Below are positions 1 to 64,000 of a DNA stretch of 64,000 bases, in pieces. The translations under genes were made by a program, and so were the position numbers. The notes below the pieces were generated by a model that ran no database searches, was not told the DNA's origin, and saw nothing but the letters and a program-made list of their open reading frames with translations. Numbering within the stretch: the stretch's first letter is position 1; each line of letters starts with the position of its first letter. Source of the DNA: Cyanobacterium sp. uoEpiScrs1 (GTDB lineage: Bacteria; Cyanobacteriota; Cyanobacteriia; Cyanobacteriales; Microcystaceae); NCBI RefSeq assembly GCF_947331815.1, contig NZ_OX373462.1:124001-188000 (forward strand), written 5' to 3'.

Positions 1-167
1 GGTTGATAAGGAATAATCTCTAAGTCAGAAAACTCAGAAGCAGAATATAGTTGTTGAACATGATTGGCATTACGGGTCAAAATCAATAATTGATGTCCAT
101 CATTTTTTAATTTTTTAACCAACCGACTACCAACAAATCCAGTAGCTCCGGTAATAGCAATTTTCAT
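1..167 (-). CDS. NAD-dependent epimerase-like protein, N-terminal part
   Basis: Only the first 55 codons are inside the window; the gene runs off the left edge. The protein begins with a Rossmann-fold nucleotide-binding start (MKIAITGATGFVGSRLV, with the GxxGFxG fingerprint of extended SDR epimerases) followed by a helix and LLILTRN. This resembles the SDR39U1/YfcH-like epimerases common in cyanobacteria, but the catalytic YxxxK region is not visible, so the exact family is inference. The start is the ATG complementary to 165-167. Whether the gene is intact beyond the edge cannot be judged. Confidence 0.7.
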   Translation of the reverse strand, partial: MKIAITGATGFVGSRLVKKLKNDGHQLLILTRNANHVQQLYSASEFSDLEIIPYQ

Positions 168-556
168 AAAAAAAATAGATAATAAATAATTAAAAATTTA
201 ACTAATTTGAGCTACTTTTGTAACTAACAGTACTGGTCTCTTTATAGAATAATGCATATATTAGTAAATAAGGTAAATAACTTGGCTTAATTTTAAATTC
301 ATATTTAACTCATTGTAACTTATGTTTTTTATTCTTACCCCGAAGCAGACTCTCCCAAAGAAGTTCAGTTCTAAATTGAATATTCAGAATTAACTAACCA
401 CAAATTTCTATGAATTTTTTTTATAAATCCTCACATTTTCTAGAAGTTTTAGAACTTTAAATATTATTAGAACACAATGGAAAACTCTCCCTTTGAGATA
501 ATGTAAACTATCATCATTTTAAGCTTCTTGAATATATATTCTATATTTGATAGATA
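168..556. other. AT-rich intergenic region, no gene seen
   Basis: Lies between the start of the epimerase-like gene and the petM terminator hairpin. It is AT-rich, has stops in all frames, and I see no repeat or RNA signature. It should hold the epimerase promoter, which I cannot place. Confidence 0.5.
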
Positions 557-593
557 TGAGGGATAACAAGATAATTTATTTCGTTATCCCTCA
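557..593 (-). terminator. Terminator hairpin after petM
   Basis: An 11-bp perfect inverted repeat (557-567 with 583-593, arm TGAGGGATAAC) with a 15-nt loop. It starts 15 nt beyond the petM stop on the minus strand. No strong T-run follows, so factor-independent termination is inferred from position and stem only. Confidence 0.6.
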
Positions 594-607
594 GTATAAA
601 TTAAAAA

Positions 608-721
608 TTACTCAGGTCCTCCTCCCTGAATCTTTAGGATAAGAAATCCCCAAGCTAAACCTACCAATACGAGAACAACACAGAGAATAGCTCCGTTAAA
701 CATCATACTTTCTGCGCTCAT
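608..721 (-). CDS. petM: Cytochrome b6-f complex subunit 7 (PetM)
   Basis: A 37-residue protein with one transmembrane helix: [13 protein letters not shown], then a hydrophobic stretch ending [14 protein letters not shown]. This is the hallmark sequence of PetM, a small single-span subunit of the cytochrome b6f complex that transfers electrons between plastoquinone and plastocyanin or cytochrome c6 in thylakoids. The family is usually about 35 residues, so it looks full length. It is transcribed alone, divergent from pdxA, with a hairpin just downstream. Together with petB and petD near 34 kb it shows that b6f is kept. The gene is easily missed because it is so short. Confidence 0.9.
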
Positions 722-890
722 CCTAATTGCTCCTTAACGAATTAATAAACATTAACTTTTGTTGCAATTGTAGCTGTCAACAAGTTACTTAATCTTAGTT
801 GAAAGTAAGCGGATAAAAATACCTACAAACCTTAAGCCGAAACTGGCTTATCCATTGATATCATTGTAGAACATAAGGCGACATTGTGAG

Positions 891-2033
891 ATGCAACCTC
901 TTAACTTGAAAACTGCATTAAAATCTGAAATTATCGACCGACCTAACTCCCACCGTCTTCATTTAGCTATAACGATGGGAGACCCTGGAGGAATTGGAGC
1001 AGAAATTATTCTGAAAGCGTTGGCTGATCCCTCAATTACTGAAAATTGTTGTATAACAGTATTTGGAACACAGTCAATTTTAAAAAAAAACTATCAATTA
1101 TTACAGACTACTGGGGAATCACTGGCTGATCCTGAATCTTTGTCTGTGGTAGATGTTCCACTTAACAAGACAACCTTATCTCAGATTACTCTAGGACAGG
1201 GAAATCAAGCTAGTGGTAAAGCAAGTTTTGCTTACTTAGAGGCAGCTATTGACCTTACCATAAAAGGTAGATTTCAAGGCATTGTAACCGCACCTATTGC
1301 TAAGTCTTGTTGGAAGGCAGCAGGGTTTAACTATCCAGGACAAACTGAAATATTAGCCCAGAGAGCAGGTGTTGAAAAGTTTGGAATGTTATTCGTTGCA
1401 CAATCGCCACACACAGGGTGGACATTGCGCACTTTATTGGCCACTACCCATATCCCTTTGTGCCAAGTTTCTGCTAATTTAACCCCCGAATTGATGACCT
1501 TAAAGTTAGAACTGTTAATCAACTGTTTACAGCGAGATTTCTCGATTAAAAAACCCAAAATTATTATTTCTGGACTAAATCCTCATAGCGGGGAGCAGGG
1601 ACACTTGGGTACTGAAGAAAAAGATTGGCTGTTCTTTTGGTTGAAGACTCAACAAAAACGATATAAAGATGTTGAACTGGTAGGGTTGGTGCCGCCTGAC
1701 ACTATGTGGGTTAAACCTGGAAAATCCTGGTTTGGAAGTCAGCTAAAGTTTATGCAAACGAAGAATACTTCAGCTGATAACTCAAATACTAGTGCAATAG
1801 ATTCAGGAGATGCTTATGTTGCACTGTATCACGATCAAGGACTAATTCCCGTTAAATTAATGGCTTTTGATCAAGCAATTAATACTACTATTGGTTTACC
1901 ATTTATCAGGACTTCTCCCGATCATGGAACTGCCTTTGACATTGTAGGTAAAGGCATTGCTAGAGCTACGAGTATGAAAACAGCTATCAAATTAGCTTCT
2001 AAATTAGCCTATCACCGGTTAACTTTAGGATGA
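891..2033 (+). CDS. pdxA: 4-hydroxythreonine-4-phosphate dehydrogenase (PdxA)
   Basis: NAD-dependent enzyme of the DXP-dependent vitamin B6 pathway; it oxidises 4-phosphohydroxy-L-threonine before condensation by PdxJ. The 380-residue protein has the family start [12 protein letters not shown] (about residues 28-39), the AP(I/L)xK segment, and the three histidine contexts that bind the metal in known PdxA structures ([18 protein letters not shown] and [10 protein letters not shown]). The C-terminal [15 protein letters not shown] is also typical. The segment usually reading GHTE is GQTE (YPGQTE) here. The first ~20 residues are an extra N-terminal leader, so a later start cannot be excluded, but no other ATG precedes the conserved domain. 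A 14-bp hairpin lies 38 nt after the stop. Confidence 0.95.
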
Positions 2034-2071
2034 TTTTCGATTTTTTATCTCTATAAATAGCTCCTTTCACA

Positions 2072-2106
2072 CAAAATAATAATATTGTTCAGATATTATT
2101 ATTTTG
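2072..2106 (+). terminator. Terminator hairpin after pdxA
   Basis: A 14-bp perfect inverted repeat, 2072-2085 with 2093-2106, loop of 7 nt. The stem is almost entirely A/T (arm CAAAATAATAATAT). It sits 38 nt after the pdxA stop. Confidence 0.6.
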
Positions 2107-2412
2107 CTCATCAATAGACGGTATTTATTTGAGAAAAAGAGCTTTTTACTATACCATTTTGTAGTTAAGTAATAAGTTTTGCAATCTCTATTTTATTGGT
2201 CAACATATTGAATTTTTAAGTAATTATATAAACCACAGAACGAATTTTTCTATATTGAAATTGAAGATAAGGTTTCTCTATCTAGTTAAATATAACCATT
2301 TACATATCAGTTAAAACTTAGGATAAAATTTCGTTATCTTTCCTAATCCTTAGTTTTTAGAAAGAGTAACTTAGTGCAGATTGGCTCAATAAGTAGGTGA
2401 GTATAAACAGAA
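2107..2412. other. Intergenic region, nothing recognised
   Basis: Lies between the convergent pdxA and groL terminators. It is AT-rich, with no ORF, repeat or RNA motif that I can support. Confidence 0.5.
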
Positions 2413-2433
2413 AGGGTGGGAAATACCCACCCT
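2413..2433 (-). terminator. GC-rich terminator after groL
   Basis: An 8-bp stem (AGGGTGGG 2413-2420 with CCCACCCT 2426-2433) and 5-nt loop, followed on the minus strand by TTTCTGTTTA. It lies 27 nt after the groL stop. This is the classic intrinsic-terminator form, unlike most hairpins in the window. Confidence 0.85.
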
Positions 2434-2459
2434 CTTGAAAATATTCAATAAATTTGAAC

Positions 2460-4127
<1,668 letters not shown>

Positions 4128-4225
4128 TCAATCTTTATGTGTAGGTGTCAGTAGTCTTTGTTGTGCCTATCCTGATTGACTTTTCAATGAATTGAGGGGG
4201 GGAATAGATTACCCTTGCTTCAAGC

Positions 4226-4537
4226 TTACGCAACTGCTGCTAAGATGTCCTTCTCGGATAACAATACATAATCTGCTCCACCGAGTTTAATATCAGTTCC
4301 AGCATATTTAGAGTAAAGAACTTGATCTCCAACTTTAACCTCAATTGCAGAACGGCTACCATCATCATTACGTTTACCGGGTCCAACGGCGACGATTTCA
4401 CCAATCTGGGGCTTTTCTTTAGCGGTTTCGGGGAGTAATATGCCTCCGGCTGTTTTTTCTTCAGATGCACTGACCTTAACAAATACGCGATCGCCAAGGG
4501 GTTTAACGGTTGAAACGTTGATACTAATTGCTGCCAT
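4226..4537 (-). CDS. groS: 10-kDa co-chaperonin GroES
   Basis: Heptameric lid of GroEL. The 103-residue protein shows the conserved [11 protein letters not shown] start, the GroEL-binding mobile loop [19 protein letters not shown], and the roof and C-terminal strands ([32 protein letters not shown]). It is the first gene of the groS-groL operon. The CIRCE element lies 63 nt upstream of the start codon. Confidence 0.98.
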
Positions 4538-4600
4538 GTATAAATCCTCTAGGATTTGATTTAAAGTTAAATCTCAGAAAAGGTGATGTATCTCAATAAG

Positions 4601-4627
4601 TTAGCACTCTCACCTCATGAGTGCTAA
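4601..4627. promoter_or_regulatory. CIRCE operator (HrcA box) of groS-groL
   Basis: A perfect inverted repeat TTAGCACTC-N9-GAGTGCTAA, identical to the CIRCE consensus, 63 nt upstream of the groS start. In cyanobacteria, as in other bacteria, HrcA binds this element and represses groESL until heat shock. Its exact conservation in an otherwise decaying genome implies HrcA control is still under selection; hrcA itself is not in the window. Confidence 0.95.
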
Positions 4628-5399
4628 TTTAGCGAAATAGAGGCAAGAGTGGCAACAGGTAGTTATGTACGGGTTTCCGAACTGATCTCAAAAGATCATT
4701 GATTAACTATCACGTATGGACGGAAGACTAAGATATTTTTAAATATTAGTTATTTTTACTGACAAATTTTGTTTTTTTTATAGTTTAGTTTAAACATAGT
4801 GAATTTAAACTGAACTCTTCAGTCCTTGATTATTCAAAATTTAACAAATAAATTACCATAACTAAAACTATTAAAACTAAGTACAGTTATTAACTGGCTA
4901 CCAATAAGTAATGTTTATACTGGTCACAATGTAAACATTACTTTTGAGTTCATTGATCGTGTTAATACGATTAATAACAATGTTTAATTGTTATATATTA
5001 ATGGCAGTATTCTTGAATAAGATTCAATATTGTTTTTGATTAAATCTTAATTAACCGTACATCCTTTCAGGATCAAATACTGTGACTAGCCTGAATTTTG
5101 TTTATGAAAATTTACAAATATTTTTATCAACTATAGCTATATTGAAAATAAAATTTTTCTTGAAGTCTAATCCAATATTCCGCTGATTTTCAGCAGAGAA
5201 AGACTTTTATGCTTTCCTAACGATCAAATCATCATAAAATAATTTACTATTTAGTTAAATATTACTTATGTAGAATAGAATATTGATATAACTTGTTAGT
5301 TTTAATCAACTTAACTAGATTGTAAAGATTTGGATAGGTTAATTGAATAAACAATCAATGTTTTTTTTGATGAATTGCTGTAGAATAGTTAAATTAGTA
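4628..5399. other. AT-rich intergenic region with one hairpin
   Basis: The gap between the groES promoter and the dead esterase has no ORF of note. Its one clear structure is a 12-bp inverted repeat, 4906-4917 with 4932-4943 (arm AAGTAATGTTTA, 14-nt loop). It belongs to no obvious gene and may be the terminator of a lost one. Confidence 0.45.
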
Positions 5400-6001
5400 A
5401 AAGAAATTTAATGTCCACTATATTAATTTCATGATATTCAATCATTGTACTGATATTTTTTAAAGTTTCCTTATCTTTATTGACAGCTCGAACTGGAACT
5501 ATCATGCCTTGTATTCCATGCACGATTAAAATAGGAGAAACAAAAGGTGTGACGGCTTGAAGTTAAGAATGTAAATAACCACTTAAGCTACAAATACCAG
5601 CTAGTGACACTTATAAACCAACATTAAGGGACATTGCACCTCCTTGCGAAAAACCAGTAAGAATAGTTCTGGATAGTGGAATTCCAGTTGTATCTTTTAA
5701 AGAATATAATCAGTTTTGTAAAAGATTCCTACTTTGAGACTATCCTTGATAGTTCCGAGTTTCGAGATCGTACCAAGCTCGTCCTCCAGAAATTTTAGGG
5801 TGAGAAAAAGGTGCATTAGGAAAATTTAGCTGAAAATTTTTTAAAGATAGTATTGCAGCCAAAGAAGATAAATCCTTGGCATTAGCCCCCAACCATCCAA
5901 CATTTTAAAAGAAATAGAGGAACTATTCCCTCAGTATGGGCGATGGAAATAGCCTTTGAAGACACTAAAAACAACTCCTGTTTAAAAAATATTTTATCCA
6001 T
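5400..6001 (-). pseudogene. Dead phospholipase/carboxylesterase-family hydrolase
   Basis: Reading the minus strand from the ATG at 6001 gives a typical alpha/beta-hydrolase start (…GIVPLFLL). A frameshift follows at the oxyanion-hole region (H-G-W-G-A-N in relatives, VGWLGANAKDLSSLA here). One frame then runs on through NAPFSHPKISGGRAWYDLE, the nucleophile elbow TGFSQGGAMS with its serine, and ILIVHGIQGMIVP, where the catalytic histidine is expected just after. That frame is broken by at least four stop codons (after ETRNYQG, LLQN, LNVGL and GYLHS). The family is the small carboxylesterase/acyl-protein-thioesterase group. The intact motifs between stops show recent inactivation. It lies divergent from ndk. 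Confidence 0.85.
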
Positions 6002-6089
6002 TATTGATTGATCCTTGTTAACCCACAAAGGTAAACTAATTGAGTGTTTTTCAGACATTTTTATCAGGCAAGTAAAAAAGGAGTTAGCT

Positions 6090-6539
6090 TTGGAACAAAC
6101 ATTTATTATGGTCAAACCTGATGGAGTGCAACGTGGCTTAATTGGCGAAGTTATCAATCGTTTTGAAGCTAAAGGCTTTGTCCTCGTAGGACTCAAACTC
6201 ATACAAGTTTCTAAGGAATTGGCTGAGGCACATTATGATGTCCATAAAGAAAGACCTTTTTTTGGCAGTTTAGTTGAATTTATTTGTTCTTCACCAGTGA
6301 TAGCAATGGTATGGCAAGGAAAAGGGGTAGTCGCATCCGCTAGACTTATCATTGGAGCAACAGACCCTTTAACGGCTACACCAGGAACTATTAGAGGTGA
6401 TTATGGAATGAGTATTGAACGTAATCTGATTCACGGTTCTGATGCCATTGAGACTGCTCAAAAAGAAATTAGTCTTTGGTTTAATAACAAAGAATTGAGC
6501 AGTTGGGAACCTACGATAACACCCTGGTTGTATGAATAG
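6090..6539 (+). CDS. ndk: Nucleoside diphosphate kinase
   Basis: Transfers the gamma phosphate from ATP to other NDPs through a phosphohistidine. I place the start at the TTG at 6090 rather than at any upstream ATG, because an AAGGAG ribosome-binding site (6078-6083) lies 6 nt before it and this gives 149 residues, the usual length. The protein starts [15 protein letters not shown], and has the active-site region with [16 protein letters not shown], where H is the phosphorylated residue, plus [15 protein letters not shown]. The 25 codons upstream in frame have no similarity to the family and are probably untranslated. Confidence 0.95.
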
Positions 6540-6577
6540 ATATATTTACCTTTATTTAATTAATTGCTAACGGGCTC

Positions 6578-6616
6578 GCTCACAAGAAAAGGTTTACCCT
6601 CCTCCTTCGTGTGAGC
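6578..6616 (+). terminator. Terminator hairpin after ndk
   Basis: Stem GCTCACA…TGTGAGC (6578-6584 with 6610-6616), extended to about 11 bp with one mismatch, 38 nt after the ndk stop. It is more GC-rich than its surroundings. Confidence 0.65.
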
Positions 6617-7360
6617 ACCGTAATATTTTTGAAAAAATCTTATTTTATTTGTACTTAACAATAGCATTTCTAGAACTAAATTCAAGAGTAATCTCGAAAA
6701 TCATAACTAGATTTTATGGACTTATTTAAAAGTCATTCTAGGTGAATATACTGATACTATTTGTTGTTAACAGAATATATAAAAACAATTACCATAGTTT
6801 TTTTGCTAAAATTTAAGAGATAAAAAATTATAATTTTGTGCACTGAAATATTTTGTTATTTTTTGTTGAAAGAGCATTAATTATCCAACTGTTCTTTATT
6901 TTATTTACAATATAATTAAAATATAATGATTGTTCCTATTCATTAGAAAATCACAGTAAATTACAAGCACAATACTTATATTTTTGTTAATTTGTTATGA
7001 CTTCAATCCTACCAAGTTATTATTGAGATTTACTAATCACATTTACTCAAAAAATATCAACAATTTAAACAGTTTTTTAAATAAAAATAGAAAATTATAA
7101 TTTATACAAAATCAATAAAAACAACTTGTATTAATTTTGCTAAACTTTAAGCATTTTAACTAATTATTGTTGATTATTCTTTTTCATGAGATTGACATAA
7201 ATAGTTAAATCATAGATAATAACGGGTGATGTATCTCAATCATCCCTGCTCGGATCAGGTTAAGACATCGCTCTGAAAAGTAGAATATGGATAAACAAAC
7301 TAAGTAAGATCTAATTCTGCTACCTGTACGGCAACTAAAAAAGGACAGTTTATTTAAGTT
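6617..7360. other. Very AT-rich gap ending in the rplU leader
   Basis: Most of this stretch is extremely AT-rich with no ORF. The last ~140 nt before rplU are richer in G+C and contain GGGTGATGTATCTCAAT and CCTGCTCGGATCAGG, the latter able to form a small stem. This is probably the rplU-rpmA promoter and 5' leader, but I cannot assign a known leader class. Confidence 0.4.
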
Positions 7361-7744
7361 ATGAGTTACGCTATCGTTGAAGTAGGCGGACAGCAGATTC
7401 GTGTTGAGCCAGGTCGCTTTTATGACCTAAATTATCTCGGAGTTGACCCCGACAGCTCTTACAGTATTGATAAGGTTTTATTAGTTAACGATGAGGAAGA
7501 AGTTAGAGTAGGACAGCCTTTTGTTGAGGGAGCAATCGTTGAGGGGAGAATTCTGGAACATCGGCGGGGACGTAAAATTATTGTTTATAAAATGCGTCCT
7601 AAGAAGAAAACTCGGAAAAAAAGAGGACACCGCCAAGAACTGTCTCGCTTGATGATTTCCGCTATTAGGATTAATGATAAAGTCATTGGAGGGAACTCAA
7701 AAGACACATCAGAGGCTAAAACAGAGGCTACCTCCCCGTTGTGA
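7361..7744 (+). CDS. rplU: 50S ribosomal protein L21
   Basis: Large-subunit protein that binds 23S rRNA. The 127-residue product has the family start YAIVEVGGQQIRVEPG, the KVLLV strand, VEGRILEHRRGRKIIVYKMRPKKKTRKKRGHRQ and the C-terminal ISAI. A 20-residue polar C-terminal extension (GGNSKDTSEAKTEAT) goes beyond the usual domain. It is the first gene of the conserved rplU-rpmA pair, 69 nt ahead of rpmA. Confidence 0.97.
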   Translation: MSYAIVEVGGQQIRVEPGRFYDLNYLGVDPDSSYSIDKVLLVNDEEEVRVGQPFVEGAIVEGRILEHRRGRKIIVYKMRPKKKTRKKRGHRQELSRLMISAIRINDKVIGGNSKDTSEAKTEATSPL

Positions 7745-7813
7745 CAAGTGCTACCGAGGAAGGATAAATATCTATCATATAAATAATTTCATTGTACTAT
7801 AAAGGACAAAAAA

Positions 7814-8077
7814 ATGGCTCATAAGAAAGGAACGGGTAGTACGCGAAACGGTCGTGACTCGAGAGCACAAAGACTTGGGGTTAAACGGTATGGTGGTCAG
7901 ATTGTTAGAGCTGGAAATATTCTGATTCGCCAACGGGGAACTAAAGTTCATCCAGGGAATAATGTTGGTCGTGGTAGTGATGATACCCTGTTTGCTTTGA
8001 TTGATGGAATTGTCACTTTTGAACATAAAACCCGCAATCAGAAAAAGATCAGCATTTACCCTATAGTGGATGAATAG
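7814..8077 (+). CDS. rpmA: 50S ribosomal protein L27
   Basis: An 87-residue large-subunit protein whose N-terminal tail reaches the peptidyl-transferase centre. It begins [20 protein letters not shown], continues [32 protein letters not shown] and ends with the usual short basic segment. The start MAHKKG shows there is no cleavable N-terminal extension of the Firmicutes type. An AAAGGA box precedes the ATG. It forms an operon with rplU. Confidence 0.97.
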
Positions 8078-8165
8078 ACCACTGTAAAGTAAAACGGTAA
8101 CCCCGGCAAATTAATCCGACTACAATACTGTTTCTGTGATGACAAATATGTTCTTAATTGATTGT

Positions 8166-8186
8166 AGGGTGGGCATTGCCCATCCT
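8166..8186. terminator. Shared terminator between rpmA and aroA
   Basis: A 9-bp stem (AGGGTGGGC 8166-8174 with GCCCATCCT 8178-8186, one G-U pair) and 3-nt loop. It sits in the 117-nt gap between the convergent ends of rpmA and aroA, so it could serve both strands. It is closer to the aroA stop (9 nt). Confidence 0.6.
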
Positions 8187-8194
8187 GACAGTCT

Positions 8195-9541
8195 TTACGT
8201 GATCAGTTGTTGCAAAGTGGTTATAAATTCGGGATAAGAAACTGCTATCGCTTCTGAACGATGAATGATAGTCGGCCCCTTAGCCATGAGAGCAGCGATA
8301 ACTAAACTCATAGCAATTCGGTGATCAGCATAACTATCTAATTCCCCCCCTGTTAAGGGAGTCCCTCCAACAATCTCTAGTCCATCGGGGAATTCTGTAA
8401 TTCTGGCTCCCATACGGTTTAATTGAGAAGCTATAGCTGCCAGACGGTCACTTTCTTTAACTCGCAGTTCTGCCGCATCCTTAATGACAGTTATCCCTTG
8501 AGCAAAAACTGCCGCCACCGTTAGAATAGGAATTTCATCAATTAGGCGGGGAATAATTTCTTCGCTAATTGTACAAGCTTTTAGACGACTTGATTTTACC
8601 CGCAAATCTGCTACAGGTTCCCCAGTAACCACCCTTTGATTCTCAAAAGTAATATTGGCTTCCATCATAGCCAATACTTCTAAAATACCGGTTCTTGTCG
8701 GGTTAACTCCCACATTTTTAATAACCAATTCTGATTCTGGAACAATAGCTCCGGCAACTAACCAAAAAGCTGCGGAACTAATATCTCCAGGGACCACCAC
8801 TTTTTGTCCAGTTAAGGGGGTTCCTCCTGTGATAGTCACACTATGAGTCGACGGATCAATATCTAAAGTTGCCCCAAAAGCTTGTAACATTCGTTCGCTA
8901 TGATCCCTGGATAAAGTAGGCTCGGTAATTGTCGTTTTACCCTCAGTCATCAGCCCTGCTAGAAGAATACAAGATTTAACCTGAGCTGAGGCAATGGAAG
9001 AATAATAATGGATGGGGGTTAAATTATGTCCTTGGATGGCAAGAGGAGCTAGGGAATGATTTTTTCTTCCCCAAATTTTTGCCCCCATTTCCTGTAAAGG
9101 TTTAACTACACGAGACATAGGACGAGTTCGTAAAGAATTATCCCCCGTTATGCAAAAAAAATGACCTTGATGGGAGGCTAGTAACCCTAACATTAATCGT
9201 ATGGTTGTTCCTGAATTGCCAGCATCAAGAACATTTAGTGGTTCTTGTAAATTTTTTAGTCCTACTCCCTTGAAAGTGATACAGTCGCTATTGAGGGGAG
9301 GGATTTCAACTCCCATTCTCCGCAGACAAACGGCAGTATTGTGAGGATCTTGCCCCAATAATAATCCTTTAATGATAGTCTCTCCTTGAGAGATTGCTCC
9401 CAATATTAAAGCGCGATGGGAAATTGATTTATCCCCGGGAATTTTAAAAGTTCCCTGTAATGCTAATTCTGAAGACTGTAAATTAATAATCAAGTCCTGG
9501 TGGTCGGCAATTGTTTTGAGAGTGATAAAAGATGATGACAT
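8195..9541 (-). CDS. aroA: 3-phosphoshikimate 1-carboxyvinyltransferase (EPSP synthase)
   Basis: Sixth step of the shikimate pathway: joins shikimate-3-phosphate and phosphoenolpyruvate. The 448-residue protein has both inverse-repeat domains, with [16 protein letters not shown] near residue 38, the PEP-site segment [17 protein letters not shown] near 105, [25 protein letters not shown] near 340, and [13 protein letters not shown] near 360. The [10 protein letters not shown] form of the PEP site is that of the Bacillus-like class rather than the enteric one. All catalytic motifs look intact. The gene is transcribed alone, convergent to rpmA. Confidence 0.97.
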
Positions 9542-9642
9542 AAGCTAAGCTAGTTGCTGGTAAATATTTACTAAGGACGTTAAAAATTTAACAGACTATA
9601 TAACCTGGTACAAAATTTAATTGTTCTATCATGTTCCAGTAT

Positions 9643-11442
9643 TTATTGAATCTCAAGACCGTATAAACGCACGATCAGAATGGGGACGAAAATGATCATC
9701 ATTAAATTTATTGGTCCGCCAACTCGTACGAAATCTAAGAAACGATAGCCTCCTGGAGTATACACCATTGTATTAGTTTGATAGCCAATGGGGGTTGTGA
9801 AACTATTAGAAGCAGCAAAAGTTACAGCAAACATAAAAGCATAGGGGTTTAGATTTAAAGTTTCGGCAACTTGAACTGCGATAGGAAACATAAGAACAAC
9901 AGAAGCATTGTTTGATAGAATTTCTGTAAGTATAGAGGTAATAAAAAAGAAGAATGTTAATATCCAATATCCTGATATAGTTCCTCCTAAATCAACCAAA
10001 TAATTTGCTAACCATTCAGTTGCCCCCGATTTGTTCATGGCTGTACCTAAAGGAAGTAATCCTGCTAAAAGGAAAATGACATCCCACCGTACGGAACCAT
10101 AAATTTCTCCCGGCTTTAAACAGCGTGTGAAAATCATCATTAAGACCCCTGATAAACTACTAACCAAGATCGGTAATAGATTAACAGCGGATAGAATAAT
10201 GACACTACTTATAATTACTAAAGCAGTCCAAGCTTTATCTTGTCTGACTGTTTCTAGGTTTCGTTCTTCTAATACCAACATCTCTCGAGTTGTTTGTAAA
10301 CCAATAAAACTCTGTTTGGGACCTTGAACTAATAATAAATCTCCAAATTTTAAAGGAACTTTTCCTAATCTTTCTCTAACTAATTCTTCTCCCCTCCTAA
10401 CGGCTAAAACTGTAGCATTATAACGTTGACGAAATCTTATATCTTTTAAGGTGGAACCAATTAAACTAGAGTTGGAAAGAATTAATATTTCAGCTACTTT
10501 CTCTTCACCTGTATTAATTTCTTCTTCAATACTTTCATTATTAAATTGAACATTTGGAAATATTTCAATTCCTTTTTCATCCCTGATTTTTAGTAAATCT
10601 CCTTTATTTACTCTAACTAGTAATATGTCACCAACTGAAATAATTTTATCGGCCAATGGTTGAGGAAAGCGAGTATCATTATGAATAATTTCAAGAACAT
10701 CTAAATCAAACTTTCTCTGAATTTCACTTTGATAGAGAGTTTGTCCAACTAAACTTGAACGAGGTGTAATAATAACTTCACTAACGTAATCTTTAAGATT
10801 GTAACTTTCTCCCAATGAACTACTACTAGGAGATTTACGGTCAGGTAAAATCTTAGGGGCAATTACCACTAAATAACTTAAGCCAATTATAAAAGTTAGT
10901 ACCCCTAATCTACTAAATTCAAATAGACCAAATTCTTTATATCCTAACTGTTGAGATAATCCGCTAGCTAAAATATTAGTTGAAGTACCAACAAGGGTTA
11001 ACATACCTCCCAATATTGAACAATAAGACAAAGGAATCATTAATTTAGAAGAAGAAATATTTTGCTTTTTACTCCATTCTTCAATCATTGGTAAAAACAT
11101 AGCAACTACAGCTGTATTATTAATAATAGCTGTAATTGGACCTATGATTATTCCAACGATAAAAATATTTCGGCTAGTACTATTTCCTCCCCACTTGATG
11201 AGCCAGTTCTGTATTACTTGAAGTGCACCAGTACGAGTAATTCCAGCACTTAGAATAAACATTGCCATGACAGTAACCGTAGCAGAATTTCCAAAACCAG
11301 CAATACCTTCTTCAGGAGTTATTACTCCTGAAATCATCAAAATTACGGCAATAGTAATAGCTGTTATATCAGGAGGAAATAGTTCACAAACAAATAAAAT
11401 TAATGCACAAAAAACAACCCCTAATGTAAAAACAATTTCCAT
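9643..11442 (-). CDS. SLC13-type permease with two RCK_C domains
   Basis: A 599-residue membrane protein of the DASS/SLC13 (ArsB-NhaD superfamily) type. It has an N-terminal block of membrane spans (to about residue 195), two central soluble TrkA-C/RCK_C-like domains (about 210-290 and 300-385), then a second membrane block. Typical motifs are AGFGNSATVTVMAMFILSAGI, NNTAVVAMFLPM and, in the second half, LSNNASVVLMFPIA and FAASNSFTTPIGYQTNTMVYTPGGY. Cyanobacterial members include Na+/sulfate-type transporters, but the substrate cannot be read from sequence. It stands alone, 101 nt upstream of aroA on the same strand. Confidence 0.88.
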   Translation of the reverse strand: MEIVFTLGVVFCALILFVCELFPPDITAITIAVILMISGVITPEEGIAGFGNSATVTVMAMFILSAGITRTGALQVIQNWLIKWGGNSTSRNIFIVGIIIGPITAIINNTAVVAMFLPMIEEWSKKQNISSSKLMIPLSYCSILGGMLTLVGTSTNILASGLSQQLGYKEFGLFEFSRLGVLTFIIGLSYLVVIAPKILPDRKSPSSSSLGESYNLKDYVSEVIITPRSSLVGQTLYQSEIQRKFDLDVLEIIHNDTRFPQPLADKIISVGDILLVRVNKGDLLKIRDEKGIEIFPNVQFNNESIEEEINTGEEKVAEILILSNSSLIGSTLKDIRFRQRYNATVLAVRRGEELVRERLGKVPLKFGDLLLVQGPKQSFIGLQTTREMLVLEERNLETVRQDKAWTALVIISSVIILSAVNLLPILVSSLSGVLMMIFTRCLKPGEIYGSVRWDVIFLLAGLLPLGTAMNKSGATEWLANYLVDLGGTISGYWILTFFFFITSILTEILSNNASVVLMFPIAVQVAETLNLNPYAFMFAVTFAASNSFTTPIGYQTNTMVYTPGGYRFLDFVRVGGPINLMMIIFVPILIVRLYGLEIQ

Positions 11443-13202
11443 AGTATTTGATGGTTAAGTACAGTAATAAACCACAATAATTAAAATCTTTTAATTGATA
11501 GCGATTTACTTCAATAATTAGTTAATTATTCGGTATATTTTTGTATTTTAATACAATACATTATGTTGCACGCTATCCATTGATTTTATTATTTTTAGGT
11601 TAAATTTATTAAGTCTATTATCTCGTTTTTAAACTTTATTATATTACTTATCTACTATAAAAAATAATAGGACGTATATTATTATTTTATAGCTCTTCCA
11701 GAAAAGGTAAAAAAAGATAATTAAATCAATCTTGATTCTAATTGACTTTATCTAATCATTTTTTTATGCTCCTCCAGTAATTCTTAGGGACAGAGACAAG
11801 CTAGCACGATAGAAGCTATTATGTTGTCTCTAAAACATATGGACATATAATTGAGGCGAGATAATTATTTTAGTTTCATATGTATCCTTTCCCATCACAT
11901 CTATCAGAATATTAAGCGGAAAGAAACATTTACTGTCAATCTTCCTCGACCTGTCCAAGCATTCCTAACCAGTTTAGCAATATCCTACTGATATTTTAAA
12001 CAAGCCGTAATGATTAAATAGTATTAATATAAGTTTACCTTTTTCTTAAATATTAGTTAGAGTAAAATATTATGGTTAATTGTTTCTATTCCTGACTTAC
12101 TAAATATTTGAGAACATAATTACATGTTAAGAGTTAAGATATTGGCTATAATTTATAATTTATAATTTATAATTATGTCTTTTTATGGATTAATTTATGA
12201 GATCAACCAATAAATATGAGCTATATTTATTGCCGTTAGGGAAATAATTAAGCTTTTGAAATAAGTAGTTGTCGTAAATTTTTCTTAGACTTACTGTTAG
12301 GGTCTTAACGAAGACTACATATCTGTAGTAAAAATTAAAACAGAGTGTAAGTGTCATTTTAAAGTTATCTTTTATTATTCAACACTTGTTTATCACTAAT
12401 AACAAAATTTTATTCTTAATTGAATAAGATAAAAAACTTTAAAGAATTTAAAACCTCTTTTAAAATCATAATTAATAGTCTTTAATACTTGATAATATTA
12501 TTCAAAACAAGTTACGATTATTTTTTGCTATTTAAAGAAATAAAACATCAACTGGGAGCGTATATTATTTTCGATAATTTTTGATAGTATCTTATCGATA
12601 GATAATAAAAACTGCATAGTACAAGATACTATAGTTCACCCTAAATACTATATTTTAACTATTTTGATTCTATCAACTTCATTTTTAAATATACTTGTGG
12701 AGTTTTGTTAGACTTTACTTAAAACTAATTATTTAAATTTTGTTTGATCTAAAAAAGTAGGGTGCATTAATTAATAAATATAAATAAACTAATATTTATT
12801 TTCTTTACATTTATTATATAGTCTATTTTTGTTTCTTTAATATCTTTTTATTTTTAGATATAAAATCCTCGTCTATTGCTTTCTACTTACGGTCCTATTT
12901 TAAAAAAAATATTTCTTAAAACTAGTGTTTAGATTATGATTGATAATCATTTACTTTGATTCAGGAATAATATTCCTGCTCTTAATTGTCAGTTTATAGA
13001 TAATTTTTATCCTCAAGCTAAATTTAATACAGCTTACTTTCATGATCTCATTGGCATATCCTTATAAGATTTATTATTTTGAAATTTCTTCCCCACTTTT
13101 TATTTATTTTTTCCTTATATAAGAATACTCGATTTTAAATAAAAATCTAATAGTCAACTCAATAATTTAAATTTATGATGTTATCATTTTTAATTGTTTA
13201 AA
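11443..13202. other. 1.8-kb AT-rich gap with a tandem heptamer and no intact gene
   Basis: The longest gap in the left half. No frame stays open long enough to be a gene. A forward-frame patch at about 11911-12005 (…LPRPVQAFLTSLAISY, then a stop) looks faintly coding but I cannot match it to a family. At 12147-12174 the heptamer TATAATT is repeated four times. Otherwise I see only AT-rich sequence, probably the remains of one or more fully eroded genes. Confidence 0.45.
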
Positions 13203-15005
13203 TTATAAAACAGAGATTTTTGAGGTCTCTTGTTCTGTTAATTCAAAGGCTTTATGTACTGCCTTTAATGCTTTGATCCCCTCCGCTTTAGCTACCACAC
13301 AACTAATTTTAATTTCTGAAGTAGCAATCATTTTAATGTTAATTCCCTGCTCGGCTAAAGCCCCAAAATACTTAGCAGCTATTCCGGGCTGTCCAAGCAT
13401 ACCTGCTCCAACAATACTTACTTTAGCAATCTCTATGTCAGTAATAACCTCGGTAAAGCTACCTGAAAGGATATCTAGGGAAGTGTGGACGGCTTGCAAA
13501 TCCTCCTGAGAAACTGTGAAGACAATGTCACTTGTGGGCATTCCATTAATAATGCGACAACGTTGAGATTGAATGATTGTATCAACACTGATATTTTTAT
13601 CGGCTAAAGTTCCAAAAATTTTGGCCGCCATCCCCGGACAATCCTGAACACTAAGTAAAGCAATTTGAACTTGTTTGGTATCAAGGGCGACTCCTCGAAC
13701 ATGGGGGGAAACCTGAACAAGATTAGAGGCTATTGGGGTTTCAGATAGTTGAACATCGAATGCTTTACTTAAAGCATCGATAGCGCGATTGCTGTTATTT
13801 GGTGAGATAACACAACTGACCTTTACCTCAGATGTAGCAATCATCTCAATATTAACTTGAGCATCAGCTAAAGTCTTAAACATCTTAGCGGCGATTCCTG
13901 GCCGTCCAATCATTCCAGCCCCTACAATGGCAATTTTAGCTGCTCCTTTTTCTATCAAAACTTCAGCTTCATCATTGTTAGTTGGAGAATTTCTTAAAGC
14001 AGGGGCTATCGCTTCAACTATAGCTTCAGCTTTATTTAAAACATTTTTAGATACAGTGAAGGCAATATCATTACTATTATTTTCATGAATGGACTGAATA
14101 ATTAAGTCCACATCTAGCTGTTGGCTAGCAATTTCCCCAAATATACGCGCTGCTACGCCAGGAGAATTAGGGACCCTTAATAGAGCTATTTTAGCTTGAT
14201 CAGAGTCAAAGTTTATACCGTCAACTGACTTAGTTAGTTCCAATTTATCAATGTATCTGGGTTTAGGAGTAGGAGAAATAACTCTAGTTCCTGGGGTATC
14301 ACTCCAACTGGATCGCACCACTAACGGAATTCCATAATTCCGTGCAAGTTCTACTGCTCTGGGATGGAGAACCTTCGCTCCTAAACTGGCTAACTCCAGC
14401 ATCTCATCACAAGTAATTTCATTTATTAATTGGGCATCAGGAACTAAACGTGGATCAGTAGTTAAAATACCAGGAACATCAGTATAAATTTCGCAGCAAT
14501 TCGCCTTTAATGAAGCTGCAATGGCTACTGCAGAAGTATCTGATCCCCCTCGTCCTAGAGTAGTAATCTCTAAATCAGTTCCATCACTAATTCCTTGAAA
14601 TCCTGCTACTACAACTACTTCGCCTCGATCTAAATGACGTTGAATGCGATGGGGGTTAATTGATAAAATGCGGGCGCGACTATGCTCAGCTTCAGTAATA
14701 ATCCCCACTTGCGCCCCAGTTAAAGAGATTGCTGGCTGTCCTAATTCTTGTAAGGCTATACTCATCAAGGCAATAGATACCTGTTCTCCTGTCGACAACA
14801 ACATATCCATTTCCCTACGACAGGGACTAGAAGTAATTTCTGAAGCTAATTTAACTAGCGTGTCAGTAGTTTTGCCCATAGCTGAAACTACAACTACGAC
14901 TTTATTGCCCTTTTGGGCTATTTTGTGAATACGTTGTGCTACTGTCTGAACTCGTTCTACAGAACCTATGGAGGTTCCACCGTATTTTTGGACAATTAAG
15001 TTCAT
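13203..15005 (-). CDS. lysC: Aspartate kinase with duplicated ACT domains
   Basis: Phosphorylates aspartate, the first step to lysine, threonine and methionine. The 600-residue protein has the kinase domain in the first ~250 residues (LIVQKYGGTSIGSVERVQ, VVVSAMGKTTDTLV, TTLGRGGSDTSAVA, YTDVPGILTTDPRLVP). The C-terminal half is two homologous units, each with paired ACT-type segments (IALLRVPNSPGVAARIFGEIA and IALLSVQDCPGMAAKIFGTLA; also IVGAGMIGRPG and IVGAGMLGQPG). This doubled regulatory region of about four ACT domains is the usual cyanobacterial LysC form, with feedback inhibition by lysine and/or threonine expected. The gene is monocistronic. Confidence 0.96.
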   Translation of the reverse strand: MNLIVQKYGGTSIGSVERVQTVAQRIHKIAQKGNKVVVVVSAMGKTTDTLVKLASEITSSPCRREMDMLLSTGEQVSIALMSIALQELGQPAISLTGAQVGIITEAEHSRARILSINPHRIQRHLDRGEVVVVAGFQGISDGTDLEITTLGRGGSDTSAVAIAASLKANCCEIYTDVPGILTTDPRLVPDAQLINEITCDEMLELASLGAKVLHPRAVELARNYGIPLVVRSSWSDTPGTRVISPTPKPRYIDKLELTKSVDGINFDSDQAKIALLRVPNSPGVAARIFGEIASQQLDVDLIIQSIHENNSNDIAFTVSKNVLNKAEAIVEAIAPALRNSPTNNDEAEVLIEKGAAKIAIVGAGMIGRPGIAAKMFKTLADAQVNIEMIATSEVKVSCVISPNNSNRAIDALSKAFDVQLSETPIASNLVQVSPHVRGVALDTKQVQIALLSVQDCPGMAAKIFGTLADKNISVDTIIQSQRCRIINGMPTSDIVFTVSQEDLQAVHTSLDILSGSFTEVITDIEIAKVSIVGAGMLGQPGIAAKYFGALAEQGINIKMIATSEIKISCVVAKAEGIKALKAVHKAFELTEQETSKISVL

Positions 15006-15482
15006 AATCGTATTTTTTTATTCTCTTGAAAAAGAGGAATTAACTAAATTGATGAAGTATCCTTAGCCCTTAAGGGTAGCAAATTTAATAAATGTAAGTT
15101 GGGCATAAATTTTAAGAGACTGTTATCAAACATGTTCTAAATTTAGGACACGTTTGATAACATACAGTTTTTTGGGGACAGTTGATATTTTTTTTCTATA
15201 CTGTAATCTACCAAAATATCTGTTTTGTCATAGGTAATATGCCCTAAAGTTCTTTCTAGAATTTACTTTATGAAAAGTATATAAAGATGTGTTGATTAAT
15301 TTAATATATCTTATATATTTGACAGATGATGTAATTAATATTTTTTAGCAAAAAATAGTTAAAATAAGCAGAATATATTCCCTGTAATTACGTGGGAAAA
15401 ATATTAGAGGATGGGCGGATTTTGAAGGTCAGTGGTATCATCGATGTGCATAAAATAAAAATATCAAACTAGGTGAACAATC
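15006..15482. other. Divergent lysC/gpmI promoter region
   Basis: A 477-nt gap between divergent genes, so it must carry two promoters, which I cannot place with confidence. It contains the strong 19-bp hairpin listed separately. The last 60 nt before gpmI contain GGATGGGCGG and AACTAGGTGAACAATC, with a weak AGGTGA ribosome-binding site 8 nt before the ATG. Confidence 0.45.
15121..15162 (+). terminator. Strong 19-bp hairpin with T-run, not after any gene
   Basis: Arms 15121-15139 and 15144-15162 (TGTTATCAAAC…GTTTGATAACA) pair over 19 positions with one A-C mismatch and one G-U pair. The loop is 4 nt, and CATACAGTTTTTT follows on the plus strand. It is shaped as a plus-strand intrinsic terminator, yet the only gene to its left (lysC) points away. 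It may end a short plus-strand transcript, be an attenuator ahead of gpmI, or be left over from a deleted gene. Confidence 0.55.
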
Positions 15483-17081
15483 ATGGCAAAAGTGCCTATA
15501 TCTCCAGTGGTGCTAGTGGTTCTAGACGGCTGGGGTTATCGCCCGTATATGGACGATAACGCCATTGCTCTAGCAAAAACTCCAGTCATGGAATGTCTTT
15601 GGACTACTTATCCCCGTACCTTGATTCAAGCCTCTGGAAAAGATGTCGGCTTGCCCCAAGGTCAGATGGGTAACTCAGAAGTGGGACACTTAAACCTTGG
15701 AGCTGGCCGTATAGTGCCTCAAGAATTAGTTCGCATTTCCGATGCAGTAAAAGACGGCTCATTATTAAAAAATCCTCAACTAGTAGAAATTTGCCAAGAA
15801 GTACGTTCCCATCAGGGAAAACTACATTTGATCGGCTTATGTTCTGAAGGAGGAGTTCATTCTCATCTCGATCATCTGTTGATGCTATTAGATCTGGCGA
15901 AAGAGCAAGCTATTGAACAAGTATGTATTCACGCTATCACTGATGGTCGGGATACTAACCCTACTGAAGGGATAAATGCTATTCAAAAACTTGAGTCTCA
16001 TATCGATAAAATTGGATTGGGGCGTATTGTTACTCTTAGTGGCCGTTACTATGCGATGGATCGTGATCGCCGTTGGGATCGTATTAAAAAAGCCTATGAT
16101 ATCTTAACTATAGATAGTATGGGAGATAGCCTCTCAACCATCGAGGTAATTAAAGATTCCTATAGTAGAGGTGTTACTGATGAGTTCATTCTCCCAACCC
16201 GCATTGCCCCTGGGGCAGTGGAGTCTGGAGATGGAGTGATTTTCTTTAATTTTCGTCCCGATAGAGCACGGCAACTGTGTTATGCTCTGACTTCAATTGA
16301 GTTTGATGAGTTTGAACGGCAAAGAATTTCTCCCCTGAGCTTCGTTACCTTTACTCAATACGATACTAATCTTCCTGTAAAAGTGGTTTTTGAGCCACAA
16401 AATTTGGATAACATTTTAGGGGAGATAGTTGCCCGTCAAGGATTAAAACAATTTCGGACTGCGGAAACAGAAAAATACCCCCACGTTACCTATTTCTTCA
16501 ATGGAGGATCAGAAGAGCCCTTTGAAGGAGAAGATCGAGAGTTAGTACCAAGTCCTATGGTAACGACCTACGACAAATCTCCAGCAATGTCAGCATCGAC
16601 TGTTACTAGCCGTGCCTGTGCTGCTATTGAAAAGGGGATTTATACTTTGGTGGTGATTAATTATGCCAACGCTGATATGGTAGGTCATACAGGCAACATA
16701 GAAGCTGCCATTAAAGGGGTGGAAACCGTTGACAATTGCTTAGGACAATTATTAACTAGTATTAGCAAAATGGGAGGAACTGCCTTAATTACTGCCGATC
16801 ACGGTAACGCAGAGTTAATGCGTGATAAGCAGAAAAATCCTTGGACGGCTCACACCACAAATCCTGTTCCCCTAATCGTAGTTGAAGGAGAAAGACGAAA
16901 AATTATTGGACACGGGGGGGTCGTTGAACTTAGGGATGATGGGCGGCTTGCAGATGTTGCACCAACTATCCTTGAAATTTTACAATTACCACAGCCAGCA
17001 GAAATGACGGGGCGATCATTAATTAAACCTACTGCGGTTGAGTTTAAGACAAATCATGCTCCTATTTTGCTTTCTCATTAA
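15483..17081 (+). CDS. gpmI: 2,3-bisphosphoglycerate-independent phosphoglycerate mutase
   Basis: Interconverts 3- and 2-phosphoglycerate through a phosphoserine and two manganese ions. The 532-residue protein is full length and shows the first metal-binding segment VVLDGWGYRP near residue 11, the nucleophile GQMGNSEVGHLNLGAGR with its serine near 64, AITDGRDTNP, SGRYYAMDRDRRWDR, FFNFRPDRARQL near 258, YANADMVGHTG near 400 and ITADHGNAE near 445. All metal ligands appear present. It is the first gene of a gpmI-secG pair, with a 21-nt gap. Confidence 0.97.
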   Translation: MAKVPISPVVLVVLDGWGYRPYMDDNAIALAKTPVMECLWTTYPRTLIQASGKDVGLPQGQMGNSEVGHLNLGAGRIVPQELVRISDAVKDGSLLKNPQLVEICQEVRSHQGKLHLIGLCSEGGVHSHLDHLLMLLDLAKEQAIEQVCIHAITDGRDTNPTEGINAIQKLESHIDKIGLGRIVTLSGRYYAMDRDRRWDRIKKAYDILTIDSMGDSLSTIEVIKDSYSRGVTDEFILPTRIAPGAVESGDGVIFFNFRPDRARQLCYALTSIEFDEFERQRISPLSFVTFTQYDTNLPVKVVFEPQNLDNILGEIVARQGLKQFRTAETEKYPHVTYFFNGGSEEPFEGEDRELVPSPMVTTYDKSPAMSASTVTSRACAAIEKGIYTLVVINYANADMVGHTGNIEAAIKGVETVDNCLGQLLTSISKMGGTALITADHGNAELMRDKQKNPWTAHTTNPVPLIVVEGERRKIIGHGGVVELRDDGRLADVAPTILEILQLPQPAEMTGRSLIKPTAVEFKTNHAPILLSH

Positions 17082-17102
17082 TTTATTTATCATTGAATTT
17101 CT

Positions 17103-17342
17103 ATGATTCTTTCACAACTTTTGCAAGTTATCTGGGTGGTTTCTGCTGCTTTGTTAATTGTTTCTGTCCTTTTACATAGTCCTAAAGGAGACGGTATTGG
17201 GGGGATTGGAGGACAAGCACAACTGTTCACTAGTGCTAAAAGTGCTGAGAAAACCCTAAACCAAATTACTTGGACGTTGAGCACGGTCTTTATAGCTTTA
17301 ACCATTGTTTTAAGCGCAGGATGGTTAAATACACCTCAGTAG
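17103..17342 (+). CDS. secG: Preprotein translocase subunit SecG
   Basis: A 79-residue protein with two membrane spans (LLQVIWVVSAALLIVSVLL and TLSTVFIALTIVLSAGWL) joined by the conserved polar loop HSPKGDGIGGIGGQAQLF. This is the SecG family, the small partner of SecYE in the translocon. It follows gpmI by 21 nt on the same strand, a conserved cyanobacterial arrangement, and is presumably co-transcribed. Confidence 0.93.
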   Translation: MILSQLLQVIWVVSAALLIVSVLLHSPKGDGIGGIGGQAQLFTSAKSAEKTLNQITWTLSTVFIALTIVLSAGWLNTPQ

Positions 17343-17432
17343 AAAATTCAATTATTTCGATGTTGACTACTGGTTGACTAAGGGGATAAAAATCTGAAAT
17401 AAAAATTTTTTCTTTGTCTGGATTGTAAACAA

Positions 17433-18218
17433 ATGCAACTGCTCACTAATATTCTCAACCAAAAAAGCCGAAAATATTATTTTTTGTTGGGCATAATTTG
17501 GCTAACTATATTAGTCGTATTTTGGACTCAATCTGTGAATGCTCAAAGGGAAGATTTAGAAAAGTCTTTACCCCCTTTACGATCCCATAGTCTACCCTTA
17601 ACCTTAATTGAGTGGCAAGATTCCAAAAACTTAGGGGATTATTTTGACAAAATTTCATTGAGCCCTGCAGGCTATTTAATTTGGTCACAATTCCCTATTA
17701 AATTCTATTTGGATCGTCCTACCAACCTTAATACTCCCGACGCCGCAAGTACCCATCGTTTTCTACAATGGGTGGATACTGTCTTGAAGGCGATCACAGA
17801 GTGGCAAAATTTTTTGCCTATGGTAGAAGTAAAAGATCCACAATTGGCAGATATTGTAATTAAAAGAACTGAGCCGCCCTTGGGTGTCAATTTTGATTCC
17901 GAAACTGGGAAACTACAAATTCCTAGGGCGCGATCGGCCCAAACTAGTTATAAATTCTACCTGACTCAGGATAAGCCTCCTGTGCTACGCCATCGTATGA
18001 CTATTAAAATTAGTCCTGGTTTAAGTCAATTGTCTATCCTATCAGCCTCCCGTCATGAACTTGGCCATGGGTTGGGAATTTGGGGGCATAGCGATCAAGA
18101 AACCGATGCTTTATATTTTTCTCAAGTCCGCAACCTTTCTCCTATTTCTGTAAGGGATATTAATACGCTGAAAAAAATCTACCAGCAACCCACAAGATTA
18201 GGATGGGAATTACCCTAG
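17433..18218 (+). CDS. Matrixin-like (M10-type) zinc peptidase, secreted or membrane-anchored
   Basis: A 261-residue protein with an N-terminal hydrophobic segment (YYFLLGIIWLTILVVFWTQSVNA, about residues 15-37) that is a signal peptide or anchor ending in a possible AxA-type cleavage site. The zinc-binding motif HELGHGLGIWGHS near residue 208 fits the HExxHxxGxxH of metzincins. The Met-turn is not obvious in the following sequence. Family members are predicted Zn-dependent proteases of unknown substrate acting outside the cytoplasm. It follows secG by 90 nt, which hints at, but does not prove, co-transcription. Confidence 0.8.
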   Translation: MQLLTNILNQKSRKYYFLLGIIWLTILVVFWTQSVNAQREDLEKSLPPLRSHSLPLTLIEWQDSKNLGDYFDKISLSPAGYLIWSQFPIKFYLDRPTNLNTPDAASTHRFLQWVDTVLKAITEWQNFLPMVEVKDPQLADIVIKRTEPPLGVNFDSETGKLQIPRARSAQTSYKFYLTQDKPPVLRHRMTIKISPGLSQLSILSASRHELGHGLGIWGHSDQETDALYFSQVRNLSPISVRDINTLKKIYQQPTRLGWELP

Positions 18219-18271
18219 CTAGTACATTTTTAATTAACTTTTGACCCATGCATCGTATCTACTGTTAGATT

Positions 18272-18291
18272 ACCTCTATTTTCCTAGAGGT
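18272..18291 (+). terminator. Hairpin after the matrixin-like gene
   Basis: A 7-bp stem ACCTCTA/TAGAGGT with 6-nt loop TTTTCC, 53 nt after the stop. No T-run follows, so the terminator role is tentative. Confidence 0.45.
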
Positions 18292-18568
18292 CAGCTTATC
18301 TCCCTAGCAATAATATTCTAATCAAATACCTAGCCATAACGTTTAATTCTGGAGAGAAGTATTTAAAAAGGTATTAATCACTTTCAAATGCCAATTTTTA
18401 TTTAAGTAAGCTGTCACTATACCAATCAAGATTGGGTTGTTTCCAAGTAGTTATTTAATTACCTTTATATTATGCTTAGTCTTCCCTGAAGCTAGGTTAG
18501 GCATACCGCATGGCAAGTTGACTGGAGAAACAGCAGTCTGGTTTAGTCCTTTTTAGTTGCAACTCCTT

Positions 18569-18604
18569 CCCCACCCATTACCACTGGGCTAGAGACGGGT
18601 GGGG
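18569..18604 (-). terminator. GC-rich hairpin after ndhM
   Basis: An 8-bp stem CCCCACCC (18569-18576) with GGGTGGGG (18597-18604) and a 20-nt loop. It is 82 nt beyond the ndhM stop on the minus strand and not followed by a T-run. It is the most GC-rich hairpin in this part of the window. Confidence 0.45.
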
Positions 18605-18686
18605 ATATAGGACACTATCATGTTGTTCCAGTCGTTGCGTAGTGTTTGTCTAGAATCTCTATTAACTTGCGCAAAGGAAGAAATAA

Positions 18687-19043
18687 TTAATTATAGTTCC
18701 CTTCAGTCTCTGGACTTTCAACTTTAGGGAGTCCCATGCTGTAGTTAAGGACACGACTTCCAATATTGTAACTAATATCCCCGTTTTGTAACATAGAGCG
18801 AATAAAATGTTCCAGACTTGAACCAATATGACGAAGATTATAATCAGTTAAATCCTCTCCACTGTAGGATTCTACCAGAACATCAAATTTTCGATAAACT
18901 TTCTGTAATGAACCTTCACTCCAATTGAACTCATTATCGGGATCAATATCAAGAGTTAAGACATTTTCACTAGGAATTAGTTCGTTATTTTTAATTTCAG
19001 CCGTGTAAAGGCGAATATGACGAGTAGTAGACTTTAAGAGCAT
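18687..19043 (-). CDS. ndhM: NAD(P)H-quinone oxidoreductase subunit M (NdhM)
   Basis: A 118-residue peripheral subunit of the cyanobacterial NDH-1 complex, which drives respiratory and cyclic electron flow from ferredoxin to plastoquinone. NdhM has no counterpart in the core bacterial complex I. The sequence matches the family closely: MLLKSTTRHIRLYTAEIKNN, LTLDIDPDNEFNW, FDVLVESYSGEDLTDYNLRHIGS, LEHFIRSMLQNGDISYN and RVLNYSMGLP. It is monocistronic. Its presence beside b6f genes argues that thylakoid-type respiratory electron transport continues. Confidence 0.95.
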   Translation of the reverse strand: MLLKSTTRHIRLYTAEIKNNELIPSENVLTLDIDPDNEFNWSEGSLQKVYRKFDVLVESYSGEDLTDYNLRHIGSSLEHFIRSMLQNGDISYNIGSRVLNYSMGLPKVESPETEGNYN

Positions 19044-20517
19044 GGACTTAAATGCTAATAGGACATTTACAATACAGTATATTAATATTAATTCACTTTC
19101 ATCCTTAGGAATAACAAAAGAATATAAGCAACGACTTAGTAGAGTATAATTGCTCCGTTTGATACCTTATAGAGACTACTAATGCTTGAAACCGCTTTGG
19201 TGATAGTCCTAAGTTAGGCATTTACTTATAGTGTCAATTTTACCTCAATAATTGGATATACTATAACGTATGGGTTGAAATCAATGCTTTTTCTAGACTT
19301 GCTATTATAATAATTCCAATAAACAAAGACTGAAAATCGAAATTTTCCATATTCATAATTATTAATCGAATAGGTGAACTGTGCACTTATATTGCAAAGG
19401 TCAAAATATTTTCTATTCTAGAAAGCTCAAGTAAGGCTCAAAAATAAATATATACATTAGTTATTTTAGGTTCAATACTGATTTGAGCCTATTGAATAGA
19501 ATTTAAATTCTATTGTTTATTTTTTTATTTAATTACCCCTTTTTTAAAATATTAACAATTAGTTTTTCTGTCTTTGAAGTAGTTTATTTATAGTTAATAT
19601 AAATAGTTTTTTGTGCTATGTTAATTGATATACATTTTTCAGGATACTTTTTGTTGATTTAAGTCCCTTAATCTTGTACTGATTACTCTAAGTTTTATTT
19701 TTTATAGGACTTAATAGCTAACAACACAAATATATTACTTTTAAATATCTTTTGTGTGAAAACAATATAAATTGCTAGAATTTTTAAGCCTATATTTTGC
19801 CTGTAAGAAAACATATTTATTTAGTTTTTAAAATATTTTTGACTCAATAAATTAAATTTAAGGATTCAGTAATTTAAATAAGAATATTAAAAATTTTAGA
19901 TTTAATTTTATTTAGGAGATTAAATGTTTTTTGTAAAACAGAAATAATATTGATTTAGTCATTTTAGCCATTAATATAATTACTGTTTATGACAATATTA
20001 ATTTAGCGCTATTAAACTAATTATTTTAAACAAAGTGATTAATAAAATGCAATTAAATATAATCACCTATTAATTAAAAATTAGGGTAGTCTTTTTCAAT
20101 AGAATTGGCTATATTTCATTAAACAAAGGTATAAGAATAAAAAATGTATTTTCGTATCTTGTAATCGAATACTATTCAATTAGATTTAGGATCTATTTCT
20201 ATAGGCGTTGATACATTTTAGTTGAATATTCAAAATGGTTAAAAATACAGAGTTTATTTGTATGAATAGTTAATTTTAACTAATTAAAGGAAACTAAGTA
20301 AATTAAAGATAGCATATATCAAAGATATTCCTTTGTTAAAGGAATTAAAAGGACAAGTTATTAATTAATATATTGTATTTTTTAGTAAGTTAATTAAAAT
20401 AAATAGTATAGCCAAAAAGAGTTGACTTTATTTTTTAGAAAAATTATGGATTTGTTCTAGTAATATGAGAATATTAATCAGATGTTATTATTTTTTGAGA
20501 GCATGCTATAAAACAAA
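19044..20517. other. 1.5-kb AT-rich gap, no gene recognised
   Basis: An extremely AT-rich stretch between ndhM and the ppa terminator, without credible ORFs. A perfect 20-nt palindrome lies at 19495-19514 (AATAGAATTT/AAATTCTATT). I see no RNA or mobile-element signature. The first ~100 nt should hold the ndhM promoter. Confidence 0.5.
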
Positions 20518-20544
20518 CCCCGCATTTTTTCTTCATAGGCGGGG
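20518..20544 (-). terminator. Intrinsic terminator after ppa
   Basis: A 6-bp GC stem (CCCCGC 20518-20523 with GCGGGG 20539-20544), followed on the minus strand by TTTGTTTTAT, 42 nt past the ppa stop. Confidence 0.8.
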
Positions 20545-20586
20545 ATTTTCGATAAATTACTGGTTTGTAGGTGAAATATTTAAAAA

Positions 20587-21099
20587 TTATCTACTTCCAG
20601 CTTTGATACATTTTTTAACAATAGGAAGTACCGCTTCAACGTCCTTCCATCCAATAATTTCTGTTATTTTCTTCTCCAAATTTTTGTAGGTACGAAAAAA
20701 TTCAGCGATTTCATTTAAGCGATGAGAAGCAACATCTTTAAGGGATTTAACCTGAGTGTAGCGGGGATCTTTATCAGGAACACAAAGAATTTTTTCATCG
20801 CGATCACCTCCATCGATCATTTCTAATAAACCAATAGGACGGGCAGCAATGATACATCCAGGGAAAGTCGGTTGATCCATTAACACCATCCCATCTAGAG
20901 GATCACCATCATCGGCTAAAGTGTTAGGAATAAATCCATAATCACAAGGATATTGGACTGATGCATAAAGAACGCGATCTAAAGCAAAAGCATTTAAGTC
21001 CTTATCAAACTCGTATTTATTTTTGCTGCCAGCGGGAATTTCGATTAAAATGTTGATTAGACCAGGTTTAGGTTGGGCTGGAATGAGGGATAAGTCCAC
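20587..21099 (-). CDS. ppa: Inorganic pyrophosphatase (family I)
   Basis: Hydrolyses pyrophosphate to pull biosynthetic reactions forward. I choose the GTG at 21099, giving 170 residues starting (M)[19 protein letters not shown]. An upstream ATG at 21129 would add 10 residues foreign to the family, and GGAGAGAG lies 5-7 nt before the GTG. Active-site segments are [39 protein letters not shown] with the metal-binding aspartates, and [17 protein letters not shown]. This is the soluble Mg-dependent family at usual length. It is monocistronic with its own terminator. Confidence 0.95.
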
Positions 21100-21835
21100 T
21101 AACTCTCTCCAAATACTATACAAAATCACAATTCACTTTAGGAGCCCCAAAAAGCTTTTAAAGGCTTGAACGCACTTACAATTAAATAATGTTCTTCTCT
21201 GAGAGGAACTGGCTATACGTTCTCTAGCCCACCATTTTACAATGAAGATGGAACTTGTGAGAAAATAATTTGGCTCATATAGGCTAAGTTAAGTAAGGAT
21301 ATATTTGTACCTAATCAATTCCCAAATTTTTATCCTAGGAACGTTTTGTAATTCTGAAGACTTGATTAATACAGAAGTAGAGCCTTTATGAACCAAAGGG
21401 ACTTGTCAACAGAATCTGATAACTATCATTGTTAACTTAGATATTTTTAGCGTTTTTCTACTGTAACTTCTGATATATAAAACAGAAAAGTCAACATTTT
21501 TTGTTAATATAATAAATGTCATGATTAAGAAGTAATTTTAACTGCTTAGCAACAAATATTTAAAACTTCTAAATATTTATTAGAGTCAGGAGTTCTAAAT
21601 ATTAATGCATGGTATACGCAGGAACAGTTGATAAGCAGAAACTATCCATTTTTTACTACAAGATTTATCCATTGGTTATTTATGACTCAGTTTTAGAAAT
21701 AAGTTATTAACGGTTAGCAGATCTCTATTTTCAGATTCAAGATAAAATCTAAAAAGATTTGGACTGGCTGATTTTGAGATGATAACCATAGTCAGACAAG
21801 CTGGTTCACTGAGTTGAGTCTAAAGTAAGTAAATT
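21100..21835. other. Divergent promoter gap, nothing recognised
   Basis: Between ppa and the 2TM gene. It is AT-rich without ORFs. The first ~100 nt left of centre (around 21140-21240) are somewhat richer in G+C and may hold the ppa promoter. Confidence 0.4.
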
Positions 21836-22333
21836 ATGTCAACTTCTAACGTGCACCCCCCCGAATCCTACAGTCAAAATGATGTCCAAGAAATTCTTCA
21901 CCTAGCGATAACTCGTACAGCCGATGGTTCAGAATTGTCGAGAATGCAACTGTGGGAAATTGCCACCGAATTAGATATTGATCTTGACTGTCTGAGATCT
22001 GCTGAGCGCGATTGGCTTAATGGTAAAATAATCGAACGGAAACGACAGGAATTTGATTATTATAGACAGGAACAATTAAAACAAAAGGTCGTTCGCTATG
22101 TTATCATCAACGGGTTTCTCTTGATAATAAACTTTCTTAGTTCGGGGACTTTATCTTGGTCGTTGTATACTCTTTTAATCTTGGGATTGCCTTTATCTTT
22201 AGACACCTGGAAAGCTTTTCAAACAGAAGGAGAAGCTTATGAAAAGGCCTTTCAACGTTGGAGTCTCAAAAAACAAATGAAAGAATCTCTTTCAGGTCTT
22301 TGGGATAGATTAAAAAAGGCATGGCAATCTTAA
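21836..22333 (+). CDS. 2TM-domain protein of unknown function
   Basis: A 165-residue protein. The first ~85 residues are charged and soluble (SYSQNDVQEILHLAITRTADGSELSRMQLWEIATELDI), followed by a basic helix. Two membrane spans then come close together (VRYVIINGFLLIINFLSSG and SLYTLLILGLPLSLDTW), and a basic tail ends the protein. This is the 2TM-domain layout common in cyanobacteria, where the N-terminal part resembles a small helical fold found ahead of many 2TM domains. Function is unknown. It lies 78 nt upstream of the DUF697 GTPase on the same strand, so the two may be co-expressed at the membrane. Confidence 0.75.
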   Translation: MSTSNVHPPESYSQNDVQEILHLAITRTADGSELSRMQLWEIATELDIDLDCLRSAERDWLNGKIIERKRQEFDYYRQEQLKQKVVRYVIINGFLLIINFLSSGTLSWSLYTLLILGLPLSLDTWKAFQTEGEAYEKAFQRWSLKKQMKESLSGLWDRLKKAWQS

Positions 22334-22411
22334 GATAGTAAAAACCCTGAAAGAGGAAATAAATTTTAAAAAGTCTGATTTCTATAAAAGGATTGTTCGG
22401 GGGAATTAATA

Positions 22412-23806
22412 ATGAAAAAAAAGCTCAACAAGCCAATTCTGGTGGCAGGCATCAGTATTTCATTTATATTATGGTTTTATGATGGATTCAGCCAGCAAAT
22501 CTTAGAGATAAAAGAATGGGGACTACTTAGTACAATTTTCTTGGGCTTGGGATTTTGGTGGCGGCAAGGACAAAAAGAAACAACAAGTAAGCCATTACCA
22601 GTAACAAGCTTAACTGAAGAATCAGTTAAAGATATTATTAATCAAGGGGAACTAATTCTTAATACTTTATCCACCGAAGCACCAGACTATGATATTTCTT
22701 TCTTTAAGAAACAATTAAATCAATTATCTTTAAGCTTTGATCGTCAACAATTAACGATCGCTCTAGCAGGAGATAAAAAGGTTGGAAAGACAACTTTAAA
22801 AGATAAGTTATTATCTCAAAATATTTTTAATGATATCTCTTTTATAGAAGTAGAATCTTTATTTAAAGAAGTAGAAATGCCTGAAATAAAAGCAGATCTA
22901 ATTCTATTGTTAATTACTGGAGACTTAACTAATTCTCATTGGGAATTTTTACAAAAGTGCAATCAAAATTATCAACGATTTATTCTAGTTTTTAATAAAA
23001 AAGATCAATATATTCCAGAAGAGAGAGTCTTGATTTTAGAACAGGTACAGCAAAAATTAAAATCAATGATCACTCCTTCTGATGTTATTGCCATCAGTGC
23101 TTCTCCTCAATCTCTAAAAGTTCGTGAACATGAAGAAAATGGGACAATTCGGGAGTGGATTGAAGCTCAACTGCCTGAAATCGACCCTTTGAGTGATCGC
23201 TTAAAACTGATTGTAGAACTCGAAAGAAAAATGTTAGTCTGGGGAAGTTTATGGCGTGAAGCAATGTCTCTTAAAAAAGACGTTAAAGCAAATCTTAATA
23301 ACATAAGACGAGATTGTGCTCTACCTATTATTGAAAAATATCAGTGGATTGCAGCAGCTAGTGCTTTTGCTAATCCCGTAGCTGCTTTAGATTTATTAGC
23401 TGCCGCTGCTATTAGTTCTCAATTAGTTATAGATTTGGGAGTGATTTATAAACAGAAATTGTCTTTTTCCCAAGGACGAGTTCTGTCAGGAATCATTGGG
23501 AAATCGATAGTTCAACTAGGATTAGTTGAACTATCAACTCAAACTATTAGTAGTGTACTTAAAAATAATGCTATTACCTATGTTGCTGGAGGAACGGTTC
23601 AAGCAATAAGTGCTGCCTATTTAACCCGTTTAGCTGGATTAAGTCTAGTAGAACATTTTCAAGATCAAGATGTTGATTCAACGGTAGTAAAGGAAATAGA
23701 TCTAAAGCAATTTCCTCAAAAAATAAAAAAGGTTTTCGAAAAAAATAAACGTACTGCTTTGGTCAAAAATTTTATTCAACAGACTTTACCCCGTTTATCA
23801 AATTGA
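22412..23806 (+). CDS. DUF697-type membrane GTPase
   Basis: A 464-residue protein with one or two N-terminal membrane spans (PILVAGISISFILWFYDG and LLSTIFLGLGFWW). A P-loop, GDKKVGKTTLKDKL, lies near residue 122, a probable G3-like region with DLILLLITGD, and a G4-like NKKD near 195. A C-terminal hydrophobic DUF697 region (about 305-430: AAASAFANPVAALDLLAAAAISSQLVIDLG) completes it. Cyanobacterial homologues carry this GTPase-plus-DUF697 layout. The DUF697 family includes E. coli YcjF, but no function is established. The canonical DxxG is not clear. An odd feature is its close pairing with the 2TM gene upstream. Confidence 0.8.
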   Translation: MKKKLNKPILVAGISISFILWFYDGFSQQILEIKEWGLLSTIFLGLGFWWRQGQKETTSKPLPVTSLTEESVKDIINQGELILNTLSTEAPDYDISFFKKQLNQLSLSFDRQQLTIALAGDKKVGKTTLKDKLLSQNIFNDISFIEVESLFKEVEMPEIKADLILLLITGDLTNSHWEFLQKCNQNYQRFILVFNKKDQYIPEERVLILEQVQQKLKSMITPSDVIAISASPQSLKVREHEENGTIREWIEAQLPEIDPLSDRLKLIVELERKMLVWGSLWREAMSLKKDVKANLNNIRRDCALPIIEKYQWIAAASAFANPVAALDLLAAAAISSQLVIDLGVIYKQKLSFSQGRVLSGIIGKSIVQLGLVELSTQTISSVLKNNAITYVAGGTVQAISAAYLTRLAGLSLVEHFQDQDVDSTVVKEIDLKQFPQKIKKVFEKNKRTALVKNFIQQTLPRLSN

Positions 23807-24768
23807 CTTTAACTATTGTCATTAAGATATGTATGTATAATTTATCTTCTTAAATCTTGTCTTATATATTTATGGGACAAGAAAATCATTCCTATTAGTA
23901 ATAGAAAATGCATGGTTTGTTATTATTTAATATATATACTCTGACTTATCATTTTTGCTCTTTTCTTACGACTAAAATTTAATGTAATTCAAAAAAATAA
24001 TGATTACTATAAATATATCAAACTTAAATATATTTCAATATGGGTGAACTTATAGAATATTTTTCAGAGTTTTGAAGTATAGTTAAGTGACTATTGTACT
24101 TGTCTCTATTATTTACTTATCTAATATTATTAAGGTTGATATCTCAATAAAGTTATAAAATTTAGAGAAAATTCTTCGTAAATATAAAAATATTTAGTGT
24201 GCTTGAATTGTGTAATAGTTTTGATGATTTTAGTTTGTTTCTATACAGCATATATCATTTAGTTACTATTGTTTACTTTTAATATTTTGTTTTCACAATC
24301 AGAGAATATATTTACCTCTACAGTCTTAAGTTTAGTATTTCTTCGCAAACATATTAATAACAATTTAAGTTAATAACTTAAATTGTTATTAATATGTTTG
24401 CATAACTAATGTTAGTGTGATAATGTGAGGACCTTAAATTTATTAAAGTCATGATAGCTAATGATTATGAGTTTATTGATTATTATCATTATGTTAAATA
24501 AGAGGTAGTAATCAGATAGCTGAAGGGTCCTTTATTTTGTCAATTTTAGGATTAACTAAATGAATACCCCTCAATATTGATTGAATTTTTAATTAGTTGA
24601 TGCTAATGATTTTCTAATGTTGTAATTTAGTCAATATGACAATATTGACTTTTACTTTTTGTATTTTACCTAGGAAAGCGATTTCAGAAATAGCCTGTAA
24701 AATCAGTTGAGTTCTAAGTCGTATTCAATTGTTGAAATAGTTATATAGTTCAAAAAAAATTTCAGACC
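23807..24768. other. AT-rich gap containing a 27-bp perfect hairpin
   Basis: No intact gene. The palindrome at 24345-24401 is listed separately. Downstream, 24420-24545 contains AGGACC and GGGTCC blocks about 100 nt apart and a 16-codon ORF of no clear meaning. The final stretch must carry the larB promoter. Confidence 0.4.
24345..24401. repeat. 27-bp perfect inverted repeat (3-nt loop)
   Basis: Left arm 24345-24371 and right arm 24375-24401 are exactly complementary over all 27 positions, with loop AAT. The arm starts GCAAACATATTAATAAC and ends AATTTAAGTT. It lies 538 nt after the DUF697 gene and 367 nt before larB, so it is not close to either. There is no T-run. It could be a distal terminator, a MITE-like remnant or a protein-binding cruciform. 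Confidence 0.85.
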
Positions 24769-25542
24769 ATGAATTTAGATGCACTCCAGTCTCTTTTGCA
24801 AGCAATCTCCACAGGAGAAGTCAGTCCTGACCAGGGATTAGAAAAGCTCAAATATTTCAGCTTTGAATCGGTTGATGAATTTGCAAAAATAGATCATCAT
24901 CGTCTTCTACGGACAGGATTTCCTGAAGTTATTTGGGGGACAGGCAAAACTCCTGAACAGATTGCTCAAATTATGCTTACAATGGCATCTCATTCTCCTG
25001 TGGTTATGGCAACTCGTATTGAAGCAAAAATGGCAGAACAACTGCAGAAACAAGTACCTAATTTAATTTACTATCCAGTGGCTCGCATTTGTGCTTTGAA
25101 AACTTCTGAGATTCCTTTAATTGGATTGGGAGTAGTTGGGATTCTTACAGCAGGAACAGCAGACTTGCCTGTAGCCGAAGAAACTGCTATTACCGCACAA
25201 CTTTGCGGGGTTGAGGTACGACGCTTATGGGATGTAGGAGTAGCAGGTATTCATCGTTTATTAAGTTATCGTGAGTTAATTAATCAAGTAGATGTATTGA
25301 TTGTAGTAGCAGGTATGGAAGGAGCCTTGCCTAGTGTAGTAGCCGGAATGGTAGACTGTCCAGTAATTGGAGTTCCAACTAGTATAGGTTACGGAACAAA
25401 TTTTGGGGGGGTTTCTCCATTATTGACAATGCTAAATTCTTGTGCAGCAGGAATTGGCGTGGTTAATATCGATAATGGCTTTGGAGCTGCAATTTTAGCT
25501 GGACAAATCTTACGAACGGCTAATCGTTTAATTAATAAATAA
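24769..25542 (+). CDS. larB: LarB-family pyridinium-3,5-biscarboxylate mononucleotide synthase
   Basis: A 257-residue PurE-like protein. LarB carboxylates and hydrolyses nicotinate adenine dinucleotide to make the precursor of the nickel-pincer cofactor. Family features are the N-terminal helical part with FPEVIWGTGKTPEQI near 58, ATRIEAKMAEQL, the PurE-like core GLGVVGILTAGTADLPVAEE near 120, VIVVAGMEGALPSVVAGMVDCPVIGVPTS, and YGTNFGGVSPLLTMLNSC near 205. No larC, larE or lactate racemase gene is nearby, so this is either an orphan locus or the partners lie elsewhere. A 14-bp hairpin follows 52 nt after the stop. Confidence 0.9.
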   Translation: MNLDALQSLLQAISTGEVSPDQGLEKLKYFSFESVDEFAKIDHHRLLRTGFPEVIWGTGKTPEQIAQIMLTMASHSPVVMATRIEAKMAEQLQKQVPNLIYYPVARICALKTSEIPLIGLGVVGILTAGTADLPVAEETAITAQLCGVEVRRLWDVGVAGIHRLLSYRELINQVDVLIVVAGMEGALPSVVAGMVDCPVIGVPTSIGYGTNFGGVSPLLTMLNSCAAGIGVVNIDNGFGAAILAGQILRTANRLINK

Positions 25543-25593
25543 AAACAATATTAAAATCTATTTGTTTTTAAAAATTAGAAAATTATTATTTAA

Positions 25594-25631
25594 AGTCCAT
25601 ATTCAACAGATAAATACGTTGAATATGGACT
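25594..25631 (+). terminator. Terminator hairpin after larB
   Basis: A 14-bp perfect stem (AGTCCATATTCAAC 25594-25607 with 25618-25631) and 10-nt loop. No T-run follows. Confidence 0.6.
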
Positions 25632-25996
25632 GTCTGGGATTATAAACTAATTCTTAAGAATAAAAGGTAAAAACAAGTATATATAGAATATATTCTTGAG
25701 CATATAAGATAGCCCCAAAACTATTATGTTACAGAAAATTACTAGTCAATGAGTGTCAAAGCTATTTAACATCTATATAATAGATATTATCATGACATAT
25801 AGATAGACCATAAAGTATAGTTATTTTTGTTGCGACAAAAAAATCAATCATGTAAATACTACTAAGGGTATAGAATAATTTGCTATGATTTTATTTAAGG
25901 TTATCATTTGGAATGTTTTTTTAAAATCAAAATAAATAAGTCATATTAAAATAATCAAAAATATTTTATTAACGTCAAAATTATTAATAATAAACT
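25632..25996. other. AT-rich gap before ruvA, nothing recognised
   Basis: No ORF, repeat or RNA motif seen. It presumably contains the ruvA promoter. Confidence 0.45.
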
Positions 25997-26632
25997 GTGT
26001 TAAGTTATCTTAAAGGCGATCTAATTGAAGTTATAGATAATATTCCAAATAGAATTATTCTTATTTTAGAAGTCAATTGTATAGGTTATGAGATACAAAT
26101 TTCATCACGATTCTTACAAAATTTAGTTAAAAATAAACAGGAAAAAATACAAGTTTTTACTCACATACAAATCAAGGATGAAAACCCTATTTTATATGGT
26201 TTTGCTACTGATGCTGAACGAGAATTATTCCGTCAACTAATTAATGTTAATGGAATTGGTGCACGATTAGCAATCGCTTTAATTGAGACATTAGGATTAG
26301 AAGAGTTGGTGCAAGCAATTATTAATGGCAACATTTATATTCTGTCTAAAACACCAGGAGTTGGACGAAAAACTGCTGAGCGTATTATCTTAGAACTCAA
26401 AACTAAACTCTATCAATGGAAACAACGATTAGGAAGAACTTTATCTTCTTCTATGGTAATCTCATCCTTAGAGGTGTTAGAAGACTTGGAAGTAACTTTG
26501 TTAGCATTAGGATACACAAATGAAGAAATTAGTCAAGCTATTTCCACTCTTAATAAAGATAATCGAATATCAAAAAATAATACTAGCGAGGAGTGGATCA
26601 GGGAAGCTATCATTTGGTTGAACGAACAGTAA
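25997..26632 (+). CDS. ruvA: Holliday junction branch migration protein RuvA
   Basis: Tetrameric junction-binding subunit that loads the RuvB motor during recombinational repair. The 211-residue protein starts with a GTG at 25997 (MLSYLKGDLIEV), with the OB-fold in the first ~65 residues. Two helix-hairpin-helix motifs follow at about 70-130 (INVNGIGARLAIALIETLG and LSKTPGVGRKTAERIILELK), and the C-terminal RuvB-binding helices span about 155-211 (LEDLEVTLLALGYTNEEISQAI). The family domains are all present. There is no clear Shine-Dalgarno sequence. It has an unusually high asparagine, isoleucine and lysine content, in line with the local AT bias. Confidence 0.95.
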   Translation: MLSYLKGDLIEVIDNIPNRIILILEVNCIGYEIQISSRFLQNLVKNKQEKIQVFTHIQIKDENPILYGFATDAERELFRQLINVNGIGARLAIALIETLGLEELVQAIINGNIYILSKTPGVGRKTAERIILELKTKLYQWKQRLGRTLSSSMVISSLEVLEDLEVTLLALGYTNEEISQAISTLNKDNRISKNNTSEEWIREAIIWLNEQ

Positions 26633-26796
26633 CAATTTATATAATATTTATTCTAATAATTTTGTTGGATTTAGTATATTTATTGATGTTAAATGTTAGC
26701 TATCTAAAAATACAAGGTAATTATTCAAGACAAATAAAATTACTAAAATGGAGGGTAATAATAACAGTCAATGTTAATTATTCTATTAACTATATC

Positions 26797-26843
26797 ATTA
26801 CAAGTTTCAATTAATTTTAATAATTTTAATTGAAACTTGTAAT
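26797..26843 (+). terminator. 18-bp hairpin after ruvA
   Basis: Arms 26797-26814 and 26826-26843 (ATTACAAGTTTCAATTAA) are perfectly complementary, with an 11-nt AT loop, 165 nt after the ruvA stop. AAAAATAAC follows rather than T's. Confidence 0.6.
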
Positions 26844-27284
26844 AAAAATAACTTAAAAAAAATAGCTTAAGTATTAATGAATATTAATTGAAATAAAATA
26901 TCAGTCTGTTTTTAAATTAAGGTAATTTAACTGTTGCCGTCAGGAAGCAACCAAGTGGGTCGTAATCATTTGTCCACTATATAGTGATTATCATAAAACT
27001 TAATATATCTCAATAAAAATACAAACAATAGAGAACGACATACCTGATAAAATCAGACAGAAGTTCTAAGCAAACAGCCCTTACAGACTATCTGTGACAA
27101 TACCATAGCAAACAAAAGCTAAAATTCTTACTGTGTAAAGTTTACTAAACTACAAAATCTTGATTGCTAAAAAAATCATATTTTAGACTTACATGATGTA
27201 GTAAGAATGGTAGTTTTGGGAGTATTGACTACTAATTAATCACACTTAGTTTGGAAGGGATAAAAAAATAAATTATAAAGTTAT
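26844..27284. other. Gap with a small GC-rich patch
   Basis: No ORF. A short G+C-richer patch at 26931-26970 can form a 5-bp stem (GTTGC…GCAAC around GTCAGGAA). It is too short to assign as an RNA gene. The rest is AT-rich and holds the promoter of the next gene. Confidence 0.4.
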
Positions 27285-27524
27285 ATGATACATTCTCAGT
27301 TACATCAAAATGCTCTTGACTTGCTTTTGTCTTTGGTTCTCCCTTATGGGTGTTCTTTTTCTGTGCTTTCTGATTCCACGTATCGTATCAGCTGTCCTGA
27401 TTATGAAATTGCAGATAAAGTCTGGGAAAACCGAGTTAACTGTATTTTTCCCTTATTGAAATCGGGACAAGCCCTTGAAGTAGTAGCATCAAATTACTAT
27501 GCGAGAAGCCATCCTAAAATCTGA
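27285..27524 (+). CDS. Small hypothetical protein, 79 residues
   Basis: I do not recognise this protein. It has a short hydrophobic N-terminal region (ALDLLLSLVLPYGCSFSVLS) that is more amphipathic than membrane-spanning, then a polar part with two cysteines (RISCPDYEIADKVWENRVNCIFP) and a final KSGQALEVVAS. Codon use looks like that of its neighbours and the frame is open from the first ATG. Two hairpins lie downstream (8 bp at 27576-27605 and 13 bp at 27652-27688), which supports its being a transcribed unit. It could also be the surviving part of a longer gene. Confidence 0.5.
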   Translation: MIHSQLHQNALDLLLSLVLPYGCSFSVLSDSTYRISCPDYEIADKVWENRVNCIFPLLKSGQALEVVASNYYARSHPKI

Positions 27525-27651
27525 ACATTTCACGATAATAAAAATCACTTGAAATCCACTATATAATAGGCCAATATTACCACTGTTATTGCCACTTGTG
27601 GTAATAGAATTGTAGTAGATCTTATTTCTATCAATCTGAGATGTGATTATG

Positions 27652-27688
27652 GGTAAAGTCTCTCCAAAAAGATTTGAGAGACTTTACC
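27652..27688 (+). terminator. 13-bp terminator hairpin after the 79-residue gene
   Basis: GGTAAAGTCTCTC (27652-27664) pairs perfectly with 27676-27688, with an 11-nt loop, followed by TTCTTTTG. It lies 128 nt past the stop. A smaller 8-bp hairpin lies before it at 27576-27605. Confidence 0.65.
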
Positions 27689-28559
27689 TTCTTTTGAAGG
27701 TAATATTTTTTCTATATGGTGATTAACTTATCCTAGTTCAGTTAGTTGCACTGTTCGTCAGACTTTGTAAATCAATTAAGAATATCCCCATCTACATCAG
27801 ATAGTCTGCTGTTTGACTATTAGTAGCCTAGTTGAGACTATATGATGGATTCTGTTTCAATTTGAAATTCATCTGAAAGCTAATTATATTTAGATAATAG
27901 TAGCTAACAGTTTTTAATTAGTTTTTATCTTGACTAGATAAGTGTGACTAGGACTCTTAGTATTGTATTTATACCGTATATTTTTTAGTGAAAGAAATAA
28001 GATATAAGAGATAAATTTTAGACAAATATTATGATGTTAGTTACTATAGTGTTAACTATAATCTTATAAATTAATAAAAAATAAAGCTAAGCTCGATTTT
28101 TTCTGGATCTGTATTTATGTTATCTTTTTTTGCAAAGTAAAGAATTAGTTTAAATATGCATTAAAAATATATTTAAGTTATCAAGATAAACAGCTTTTGT
28201 TCTAAATATTTATAGTTGATTTGTTTATGATATTATAGGTTTTATATGTTTTTATTGTTTAGACTCTTTATTTTGTTAAATTTTTTTATAAACTTAAATA
28301 TTGATCGATATTTAAGTTTATAAAAAATAATTACTATTGATTAATAATAATCCAAAGAATCTATCGATAAACAATCACTTGAAATACTATTATTTGTAAT
28401 ACAATATAACTCCAGGTTATATAATTAGTTTAGTCAAGAAAAACAAACTAATTAAATTTTATGTAAAATATACAACTATCTTAATTTATGAGTCTTATGG
28501 TAGTTTATTTGAGGTCTTTTTATAGAGAAAAATGGAAAATATTGCATAATTAAACTCTG
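27689..28559. other. AT-rich gap with a 20-bp hairpin
   Basis: No intact gene. 27720-27880 is richer in G+C and may be eroded coding sequence, but no frame is convincing. The rest is AT-rich and includes the palindrome at 28282-28327. Confidence 0.4.
28282..28327. repeat. 20-bp perfect inverted repeat (6-nt loop)
   Basis: Arms 28282-28301 and 28308-28327 (TTTTTTATAAACTTAAATAT) are exactly complementary around TGATCG. The nearest gene upstream ended about 760 nt earlier, and a dead gene starts about 230 nt later. It is AT-only apart from one G/C pair per arm. Confidence 0.8.
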
Positions 28560-29183
28560 AAAGTTGAATTGCGCAAGCCATGTTTATTTAGATCGATTAC
28601 AACCTCAAGATGCTGCTTGTATTAGTATATTAATACTAGAATTTTAACTTTACTGGGAATACTACATTATGAATTAAAGTCTTTCCAGGAATTGAAATTG
28701 ACTAAGTTACAGATCCCGTTTCAAAGTCTGCAGTAGTTTGCTCTGAAGTTCAACTAGTCGAACATCTTTATAGAGTTCTCGAAATTCATTACATCAATCA
28801 AGGGGATGTAAAAGCTACAAGGGTAGTAATTTTAGTAGACACTTTAGATGTGAATAGACATGATTGTTTAAAAACCAAGGTGTTTCTATCCAAATTATTC
28901 GCCACATCGATTCTTATTAAGCGTAATTAGTTAGCTCTAATCAACTAGGACAAATTTTAGTAGTCAAGCAGACTCTTTTTTTTAGAATATTAGCCAGCTG
29001 CTTATCTAGTTTGAGCCGTTAATGAGATAGAAAAAGCGAATTTAATTAATATTCTTCAGGTTTCGGCTATTGATAGTTTCAGTCAGTTATATTTAGGAGA
29101 GAGAAAAACAAGATATTACCGTAGATTCTCAATCAATACCAGGCTCTATGCAGTATATTGCTGAACAAATTCAAGATAGATAA
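28560..29183 (+). pseudogene. Dead conserved gene of unrecognised family
   Basis: Protein-like sequence runs in the plus strand across several frames. The pieces are SHVYLDRLQPQDAACIS, then VFPGIEID-stop-VTDPVSKSAVVCSEVQLVEHLYRVLEIHYI followed by GDVKATRVVILVDTLDVNRHD. After a frameshift comes NQGVSIQIIRHIDSY (two stops) LVSSNQLGQILVVKQ. Further frame changes lead to EIEKANLINILQVSAIDSFSQLYLGE and EKQDITVDSQSIPGSMQYIAEQIQDR ending at TAA 29181-29183. The pieces join into one ~200-residue product with a natural end. I do not recognise the family. It lies 64 nt upstream of an ABC ATPase on the same strand. Confidence 0.75.
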
Positions 29184-29247
29184 GAAAACGATGGATAATT
29201 ACTTTTATTAGTTAACTTTTACATTTATTTTATATTTAATTTAAATT

Positions 29248-29925
29248 ATGAACTCTAAGTCAATCCCATTATTAAAATTATCGGAAGTCAGCCTTACTAA
29301 TTTTAGGGAAAAAAATCAATTATTAACTAATATTTCTTTTCAAGTGAATCAAAGTGATCGCTTCGCAATTGTTGGTCCTTCAGGCGCTGGCAAAACTACC
29401 TTATTGCGATTGATTAACCGTTTACAAGATCCCACATCAGGGTCAATTGAATGGGACTCTCAACCTCTTTGCGATCTCTCTATTGTTAAACTGCGTCAAC
29501 AAATTGTTCTAGTTCCTCAAGAGCCAAAGTTATTAGGGATGACTGTTGAAGAAACTCTTGCTTATCCTTTAATATTGCAACAGTTACCTAAACTAGAGAT
29601 TGCACAGTCTATTGATATGTGGCGGTCAAAACTATCTATCCCTGATGATTGGTTAACTCGCAACGAATTGCAATTATCCTTAGGACAGCGACAACTAGTA
29701 AGTATTATGCGGGGGTTGATGATGAAACCTAAACTGTTATTGTTGGATGAACCTACTTCGGCTTTAGATAGTGATCGTGCCCAACAATTGATAGAAACTC
29801 TAATTAATTGGAATCGGACCGAGCAAACTACTATTATTATGGTGAATCACCAAAAAAAATTTGTCGAACAATTTGCTCAAGCTATTCTAATATTAAAGGA
29901 AGGAAAAGTCCAGGTTATTTCCTAG
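29248..29925 (+). CDS. ABC transporter ATPase, FetA/YbbL-like
   Basis: A 225-residue nucleotide-binding domain with Walker A GPSGAGKTT near residue 38, Q-loop LVPQEPKLLG, signature LSLGQRQL near 147, Walker B LLLLDEPTSALD near 167 and the switch histidine MVNHQ near 200. Overall it resembles the small ATPases of FetAB/YbbLM-type exporters and of some phosphate/glutamine-type importers; the resemblance is by eye. No permease gene is adjacent: the sequence before it is a dead gene and 1.1 kb after it is empty. A hairpin overlaps the stop codon. It may be an orphan whose partner is elsewhere or lost. Confidence 0.85.
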   Translation: MNSKSIPLLKLSEVSLTNFREKNQLLTNISFQVNQSDRFAIVGPSGAGKTTLLRLINRLQDPTSGSIEWDSQPLCDLSIVKLRQQIVLVPQEPKLLGMTVEETLAYPLILQQLPKLEIAQSIDMWRSKLSIPDDWLTRNELQLSLGQRQLVSIMRGLMMKPKLLLLDEPTSALDSDRAQQLIETLINWNRTEQTTIIMVNHQKKFVEQFAQAILILKEGKVQVIS

Positions 29926-29938
29926 TTTAATAACCTGG
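29910..29938 (+). terminator. Terminator hairpin overlapping the ABC ATPase stop
   Basis: A 10-bp perfect stem (CCAGGTTATT 29910-29919 with 29929-29938); the stop codon at 29923-29925 lies in its loop. The last five codons are therefore part of the stem. Confidence 0.65.
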
Positions 29939-31031
29939 AAATATTCTAAGTAAATTTTAAATAAAATAACTACTTGACATAAAAAATATAGGATAAAATA
30001 TTACCTTTTAAAATACAAGTCTGTTATATACAGTATCTAGTCTTTACATACAAATTTAGTAATTGTTCTCTGCAACTTAATTCGTACTAGTATTTAATAC
30101 TAACAATCATTTATTTTTTCTAGACAATCAATAGTAAAAGATATGAACAATCAATTTAATTTGATCTAAAAACAGAACATGTACACTAAAAATATGTTAA
30201 TTTTTAATTATAAAATTCGTTTTTTAACGTTTTATAAATATAGGTTTAGTTTGGTTTAATCTCCGAGCATAAATTATATATTCTCTTTAATAAGAAGAGT
30301 ATTTACTATAAATTAAAATATAATATTTTTACTTAAATTTTCTAAATTTATCTTTCTAGTAGAAATTAATTGAAAAATCATGGTTTGATAGACTGTAAAG
30401 TTAATAAATTAATTTTTTTTATAAGTTAATACCAATAAATATTTTTATTACTTATCTGTTTAAAATAGTTTTTTATCTAAATTATACATAAGTGATTCTA
30501 AATAGGTTTGACATCTCTTTAAAAGACTATCTCTATCTTTTAAGCTGATCAATATTTAGCCAATATGATTAGAATAGCAAGCACTATAAAAGTTTAATAA
30601 TAACCTAAAAATTATTTGAAGAATGTAAATAAAAACTCAAATTTTACTCTTAAGTCTATTAGATTTAAGAGTAAAATTTAGTAAATTATAAATCAGACTA
30701 AGCTTTTATAAAATACAATAAAACAAACAATTTTTAGATTATTTATTTAATAAAAACAATATTTTGTTTATTTTATATACTATCTGTATACGTCTTTTAT
30801 TAAAACATCTTGTAAAAAGAATAGAGAAATAGCATAATAAAAATTATTAATATATATTCAAATACCAACATAATTTAGTCTAAGTAATTAGACAAGAGAT
30901 TTATCAAACAAATAAGTCAAAATCATATCTAAAGCAATTACATGTCTACCTTACTTGCTTTTTTTAAAATGTTTACTTGTCACAAATAATGCTATTGTAC
31001 GAATTGCCACAACTATGGATTAGGTTAATTA
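29939..31031. other. 1.1-kb AT-rich gap with one hairpin
   Basis: No ORF or RNA gene seen. A 15-bp perfect inverted repeat is present at 30639-30653/30665-30679 (AAATTTTACTCTTAA). It extends to about 19 bp through the loop, far from the flanking genes. Confidence 0.45.
30639..30679. repeat. 15-19 bp inverted repeat
   Basis: Arms AAATTTTACTCTTAA 30639-30653 and 30665-30679 are perfectly complementary. Inside, TCT and AGA add three more pairs. It lies 714 nt after the ABC ATPase and 353 nt before the next gene, so it is not an obvious terminator of either. Confidence 0.75.
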
Positions 31032-31709
31032 ATGTCAGACATCGAAACCTTAATTGTCCAAATATGTCAAGAAGCTAAACAAAAACCATTTCCTGTTGAT
31101 ACATCAGTTTATGAATCTGCAAACAAGGATCCTACTCAACCTATTTTATATGCAGGAAACTTAAAAAGTCAGATTTGTTTTTTCGGACGAGATCTTGGAC
31201 GAGATGAAGTCCACACTGGGCAACCTTTAATTGGTGCCGCAGGCACTTTAGTTCGTAAGGGATTCTATTGGGCAATGCACCATCAACAGGCGAAAACTCA
31301 ACAGGAATTGCACCGTATTTGTGCTCGTGTTCTTTTAGCCAATACTGTCCCCTATAAACCTCCTGGTAACAAAGCTTATACTACCGAAGTCAAAAACCGC
31401 TTCCGCCCCTTTGTGGAACAATTGTTAGTCCTTTATTGGCAAGGAAATCAAATTATTACATTAGGAACCGACGCTTTTAAGTGGTTTACCCCTTATGGAG
31501 ATAAAGGAGAAATTAATGAATTTTTTCAACGGAGTGATCGCTATGAAAACAAACTCCCTGTCACCCTCAGAGCGACTGATACTTTGGGCGTGAAACATCA
31601 ACGACGAGTAACTTTACTCCCTTTACCCCATCCCTCTCCTCTCAATCAGAAATATTATGCTAAATTTCCCCAAATGTTACAGAAGAGACTCAATGAGTTT
31701 GATTTTTAA
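31032..31709 (+). CDS. Uracil-DNA-glycosylase-superfamily protein
   Basis: A 225-residue protein with the layout of the bacterial type 4/5-like UDG superfamily. An N-terminal segment ILYAGNLKSQICFFGRDLGRDEVHTGQPLIGAAGTLVR near 38 carries the GxxP(G)-like motif 1 and base-pocket glycine-rich region, ANTVPYKPPGNKAYT gives the aromatic/asparagine region, and LLPLPHPSPLNQKY near 200 is the typical motif 2 (HPS-type) loop. Such enzymes remove uracil or related lesions to start base excision repair. The four-cysteine iron-sulfur set of family 4 is absent, so the subfamily is open. It stands alone, just upstream of tRNA-Arg. Confidence 0.8.
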   Translation: MSDIETLIVQICQEAKQKPFPVDTSVYESANKDPTQPILYAGNLKSQICFFGRDLGRDEVHTGQPLIGAAGTLVRKGFYWAMHHQQAKTQQELHRICARVLLANTVPYKPPGNKAYTTEVKNRFRPFVEQLLVLYWQGNQIITLGTDAFKWFTPYGDKGEINEFFQRSDRYENKLPVTLRATDTLGVKHQRRVTLLPLPHPSPLNQKYYAKFPQMLQKRLNEFDF

Positions 31710-31824
31710 TTCTAAGTCGAAATATATAGTATAGAATGCTAAGATTTGAAGTTAATGACTTTTAGAGTTGACGTTATTAGTAACAGAGGGTATAAAATTA
31801 TGAAGTGGTTATAATGGATTTTGT

Positions 31825-31897
31825 GGGTGTGTAGCTCAATGGATAGAGCACCGACCTTCTAAGTCGTAGGTTACAGGTTCGAGTCCTGTCACACCCG
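31825..31897 (+). tRNA. trnR: tRNA-Arg (anticodon UCU)
   Basis: A 73-nt cloverleaf: acceptor GGGTGTG/CACACCC, D-arm AGCTCAATGGATAGAGC, anticodon loop CTTCTAA giving UCU for AGA codons, and T-arm with GGTTCGAGTCC. The discriminator is G and CCA is not encoded. AGA is expected to be a much-used arginine codon in AT-rich DNA. Confidence 0.96.
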
Positions 31898-31923
31898 TTA
31901 TAGTCATTTTTTCTTTGAGAAGA

Positions 31924-31947
31924 GTCTAGCATTATCATATGCTAGAC
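31924..31947 (+). terminator. Hairpin after tRNA-Arg
   Basis: A 9-bp perfect stem (GTCTAGCAT 31924-31932 with 31939-31947), 26 nt after the tRNA, followed by GGTTTATTGG. Confidence 0.6.
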
Positions 31948-32384
31948 GGTTTATTGGTTAGCTAAGGTTTTATGCTGAATCTAAGAAATATAAATTTTGA
32001 TAACAGTATTCTTAGATAGAGTCTTGACATAACATTTTTGATGGACTATCAGCCAATTTTATAAAAATTCGATCACTTAAGAATAACAATCACAGAGCAA
32101 TTTTATATAAACCAACACTGAGATGTCGGCTAAAGTCATAAAATAAAAGCTGGTCGGGCCTATTCATCTTTGGGAAGTTAGTAGGATTGATGACTTTTTT
32201 AAATACTTTTGTCTATTCTTTTAAGAAGTTAGATTGATTTATATGTAAAACTTAGAAAAATGTACCGCTCCAACAAGATATAAAATAACCTATCTCCTGA
32301 TTATAATCATAACAGGGACTCGTCTCTTCAACTTCAGCTATCAGAGAACTAAGCAAATTACGTTTTAAAATAATTCCCAAAATC
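31948..32384. other. Gap without recognisable gene
   Basis: A mixed-composition stretch between tRNA-Arg and the pentapeptide gene terminator. No open frame, no second tRNA and no repeat was found. Confidence 0.45.
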
Positions 32385-32411
32385 CAAAATCTAAACACAG
32401 TTTAGATTTTG
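32385..32411 (-). terminator. Hairpin after the pentapeptide gene
   Basis: A 12-bp perfect stem CAAAATCTAAAC (32385-32396) with 32400-32411 and a 3-nt loop, 102 nt beyond the stop on the minus strand. ATTTTGGGAATTATTTT follows on that strand. Confidence 0.55.
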
Positions 32412-32513
32412 AAGGTTGTATAGAGTATATTAATACCTACATTATTGGCCGATATTCCCTAATATAATTTATAACAGCAGATGAGGTATCTGAATCTTTT
32501 TGACTTACTGCTT

Positions 32514-32960
32514 CTAATCAAAGGCCGGATCTTGTCCACCAATCCCAATACCCGTATCAAAGATTTGAGCACTCGTTAAATCTAGGTTGTTCATTGATGC
32601 ACCTGTTACATCAGCATCATAAATCATAGCTCGGGTGAAGTTAACGTCATCTAGATTCGAATCATTAAAACTGGCATTAGTGACCGTTGCTCCGGTTAGA
32701 TTAGAGCCCTCAAGGTTAGCTCCCGTCATATCTGCACCCTCTAAGTTAGCTTCAATCAGATTCGACCCTGATAGATCAGCATCTCTCAAATCTGCTCCAA
32801 TCAAATGAGCATTTCTCAAGTCCTCATTTGAGAGGTCACATCGCATGCATTCATTAGTAGTTAACAATCTTTGAATATGAATTGGATTACCTGCTAGGGA
32901 CGGACCTGCTAACATGACAGGAAGGGCAATAGCTAATGCTGTAAAAATGTTTTGTCTCAT
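32514..32960 (-). CDS. Secreted pentapeptide-repeat protein
   Basis: A 148-residue protein with a clear signal peptide (MRQNIFTALAIALPVMLAGPSLA, AxA-type site near 23-24). The motif LLTTNECMRCDLSNEDL follows, then about 14 A(D/N)LxX pentapeptide repeats from roughly 45 to 130 (NAHLIGADLRDADLSGSNL, EANLEGADMTGANLEGSNL), which form a right-handed quadrilateral beta-helix. Short exported cyanobacterial pentapeptide proteins with a CxxC pair just before the repeats are common. They are placed in the periplasm or thylakoid lumen with unknown role. Both cysteines are present. It is monocistronic. Confidence 0.88.
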   Translation of the reverse strand: MRQNIFTALAIALPVMLAGPSLAGNPIHIQRLLTTNECMRCDLSNEDLRNAHLIGADLRDADLSGSNLIEANLEGADMTGANLEGSNLTGATVTNASFNDSNLDDVNFTRAMIYDADVTGASMNNLDLTSAQIFDTGIGIGGQDPAFD

Positions 32961-34071
32961 AAACTTATACTCTTCACTTTAATTAAAATTTACACTTTAT
33001 AGTCAAGTATAAAAAATATAGCAGAAAAAAACTTCACCCAATCGGATTATTTTCTAATTGTTAACAATATATTTTCATAAATCAACTATGTACTAATTAG
33101 TAGAAACAAAAACTTGGATATTTATTTTTCGGCTATCTCGACTTTCAACCATAGTGTTTATCATTGTAAATATTGTCTTGACAATAGAGAGTTTAGGATT
33201 AGTAACTACTATGTCCGAAGTTAAATTATTTGCAAAATTGATATTTTATTATTGCTTGTCATCAGATCTAAATTTGTCCTTCATTAAATTTATGCAATGG
33301 GGTCAGTGAGCATCTAAACATGACTTGAAGCAACTGTTAAGAACAGGAAAGTCAGTAGCTTAATTGAGATAAACTCTAGTCCAAAATAATTTCAGCCTTT
33401 CATATAGTCACTGCCTTAACTGTCTTAATCTAAACATCATATTTTTATCACATTATTTATCTGACAAACAAAAAAAAGATTTTCTATACAGATGAATTAC
33501 CTAAGATTAAGTGTTTAACATTTTTTGCAAAAGAGAAGAGTTTTTATTCATAGTCACTAATGTGTGTAGCCTACACAACTAAATTATTATTGATCCTCGC
33601 CACTTACTAGGAGATCAAGTAGTCCTAAAACTTAAGACTTACCTCACTGTATAATGGTGTCCATCAATGACTAGTCAGTACATTATTTAGACAACATGTT
33701 AGACTAAATTGATTCCATCTCCTACAATGTCGATAACCTTAAAGATAAATTACTTTAACTATCCAGACTCGTTATGAGATAAAGTCGTCTTGGAAGTGAT
33801 ACTAATCTGATTTTATTCCCCCTCAAGATGCAATTCGGGAAATGTTAAGAACACTAGTTAAAAAGTTTTGAGATAGTAAATTAATCTATCCCTTTAGATG
33901 GTGATCATAGTAAACACAATTGAAAATTGAAAGTAGTGTGTTAGATTTTCTAATGAGGTGTTTTATTTTCTCCATGTCGCCAACCTTGACTCTTTCTATG
34001 GAGTATCTCACTAAAGTAGTCAAGCAAACCAATCCTTGATCATTCATTAACGATAGCGAATTATAGCTTCA
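32961..34071. other. 1.1-kb gap upstream of petB with faint coding traces
   Basis: Short coding-like patches occur on the plus strand, for example IDPRHLLGDQVVLKLKTYLT at about 33591-33650 and IPPQDAIREMLRTLVKKF at about 33814-33867, separated by stops and frame changes. They may be parts of one dead gene. I cannot name a family and the link between them is weak. The last 150 nt must contain the petBD promoter. Confidence 0.4.
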
Positions 34072-34740
34072 ATGTTCTCTAAAAAAGTTACAGACTCTTC
34101 CATTTATAAGTGGTTTGATGATCGCCTTGAAGTTCAGGCAATTTCCGACGACATTACCACTAAATACGTTCCACCCCATGTAAATATTTTCTACTGTTTG
34201 GGTGGAATAACCTTAGTTTGCTTCTTAGTCCAGTTTGCTACTGGATTCGCCATGACATTTTACTACAAACCAACGGTTGTTGAAGCCTTTTCTTCAGTTA
34301 AATATATTATGAACGAAGTTAACTTCGGTTGGCTAATACGTTCAGTCCATCGCTGGTCAGCTAGTATGATGGTATTGATGATGATTCTTCATATATTCCG
34401 TGTTTACTTAACTGGTGGCTTTAAAAAGCCTCGTGAGTTGACTTGGATGACTGGAGTTGTCTTAGCTGTTATCACTGTTTCTTTCGGTGTAACAGGCTAC
34501 TCTCTTCCTTGGGATCAAGTTGGTTATTGGGCGGTTAAAATCGTTTCTGGTGTTCCTGCAGCTATTCCCGTGGTGGGGGATCAATTAGTTGAACTTCTCC
34601 GAGGTGGTCAAAGCGTAGGGCAAGCTACCTTGACGCGTTTTTACAGCTTACATACCTTTGTTTTCCCTTGGCTGATTGCAGTCTTCATGCTGCTGCATTT
34701 TTTAATGATCCGCAAACAAGGGATTTCCGGTCCTTTGTAA
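34072..34740 (+). CDS. petB: Cytochrome b6 (PetB)
   Basis: The 222-residue core subunit of cytochrome b6f that carries hemes bp and bn and the covalent heme cn (c'). It starts [28 protein letters not shown] as in other cyanobacteria. The four axial histidines sit in [27 protein letters not shown] and [10 protein letters not shown], and the heme-cn cysteine is C42 in IFYCLGG. All expected features are present and the length is exactly that of the family, so it is under selection. It pairs with petD 117 nt downstream. Confidence 0.98.
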
Positions 34741-34857
34741 GGTGTTCAAGGGTGGCCAGTGAACGGTTAGTTAATTGAAAATTTTGGGTAATTCAAGACT
34801 GGTCACTAACATTTAGATGTACATTCTGCTGATCCTCAGTAAGGAGAAATTTATCCA

Positions 34858-35340
34858 ATGGCAACCGAAAAAAAGCCAGATCTTAGCGATCCTAAACTAC
34901 GAGCAAAATTAGCTCAAGGTATGGGTCATAATTACTACGGTGAACCTGCTTGGCCTAATGACTTGCTTTATATTTTTCCTGTAGTAATTCTTGGAACCAT
35001 AGGTCTACTAGTAGCATTAGCAGTTCTTGATCCCGCTCTGGTTGGTGAGCCTGCTGATCCTTTTGCTACTCCTCTAGAAATTCTACCGGAATGGTATCTC
35101 TATCCAGTTTTTCAGATTTTACGGATTCTTCCCAATAAATTATTGGGAATTGCTTGTCAAGCAGCTATTCCTTTAGGTTTAATGTTGATTCCTTTTATTG
35201 AAAGTGTCAACAAATTTCAGAATCCCTTCCGTCGTCCTATCGCAACTGCTATGTTCCTTTTTGGAACCCTTGTTACTCTATGGTTGGGTGCAGGTGCAAC
35301 TTTCCCCATTGATAAATCTTTAACTTTAGGATTGTTCTAG
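34858..35340 (+). CDS. petD: Cytochrome b6-f complex subunit IV (PetD)
   Basis: A 160-residue subunit that with PetB makes the equivalent of cytochrome b and forms the plastoquinol Qo site. It has the start [37 protein letters not shown], three membrane spans, and the catalytic PEWY motif in [16 protein letters not shown]. An AAGGAG box precedes the ATG. It is second in the petB-petD unit and is followed by a compound hairpin. petA and petC are not in the window. Confidence 0.98.
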
Positions 35341-35359
35341 AAAGTCTGACATTTTTTAT

Positions 35360-35423
35360 AGATGCCTGGGGTTGGTTCTACATCTTGTGCCACAAGATGG
35401 ATTAGAGGTAATCACAGGCATCT
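35360..35423 (+). terminator. Compound hairpin after petD
   Basis: An outer 9-bp stem (AGATGCCTG 35360-35368 with CAGGCATCT 35415-35423) encloses an inner near-perfect hairpin CATCTTGTG/CACAAGATG at 35381-35399. It lies 19 nt after the petD stop. The nested form may also protect the 3' end of the mRNA. Confidence 0.65.
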
Positions 35424-35507
35424 TGGTCTAAAGCTTAAGATAAAAATTTTTCAGAAAAAGGTTGCATTATGATTGTGATATAGTCTAGAATGATACTCTG
35501 CGGATAG

Positions 35508-35581
35508 CGGGGCGTAGCGCAGCTTGGTAGCGCACCACTTTGGGGTAGTGGGGGTCGTGGGTTCAAATCCCGCCGCTCCGA
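35508..35581 (+). tRNA. trnP: tRNA-Pro (anticodon GGG)
   Basis: A 74-nt cloverleaf: acceptor CGGGGCG/CGCTCCG (one G-U), D-arm AGCGCAGCTTGGTAGCGC, anticodon stem CCACT/AGTGG with loop TTGGGGT giving GGG, T-arm GGGTTCAAATCCC, and discriminator A. CCA is not encoded. A GGG-anticodon proline tRNA, which reads C/U-ending CCN codons, has been kept. Confidence 0.96.
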
Positions 35582-36093
35582 TTTTCTTGGTTGTAAGTGT
35601 TTTATGTAGTAATAGTAGTTGTGGTTTAGTAACTTATTATTTGTCTATTAGTCTTCTGCTCAACCCTTGGATGTTTCTATCGTACTCTGATCTTGGATAA
35701 GACAGACTTTGGGAAGAAAAGGGATATCCTCATAAAGTATTTGACTGGCGTTATTAGTATAACAAGCATTAAACTAATAATATCATTCTGTGAAAGAATA
35801 AAGTTTGACAGGCTCTAAAAGTATAATTATCATTTTCAATATCTAAATCAGGATATAAAGTAGCTAATCATTACCTGGAAATAGTAACTTTTAATAATTA
35901 AAATTGGAATAGTTGTTAAAAAAGATTAGTACACACAGCTAACTTAATCTTTGTTTCCAAATTAGGAAATATGTCGATTATTTCTTAGATACATAAGCAC
36001 AGACAATTATCACAGAAAAAAAGCCAACAGTCAGTTTTTTATCATTGTTTTGATAAATTCGAGCAACTATTTATTTTTGTCGTTGAAGACACC
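35582..36093. other. Gap before rqcH, nothing recognised
   Basis: AT-rich with no ORF, RNA motif or repeat found. It should hold the rqcH promoter. Confidence 0.45.
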
Positions 36094-37842
36094 ATGCAAT
36101 CTTTTGATGTTACTACTCTAACTGCCATTTGTCGAATACTCCAAACCAATTGGATACCTTCTCGTCTTGAACAAATTTATCAACGTGATCGTTACACCAT
36201 TTCTCTTGCTCTAAGAACCTTAAAAACACGTAGTTGGTTAACTATTTCTTGGCATCCTCAGGCTGCTCGAATCTGTATTAGTACTCCTCCTCCTCGTACC
36301 CCCGATACTTTTACTTTTAGTGATCAATTGCGTCATCAACTCAATGGGTATGTCCTAACTTCTCTAGAAATGATTGAGCCATGGGAAAGAGTTGTTGATT
36401 TGCAATTTGCCAAACGCCCTGGTGAACCCCCAGTTTGGCATCTGTTCTTAGAAATCATGGGCAAATACAGTAACGTTATACTCACCGATGCCAAACAACA
36501 GATTATTACTGTTGGACATCAAGTAACTGCTAATCAATCAAGTGTACGTACTATCAAAACTGGAGAACCTTATAAATTTCCTCCTGCTTTAACAGGAACC
36601 TTACCCAAATTAGAGGAATCTTATGAATGTTGGCAAGAAAGAATTAATCTTATTCCTGGATCTTTAGAAAAGCAACTATTAAATAATTATCGAGGGTTAA
36701 GCCCTGTGGTTGCTCGTTCAATGATCCAAACAGCCAATTTAGATCCCAAACAGTCAACGGATACCCTAAGAACATCTGATTGGCATAAATTATTTGACTT
36801 GTGGCAAACTTGGTTAACTATTTTAGTTACAGCAGATTTTAAACCCGGATGGACTTATGAAGGTTATACTGTTGTAGGGTGGGGAATAGTAAAGTCTAGC
36901 TCTGATATACAAACCATAATCGATCAATACTACCAAAATCAGACTAATTATCAGATTTTTAAACAACTACATCATCAATTATTACAAAAGCTCAGTTTTC
37001 TTATCAAAAAACTGAAAGTTAAAGCATCGAATTTCACTCAAAAATTAAAACAATCTACTGAGGCTGGTCAATATCGTCAACAAGGAGATTTGTTAATGGC
37101 GCATTTACACTTATGGCAACCAGGAATGAAGTCTATTGTTTTGAGAAACTTTGAAACGGAAACTCAGGTTAAAATTTACCTAGACCCTAAAAAAAATGCC
37201 GTCAAAAATGCCCAATATTTCTATAAACAACATCAAAAACTAAAACGCTCTCGTAGTGTTGTCGAACCTTTGTTAGCTGAGGTTAAAGCAGAAATAAATT
37301 ACTTAGTACAAGTCGAAGAAAGTGTAAATCAACTAGATGTCTACAACTCTTCCCAAGATTTGCAAACTCTCCAGGAAATCCGAGAGGAATTAATTCAACA
37401 AAATTATCTAAAGTCTTCTACTCAAAGTAATTCTATTAATTCATGTGAATCCCAGCCTTATCAATATATAACTCCATCAGGATTAGAAGTCTGGGTAGGT
37501 CGTAATAACCGACAAAATGATCGTTTAACTTTTTGTACTGCAGGAGATTATGATTTATGGTTTCATACTCAAGAAAGTGCTGGAAGTCACGTTTTATTAC
37601 GCTTAGAACCAGGAAAAAAACCTAATAAGGTAGACTTACAATGTGCTGCGGATTGGGCTGCTTATTATAGTCGTGCTAGATTTAGCAAACATGTACCTAT
37701 CGTTTATACCGAACCCAAATATGTTTACAAACCTAAAGGGTATAAACCAGGAATGGTGATCTATAAGCAGGAAAAATTACTATGGGGACAACCTCATAAG
37801 ACGCAAGCTTACCTAAAAAATCAGAAGCAAACAGAAAATTAA
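36094..37842 (+). CDS. rqcH: RqcH/NFACT-family ribosome quality-control protein
   Basis: A 582-residue member of the NFACT (RqcH, Rqc2, FbpA) family. It binds stalled 50S subunits carrying peptidyl-tRNA and adds alanine tails for degradation. The NFACT-N domain is at about 1-200 (MQSFDVTTLTAICRIL, FAKRPGEPPVWHLFLEIMGKYSNVIL, GEPYKFPP) and a helical and coiled-coil middle spans about 290-440. The C-terminal NFACT-R domain from about 455 includes PSGLEVWVGRNNRQNDRLTF and DLWFHTQESAGSHVLLR. NFACT-N normally has a DR dipeptide motif near its start that is not obvious here. It is transcribed alone. Confidence 0.92.
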   Translation: MQSFDVTTLTAICRILQTNWIPSRLEQIYQRDRYTISLALRTLKTRSWLTISWHPQAARICISTPPPRTPDTFTFSDQLRHQLNGYVLTSLEMIEPWERVVDLQFAKRPGEPPVWHLFLEIMGKYSNVILTDAKQQIITVGHQVTANQSSVRTIKTGEPYKFPPALTGTLPKLEESYECWQERINLIPGSLEKQLLNNYRGLSPVVARSMIQTANLDPKQSTDTLRTSDWHKLFDLWQTWLTILVTADFKPGWTYEGYTVVGWGIVKSSSDIQTIIDQYYQNQTNYQIFKQLHHQLLQKLSFLIKKLKVKASNFTQKLKQSTEAGQYRQQGDLLMAHLHLWQPGMKSIVLRNFETETQVKIYLDPKKNAVKNAQYFYKQHQKLKRSRSVVEPLLAEVKAEINYLVQVEESVNQLDVYNSSQDLQTLQEIREELIQQNYLKSSTQSNSINSCESQPYQYITPSGLEVWVGRNNRQNDRLTFCTAGDYDLWFHTQESAGSHVLLRLEPGKKPNKVDLQCAADWAAYYSRARFSKHVPIVYTEPKYVYKPKGYKPGMVIYKQEKLLWGQPHKTQAYLKNQKQTEN

Positions 37843-37983
37843 TTCTTTTTACCAATAAAAAAATAACAGTATTCAAAGGATATTACAATCTTTTAAAAGT
37901 TGATAGAGTTGATGTATTGAGAATGCGCAACTATTATTCAACCAGAATTCCCGAAAAGATAAACAACATGATAATTGTAATCT

Positions 37984-38005
37984 ACCAGTGATTGTGATCA
38001 CTGGT
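37984..38005 (+). terminator. Hairpin after rqcH
   Basis: A 9-bp perfect stem ACCAGTGAT (37984-37992) with ATCACTGGT (37997-38005), loop TGTG, followed by CTTCTATTTG. It lies 141 nt after the stop. Confidence 0.6.
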
Positions 38006-38025
38006 CTTCTATTTGATTAGTCTTT

Positions 38026-38065
38026 TAATCAACATTTATCTCAATTAATCAACATTTATCTCAAT
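38026..38065. repeat. Two exact tandem copies of a 20-nt unit
   Basis: TAATCAACATTTATCTCAAT occurs twice head to tail at 38026-38045 and 38046-38065 with no mismatch. It is probably a recent slippage duplication. Confidence 0.9.
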
Positions 38066-38464
38066 AACATCAATTTAACTAATCAGTCTTTATTTATTAT
38101 ACTAATTGGTTTTGTACTCAAAAATTAGAATTAGCTTACGACAAGGATTGGAGTTGAAAGAAAAAATTGTTTTAGGCTAGGGAACTAATATTCTTACCGT
38201 AGGGGTATAGTATTTATGGAACTACTAATTACTATTGATGTACTCAGGCTTAATGAGGCTCACATCAAGGTGTTGAAGGCATAAAATTAACTTTTTTGGG
38301 TTTATGGCTTCAACACTCACTACATAAAGGTTAACTAAGGCGCTCAAAGTCAATACAGATAAAGGTTTTAGAGATCAGCTAAGGTAAATCAGGATACACA
38401 TCAAAGATGTTCCACGAATAAGCGGTTAAACTACCTATAGAACAGAACTGAATTCCGTGACAGC

Positions 38465-38494
38465 ACTGGAGAGGACTGAGAAGCCTACTCCAGT
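38465..38494 (+). terminator. Plus-strand intrinsic terminator with no named gene
   Basis: A 7-bp stem ACTGGAG (38465-38471) with CTCCAGT (38488-38494) followed directly by TTTTTA. The nearest annotated plus-strand gene ended 620 nt earlier and has its own hairpin, so an unannotated transcript may end here. Confidence 0.6.
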
Positions 38495-38509
38495 TTTTTA
38501 TTTGTGAAA

Positions 38510-38539
38510 AGTAGGGGTGACTAACTGTTCACCCCTACT
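38510..38539 (-). terminator. Terminator after the peroxiredoxin gene
   Basis: An 11-bp perfect stem AGTAGGGGTGA (38510-38520) with 38529-38539 and an 8-nt loop, followed on the minus strand by TTTTCACAAAT. It is 36 nt past the stop. Confidence 0.8.
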
Positions 38540-38575
38540 CCTATATTTTGTACAAATTTTAAGTTTGATTATTGA

Positions 38576-39148
38576 TTAACCAATAAATGCTTTACGAGGT
38601 TCAGAAACACCCTTGGATTTTGTTCCTTGAAGATAGGCTAACATAGTATCAGCGTCAGATACTTCAAAGGGATCAGTAGGACAATTATCAGAGAATTCAG
38701 GTTCTATGAAGATTTTTTCGATTTTGCAGTCATCAACCAGCATAGAATAGCGCCAGGAACGCATTCCAAACCCAAGGTTAGACTTATCGACCAACATTCC
38801 CATTTTACGGGTGAACTCTCCGTTGCCGTCGGGAAGTAGAAATACGTTAGTGGCACCTTGTTGTTTGCCCCATTGGAACATGACAAAAGCATCATTAACC
38901 GATAGACAAATGACTTTATCTACTCCTTGTGCCTGGAACTCCTTGTACAACTCTTCATAGCGAGGTAAATGGTTGGACGAACAAGTGGGAGTAAATGCTC
39001 CAGGTAAAGAGAAAACAACGACCTTCTTTCCAGCGAAAATTTCTTTAGTGGTTAGATCTTGCCAACGATAGGGGTTAGGACCAGAAACAGATTCATCACG
39101 AACGCGAGTTTTAAAGACAGTATGGGGAACCTTTTCAATTACAGCCAT
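38576..39148 (-). CDS. Type II (Prx5-like) peroxiredoxin
   Basis: A 190-residue thiol peroxidase that reduces hydrogen peroxide and alkyl peroxides. The catalytic segment [25 protein letters not shown] carries the peroxidatic cysteine in TPTC near residue 56. [58 protein letters not shown] is also typical, with conserved arginines. A further cysteine in VDDC and one in FSDNCP could act in resolution. It is divergent from a PerR/Fur-type regulator, the same arrangement as sll1621/slr1738 in Synechocystis, where the regulator controls the peroxidase. A strong terminator follows. Confidence 0.93.
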
Positions 39149-39345
39149 CTTTTTAATTGCCTCACTTTCTTATATAGTGTAATTGTATACAGTTTTTTCT
39201 GTAACTCTATATGAGAATAATTCTTGTATAACAATCTGTCAAGAGTTATAACAATTTAAATTTTAGAGCTAATTACTAGATGGTGTTGACACTACAATAA
39301 GAATCGTTATAGTCTGAACAAGTTTTAGTAAAAGTCTTAAAAAAA
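39149..39345. promoter_or_regulatory. Divergent prx/perR control region
   Basis: The 197-nt gap must hold both promoters. Fur-family-like AT palindromes are visible: AGAATAATTCT at 39214-39224 and ATAAGAATCGTTAT near 39297-39310, close to perR. By analogy with the Synechocystis pair, PerR is expected to bind here and repress both genes until peroxide oxidises it. The exact operator is my guess from symmetry. Confidence 0.45.
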
Positions 39346-39762
39346 ATGAGTGTTCACAAAGGTGAAATTGTGACAATCTTGAAATCAAAAGGACTGAGAG
39401 TAACGCCTCAACGCTTTGCTGTTTATGCAAATTTGCGATCACGTGGAGATCATCCCACAGCTGAGCAGATTTTGAGAGATCTAAATAAGGAGATTTTTAC
39501 TTCTTCTCAAGCAACAGTTTATAGTACTTTACAGACCCTAAGAGAAGTAAATTTGATTCGAGAAGTATTGTTGCAAGAGGGGGTTTCCCGATATGACGCA
39601 AATGTTTCTCCTCATCATCATTTTCGTTGTTGGCAATGTCAGAGAATAGAAGACGTCGATTGGGATACTTTTCCGTCTATTAGTCTAGATTCTCTTCGTG
39701 CTGGTTTGACTGTAGATAGCTACGAAATCACGATCAGGGGATTATGTGAAGATTGTCAGTAA
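39346..39762 (+). CDS. perR: PerR-type Fur-family peroxide regulator
   Basis: A 138-residue Fur-family repressor. The N-terminal winged helix is at about 8-80 (LKSKGLRVTPQRFAVYANLRSRGDHPTAEQI, SQATVYSTLQTLREVNLI), and a dimerisation domain includes SRYDANVSPHHHFRCWQCQRIEDVDW and ends GLCEDCQ. The two CxxC pairs form the structural zinc site, and the HHH cluster with aspartates supplies the sensing metal site. Length and the divergent peroxiredoxin gene favour PerR over iron-sensing Fur or zinc-sensing Zur. Function is inferred from the Synechocystis slr1738 arrangement. Confidence 0.88.
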   Translation: MSVHKGEIVTILKSKGLRVTPQRFAVYANLRSRGDHPTAEQILRDLNKEIFTSSQATVYSTLQTLREVNLIREVLLQEGVSRYDANVSPHHHFRCWQCQRIEDVDWDTFPSISLDSLRAGLTVDSYEITIRGLCEDCQ

Positions 39763-40394
39763 ACAAAATTAATCGTATATACGTAAAAGTCTTAAATCGA
39801 AAATTAAGTCAAGCGATTTAATTTTTGGAAGAAGTTTCAATACTTGAACTTTTCAAACCTTTTAGCTTTTTTATTCTAATTTTAATATATCGATTTAAAA
39901 TTATTTTTGGACTCATATCCAATTTGTTCTCATAAAATAAATTATTTAATATTTGGAATAAATGATCGTATTATAAATATTAGGATTTAATAATCAACCA
40001 TCAACAAATAATCTTAACAAATTTAGTAATATCTTTAGGTGTTCAGATAGCCTGTATTGTCGACGTAAACTAATTAATTTCTAGTTATTTCAGTGAAATA
40101 GATTTATTTAATTACTTGTTGATAATTTACTTTTTTTATGTTCATCTTTTAAATTACAATGATAGTTCTATAAAATAATTAGATAGCACATTTACTATGT
40201 TTGCAGTCGTCTACTTAAAAAACTAATTTCCTAATAGGGTTAAGATATCGTCATTTATTTTCAGGAGTCAACCCTAATTACTATGTATTAAAATCAAACA
40301 AATAACCTATATTTATTCACATAAAGTAGTCTAATTATTAAAGTTTATGATACTTTAATTTATCAAGTTTTTCGACTAAAGTTTCATTATTTAA
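39763..40394. other. AT-rich gap after perR, nothing recognised
   Basis: No ORF, hairpin longer than 8 bp or RNA motif that I can support. Confidence 0.4.
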
Positions 40395-40885
40395 TATAGT
40401 GTTTGCTAGACAACGTAAGATTGATAAAGAGGTTGCACTAATTGCAGTAGAATAATAAAACAGTTGCTCCTTATCTTAGAAAGATTAATTTAAGGATTAA
40501 AGATTTATAACAAGCCTATTTTTAGATGTTAACTCAAGTTACTCACAAATCCAGGAGACTCAACTTATTTCAAGCTAACATGATCAGAACTGATTTATGC
40601 TGAATAAATTAATTAGAGCTAATTAATTTCAAGAAAATTTAACTAGAACATCTCTATAAAATTTTTGTATTAGGAGAAACTGGTTTTAGACGAGCGAGAT
40701 TCAGTCGAACTAATTTAAGTTAAGTTATTGAGACAAACATAAACTTTTATATAGCAGATCGCAGTCAAAAAATTTTATATAAAACATGGTTACGAGGAGC
40801 ATATTTTTATCGAGCATATTTTCTTCAAGCACAATTAATTCAAGTCTATTTGTATAAGAACTAATCTCACGAATATTAAAATAGA
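40395..40885 (+). pseudogene. Dead pentapeptide-repeat gene
   Basis: The plus strand shows degraded A/D-L repeats across frames. A start-like segment LARQRKIDKEVALIAVE (about 40407-40455) is followed by ETQLISS/RLNLFQANMIRTDL, then GETGFRRARFSRTNLS (40677-40722) and WLRGAYFYRAYFLQAQLIQVY. Many in-frame stops and shifts separate them. The five-residue periodicity survives, so the family call is firm even though no frame is intact. It is unrelated in frame or sequence to the living pentapeptide gene at 32.5 kb. A perfect 25-bp palindrome follows 63 nt later. Confidence 0.75.
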
Positions 40886-40947
40886 TTTTATAAGTTTACC
40901 TTAGAGTAATTTAAGTTATACAAAATCAAGAAAAGTAAACCTAAAAT

Positions 40948-40997
40948 TTGCTAAACTATGAGGAGTTTTTTTAAAAAAACTCCTCATAGTTTAGCAA
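40948..40997. repeat. Perfect 50-nt palindrome (25-bp arms, no loop)
   Basis: Arms 40948-40972 and 40973-40997 are exactly complementary with no spacer. The arm is TTGCTAAACTATGAGGAG followed by seven T's. In RNA it would fold with a small A/U loop and run A-rich into AGAAAAATATT. Position suggests it was the terminator of the dead pentapeptide gene, yet it has stayed perfect while the gene decayed. Confidence 0.85.
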
Positions 40998-41402
40998 GAA
41001 AAATATTGATGGTAATTTTAGTATTGCAAAGGCTCACTCTATTATAGATTATCTTATACAATTTATTGTAAATAATAATAGTTTAATAAATACTAATAAT
41101 ATACTCTATATATAATTATTTATTAATAACTTATTATATTTATGCAGCTATATTAAATTAAGATTATACGATAGTTAGCTATTGTTAAACTGACATAGAT
41201 TTATGTTATCAAAAAAAGTAAAAAGCTTCAATTAAAATCAATAATTGACAACTTCAGATTTTATCCTACATATTAATTTATGAAATTAAATTCTACAAAT
41301 TAATATACCTGTTTTTCTTTAGATACCCTACTAGAAAAAAGGACACAAACTAGAAGCTTATGTTACCGTTACTTTAACTATAAACTATAAATCATTAACT
41401 TT
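40998..41402. other. AT-rich gap before the ABC exporter
   Basis: No gene seen. It must hold the exporter's promoter. The last bases before the ATG lack a clear ribosome-binding site. Confidence 0.4.
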
Positions 41403-43235
41403 ATGTCCGTTTTCTCTCCTATACGTCAACAAAAAAAATTGAATCGTCTCAACGAAAGTAATATAAGACTTATTCTGAGACTCGCCCCTTATCTCCGTCG
41501 CCACATTCATTTGTTGTTACTGGCAATGGGATTACTTCTACCATTAGCTACTGCCGGCGCAATACAACCTTTAATTATTGGACAAGCAGTTTCTCTTTTA
41601 CGTCAAGAGCATACATGGTGGTTCTTAAGAACTCTTTCGATAGAACAAGGAATAGTACGATTGAGTATCCTATTATTAATCACAGTTATTATTCGTGTTT
41701 ATTTCGCTTCTTTTCAAGGATATATTATCCAAAAAATAGGTCAAACAATTACCGCAGATATACGTAAAGATTTATTTGCTCATGTTATTTCATTAGGAAT
41801 TAGTTTTTTTAATCGTACTCCAGTAGGACGCTTGATAACACGATTAACTAGTGATGTTGAAGCATTAGGAGATGTATTTTCCAGTGGTGCAATTGGCATC
41901 TTAAGTGATGGCATTTACATTCTTGTGATTATTGTTACCATGATTACAGTACAAGTAAAATTAGCATTAATGCTAATTCTAATGATAATTCCTGTAACTG
42001 GATTAATCATCTACTTCCAAAGTCAATATCGAAAAGAAAATTACAAAGTCAGGGAAGAACTTTCCCAACTAAATTCTATATTGCAGGAAAATATAGCTGG
42101 AATTAACGTTGTTCAATTATTTCGTCGGGAACTATTTAATTCAGAGTTATTCCGTTCTACTAATGAACGATATCGCAAGGCAGTTGATAAAACAATTTTT
42201 CATGATTCAGCCGTTTCTGCAACTCTAGAATGGATTAGTTTAGTAGCAATTGCAGGAGTTTTATGGCTAGGAGGGGTTTTGATTGTAGATGAAGTCATTA
42301 CCTTTGGTACTTTATCTGCATTCATTCTCTATGCACAACGTTTATTTAATCCTTTGCGTCAACTAGCTGATAAATTAACTATGTTTCAAGCCGGATTTAC
42401 AGCTATAGAACGTATTGGTGAATTAATGAATGAATCAATTGAGATTTCTGAAGCTAAAGATGAAGTACTCTCTCTATCAAGTTTTTGTGAGAAAAATATA
42501 AATGGCGAAATTCGGTTTGAAAATGTTTGGTTTCGTTATAACAAGGATGAGTATGTTCTCAAGAATTTAGATTTTACTATTCATGCAGGAGAAACAGTTG
42601 CATTTGTCGGTCCTACCGGGGCTGGAAAAAGTTCTATTATTCGTTTGTTATGCCGTTTCTATGATCCCATTCATGGGAGAATCCTGATTAATGGCGTAGA
42701 TATTCGAAATATTTCTAAAACTGAACTACGGCGATATATTGGTGTCATCTTACAAGAAAGTTTTCTATTTGCAGGAGACATTATGCGTAACATTACTTTG
42801 GGAGAGAATTATTCCTTTGAAAAAGTAAAAAAGGCAGCTAACATAACCAATATTGGGCAGTTTATTGACGAACTTCCTCAGGGCTACAAAACTAAAGTTC
42901 GGGAAAGAGGAACAAATTTATCTGGAGGACAAAAACAATTATTAGCATTTGCCAGAGTTGCTATTCGTGATCCTCATATTTTAGTTTTGGATGAAGCGAC
43001 TTCTAGTTTAGATGTCAAAACAGAGGCATTAATTCAAGATGCATTAGATTATTTATTAAGCAAGAGGACTGCTGTTATTATTGCGCATAGACTTTCAACT
43101 ATTAAGGGAGCAGATCGTATTTTTGTTTTAAAAAAAGGTGAGTTAATTGAATCAGGAAACCATAAAGAATTAATTCAAAAAGGCGGACTATATCATGATT
43201 TATATAAATTGCAAATGATTAAGTACAAAAAATAG
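41403..43235 (+). CDS. ABC exporter, fused membrane and ATPase domains (MsbA-like)
   Basis: A 610-residue half-transporter. It has a type-I exporter membrane domain with about six spans (about 30-330, including TADIRKDLFAHVISLGISFFNRTPVGRLITRLTSDVEAL and LNSILQENIAGINVVQLF), then an ATPase domain from about 375. Walker A is GPTGAGKSS near 400, Q-loop ILQESFLFAGDI, signature LSGGQKQL near 503, Walker B ILVLDEATSSLD and switch IIAHRLSTI. It would act as a homodimer exporting lipids or hydrophobic compounds; the substrate cannot be told from sequence. It stands alone, without a membrane-fusion partner. Confidence 0.9.
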   Translation: MSVFSPIRQQKKLNRLNESNIRLILRLAPYLRRHIHLLLLAMGLLLPLATAGAIQPLIIGQAVSLLRQEHTWWFLRTLSIEQGIVRLSILLLITVIIRVYFASFQGYIIQKIGQTITADIRKDLFAHVISLGISFFNRTPVGRLITRLTSDVEALGDVFSSGAIGILSDGIYILVIIVTMITVQVKLALMLILMIIPVTGLIIYFQSQYRKENYKVREELSQLNSILQENIAGINVVQLFRRELFNSELFRSTNERYRKAVDKTIFHDSAVSATLEWISLVAIAGVLWLGGVLIVDEVITFGTLSAFILYAQRLFNPLRQLADKLTMFQAGFTAIERIGELMNESIEISEAKDEVLSLSSFCEKNINGEIRFENVWFRYNKDEYVLKNLDFTIHAGETVAFVGPTGAGKSSIIRLLCRFYDPIHGRILINGVDIRNISKTELRRYIGVILQESFLFAGDIMRNITLGENYSFEKVKKAANITNIGQFIDELPQGYKTKVRERGTNLSGGQKQLLAFARVAIRDPHILVLDEATSSLDVKTEALIQDALDYLLSKRTAVIIAHRLSTIKGADRIFVLKKGELIESGNHKELIQKGGLYHDLYKLQMIKYKK

Positions 43236-43823
43236 TTAATAGTTGTTCTGATAGGGGTAAGATGTAATTATATTAAACAATTTAGCTATCTTTAACAGTT
43301 TTGGTTATAAAGTAATTACGATAAACTATCGAGTCAGTATTTCTAATTTGCCGGAAAATATATACTAATCAGTGAGAATATATTCATTATCTCTATTCTT
43401 AATAAATAAGAGTATCCTATCTCGAGGTTATTAACCTATAGTAACTGGAAGACTTTTAAATCCGTAAAAAGAGATACAAACAGCAGTCTTCGTTATATAT
43501 TTTGGAGATAAGTCAATAGATAAAATTCATAAAAACAGTAAAATTGTTGGATCTTACATTTAAGGTAAGGAACTTATCAGTATGTAAAATACTAAAAAAT
43601 ATTTCATTGTTCAGCATAAAGTTTACTTACAAGTAAAATAAAAGAATCAAATATAAATATTGAGTAAATGAACATTTTAGATATTAAATTAGAGTAATAT
43701 AAACCTAATGAAGTAAATTATCTTCATTCTTGTCCCAATTAACTGTAATTTAACTCTTGATTTTGAGTAAATCATTCAATAGAAAATAGAAGACTTTTAA
43801 AAAAATATTAAATTATCATTTCA
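43236..43823. other. Gap between ABC exporter and copper ATPase
   Basis: No intact gene. On the minus strand around 43430-43490 there is a short coding-like run (TAVCISFYGFKSLPVTI) ending in stops. It could be a relic but is too short to assign. Confidence 0.35.
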
Positions 43824-46109
43824 ATGGAAACTTGTCATTTAAAACTACAGGGAATGAGTTGTGCCGGTTGTGCCTCCACAATCGAAAAAGCTATTCAAGA
43901 AGTTGAAGGAGTCAACCAAGGCAACGTTAATTTTGCTATTTCTCGAGCAACTGTAACCTATGATCCGGAAAAAACTACTTTACTAATTATTCAACAGGCT
44001 GTGAAAGAAGCGGGCTATAATGCTTATCCCGTTTTAGAAACAAAAAATGAAGTAGATTTAGAACAAGCGACAAGAATAACACAACGAAAAGAGTTAACTT
44101 GCAAATTGATTGTCGGTTCTACTATTAGTATTTTATTAATTATTGGGGGGCTCCCGATGATGACGGGATTAGAAATGACTTATATCCCTACCTTTTTACA
44201 TAGTTTTTGGATTCAATTATTCTTGACAACTCCAGTTATTTCTTGGGTAGGTAAAGACTTTTTTCTAGGGGCTTGGAAGTCCTTTAAATTTCGTTCAGCT
44301 AATATGGATACTTTAGTTTCCTTAGGTACTGGAGGCGCCTATTTATATTCTGTATTTACAACTTTATTTCCACATATTTTTGAGTCTCATGGAATTGTTA
44401 CAGAAGTTTATTATGAAACTGTTTCTGTCGTTATAACCTTAGTGTTATTAGGAAAACTTTTAGAAAATAGAGCTAAAGGAAAAACTTCAGAAGCAATTCA
44501 ACAATTAATGAGCTTACAAGCAAAAACAGCGAGAGTAATCCGTTATCAACAAGAAATAGATATTCTCATTGAACAAGTAATTGTAAACGATATCATCTTA
44601 GTACGTCCTGGAGAAAAAATTCCTGTTGATGGTGAGGTGGTAGAAGGAGAGTCCTTTATTGATGAATCGATGATAACAGGAGAACCTATTCCTACCCAAA
44701 AAGAAGTAGGAGATGAAGTTATTGGAGCAACCATCAATAAGACAGGAAGTTTTAAATTTAAAGCAACAAAAGTAGGAAAAGACGCAGTATTGGCACAGAT
44801 TGTTAAGTTAGTTCAAGATGCTCAGGGAAGTAAAGCTCCAATTCAAAAATTAGCTGATCGGGTAACAAGATGGTTTGTCCCAGGAGTTATTGCTTTCGCT
44901 ATTGCAACGTTTGTAATTTGGTTTAATGTAATGGGGAATATTACTCTAGCTATGATTACAACAGTAGGAGTTTTAATTATTTCCTGTCCCTGCGCCTTAG
45001 GTTTAGCAACACCTACATCTATTATAGTTGGAACAGGAAAAGGTGCAGAAAATGGTATTTTAATTAAAGGAGCAGATAGTTTAGAATTGGCTCATAAATT
45101 GAACACTGTTGTTCTTGATAAAACAGGAACTATTACTCAAGGAAAACCTAGTGTTACTAATTATATTACTGTTAATGGTGTAACTAATAATAATGAACTA
45201 GAACTCTTAAAACTTGGGGCTGCTTTGGAAAAAAACTCCGAACACCCCTTAGCCGAAGCAGTGGTTAATTATGCTCGATCTCAAGGAGTTAAAATGCCGT
45301 TGCCTGAAGTAAAAAATTTTAAAGCTGTTGCTGGAATGGGGGTTCAGGGAGAAATTATGGGTAGAATGGTACAAATTGGTACACAAAGATGGATGGACAT
45401 GTTAGGTATTAACACTAAATTGCTAGATGTCACCCGTCAACAATGGGAAAGTGAAGCCAAAACAACTGCTCTGATAGCTGTAGAGGGACTGGTTGAGGGA
45501 CTGATAGGTATTGCAGATGCGACTAAACCTTCGTCATTAGAGTCCGTAAAATCCTTGAAAAGAATGGGTTTGGAAGTGGTAATGTTGACAGGAGATAATC
45601 AGAAAACTGCGGAGGCTATAGCTTCTGAATTAAGCATTCAAAGAGTTTTTGCTCAAGTGCGTCCTGATCAAAAAGCCAGTATCATTAAACAAATTCAACA
45701 GGAAAGAAATGGTCGTAAACAACAACCGAAAATCGTAGCAATGGTTGGGGACGGGATTAATGATGCACCTGCCTTAGCACAAGCTGATGTGGGAATAGCA
45801 CTTGGAACAGGAACAGATATAGCAATGGCTGCCAGTGATTTAACCTTGATTTCTGGGGATTTGCGAGGTATTGTCACAGCAATCCAACTAAGTCATGCTA
45901 CCATGAGAAATATTAAAGAAAATCTCTTTTTTGCCTATATTTACAACAGTCTTGGTATTCCTATTGCCGCTGGAATTTTATATCCTTTTTATGGTTGGTT
46001 GTTAAATCCTATGATTGCAGGAGCAGCAATGGCTTTTAGTTCTTTTTCTGTAGTAATGAACGCTTTGAGATTACGAAATTTTAGTCCCCAGAAAATAATT
46101 AACTTATAA
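43824..46109 (+). CDS. Copper-exporting P1B-type ATPase (PacS/CtaA/CopA-like)
   Basis: A 761-residue heavy-metal ATPase. It has one N-terminal HMA domain with GMSCAGCAS near residue 10 (CxxC binds Cu(I)), eight predicted membrane spans, the transport motif [10 protein letters not shown] near 390, the phosphorylation site [11 protein letters not shown] near 433 and the HP motif SEHPLAEAV near 472. [18 protein letters not shown] lies near 643 and the C-terminal span ends [17 protein letters not shown]. Cyanobacteria use two such pumps: CtaA at the plasma membrane and PacS at thylakoids supplying plastocyanin and oxidase. I cannot decide which this is. A small stub gene follows that may derive from a cupredoxin-type partner. 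Confidence 0.93.
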
Positions 46110-46263
46110 TCACTATTATCTGCATTTTTGTCCCAGTATTTTAGATTTAGATAAGTTGACATGAGATCACATTAACAGTCATTATTATTAATATTATCTG
46201 GTTAGATAATTATTTCTTGCTCGTTTAGGATATTTATTTTTTCTGTTGCAAAACCGTCTACTA

Positions 46264-46497
46264 ATGAATAAGATTAAAGTAATTTTGTTTGTAATAATAA
46301 GTTCTTGTTTAATATTAGGAAATGTTTCTATCTCTCAGGAGAAGACAAAATTTAGAAAACCCAATAGTCAATTTTCTCGTCTGGAACAGCCGTTGCCATT
46401 AAAACTGTTAGTAACATTGGGGGGAGGAGGATTAATTGTAACAGAAGTTTGGTGGTTTTTATTCAGTAAAACAAAATCTAAAAAGACTAAATCTTAA
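46264..46497 (+). CDS. Small membrane protein, possible stub of a cupredoxin-domain gene
   Basis: A 77-residue ORF from the ATG at 46264; a TTG 18 nt earlier is possible but less likely. It has an N-terminal hydrophobic signal or anchor (KVILFVIISSCLILGNVSIS), a polar linker and a second span PLPLKLLVTLGGGGLIVTEVWWFLFSK, followed by a lysine-rich end. The second segment recalls the membrane anchor ahead of the copper-binding domain in cyanobacterial cupredoxin-domain proteins that neighbour copper ATPases. That resemblance is from memory. No cupredoxin domain follows. It may be a truncated remnant or a short protein in its own right. Confidence 0.5.
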   Translation: MNKIKVILFVIISSCLILGNVSISQEKTKFRKPNSQFSRLEQPLPLKLLVTLGGGGLIVTEVWWFLFSKTKSKKTKS

Positions 46498-47216
46498 TAA
46501 AGACACCTACACAAATTAAAGTCGAAATCTATTTTTTAACTCTTATCAAACAATTAACTTATCTATTACTCAAGTAAGTTGGAATAAAAAAAATAATTAG
46601 AGATGAATATTTCCTAAAAAATTTTTTGGTTATTCTAATGTCTTCTAAAATTTATCTTAATGCAAAGACAGTTATCTCTATGATCTTTGAACTAGTTGTA
46701 GATAAGTAGGATGAACAAAACAGTTTCACTGAAAAGCTTCCAAGACGACTAGGGTATTACTTAACTCATAAGTAATAGAAAAATATAATTTCAAAATTAT
46801 CGCTATAATTATTCTAGCAATAGTAATAAAAACGAAAAGAACCCTTAATCTTATTTAATCTTTTTCTAAACTCAAAAAATAACACAACTTACTTGAAAAT
46901 CAAAAAAAACTTATAAATATAAACTTGACCTTATACAGAGTCATGGTGAACAGTTTGATTAGCTATTTCTTATGGGGTCACAAAAGTAATTTTTGTATAA
47001 AGGAGTATCAAACAAAGCTTTAGCAATATAATTTCAGGTTTTATCTACAGTTTACACTGTTACTCTCAAGTCCATGATTAAAGATAAAAATAGTAACAAA
47101 AATTATAAATAATTAATCGACTCCAAAAGATATAAATATTTGGCTACTATAAACTAATTTTTATTGTCTGTGTGTATTAAAGTATAAATAATTTATTCAG
47201 TTAATTATTTAATTGA
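46498..47216. other. AT-rich gap, no gene recognised
   Basis: If the preceding ORF is a truncated cupredoxin gene, its missing domain should have been here; I find no recognisable trace (no CxxxH/M-type copper motif in any frame). It is otherwise AT-rich sequence between convergent units. Confidence 0.4.
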
Positions 47217-47822
47217 CTACTTTTCCTGTTCTACCTCAGTTTTTTTAAAATTTTTCAATGATTCATCTATTTTCAACCATTCATCTATTTCTCTATCAAT
47301 TGCATATCGGTAATTTTTAGAAACTAAGCTGATATTTATTTCTGCTGCATCTTGATTATTAGAATCTACCTTAGCATATAAAAAACTATCATTAAAATCA
47401 GAATTTCCTAAAATTATCTGATGTTTACTTCCATCATTTAGTATTACTTTTATAGTTGCTAGTGGCTTGTTTAGACCATAATCTTTCTGTTGACTAGTAG
47501 AAATTGTAAAGCGGCGATCACTTTCTCCCGTAACCAATAGATTTGTCAAAAACGAAATAGTTGCATCATTAGCAGTTGCCTGTTTTGGGTGAATCATTTT
47601 CCACTCTTTTTTACCATCTTCAGTCTGTTGAAATTGTAAAGTGTGCTGTTTAGTTTTAACGGATATATTTTTAATATCCTCTTCTGTGAAGTTAAATATT
47701 TTGTTATTGTTTGACCTGATTTGTAATTGGTGCTGTTGAAATTTAACTTCATAAATATATACAGTAGTGCATAAAAAAACAGCAGCAATTAACAAACCCC
47801 AAGTTTTTTTCTGTAACTTCAT
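47217..47822 (-). CDS. DUF4340-domain protein of the Gld-type exporter operon
   Basis: A 201-residue protein with one N-terminal span (WGLLIAAVFLCTTVYIYEVKF) and an extracytoplasmic DUF4340-type domain with FTEEDIKNISVKTKQHTLQF, WKMIHPKQATANDATISFLTNLL, DRRFTISTSQQKDYGLNKPLATIKVILNDG and FLYAKVDSN. It is the last of four genes on the minus strand (ATPase, permease, GldG-like, DUF4340), 50 nt after the GldG-like gene. This set recurs in many bacteria including cyanobacteria. The role of the DUF4340 partner is unknown. Confidence 0.82.
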   Translation of the reverse strand: MKLQKKTWGLLIAAVFLCTTVYIYEVKFQQHQLQIRSNNNKIFNFTEEDIKNISVKTKQHTLQFQQTEDGKKEWKMIHPKQATANDATISFLTNLLVTGESDRRFTISTSQQKDYGLNKPLATIKVILNDGSKHQIILGNSDFNDSFLYAKVDSNNQDAAEINISLVSKNYRYAIDREIDEWLKIDESLKNFKKTEVEQEK

Positions 47823-47872
47823 AAATTTTCTACACTATTAAATTCTAAGTTTACGGACAAATATTTTATATA

Positions 47873-49657
47873 TCACTGTCTACGTAACCAAGTCATAACT
47901 CCAGCAATCAATCCTCCTAATGGAAAAAATACCAATGTTAGAAAAGTCAATAATCCTGCTTTTAGGGGAGTTAAATTAATACGACGATTTTTCGCTTCTT
48001 TAGGACGAATTAACAAAGGTTGATCATCTTTACTCACTAACCATTGAACTGAATTTAAAAAGACGTCGCCATTTAGTTGTTGATTAAATAAATTGTTAGT
48101 AATAAACATCGAATTGCCAATTATCACTAACCGAGATTGAATCACATTAGATTTTTTTTGTATAGTGTTTTCACTATTTTCTTCAGCACTAGAACTATTT
48201 TCATCAGTTTCCATTGTTTCTGAAGGGGTAGAAGAGACTTCTGTATCTTTTAAAAAAGAAGAAGGAGTTTCTTTGACTTCTTTTTCAGATAGTTTTTTAC
48301 CAAGTTGTTCCTCTGTATAAGAAGTAGTTAAAGAATCTTTGTTTAGTTTATTAGAAGAAGATGATGCTTGAGGTATCTGTCTTGTACCTGAATTAATTTT
48401 ACGAATTAAGACAACTCCTAAATCAAACGGACCGGCGATGTCTTGAGTTTCATCAAAAGTAAACTCTTTAGAGTCTATATTACTTTCAGCCCACATTTGT
48501 TCACCGGCAATTAACAAAGAAATTGCTTCTACATCTTCTACTTTAACAGTATCAATAGGACGTGCTAAAGGATAGAACGAAATTCCGTTATTAAATTCTT
48601 TTGTAATAGGATGATTTCCATAATTATTAATCAAAGGAGTTACCGGACCTAAACCAACTAAACTTCCTCGTCCTGAACTATCTATTACAACACGATTATC
48701 TAGTTGCACTCCCCATTTTTCTAAGACGGTTTCCAGCCCTGTTTCAATATTAGGATTAAGTAATAAAAGAAGATTACCTCCTTGATCTGAATAAGTTTCT
48801 AATGCCTTAACTTCTTGTTTAAATAATTTTCGTTGGGAACCTGCGATAATTATGGTATCCGCATCATCGGGAATCTTAGGAAGTGTTATTAAATTAAGAG
48901 GTTCAACATTGTACCCTTTATTTTTTAAACTATTAACGGCTGTAAATATACTATCTTCATGAGATTCTTCTAAAGAATATTCTCCATGTCCTTGGAGAAA
49001 ATAAACTGTTGGAATGTAATTACGCCTAATTTTTTCAATAGCATTAGTTAATTTTATTTCAGACAAAGGTTCTTGGGCATTAAACTGAATTAAAGTCTGC
49101 ACCAATTGTTTTTTACCCTTATATTCTATATAGACATCTCCTAATGAATTAACATTAAATTGTTTAGTTAACCCAAGGTTTGTATCAGGATCAATAAATT
49201 TAAACTCAAACTTTTTATTATAACGACGATAATTTTCTAATAATTCTTTATCTTTATGATTGGGAGTTTTTACGAATAACCATACTTTTAGAGAGTCGTC
49301 AATGTTTTTGACAACTTCTTGAGTTTGAGAAGAAATAGTAAATATTTTATTTTCTGTTAAATCAATAGAGTCCAAATAACGATCCGCTAATAAATTAATT
49401 ATTCCTAAAATAATTATCAGCGAAAAGGTAGAGACTAAAGCATTAGTTCTTGTCTGAGTCGATCTTATTTGCCAAAAATTTCGTTTATTAATCAATAAAT
49501 ATAAGATCCAAATAATAAGTAAAATGCTTCCAGTAATGATTAAACTAATATATAGAATTGAGCTACCATCTATCATCAATTCCGCTATTAAACCTGCTAT
49601 GGTCATAATTAATCCTGGAATAAATGAATATCTCAAAAATTTGCGATAGTTAAACAT
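47873..49657 (-). CDS. GldG-like ABC-associated membrane protein
   Basis: A 594-residue protein of the GldG/ABC_transp_aux type. Three N-terminal spans (to about residue 95) are followed by NLLADRYLDSIDLTENKIFTISSQTQEVVKNID, a large extracytoplasmic domain (PTVYFLQGHGEYSLEE; ADTIIIAGSQRKLFKQEVKALETYSDQGGNLLLLLNP) and a C-terminal span (AGLLTFLTLVFFPLGGLIAGVMTWLRR). Residues about 424-503 are a Ser/Thr/Glu/Lys-rich low-complexity linker. In Bacteroidetes GldG works with GldA and GldF in gliding. In cyanobacteria the cargo of this exporter is unknown. Confidence 0.88.
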   Translation of the reverse strand: MFNYRKFLRYSFIPGLIMTIAGLIAELMIDGSSILYISLIITGSILLIIWILYLLINKRNFWQIRSTQTRTNALVSTFSLIIILGIINLLADRYLDSIDLTENKIFTISSQTQEVVKNIDDSLKVWLFVKTPNHKDKELLENYRRYNKKFEFKFIDPDTNLGLTKQFNVNSLGDVYIEYKGKKQLVQTLIQFNAQEPLSEIKLTNAIEKIRRNYIPTVYFLQGHGEYSLEESHEDSIFTAVNSLKNKGYNVEPLNLITLPKIPDDADTIIIAGSQRKLFKQEVKALETYSDQGGNLLLLLNPNIETGLETVLEKWGVQLDNRVVIDSSGRGSLVGLGPVTPLINNYGNHPITKEFNNGISFYPLARPIDTVKVEDVEAISLLIAGEQMWAESNIDSKEFTFDETQDIAGPFDLGVVLIRKINSGTRQIPQASSSSNKLNKDSLTTSYTEEQLGKKLSEKEVKETPSSFLKDTEVSSTPSETMETDENSSSAEENSENTIQKKSNVIQSRLVIIGNSMFITNNLFNQQLNGDVFLNSVQWLVSKDDQPLLIRPKEAKNRRINLTPLKAGLLTFLTLVFFPLGGLIAGVMTWLRRQ

Positions 49658-49704
49658 ATTTTTCCACTTTTATTTCATAAAATAGACATTTACTAAAGTA
49701 AATT

Positions 49705-50505
49705 CTAAGTTCGTTGAAATCTGAAAATCTCTATAGACTGAGCCGTCAGAAAGATACCGATAAAAATATAACTTGCAAATAGAACTAAACTGCTTGGTTC
49801 TAAAATTCCTCTAACAAGATTATTGTAACTATCAAAAAGAGAAAGATGGGACAGAATACTACTAAAAGGTTCAACTACACTATTGGCTACTAAATCTATA
49901 ACCCAAAGAAAAAGAATTAAAATGAATGTCAAAATGTAGGCCAATATCGAACTATCTGTTAAAGAAGAAATAAACATTCCCAGTGACAAAATAGCTGTAG
50001 AAATAAGGAATAAAGACAAGTGAGTCAGTAAAATAATTTGTAGACTAACTGGAGGATTAGCAGCACTGAATACAATAATCTCCCAGATCCAGATAGGAAC
50101 CATAAATACAACAAGAAGGCTAATAACTCCGAAAAGTTTACCAAGAGCAATCACCCAATTATTCACTGGGGAAGTTGCCAAAAGTTCTAAAGTTCCTCGC
50201 TTACGCTCTTCAGAATATAATCCCATAGATAATGCAGGAAGAAGCACTAAGAACAGAGAAATAATAACTCCTGAAAAAGCCTCCAAAAATTGACTAGCAA
50301 CATCAATAGACTGAGAAATTTGTCCACTTTGTTCTAGAAAGCTAACATTTTTGGTCAATTGATCAAGAATTGCATTGAAAAAAAATCCTGAAATCAACCA
50401 AAAAAATGCTGCAATAATATATGCAAATGGAGTATAAAAATAACTTTGAAATTCCTTACGAACAATGGCAATTAAGTTAGCTAAAATCATAGATTTATTG
50501 GTCAT
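49705..50505 (-). CDS. ABC-2-type permease (GldF-like)
   Basis: A 266-residue membrane protein with about six spans. The start NLIAIVRKEFQSYFYTPFAYIIAAFFWLISGFFF is typical of ABC-2/GldF permeases, as is the cytoplasmic loop SMGLYSEERKRGTLELLATSPVNNWVIALGKLFG, which contacts the ATPase. It overlaps the ATPase gene by 11 nt and precedes the GldG-like gene by 47 nt, so translation of the first two is probably coupled. Confidence 0.9.
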   Translation of the reverse strand: MTNKSMILANLIAIVRKEFQSYFYTPFAYIIAAFFWLISGFFFNAILDQLTKNVSFLEQSGQISQSIDVASQFLEAFSGVIISLFLVLLPALSMGLYSEERKRGTLELLATSPVNNWVIALGKLFGVISLLVVFMVPIWIWEIIVFSAANPPVSLQIILLTHLSLFLISTAILSLGMFISSLTDSSILAYILTFILILFLWVIDLVANSVVEPFSSILSHLSLFDSYNNLVRGILEPSSLVLFASYIFIGIFLTAQSIEIFRFQRT

Positions 50506-51466
50506 TTACTACTTCTGATTCTTCGGTAAGTAAGTTTAAGAACACATCTTCTAATGTAGGACGAGTACGACGCATTTCATACAAGTTTAGTCCCTGATTA
50601 ACAATTAAAGCAGCAATATCCCGTCCTAATTCTATGTTTAAATTAGCTGTCAAATGAACTAGATAGCGATTTAATTGATCATCTTTCAGGCTTTCTTTAT
50701 CCTGGATAGTAATTTTAGAAACGCCTTGGATTTTCTCTAACAAAGATTTTATTCTATAAATGTCTCCTGATACTTCTAGTTCATATCCGCTACTTTCCGT
50801 CAATTGAGACATTAGATTATCAGGAGTATCAATTGCAACTATTTTGCCCTTATTAATAATGGCTACGCGATCACAAGTCATACTAACTTCAGGTAAAATA
50901 TGAGTGGACAAAATAATAGTATGCTCTCCAGCTAAACTTTTGATTAGATTGCGAACCTCAATAATCTGTTTCGGATCAAGTCCTACAGTAGGCTCATCTA
51001 AAATGATGGCTGGGGGATCATGAACGATTGCTTGAGCAATTCCTACTCGTTGTCTATACCCTTTAGAGAGCTTACGAATTAATACTTTACGCTTATCTTC
51101 AAGTTGACAGCGTTCTGTTGCCCATTTAACTCGTGAAAGACGTTCTCCCGAAGGTATTCCTTTAATGCTTGCCACAAACATTAAAAATTCCTCTACTGTT
51201 ATATCAGAATATAAAGGCGGATTTTCAGGAAGATAGCCAATGCGTCGCCTAACTTCCATTGACTGCTCATGGACATCATAGCCACTGATTTTAGCAGTTC
51301 CACTAGTAGCGGGAATATATCCTGATATAATTCTCATGGTTGTGGTTTTCCCCGCGCCATTCGGTCCTAGAAAACCGAGTATTTCTCCCGTCTTCACGGC
51401 AAAGTTAACATCTTGAATGGCGGTGGTGGGACCGTAAGTTTTACTTAGGCGTTCAACTTCAATCAT
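50495..51466 (-). CDS. ABC-2 exporter ATPase (GldA/CcmA-like)
   Basis: A 323-residue ATPase: IEVERLSKTYGPTTAIQDVNF start, Walker A GPNGAGKTT near residue 35, LPENPPLYSDITVEEFL, signature LSKGYRQR near 133, Walker B AIILDEPTVGLDP near 153 and switch LSTHILPE. A C-terminal ~85-residue regulatory extension ends with the family signature LYEMRRTRPTLEDVFLNLLTE. It is the first gene of a four-gene minus-strand operon and overlaps the permease gene by 11 nt. Confidence 0.92.
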   Translation of the reverse strand: MIEVERLSKTYGPTTAIQDVNFAVKTGEILGFLGPNGAGKTTTMRIISGYIPATSGTAKISGYDVHEQSMEVRRRIGYLPENPPLYSDITVEEFLMFVASIKGIPSGERLSRVKWATERCQLEDKRKVLIRKLSKGYRQRVGIAQAIVHDPPAIILDEPTVGLDPKQIIEVRNLIKSLAGEHTIILSTHILPEVSMTCDRVAIINKGKIVAIDTPDNLMSQLTESSGYELEVSGDIYRIKSLLEKIQGVSKITIQDKESLKDDQLNRYLVHLTANLNIELGRDIAALIVNQGLNLYEMRRTRPTLEDVFLNLLTEESEVVNDQ

Positions 51467-52433
51467 AGGGAATGGATGAGAACATTACATCGAATGTCAA
51501 TTATGCTGTAAATATTATAAAATGGATGATCTTTCCAGATACATCAATGCTTAATAAAGGGAAACTAGATTGCTTTTTCACATCGAGTTGTCCCTGTTTA
51601 AGGGTATCATTAATCCGTTAAGTTTCCAGTTAAACAAAGAAAACTATAGAATATAATAATTGTCAAAGTTATAAACAAATTAAATATTTTGATTAAAATG
51701 ACTACTTTTAGTTGAAGTACACTGATCGTAGAATATATTTTTATTGATAGCAATCTATACTGTCTAAACAGCAATTTAAAATAAAAATATAGATTTAGGT
51801 AAATATAAAATAATACAACAATTAATCAATAAAATTCATAAAAAATTACAATCCAATACAAACCTAATTTGACCAAATTAAAAAAGCAAAGACATTAAGA
51901 TTGGGGTATTGACTGACAACTTTCTTCGTCATTACCTACCTAATAACTAACAATACTACCTTCTAGTATAAAATAAAAGATAATTGAATCTAGTAAATTC
52001 AGGAATAACAGTTGGTATTAAAACACTTCTAAGCAATACAAAAAATAAATAAATTGGCAAATAAACCTGGAATATTTAAATATAAATATAATCAAATTAG
52101 GATTATAGTCTGTAATCCTAATTTAATAGAAGAATAATTTTATTTAATAAAAGTCACCTGAAAACTATCAGTCACAGCGATAAGAAGTAACTTATGACTA
52201 CTCATACCTAGAGAATATAGGGGTGCAAAATGAGCCATGTATTTAATTTTATTGAGAGCTATCTACTTAATTTATCGTCCTGGTGAGTTAATTCGTTGTC
52301 TTTGATTAATAATCATGATCGACGGTCATTTCCGCTGTGTCATCGAGTTAAGTCTGACGAAAATCAAGTTATATATATAGAAGTAATCTATTTCAAATAA
52401 AAAAAATATCTTATTATATACATTAAGAAAAAA
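51467..52433. other. Gap between the Gld-type operon and SRP RNA
   Basis: No intact gene. It contains a 12-bp hairpin at 52094-52124 (AAATTAGGATTA arms). At 52230-52385 there is a coding-like plus-strand patch (LLRAIYLIYRPGELIRCL, stop, LIIMIDGHFRCVIELSL) that may be a gene relic of unknown family. The ATPase operon promoter must lie near the left end. Confidence 0.4.
52094..52124. terminator. 12-bp hairpin of uncertain assignment
   Basis: AAATTAGGATTA (52094-52105) pairs perfectly with 52113-52124, with a 7-nt loop. It is not near the end of a recognised gene; it could terminate a lost plus-strand gene or be read through from ffs. Confidence 0.45.
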
Positions 52434-52530
52434 GAGGCCCGGATTTCACGCCTATTACAAGCATCCCTTATTGCTGCTACCTTCCGGTCCTGACAAGATT
52501 TAGGTGTTGTAATCGCATAGGTCCGAGCCG
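52434..52530 (-). ncRNA. ffs: Signal recognition particle RNA (small bacterial type)
   Basis: On the minus strand the ~97-nt RNA reads GGCTCGGACC … GTCAGGACCGGAAGGTAGCAGC … TCCGGGCC. The central part is the conserved SRP domain IV with its GGAA tetraloop and asymmetric A-rich loop, and the ends pair (GGCTCGGA with TCCGGGCC). A T-rich run follows the 3' end. It binds Ffh and targets membrane proteins co-translationally. It lies 46 nt downstream of gatC on the same strand. The exact ends are estimated from pairing. Confidence 0.93.
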
Positions 52531-52576
52531 TTGACTAGTATAGCATATAAATTACAAACTCAGAGCTCCATAAGAA

Positions 52577-52873
52577 TTATTCTTCATTACTGTTTAAAAT
52601 TTGAGGAACTCGGAAGAATTCTCCTTCCTGTTCCGGGGCTTCTTTTAAAAGTGATTCACAGTTACCGTAAACAGTTGAATTATCCTCGCGAGTAATATTA
52701 CTCAATTCAATTGCTCTAGTAGTTGGGGGAATATTTTCGGTATCAAGTTCATTCAACTGATCAAAATATTCCAGAATATTGTTTAATTGGGGAGCAAATT
52801 CTTTTTCTTCAGTAGGAGTTATATTTAATCTTGCCAAATGAGCAATTTTTTGAACTTGTTGGTTATCAATCAT
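52577..52873 (-). CDS. gatC: Asp-tRNA(Asn)/Glu-tRNA(Gln) amidotransferase subunit C
   Basis: A 98-residue small subunit of the GatCAB enzyme that amidates misacylated Glu-tRNA(Gln) and/or Asp-tRNA(Asn). It has the family pattern: [50 protein letters not shown], then EDNSTVYGN and a C-terminal FFRVPQIL. It is monocistronic, immediately upstream of ffs. GatA and GatB are not in the window. Confidence 0.95.
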
Positions 52874-53534
52874 TTATTTTTTCCAAAATGAGTAATACTC
52901 ACAATGTAAACACTAGAAAAAATGAGGTTATCGCCTCGCTAGGTTCTAAGCGTCATTTTCAGTCCCAGAGAACTAACAATTAAGTATCGTAGTTTAGTTT
53001 TACTAAATAGTATTAGTAATTACACTATAGTATACAATAGATTATTGTAAGCTAACATAATAAATAATTTAAACAATATTATCTACGTTAAGTTTAAGTA
53101 AATTTGACTTAATTAATAAATTAAATTGAAAGGCGGGAAGTGTTCGTCTTCAACGCTGCCCAATCAACTCAATCTTGAAAGCCAGAAGTCCAGCAAGTTT
53201 AAAAAATCAAATTATCTATTTTGCAAGTTGACAGACTATCTTTTTATAAAAAATTACTAAAATAAAAGGGTATATTGTTTTTTATATAATTGCTTAACAA
53301 CTAATATTTAGCTCAGGTGCTATTTCTTTAATTCAATTTTTATTGAATTAAAGAGTATTAGTGATAAAAAGTAATTGGATCTAATTCACTAAACATTTGT
53401 AAATCAAGTTCTTTAATTATTCTCTCTTTTATAAATTATTTATTTTCGTTATTTACTTATGTAAATGTAACTAAGTTTAGTATAAGATTAATGACTAGTA
53501 AACATTTTTTATTAGTTATCTTAGTACTCAATAA
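52874..53534. other. Gap with one hairpin
   Basis: Mostly AT-rich. 53130-53205 is richer in G+C (GGCGGGAAGTGTTCGTC) but not identifiable. A perfect 11-12 bp hairpin CTTTAATTCAA…TTGAATTAAAG lies at 53326-53353. Confidence 0.4.
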
Positions 53535-53572
53535 ATAAGCTTTACTTAAATTACTTTTTAAGTAAAGCTTAT
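53535..53572 (-). terminator. 15-bp hairpin overlapping the phosphatase stop codon
   Basis: Arms 53535-53549 and 53558-53572 (ATAAGCTTTACTTAA) are perfectly complementary. The stop codon of the phosphatase gene (53558-53560) is within the stem, so the last codons are under joint coding and structure constraint. Confidence 0.7.
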
Positions 53573-54202
53573 TTTGGTCTCTGTCTTGTTTAAATGTGAA
53601 GTATCTCCATTTAATTTTAACTGCCAGCGTTCATTTTCATAAACAACCTTAACTAAACAGCATAAAGCAGCTCTAACTTTAGGTTCTCCTTCTACTAATC
53701 CCCAAGTAGTCCCTAATACCGATATCCCATGACCGACTAATAAAATATCTTCGGAAAATTCAGCAATTAATTGCTTGACAATTTCTCCTGTTCGTTGCAT
53801 TACTTTAGTTTCAGTTTCAGGATATTGAGGAATAAATTTTGAGGAGTAATGCAAATTTATCCGAGGATATTTTTGCTTTAAATAGTCAGAAGGATGTGTA
53901 GTCGGATGTTTACTCATCCATTCAGGGTTATGCCATTCAGCGAGTCCCGCTTCCAGTTTAACCTCAAGATTAAGAATTTCCGCTATCTGATGGGCAGTCT
54001 GTATAGTTCTCAAAAAAGGTGAGGAAAAAATATGAATAATATTTTCAGATTTTAGTCGTTTTCCCAGTTGTTGAGCTTGTATAATTCCGTCCTCAGCGAG
54101 AGGGGGATCATAAGGATATTGAGCTGTATTAAACCACTCAGGATTAACAAAATCCATACGATTTCCATGTCTAGCAATCCAAACAGTTTGATTAGAATTC
54201 AT
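53558..54202 (-). CDS. Histidine phosphatase (phosphoglycerate-mutase superfamily)
   Basis: A 214-residue protein from the ATG at 54202, which gives MNSNQTVWIARHGNRMDF. An upstream in-frame ATG at 54244 would add 14 basic residues foreign to the family. The catalytic RHG motif near residue 10, FSSPFLRTIQTAHQIAE near 70, the acid-containing region AGLAEWHNPEWM and LLVGHGISVLG near 160 are present. These proteins remove phosphate through a phosphohistidine; substrates range from sugars to proteins and cannot be predicted here. It is monocistronic and its stop codon sits in a hairpin. Confidence 0.85.
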   Translation of the reverse strand: MNSNQTVWIARHGNRMDFVNPEWFNTAQYPYDPPLAEDGIIQAQQLGKRLKSENIIHIFSSPFLRTIQTAHQIAEILNLEVKLEAGLAEWHNPEWMSKHPTTHPSDYLKQKYPRINLHYSSKFIPQYPETETKVMQRTGEIVKQLIAEFSEDILLVGHGISVLGTTWGLVEGEPKVRAALCCLVKVVYENERWQLKLNGDTSHLNKTETKISFT

Positions 54203-54739
54203 CAATTTTAAGTACCTCTTAATCCTTTTTATCCTTCTGTTCAATTCCTGATTTATTAATTCAAAAATTGTTTACAAGTTTTTATGTGAGAAGTTGCTAT
54301 CATTAACTTTTATCTTTGGAGGAAGTCAATTGTAAGGTTTTCTTCGTAGATTTTTGGAGTTTTCTTGCAATCAATTCATAGCCAGTTTTTTATTAGCAGT
54401 GTATGTTCCTAGAAAGAAAGCAATAATAGACAATAACAGTCCCGTCTAGGTATCCAAAATAGCACGCACAGGCAGTCGGCTCAAGCCTTACTTAAAATAA
54501 AAACATAACTAAGTAATAGGGAAATCAAGAATAGTATAGGGCTATCTTAGGATAAGTCATATAATTTTTTCACTATCTTTACTTCTATTGATGAGGGAAA
54601 AATTATCAAAAAATTTTAATTTTAATCATAAACCTTAGTATTTGATGATTTAACTTAATTTGTATAATAATTTACTCAAAAAAATCTCTTCTTCCTCTCG
54701 GCAGATTCAAGTTAAATATCCTATGTTAGAAAAATTACT
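54203..54739. other. Upstream gap with a possible membrane-protein relic
   Basis: On the minus strand, 54310-54490 can be read as LSRLPVRAILDT, stop, GLLLSIIAFFLGTYTANKKLAM, stop, LQENSKNLRRKPYN. This is a run of protein-like sequence with one membrane-span-like segment. I cannot assign it and chance is not excluded. Confidence 0.35.
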
Positions 54740-54960
54740 TTCAGGCTGGATAAATTTTCAATTATAGAGATAAATTGTAAAGTCAAAGATTGGGAAAACA
54801 ATTCGATCAAGATACTTCCTGTTTATTTTTTGAGAGTTTATCCCATCATCACTGCTTTAGCTTAAATAATAGCTACTTCTAAAGCAGCAGGTACCTCGAA
54901 CATTAAATACTATGGGCTGAGCGCAACTACTAATACCTTAGAGTTTTCTAAACTAGAATA
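54740..54960 (-). pseudogene. Possible relic of a carboxysome-shell (BMC-domain) gene
   Basis: One minus-strand frame reads VLVVALSP*YLMFEVPAALE, continuing VAII*AKAVMMG*TLKK*TGSILIE (stars are stops). It can be laid without gaps on the CcmK-type segment P-A-V-x-E-A-A-D-A-M-V-K-A…K-x-G-S-G, matching PA, E, A, KA and GS at the right spacing. Four stops in about 45 codons show it is dead. The match is by eye and short, so the family is tentative. Confidence 0.35.
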
Positions 54961-55143
54961 ACATATTTACTAAACCTATTCTAGGTTAGAATCTCTAGTT
55001 AACCTGTTATATTTTCTGTCTTTACTTTTCCGAGAGAAAATCATTTATGATAGAACAAGGATCAAATAAATACCAATTTGCTTCCAGCTTGATTTCGTGC
55101 TCACGCATTCATTGAATAATTTCAATTTAGTAAACATTTTTTA

Positions 55144-55893
55144 ATGCTAGACCAGATTGTTAATTCTCCCCTTTTATTTAGTCTTAAAACTGTCCTAATA
55201 TTTTTAGTTCTTATTATCTTAGAGGCTGTCTTGTCCGCCGATAATGCTATTGCTTTAGCTACTATTGCCCAAGGATTACCGAATAAAAAATCACAAAAAC
55301 ATGCTCTAAATTTAGGATTAATTTTTGCTTATATTCTACGAATTGCCCTGATTTTAACAGCGACTTGGGTGATAAAGTTTTGGCAATTTGAACTATTAGG
55401 AGCCCTATATTTACTATGGTTAGTGTTTAATTATTTTGCTTTTCAAAAAGAAGAAGAATATCACCAAAGTTTACAATCTAAATCATTATGGCAAGCTATT
55501 CCTGCAATTGCTGTTACAGATTTAGCATTTTCTCTTGATAGTGTGACCACAGCAATCGCTATTGCTGACAATATTTGGTTAATCCTATTAGGAGGAACAG
55601 TTGGGGTGATTACCTTAAGGTTTTTAGCAGAATTATTTATTCATTGGTTAAAAGAATATATTCATCTTGAAGATGCAGGTTTTATTACTGTGGGTATAGT
55701 TGGAGTTAGACTCCTAATACGAGTGATTAATACTGATCTTGTCCCCCCTGAATGGTTAATGATTAGTAGTATAGCATTGTTGTTTTTATGGGGATTTTCT
55801 AAACGATCTTCTGAAGAAATAGACACCCAAGAAGTGCTAATAGAAGACTTAGAACTTAAGGAACACGAGGAGCCTCAAAAGATATCTTCATAA
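55144..55893 (+). CDS. TerC-family integral membrane protein
   Basis: A 249-residue protein with about seven spans. It carries the two acidic family motifs, LEAVLSADNAIALATIAQGLP near residue 27 and AVTDLAFSLDSVTTAIAIADN near 123, whose aspartates lie inside the membrane. Bacterial TerC/YkoY-type proteins are linked to Mn2+ or Ca2+ efflux and metalation of exported enzymes. The plant homologue is needed for thylakoid membrane-protein insertion. No yybP-ykoY manganese riboswitch is visible upstream. It lies 111 nt ahead of mutS on the same strand. Confidence 0.9.
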   Translation: MLDQIVNSPLLFSLKTVLIFLVLIILEAVLSADNAIALATIAQGLPNKKSQKHALNLGLIFAYILRIALILTATWVIKFWQFELLGALYLLWLVFNYFAFQKEEEYHQSLQSKSLWQAIPAIAVTDLAFSLDSVTTAIAIADNIWLILLGGTVGVITLRFLAELFIHWLKEYIHLEDAGFITVGIVGVRLLIRVINTDLVPPEWLMISSIALLFLWGFSKRSSEEIDTQEVLIEDLELKEHEEPQKISS

Positions 55894-56004
55894 TAAATGA
55901 TATAAACGATTTGTAATGACTAACTATAAGAATATAGAGTACATAATAACGTTTGATTACGAAGAAAAACTTACACTTATAACTAATTATTCACTATTTC
56001 AATC

Positions 56005-58605
56005 ATGACTGTTTATCCTAGATCTAAAGTTGGCACTAAAAAATATCCTCATACTGATTATCGTTATCTTAACTTCCAAAAATTAACTCCTATGTATCAA
56101 CATTATGTTGATGTTAAAGATAAATATCCTAATGCTTTATTAATGTATAGAGTAGGAGATTTTTTTGAATGTTTTTTTCAGGATGCTGTAATAATTTCCC
56201 AGGAATTAGAATTAGCGTTAACCAGTAAAGATGGGGGCAAAGAAATTGGTCGAGTAGCAATGACAGGAGTACCTCACCACGCCTTAGAAAGGTATAGCCG
56301 TTTATTAGTAGAAAAAGGTTATGCTTTGGCTATTTGTGATCAAGTAGAAGACTCCTCTCAAGCAGTAGCTCAAGGGCGTATGGTGGAAAGAAAAGTTACC
56401 AAGTTACTTACGCCTGGAACCCTGACAGATGACGGCATGCTACAAGCAAAGCAGAACAATTTTTTGGCTGCTGTTGTAGTAGAGAAAGAACATTGGGGTC
56501 TCTCTTATTCCGATATTTCAACCGGGGAGTTTTTCACTACTCAAGGGCAAGCATTAGCTAATCTAAACTTAGAATTATTCCGTCTACAACCGTCAGAAGT
56601 TTTGGTTCCTAGCAATAATCCTACTATTAGTAGTTTATTACGTCCCGGAGAAAAATCAGAATATTTAATTAGTGGATTGCCAGAGTGTTTTTGTTATTCC
56701 TTACGATCACAAACTCCTTTTACCTTAAATCAAGCTAAAAAGCGGCTTTTAATAACCTTTAGACTCCGTTCCCTTGAAGGAATGGGATGTGAACATTTAC
56801 CTTTAGCAATTCGTGCTGCGGGGGGGCTGTTAGAGTATATTGAGGATACTCAGAAAGTCCATCAGCTCTCCCTACAACCCATACGAACTTACAATCAAGC
56901 TGATTTTCTCATTTTAGATCATCACACTCGTCGTAACCTTGAAATCACCCAAACTGTAAGGGATGGAACCTTTCATGGCTCTTTATTGTGGGCTTTGGAT
57001 CGAACTTGTACTGCTATGGGAGGTCGAGCATTACGTCGTTGGTTAATCGAGCCTTTGTTAATTATTAAAAAAATTAATGCTCGACAAAATACAGTTAAAG
57101 AGTTAGTAGAAAATACTTCATTGCGCCAAGATTTACGTCATTTATTACGCAGTATTTATGATTTAGAAAGGATTACAGGTAGAGTTGCTTCAGGAACAGC
57201 AAATGCGAGAAACTTACTATCATTAGCTGAGTCTTTGGTTAGGTTGACTAAGTTGGTAGAATTAGCTTCTCAAGGAAGTTCTCCTTATTTAAAAAAGTTG
57301 CAAGAAATTTCTCCTGAATTAGACAAATTGGGGCAGTATGTCATTAACCATTTAGTTGAATTTCCCCCTCTTAATTTAAAAGATGGAGGCATAATAAAAG
57401 ACGGTATTAACAGTGACTTAGATCTCATTCGCCATCGTCTTGAAGATGATCATCAATGGTTAGCTAATTTAGAGTTAACAGAAAAGCATAAAATTAAAGT
57501 ATCTAATCTAAAAGTTGGTTACAATAAAACTTTTGGTTACTATATCAGTCTTCCTCGTAGTAAGGCCGAACTAGCGCCAAATAACTATATTCGTAAACAA
57601 ACATTAACTAATGAAGAAAGATACATAACTTCTGAATTAAAAGAGCGAGAAACCCGTATTTTAACAGCACAAGATGAGCTTAATAAATTAGAATATAAAA
57701 TATTTGCAAATTTACGTTTAAAAGTAGCCGAAAAAGCCCAGGAGATTCGCGATGCTTCTAAATTAGTAGCGGCTATTGATGTCTTATTAAGTTTAGCAGA
57801 AGTAGCTGTTTTTCAAGGATATTGTTGTCCTGAATTTATCGAAGGAAGAGTAATAGAAATAATTGGCGGAAGACATCCGGTTGTTGAACAATCTTTGGCA
57901 GCAGGTGAATTTGTTCCTAATTCAACCTTAATAGGCAATAATCAAGATGACAATACTCCTGATTTAATTATTTTAACTGGTCCTAATGCCAGCGGAAAAA
58001 GCTGTTATTTAAGACAAGTAGGACTAATTCAATTAATGGCACAAACCGGAAGTTTTGTACCGGCTACAACTGCAAAATTAGGAGTTAGTGATCGCATTTT
58101 TACCCGTGTAGGAGCGGTGGATGATTTGGCTACAGGACAATCAACTTTTATGGTAGAGATGAATGAAACCGCTAATATCTTAAATCATGGAACTGCTAAA
58201 TCGTTGATTTTATTAGATGAAATAGGACGAGGAACTGCCACTTTTGATGGATTATCCATTGCTTGGGCAGTTGCAGAATATTTAGCAACAAAAATTCAAG
58301 GAAGAACAATTTTTGCAACTCACTACCATGAATTAAATGAATTAGCATTTATTCTCTCTAATGTTGCTAATTATCAGGTGACAGTACAAGAATTACCTCA
58401 TGAAATTATTTTTCTACATCAAGTACGTCCAGGGGGCGCAGACAAGTCTTATGGGATAGAAGTGGGAAGATTAGCTGGATTACCAAATTCAGTCATTGAA
58501 CGAGCTAAACAAGTAATGAATCGGATTGAAAATCATAGTAAAATCACATTAGGAATTCGCCAAGGGACAAAGGACTTAACGATACAAGATAGTGAAAGAA
58601 TTTAA
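56005..58605 (+). CDS. mutS: DNA mismatch repair protein MutS
   Basis: An 866-residue mismatch-recognition ATPase. The N-terminal mismatch-reading domain has the F-x-E motif in YRVGDFFECF near residue 50, followed by connector, lever and clamp domains. The ATPase has Walker A GPNASGKSCYLRQ near 659, DDLATGQSTFMVEM near 706, Walker B ILLDEIGRGTATFDGLSIAWA near 735 and IFATHYHELNEL near 770. The P-loop GPNASGKSC differs from the enteric GPNMSGKST. It ends soon after the dimer helices, with only a short tail. It is fully open, so mismatch repair is retained. Confidence 0.97.
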   Translation: MTVYPRSKVGTKKYPHTDYRYLNFQKLTPMYQHYVDVKDKYPNALLMYRVGDFFECFFQDAVIISQELELALTSKDGGKEIGRVAMTGVPHHALERYSRLLVEKGYALAICDQVEDSSQAVAQGRMVERKVTKLLTPGTLTDDGMLQAKQNNFLAAVVVEKEHWGLSYSDISTGEFFTTQGQALANLNLELFRLQPSEVLVPSNNPTISSLLRPGEKSEYLISGLPECFCYSLRSQTPFTLNQAKKRLLITFRLRSLEGMGCEHLPLAIRAAGGLLEYIEDTQKVHQLSLQPIRTYNQADFLILDHHTRRNLEITQTVRDGTFHGSLLWALDRTCTAMGGRALRRWLIEPLLIIKKINARQNTVKELVENTSLRQDLRHLLRSIYDLERITGRVASGTANARNLLSLAESLVRLTKLVELASQGSSPYLKKLQEISPELDKLGQYVINHLVEFPPLNLKDGGIIKDGINSDLDLIRHRLEDDHQWLANLELTEKHKIKVSNLKVGYNKTFGYYISLPRSKAELAPNNYIRKQTLTNEERYITSELKERETRILTAQDELNKLEYKIFANLRLKVAEKAQEIRDASKLVAAIDVLLSLAEVAVFQGYCCPEFIEGRVIEIIGGRHPVVEQSLAAGEFVPNSTLIGNNQDDNTPDLIILTGPNASGKSCYLRQVGLIQLMAQTGSFVPATTAKLGVSDRIFTRVGAVDDLATGQSTFMVEMNETANILNHGTAKSLILLDEIGRGTATFDGLSIAWAVAEYLATKIQGRTIFATHYHELNELAFILSNVANYQVTVQELPHEIIFLHQVRPGGADKSYGIEVGRLAGLPNSVIERAKQVMNRIENHSKITLGIRQGTKDLTIQDSERI

Positions 58606-59299
58606 ACAACTTTGCCAAATAATTATTTCTTAGTAAGAATTAAACGTTAATTTTTAATAGTTATTACTTTGACTTATATTTTTGATATCTATTAGATAGA
58701 GATCTACTCTAAGTTTTTTAGACAAAAAATCTAGTTAATACAAGCTCAATAATTAGAATTTAAAATTGATAATACTTTCTGACCTATAAATTTAACTTTT
58801 AATTGAACTAAATTTGCTATTGGTATTTTTTACTAAAAATAAGCAACTATCTTACTGGATTTTTCTCTAAAAAGATATAAAATTTAGCAACGCAGCAATG
58901 TTTTTTACCTAATTAAAGTTGTTGATGTCTTATGTAATTAATTTTATTTGGTTGCGTATGTTACTAAAATATATATACACAGGTTATATATATTTTAATT
59001 TTGTTAGCCTAAATATATTTTCTCATTGATTATTATCATAAAGTTATTTATACTATTGTGTCAAAAATTTTTATTTCAATTGAAAATACTAGAAAATCAG
59101 AACATAAATCTATATATTAACTTTTTGAAGTTTACACTAAAAATAGTTAGCTTGTAACAATGGGAACAAGAAATATTTAACAGGGTAGATGTAGATCACG
59201 CTCCTTAATTAACATTAAGTCAGCAAGAAAAACTAAGTTGTTGTAGGATGAATCCTGGACCTGTTATTAATGAATGTACTGAAGGAAGAAGGAGTTTGT
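58606..59299. other. AT-rich gap after mutS
   Basis: No gene. One all-A/T 12-bp hairpin lies at 58966-58977/58985-58996 (AAAATATATATA arms). The last 100 nt, richer in G+C, contain the promoter and AAGGAG ribosome-binding site of the next gene. Confidence 0.45.
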
Positions 59300-59686
59300 A
59301 TGGCTAAAATCTATGTTCTACTGTACAATGCTCGCACCGAAAGTGAAGGAATTCACACCATTCAAATGGGCGATCGTACCAAAGTTTTAATGTTTGAGTC
59401 TGAAGACGATGCTACCCGCTATGCTTTACTTCTCGAAGCTCAGGATTTCCCCCATCCGTCCATTGAACCTTTGGAGATAGGAGAAGTTCAAGAGTTTTGT
59501 CAAAAAGCCGATTATGATTATGAATTAATTAAAGAAGGAATGTTAGCCATTCCTCCAGAAACAAATATAGAAACTGATTGGAAAAATGAAGAAATTCCTA
59601 AAAAAAAGGATTTACCAGAAACGACTCATGATATGTCTTCTGACGAATTAGATCGCATTCGTCGCCAATTAGAAGAGTTGATATAA
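59300..59686 (+). CDS. DUF3110-domain protein
   Basis: A 128-residue protein. I place the start at the ATG at 59300 (MAKIYVLLYNARTESEGIHTIQ) because AAGGAG at 59289-59294 fits it; the ATG at 59270 has no such site. The first ~90 residues form the cyanobacterial/plastid DUF3110 domain (FESEDDATRYALLLEAQDFPHPSIEPLEIGEVQEFC), followed by an acidic linker and a C-terminal helix DELDRIRRQLEEL. The function is unknown. It ends 7 nt before murQ, so the two are surely co-transcribed. Confidence 0.85.
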   Translation: MAKIYVLLYNARTESEGIHTIQMGDRTKVLMFESEDDATRYALLLEAQDFPHPSIEPLEIGEVQEFCQKADYDYELIKEGMLAIPPETNIETDWKNEEIPKKKDLPETTHDMSSDELDRIRRQLEELI

Positions 59687-59693
59687 CAAATCT

Positions 59694-60611
59694 ATGGATT
59701 ATTTAGAAAAACGAGACCATCTACTGACAGAACAGATCAATCCCAATAGTCACAATTTAGACCAGTTAAGTCCCATAGAGTTAGTCGATCTATTCAATCG
59801 CGAGGATGCTCAAACTCTTAAAGCCATTGCTCAGGCCAGACTAAAATTGGCTCAGGCTATCGAAATAAGTGCAAAATCTTTGGGACGAGGAGGGCGATTA
59901 TTCTATGTTGGAGCAGGAACTAGTGGAAGGCTAGGGGTTTTAGACGCGACAGAATGTCCCCCTACATTCTGTACCCATCCTGACCTAGTACAGGGTATTA
60001 TTGCCGGAGGAGCTTCTGCTTTAATGAGAAGTTCAGAGAATCTCGAGGATTGTAAAGAAGATGGAGCCTCTGCGATTATCCAAAATCAGATTGTGGATAA
60101 AGATGTGGTTGTGGGAATTAGTGCAGGGGGAACAACTCCTTTTGTTCATGGTGCATTAGAAGCTGCAAAAGAGCGCGGTGCAACCACTATCGCCATGACT
60201 TGTGTTCCTGCTGAACAGGTTTCTATAATTGTCGATGTTGATATTCGCCTGATAACTGGTCCGGAGATTTTGGCTGGTTCCACTCGTTTGAAAGCTGGAA
60301 CCGTAACCAAGATGGCCTTAAATATCCTATCTACTGGAATTATGGTACGTCTTGGGAAAGTTTATGGTAATCGCATGGTAGATGTTTCAGTAACTAATCG
60401 TAAACTCCATGATCGAGCTCTCAAAATATTAGAAGATCTTACAGAGTTAGATCGCGAAGACGCCGAAACTTTACTAGAAAGTAGTGGAAAGCGAGTAAAG
60501 TTGGCATTATTGATGCACTGGAAAGCACTGGATGCTCAACAGGGACAACAATTATTAGATAAGTATCAAGGAAACCTCAGAAATGCAATTCAAGTGTACA
60601 GTCAAAGCTAG
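59694..60611 (+). CDS. murQ: N-acetylmuramic acid 6-phosphate etherase (MurQ)
   Basis: Cleaves the lactyl ether of MurNAc-6-P to give GlcNAc-6-P during peptidoglycan recycling. The 305-residue SIS-domain protein has QINPNSHNLDQLSPIELVDLFN, the sugar-phosphate loop YVGAGTSGRLGVLDATECPPTF near 65 with the catalytic glutamate, ISAGGTTPFVHGALEAAKERGA and EILAGSTRLKAGTVTKMALN near 200, and the helical C-terminus. The length is normal. It follows the DUF3110 gene by 7 nt. No anmK or transporter partner is nearby. Confidence 0.96.
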   Translation: MDYLEKRDHLLTEQINPNSHNLDQLSPIELVDLFNREDAQTLKAIAQARLKLAQAIEISAKSLGRGGRLFYVGAGTSGRLGVLDATECPPTFCTHPDLVQGIIAGGASALMRSSENLEDCKEDGASAIIQNQIVDKDVVVGISAGGTTPFVHGALEAAKERGATTIAMTCVPAEQVSIIVDVDIRLITGPEILAGSTRLKAGTVTKMALNILSTGIMVRLGKVYGNRMVDVSVTNRKLHDRALKILEDLTELDREDAETLLESSGKRVKLALLMHWKALDAQQGQQLLDKYQGNLRNAIQVYSQS

Positions 60612-60770
60612 TCAAGATTTTCAAGCTTTTTGAGAAAGAAATAGTAATTTTGAGCCAATTCATGAAATGAAAGGTTAAGTTTTCAAGGAAGTGCAAAATC
60701 TCAGTATAATAAAACTGAACAAAGGTCAGAAACCTCTGACTCAAAGACTTGAACACTTCATTTAACCTCT

Positions 60771-61694
60771 GTGGTACAAGATAACCATTCTCAAGTTCGT
60801 CAGGTCTTACTCATCACCCTATTTCTCAATCTATTTGTGGTGGGGTTAAAGGCTACAGTAGGCATTATGACTGGTTCGTTAAGTTTACAGGCGGATGCTA
60901 TTCATAGCATTACAGATAGTGCCAATAATATTTTAGGGTTAATTGCTAATAGTTTGTCTTCTCCTCAACCTAATCGTCATCACCCTTATGGACGTCAGAA
61001 ATATGAAGGAGTGGCTACCTTAGGTATTGTGGCCTTTTTAGGCATTGCCTGTTTTGAAATTATTCAAGGGACAATCAAAAGAATTTATTACGGTGGTCAA
61101 GAAGTTAGGGTCTCTGGAGCGCAAATATGGATTTTGCTAATTGTTTTAGGTGTTAATATTTTCGTCGCTTTTTATGAACGTCGTGTTGGAAAACGGTTAA
61201 AAAGTCCGATTTTAGTAGCAGACGCCTATCATACTATGAGCGATATTTGGGTAACAATTATAGTGCTGGGAGGATTAATCGGAATTTGGCAAGCAAGACA
61301 GTTAGATCTACCGCAACTTCAGTGGTTAGATGCTATATTAGCTTTTCCTGTTGCGTTTTTAGTATTTATCAGTGGTTGGCAGGTACTACGGAGTAATGTC
61401 CCTTGGTTAGTGGATGTTATGGTAATCGCTCCTGAAGCAATCCATGAGATTGTTATGGGAGTTCCTGGAGTACTCAATTGTCATGACATCGCTTCGCGGG
61501 GACTCTTAGGAAGACAAGTATTTATTGAGATGCATTTGGTCGTAAATTCTCCAGATGTGGAGGGGTCTCATTGTATTACGGAAATAGTAGAAGAGAGATT
61601 AGAAGAGCGTTTTAGTCCTGTACGGGTGGTGATTCACATAGAACCTCCTAGCTATCAGTCCTCTGAAATTAGTTTCGGGACTAAAATATCTTAG
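60771..61694 (+). CDS. Cation diffusion facilitator (CDF) metal transporter
   Basis: A 307-residue proton-coupled exporter of divalent cations such as Zn, Co, Mn or Fe. The start is a GTG at 60771 (MVQDNHSQVRQVLLITLFLN). There are six spans with both metal-site motifs: LQADAIHSITDSANN (HxxxD, near 40) and VADAYHTMSDIWVT (DxxxH…D, near 155). HHPYGRQKYE lies in the loop, and a cytoplasmic C-terminal domain follows from about 215. A short inverted repeat GTCAG/CTGAC lies in the leader at 60724-60740. It is monocistronic, 159 nt after murQ. Confidence 0.92.
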   Translation: MVQDNHSQVRQVLLITLFLNLFVVGLKATVGIMTGSLSLQADAIHSITDSANNILGLIANSLSSPQPNRHHPYGRQKYEGVATLGIVAFLGIACFEIIQGTIKRIYYGGQEVRVSGAQIWILLIVLGVNIFVAFYERRVGKRLKSPILVADAYHTMSDIWVTIIVLGGLIGIWQARQLDLPQLQWLDAILAFPVAFLVFISGWQVLRSNVPWLVDVMVIAPEAIHEIVMGVPGVLNCHDIASRGLLGRQVFIEMHLVVNSPDVEGSHCITEIVEERLEERFSPVRVVIHIEPPSYQSSEISFGTKIS

Positions 61695-62935
61695 AGGGAA
61701 TGCGATAAAATAAATGCAATCCCCTGCTGAAAAAGGATATTACTATGGATACTCTCAGCTTTATCTCAGTCCTTTTTTAAATTTTTTGGAGTAACTAACA
61801 CTTTAGAAAAGATACTTATTATCAAATTCTTTATGATAAGTATGAAATAGACTAGAGGGGATCCTTTAAAGATTTAGATTGCTTTCAGTTATATATTAGT
61901 TATATTTTCTTTGAAAATAAACATTTACTTATAATATTTGGATAGAATTTATGAACAATTAAAGATTAATATTATTTAGACAAAGTATCATAGTCTCGGT
62001 TGTTTAACTAAAATTACTAGATTATTATTATTGTTGCTTAGTTAATTTCAGTTAAATTTGTTTATAATTGATCAATAAATTTCATATATCAGTTAACTCA
62101 ATTGCTATCGATATATAGTTAAAATAATTTCATTGATTTGTATATCATTTTGGCGATTTGGCAATTAGTTTCGATAACAAATATTTTATTTGTAAGTTTT
62201 TATGATACACAAATCACGAGAATTACAATACATTAAGTTAATATATAAACATTTTAGTAAAGATAGAAAAGACACTTTATTGAGTATTAGATAACTAATA
62301 ATGCATAACATGTTATACATTATTAGCAAGCTTTAACAATTGAACAATTTTAATTTAAATGTCAAATCAACAAAATAACAAACATATTACTATAGTAATT
62401 CTTGAAAATTAATAGTCAATACTCACTTTTTTTTCTAATAAATTTTGATACTGTACAAAGTAATTTCTAAAATGAAAGATAGTAGTTGCTTATGATACAA
62501 TTCAAATATCATGGCATGGTAGGTAAATAGCTAAAATTAAGCTCAATTAACATCAAACATTTTTACAGTACCGTATTTGTGTCATCGGAATTAAGAGACA
62601 GCCTGTCGTCGAACTGTGGGACTAATTGTATCCTTTGACATAACTGGTCGACTTATAGGTTGAAGAGCAACGGAAGAATCACAAAATTTAATGTTCGGTG
62701 ATTCACTACCATATACTTAATTTACTCGAACTTGTTGTGGTCTTGTGAGAACACAACAAGTTCTAATTGTGGGACTGATGTTGGATATTGGCTGATAACA
62801 ACCAACATTTGAGTGATCTTTTCAGTAAAAAAGCTTATCCGTAGTTCACAGATTTAAGCTCCACTTTTTGGGGCGTTTCGATCACATGGAAAAGAGGCCA
62901 AGTTAACAATTGGCGTTTTGCATTTAGGGGGAACT
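61695..62935. other. 1.2-kb gap with a structured, G+C-richer prk leader
   Basis: The first 850 nt are AT-rich without genes, with a small hairpin at 61812-61843. From about 62570 to 62935 base composition changes. Here lie a 12-bp perfect hairpin (62728-62763), a repeated block (ACTGTGGGACTAAT at about 62613 and AATTGTGGGACTGAT at about 62765) and a further stem TTGG…CCAA. This looks like a conserved 5' leader, a small RNA gene or the end of a lost gene before prk. Confidence 0.45.
62728..62763 (+). promoter_or_regulatory. 12-bp hairpin in the prk leader
   Basis: GAACTTGTTGTG (62728-62739) pairs perfectly with 62752-62763, with a 12-nt loop, 173 nt before the prk start. TAATTGTGGG follows, not a T-run, so a regulatory or small-RNA role is as likely as termination. 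Confidence 0.45.
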
Positions 62936-63973
62936 ATGTCCACTCAGCTAGACCGTGTAGTTCTTATTGGGGTCGCAGGGGATTCCGGTTGTGGTAAGTC
63001 AACTTTTTTACGTCGCTTAACAGATATATTTGGTGCAGAGTTCATGACGGTCATCTGTCTAGATGACTACCATAGTCTTGACCGCCAAGGAAGAAAACAA
63101 GCTGGAATAACGGCCTTAAATCCTAAAGCTAACGACTTTGATTTAATGTATGAGCAGATTAAAGCTCTTAAGTCAGGAAAAGGTATTAATAAACCAATTT
63201 ACAATCATGAGACTGGAATGATCGAGGCATCAGAACACATAGAGCCAAATAGCGTGGTTGTCATTGAAGGGTTACATCCGCTCTATGATTATAGAGTTCG
63301 TGAATTAATTGACTTTAGTGTTTATCTTGACATTGGAAATGAAGTTAAAATCAATTGGAAAATTCAGCGTGATATGGCTGAACGTGGTCATACTTACGAG
63401 GATGTACTGGACTCGATTAATGCCAGAACCCCTGATTTTAATGCTTATATTGAATCGCAGAAACAATATGCAGATGTCGTTATCCAAGTCTTACCTACTC
63501 AACTAATCAAAGATCATAAAAGTAGGCTCTTAAGAGTACGTTTAATCGAAAAAGAAGGGATTGCTTATTTTGAACCTGCTTATTTATTTGATGAAGGATC
63601 TACTATTGTTTGGTGGCCCTGTGGGCGTAAACTTACTTGTGCTTATCCAGGAATTAAGATGTATTATGGTCCAGATAATTTTATGGGAAATGAAGTCTCT
63701 ATCTTAGAATTAGATGGTCAATTCGATAATATTAAAGAAATGATCTATGTAGAAAGCCATCTTAGTAAGACTGGAACAAAATACTATGGTGAAATGACAG
63801 AATTGCTACTTAACCATAAAGATTATCCTGGTGCTAATAATGGAACGGGTTTGTTCCAAATATTGGTGGGACTCAAAATGAGAGAAACTTATGAAAAAAT
63901 AACCGCTTCTGCAAAGACTCCGTCCAAGTATTTATTTGGTCTCAAAGATGGACTAAGGGGTCCTTTTCAATAG
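62936..63973 (+). CDS. prk: Phosphoribulokinase
   Basis: Phosphorylates ribulose-5-phosphate to the Rubisco substrate ribulose-1,5-bisphosphate. I choose the ATG at 62936 (345 residues), preceded by AGGGGG at 62926-62931. The start MSTQLDRVVLIGVAGDSGCGKST has the P-loop with Cys19, and TVICLDDYH has Cys41; these are the thioredoxin-regulated pair. WWPCGRKLTC (about 228-237) holds the second, CP12-related, cysteine pair. VVIEGLHPLYD, RDMAERGHTYEDVL and MYYGPDNFMGNEVS are also conserved. The C-terminal ~17 residues (KTPSKYLFGLKDGLRGPFQ) extend slightly beyond most relatives. It is intact and full length, so it is presumably still used. Confidence 0.97.
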   Translation: MSTQLDRVVLIGVAGDSGCGKSTFLRRLTDIFGAEFMTVICLDDYHSLDRQGRKQAGITALNPKANDFDLMYEQIKALKSGKGINKPIYNHETGMIEASEHIEPNSVVVIEGLHPLYDYRVRELIDFSVYLDIGNEVKINWKIQRDMAERGHTYEDVLDSINARTPDFNAYIESQKQYADVVIQVLPTQLIKDHKSRLLRVRLIEKEGIAYFEPAYLFDEGSTIVWWPCGRKLTCAYPGIKMYYGPDNFMGNEVSILELDGQFDNIKEMIYVESHLSKTGTKYYGEMTELLLNHKDYPGANNGTGLFQILVGLKMRETYEKITASAKTPSKYLFGLKDGLRGPFQ

Positions 63974-64000
63974 GCTAACATACAGATAGCAATATGAAGA

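Follow-up and report, generated by a model that had tools for sequence, protein, structure and literature searches.

The perfect hairpin at positions 24345-24401 is probably a perfected quasi-palindrome, left as a mutational footprint of template switching, and not a functional element. Taken singly, it is ordinary within a genome-wide pattern, in which a known mutational process takes an extreme form and for which a candidate cause can be named. We infer template switching to be the agent, and we infer for this hairpin the same origin as for the rest of its class.

The window, that is, the whole stretch of 64,000 nucleotides that was analysed, corresponds to positions 124001-188000 of contig 1 of the focal genome (G000), which consists of a single contig of 2,483,960 bases. 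The hairpin lies in the gap between two genes:

22412-23806, plus strand, upstream gene for a DUF697 (PF05128) protein, from an open reading frame (ORF) and a profile match
23807-24768, plus strand, gap of 962 nt between the flanking ORFs, containing what is left of a decayed signal peptidase I (Peptidase_S26) gene and, within it, the palindrome
24345-24372, no strand assigned, left arm of the palindrome, 28 nt, from repeat search and RNA fold
24374-24401, no strand assigned, right arm of the palindrome, 28 nt, from repeat search, the loop being nucleotide 24373
24769-25542, plus strand, downstream gene of the AIR-carboxylase family (PF00731), from an ORF and a profile match

The product of the downstream gene is presumably LarB-like. 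By repeat search, positions 24345-24401 form a perfect inverted repeat of 57 nt with 28-nt arms and a 1-nt loop, which begins 538 nt past the upstream ORF and stops 367 nt before the downstream one. Folded as RNA, the same positions give 27 bp around a 3-nt loop at -33.8 kcal/mol (z -8.6), a value equalled by none of 200 shuffles, and not one perfect palindrome with an arm of at least 15 appeared in 3 Mb of DNA simulated with a first-order Markov model of the focal noncoding DNA. The stem is followed on its 3' side by ATAACTAA, with no T-run, and none of the three Rfam matches within the window falls on the hairpin. The sequence-only reading had reported 27/27 pairing with a 3-nt loop, a distance of more than 350 nt from both genes, the lack of a T-run and a structure well past a normal terminator; the fold, the distances, the sequence after the stem and the simulation bear out each of these points, the description as DNA being 28-nt arms plus 1 nt.

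The origin of the gap can be followed in relatives. Besides the focal genome, the genus is represented by three one-contig genomes of 2.8-3.1 Mb and by three more of 4.6-5.2 Mb; G013 and G021 measure 1.4-1.5 Mb. Judging from size, gene decay and kinship, G000, G001, G003 and G005 (hereafter the four sister genomes) appear to be nitrogen-fixing diatom endosymbionts (spheroid bodies or diazoplasts), and on the same grounds G013 and G021 appear to be UCYN-A-like genomes. The DUF697 gene adjoins the AIR-carboxylase family gene also in G001, G002, G003 and G005. In the larger genome G002, the syntenic gap holds an intact ORF of 349 amino acids that matches PF10502 with an E value of 7.3e-38, that is, a signal peptidase, and the gaps of G001, G003 and G005 carry decayed versions of it. 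The earlier view that the hairpin sits in decaying DNA is made specific: the DNA is a dead gene for signal peptidase, which G002 has intact. None of the corresponding gaps in these four relatives contains a perfect palindrome with an arm of at least 12, and G003 has an 11-bp palindrome at another place in its gap. Absence from sister genomes is half of what the sequence-only reading had named as speaking against it, the other half being a lack of transcript ends nearby. A gapped alignment to the G005 remnant leaves 15-17 of 28 and 17-20 of 28 positions identical in the two arms, varying with gap cost, and ungapped arm matches to the same remnant do not rise above shuffles, 14% and 93% of which are as good.

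Palindromes of the same class recur in the window:

28282-28327, no strand assigned, 20-bp perfect arms with a 6-nt loop, from palindrome search of the window
40948-40997, no strand assigned, 25-bp arms with no loop, from palindrome search of the window
53533-53574, no strand assigned, 18-bp arms with a 6-nt loop, from palindrome search of the window

The second of these is a perfect, loopless palindrome of 50 nt centred on an A/T run in a gap of about 1.6 kb. For a census, perfect palindromes with an arm of at least 15 and a loop of at most 8 were counted in 564 kb of the 2,484 kb of G000 and in 960 kb of its three sisters G001, G003 and G005, "noncoding" meaning outside ORFs of at least 90 amino acids and not outside curated genes. 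In the four sister genomes (1.52 Mb sampled), the 657 kb of noncoding DNA contained 169 palindromes and the 867 kb of ORFs contained 5. For seven larger relatives (G002, G006, G011, G015, G018, G031 and G038; 0.80 Mb), the counts were 1 in noncoding DNA (118 kb) and 0 in ORFs (682 kb). The UCYN-A-like pair had 19 palindromes in 104 kb of noncoding DNA and 3 in 396 kb of ORFs. The longest arm was 31 bp in the sister genomes and 55 bp in the UCYN-A-like pair. The 20 kb of the G003 stretch L075 are also part of the syntenic G003 block and are hence counted twice in the G003 mismatch figures given below and in early placement figures; L075 and L076 were left out of the final census and placement counts. 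The density in G000 is 26.1 per 100 kb of noncoding and 0.28 per 100 kb of coding DNA, and the earlier notion of an individually special hairpin gives way to one of about 26 per 100 kb of noncoding DNA.

How such palindromes change was studied at orthologous sites, in 200-kb syntenic blocks of G001, G003 and G005 compared with one another and with 164 kb of G000. The comparison requires two alignable flanks. At palindrome sites, 45 of 75 sister intervals were about the same length, 20 were longer and 10 shorter or absent, against 100, 17 and 14 of 131 at random sites, so that the same length is kept less often where a palindrome stands; intervals outside the length range were dropped (30 of the 75), 24345-24401 among them. 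At same-length sites, under stiff gap costs, pairing in the sister was 0.60 (n = 38, representing 26 palindromes and hence not all independent), compared with 0.29 at random sites (n = 119) and 0.32 after simulated one-step rewriting (n = 119); these values vary with gap costs, and a looser aligner, superseded by the stiffer gaps, had given 0.61 for the simulated sites. The best sister hairpin score was 8.8 versus 6.1 at random sites (p 9e-6), with scores of at least 11 in 12 of the 38 comparisons and at 0 of 119 random sites. In parallel, the weaker and stronger arms were 0.63 and 0.76 identical to the sister with flanks at 0.76, versus 0.33 and 0.82 with flanks at 0.80 in the simulation, and kept sites were split between the arms 158:83 versus 1181:124 under simulated one-step rewriting. 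The difference between arm and flank identity was marginal relative to random sites (p 0.058). The pairing in sisters, the arm identities and the 158:83 split point to an ancestor that was already like a hairpin and from which the two arms mostly derive. Under template switching the split requires many small events to be invoked, one-step rewriting predicting change on one arm.

In 13 palindromes with arms of at least 14 and two or more sisters, changes derived in the focal genome affected 50 of 469 arm positions, 99 of 1008 flank positions and 12 of 43 loop positions. Among 205 resolved pair columns, assigned by a majority rule that counts the focal genome and is hence biased toward "unchanged", 167 were unchanged, 34 had become complementary on the focal branch and 4 were swapped pairs. 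The 34 gains came through the left arm in 16 cases, the right arm in 16 and both in 2, and directions were mixed in 6 of the 13 palindromes. An earlier polarisation of eight palindromes, superseded by the 13-palindrome analysis, had counted 22 pair columns decayed in a sister against 10 gains on the focal side, 7 of which fell in one palindrome. As a side observation, made post hoc in one region, the outermost new pair arose through the right arm in all 11 palindromes with such a gain, and in 10 of 11 with all sequences reversed, which possibly reflects replication polarity. Closed-end stems of 20 with 0, 1, 2, 3 and 4 mismatches numbered 22, 5, 9, 4 and 1 in G000 and 40, 8, 10, 4 and 4 in G003; perfect stems thus exceed the expectation of steady neutral decay, which by our own derivation is 1:0.65:0.42:0.27:0.18.

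To judge from the sequence comparison, the orthologous gaps are best read as consistent with repeated perfecting of imperfect palindromes. In dead-gene remains, a sequence able to fold on itself would allow the replicating strand to switch template briefly and to copy its own earlier arm, and mismatches between the arms would be erased in either direction. Recurrent rounds would lengthen and perfect hairpins in place while the arm sequences went on drifting; in coding DNA, the same events would be removed by selection, and the palindromes would afterwards decay or be deleted. Repeated correction of one arm by the other predicts what is seen here, arms that remain complementary although they change as fast as the flanks. 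Selection for pairing would usually slow arm change and tie the hairpins to genes. The earlier alternative of a hairpin either recent or maintained had raised the right question, but the orthologous gaps agree neither with one recent insertion nor with simple purifying selection. Against template switching count the strong sister hairpins in 12 of 38 comparisons, which selection could explain, and a G-U lean of 10:1 in G003, such as selection at the RNA level would give; so do the less frequent keeping of length at palindrome sites, the marginal difference between arm and flank identity and, for 24345-24401, ungapped arm matches no better than shuffles.

The strong sister hairpins and the G-U lean belong to another explanation, which we regard as unlikely, namely that selection keeps the hairpins as RNA elements that end transcripts, stabilise 3' ends or block decay, their length making up for the low G+C of an AT-rich genome. 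The RNA fold of 24345-24401 is indeed very stable, some of the 12 sister sites with strong hairpins carry compensatory changes, and the above 10:1 excess of G-U over A-C in G003, counted on the sense strand among the mismatches of near-perfect stems in tandem gaps, holds for stems of 18 as well as of 20. A mismatch count by X-drop over the four sister genomes gave 13:7, which also leans to G-U; this count and a first fixed-length one were superseded by the later fixed-length count (stems of 18 and 20). Against this, G-U is not preferred in the focal genome, where the ratio is 9:12 in stems of 18 and 6:9 in stems of 20, a lean opposite to that of G003. Placement speaks in the same sense: 149 of the 169 sister-genome palindromes lie between two ORFs of a stretch, in convergent, tandem and divergent gaps 29, 85 and 35 times versus 37.6, 75.6 and 35.7 expected (chi-square p 0.21), and convergent gaps of G000 alone hold 4 versus 10.4 expected. 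Positions along tandem gaps in the four sister genomes are as even as under random placement (KS p 0.36), with no crowding near the 3' end of the upstream gene, and TTTT occurs within 8 nt of 0.09 of palindromes versus 0.08 of random noncoding places. Finally, the arms change at the flank rate, and the sister hairpin score is at most 8 in 23 of 38 comparisons. A terminator or 3'-end element is therefore disfavoured by these counts. The UCYN-A-like pair is enriched in convergent gaps (7 versus 2.4 expected, p 0.005), a point on the side of RNA elements, and terminator-like use is possible there.

A recent snap-back, that is, an inverted duplication in which one arm of each hairpin was written from the other in a single event, is quite unlikely. 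In its favour, 46 of 62 long stems in G000 have no mismatch, and two G001 palindromes (22/2 and 25/7) can be read as the result of a deletion that brought a rewritten left arm next to a right end that is conserved. However, 45 of 75 sister intervals are already about as long as the palindrome, and the less similar arm is nearly twice as identical to the sister as in the simulation (0.63 versus 0.33), on which ground a single snap-back insertion was rejected as the general case. Whole-genome amplification is known to produce foldback chimeras, and an amplification or assembly artefact of this kind would give hairpins too, but it would affect coding DNA as well, whereas G000 palindromes are concentrated in noncoding DNA and the sister sites are themselves hairpin-like, which makes it very improbable. 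Least credible of all is a mobile palindromic element of the MITE or REP type, which the hairpin resembles in being short, palindromic and intergenic: the sole strong match of its arm in G000 is its own reverse complement, the next matches in the same genome span only 21-24 nt, and a comparison of 47 palindromes of G000 (46 noncoding, 1 in an ORF) turned up one pair with 14 nt in common. The MITE test proposed by the sequence-only reading is thus negative, and MITEs were rejected for want of related arm copies and of a sequence family. As the class shows no sequence family, T-run or gene orientation, its members are neither MITEs nor ordinary terminators.

For perfecting by template switching, a candidate cause comes from the repair genes. 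RNase HII (PF01351) has no match in any of the six reduced genomes (G000, G001, G003, G005, G013 and G021) and is matched in 31 of the 33 others, the exceptions being the order-level relatives G029 and G038 (39 genomes in total); RNase HI (PF00075) is matched in all 24 genomes examined, a set outside which G021 and G038 fall. Section 6 of PMC12903740 likewise describes all the endosymbionts that it treats as having RNase HI and lacking RNase HII. According to passages of PMC3820800, yeast without RNase H2 accumulates more quasi-palindrome mutations, in dependence on RNase H1, and template switching that perfects quasi-palindromes is described there and in parts of PMC8794818 for E. coli and yeast. 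The idea that palindromes formed faster once RNase HII was lost is speculative, a correlation only, in which endosymbiosis, AT richness and relaxed selection are confounding factors. In G038, also devoid of RNase HII, 9.6 kb of noncoding DNA held 0 palindromes, where about 2 would be expected at sister-genome density. In G000-like noncoding DNA, 172 kb should contain 183 stems of 20 nt with 6 mismatches, and 76 kb of the G006/G002-like kind should contain 31. These densities differ about 2.6-fold, versus about 30-fold for perfect palindromes (26.1 per 100 kb against 0.8, where the lower value stands for a single palindrome); AT richness by itself therefore looks too weak a cause. Loss of SbcCD was rejected, both genes scoring above the cut-off in all seven genus genomes, as do RecJ and MutS. 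The large subunit of ExoVII (xseA) was found in G002 only among the seven genus members; its loss was rejected as the cause, since it is missing from G006 too, which has one arm of at least 15 in 58 kb of noncoding DNA.

Tentatively, and with more doubt than confidence, RNase HII loss at the onset of endosymbiosis may have set off recurrent quasi-palindrome correction, by which the noncoding DNA of nascent nitrogen-fixing organelles would become self-perfecting palindromes. It is an equally tentative conjecture that this arose separately in the four sister genomes and in the UCYN-A-like pair, and that replication-driven concerted evolution of the arms may mimic RNA covariation where no RNA function exists. 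If true, the neutral DNA of reduced genomes would be a natural record of template switching, compensatory change in their stems would be no proof of RNA function, and one lost repair gene would be tied to the mode of decay of organelle-like genomes.

The process itself has precedents. Quasi-palindrome correction goes back to Ripley 1982 and van Noort 2003, as cited in PMC6649704, and template-switch mutation is treated by Monttinen and Loytynoja 2022 (PMC8794818), passages of which describe inverted repeats perfected in place through multi-base and compensatory changes, as here; the focal class differs in its perfect arms of 15-31 bp, its density of about 26 per 100 kb of noncoding DNA, the lack of a recognisable RNase HII and gains in both arms. 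The nematomorph mitochondria of PMC6649704 likewise have, in the parts that concern them, many long perfect palindromes with arms identical while the species' sequences vary, for which the authors weigh repeat conversion and template switching; those palindromes reach 284 bp and lie inside genes, whereas the sister-genome class reaches 31 bp, is nearly all noncoding and is bacterial. The yeast of PMC3820800 is alike in that mutations extend arm complementarity and need RNase H1, RNase HI being present here, and unlike in being a eukaryote under experimental reporter assays with high transcription. Bacterial surveys (PMC10434271 and PMC4060949) share the excess of inverted repeats, with endosymbionts making up 28 of the 200 richest bacteria in the relevant passage of the former and sequence-directed mutagenesis discussed in the latter; as far as their pertinent sections go, they are frequency counts without comparison of orthologous gaps or a link to repair genes. 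Such palindromes in diatom endosymbionts or UCYN-A are not reported among the matches listed, which is no proof of absence from print, and the strings "palindrom" and "inverted repeat" have 0 occurrences in the main texts of PMC12903740 and PMC5638926.

At 32385-32411 the window has a different hairpin, whose core, AATCTAAAC-GCA-GTTTAGATT with close variants, is conserved, while its outer stem varies in sequence yet stays paired in all four sister genomes; its orthologues lie at block positions 46385 in G005, 47143 in G001 and 55257 in G003. As a functional RNA or terminator it is a more promising candidate than 24345-24401.
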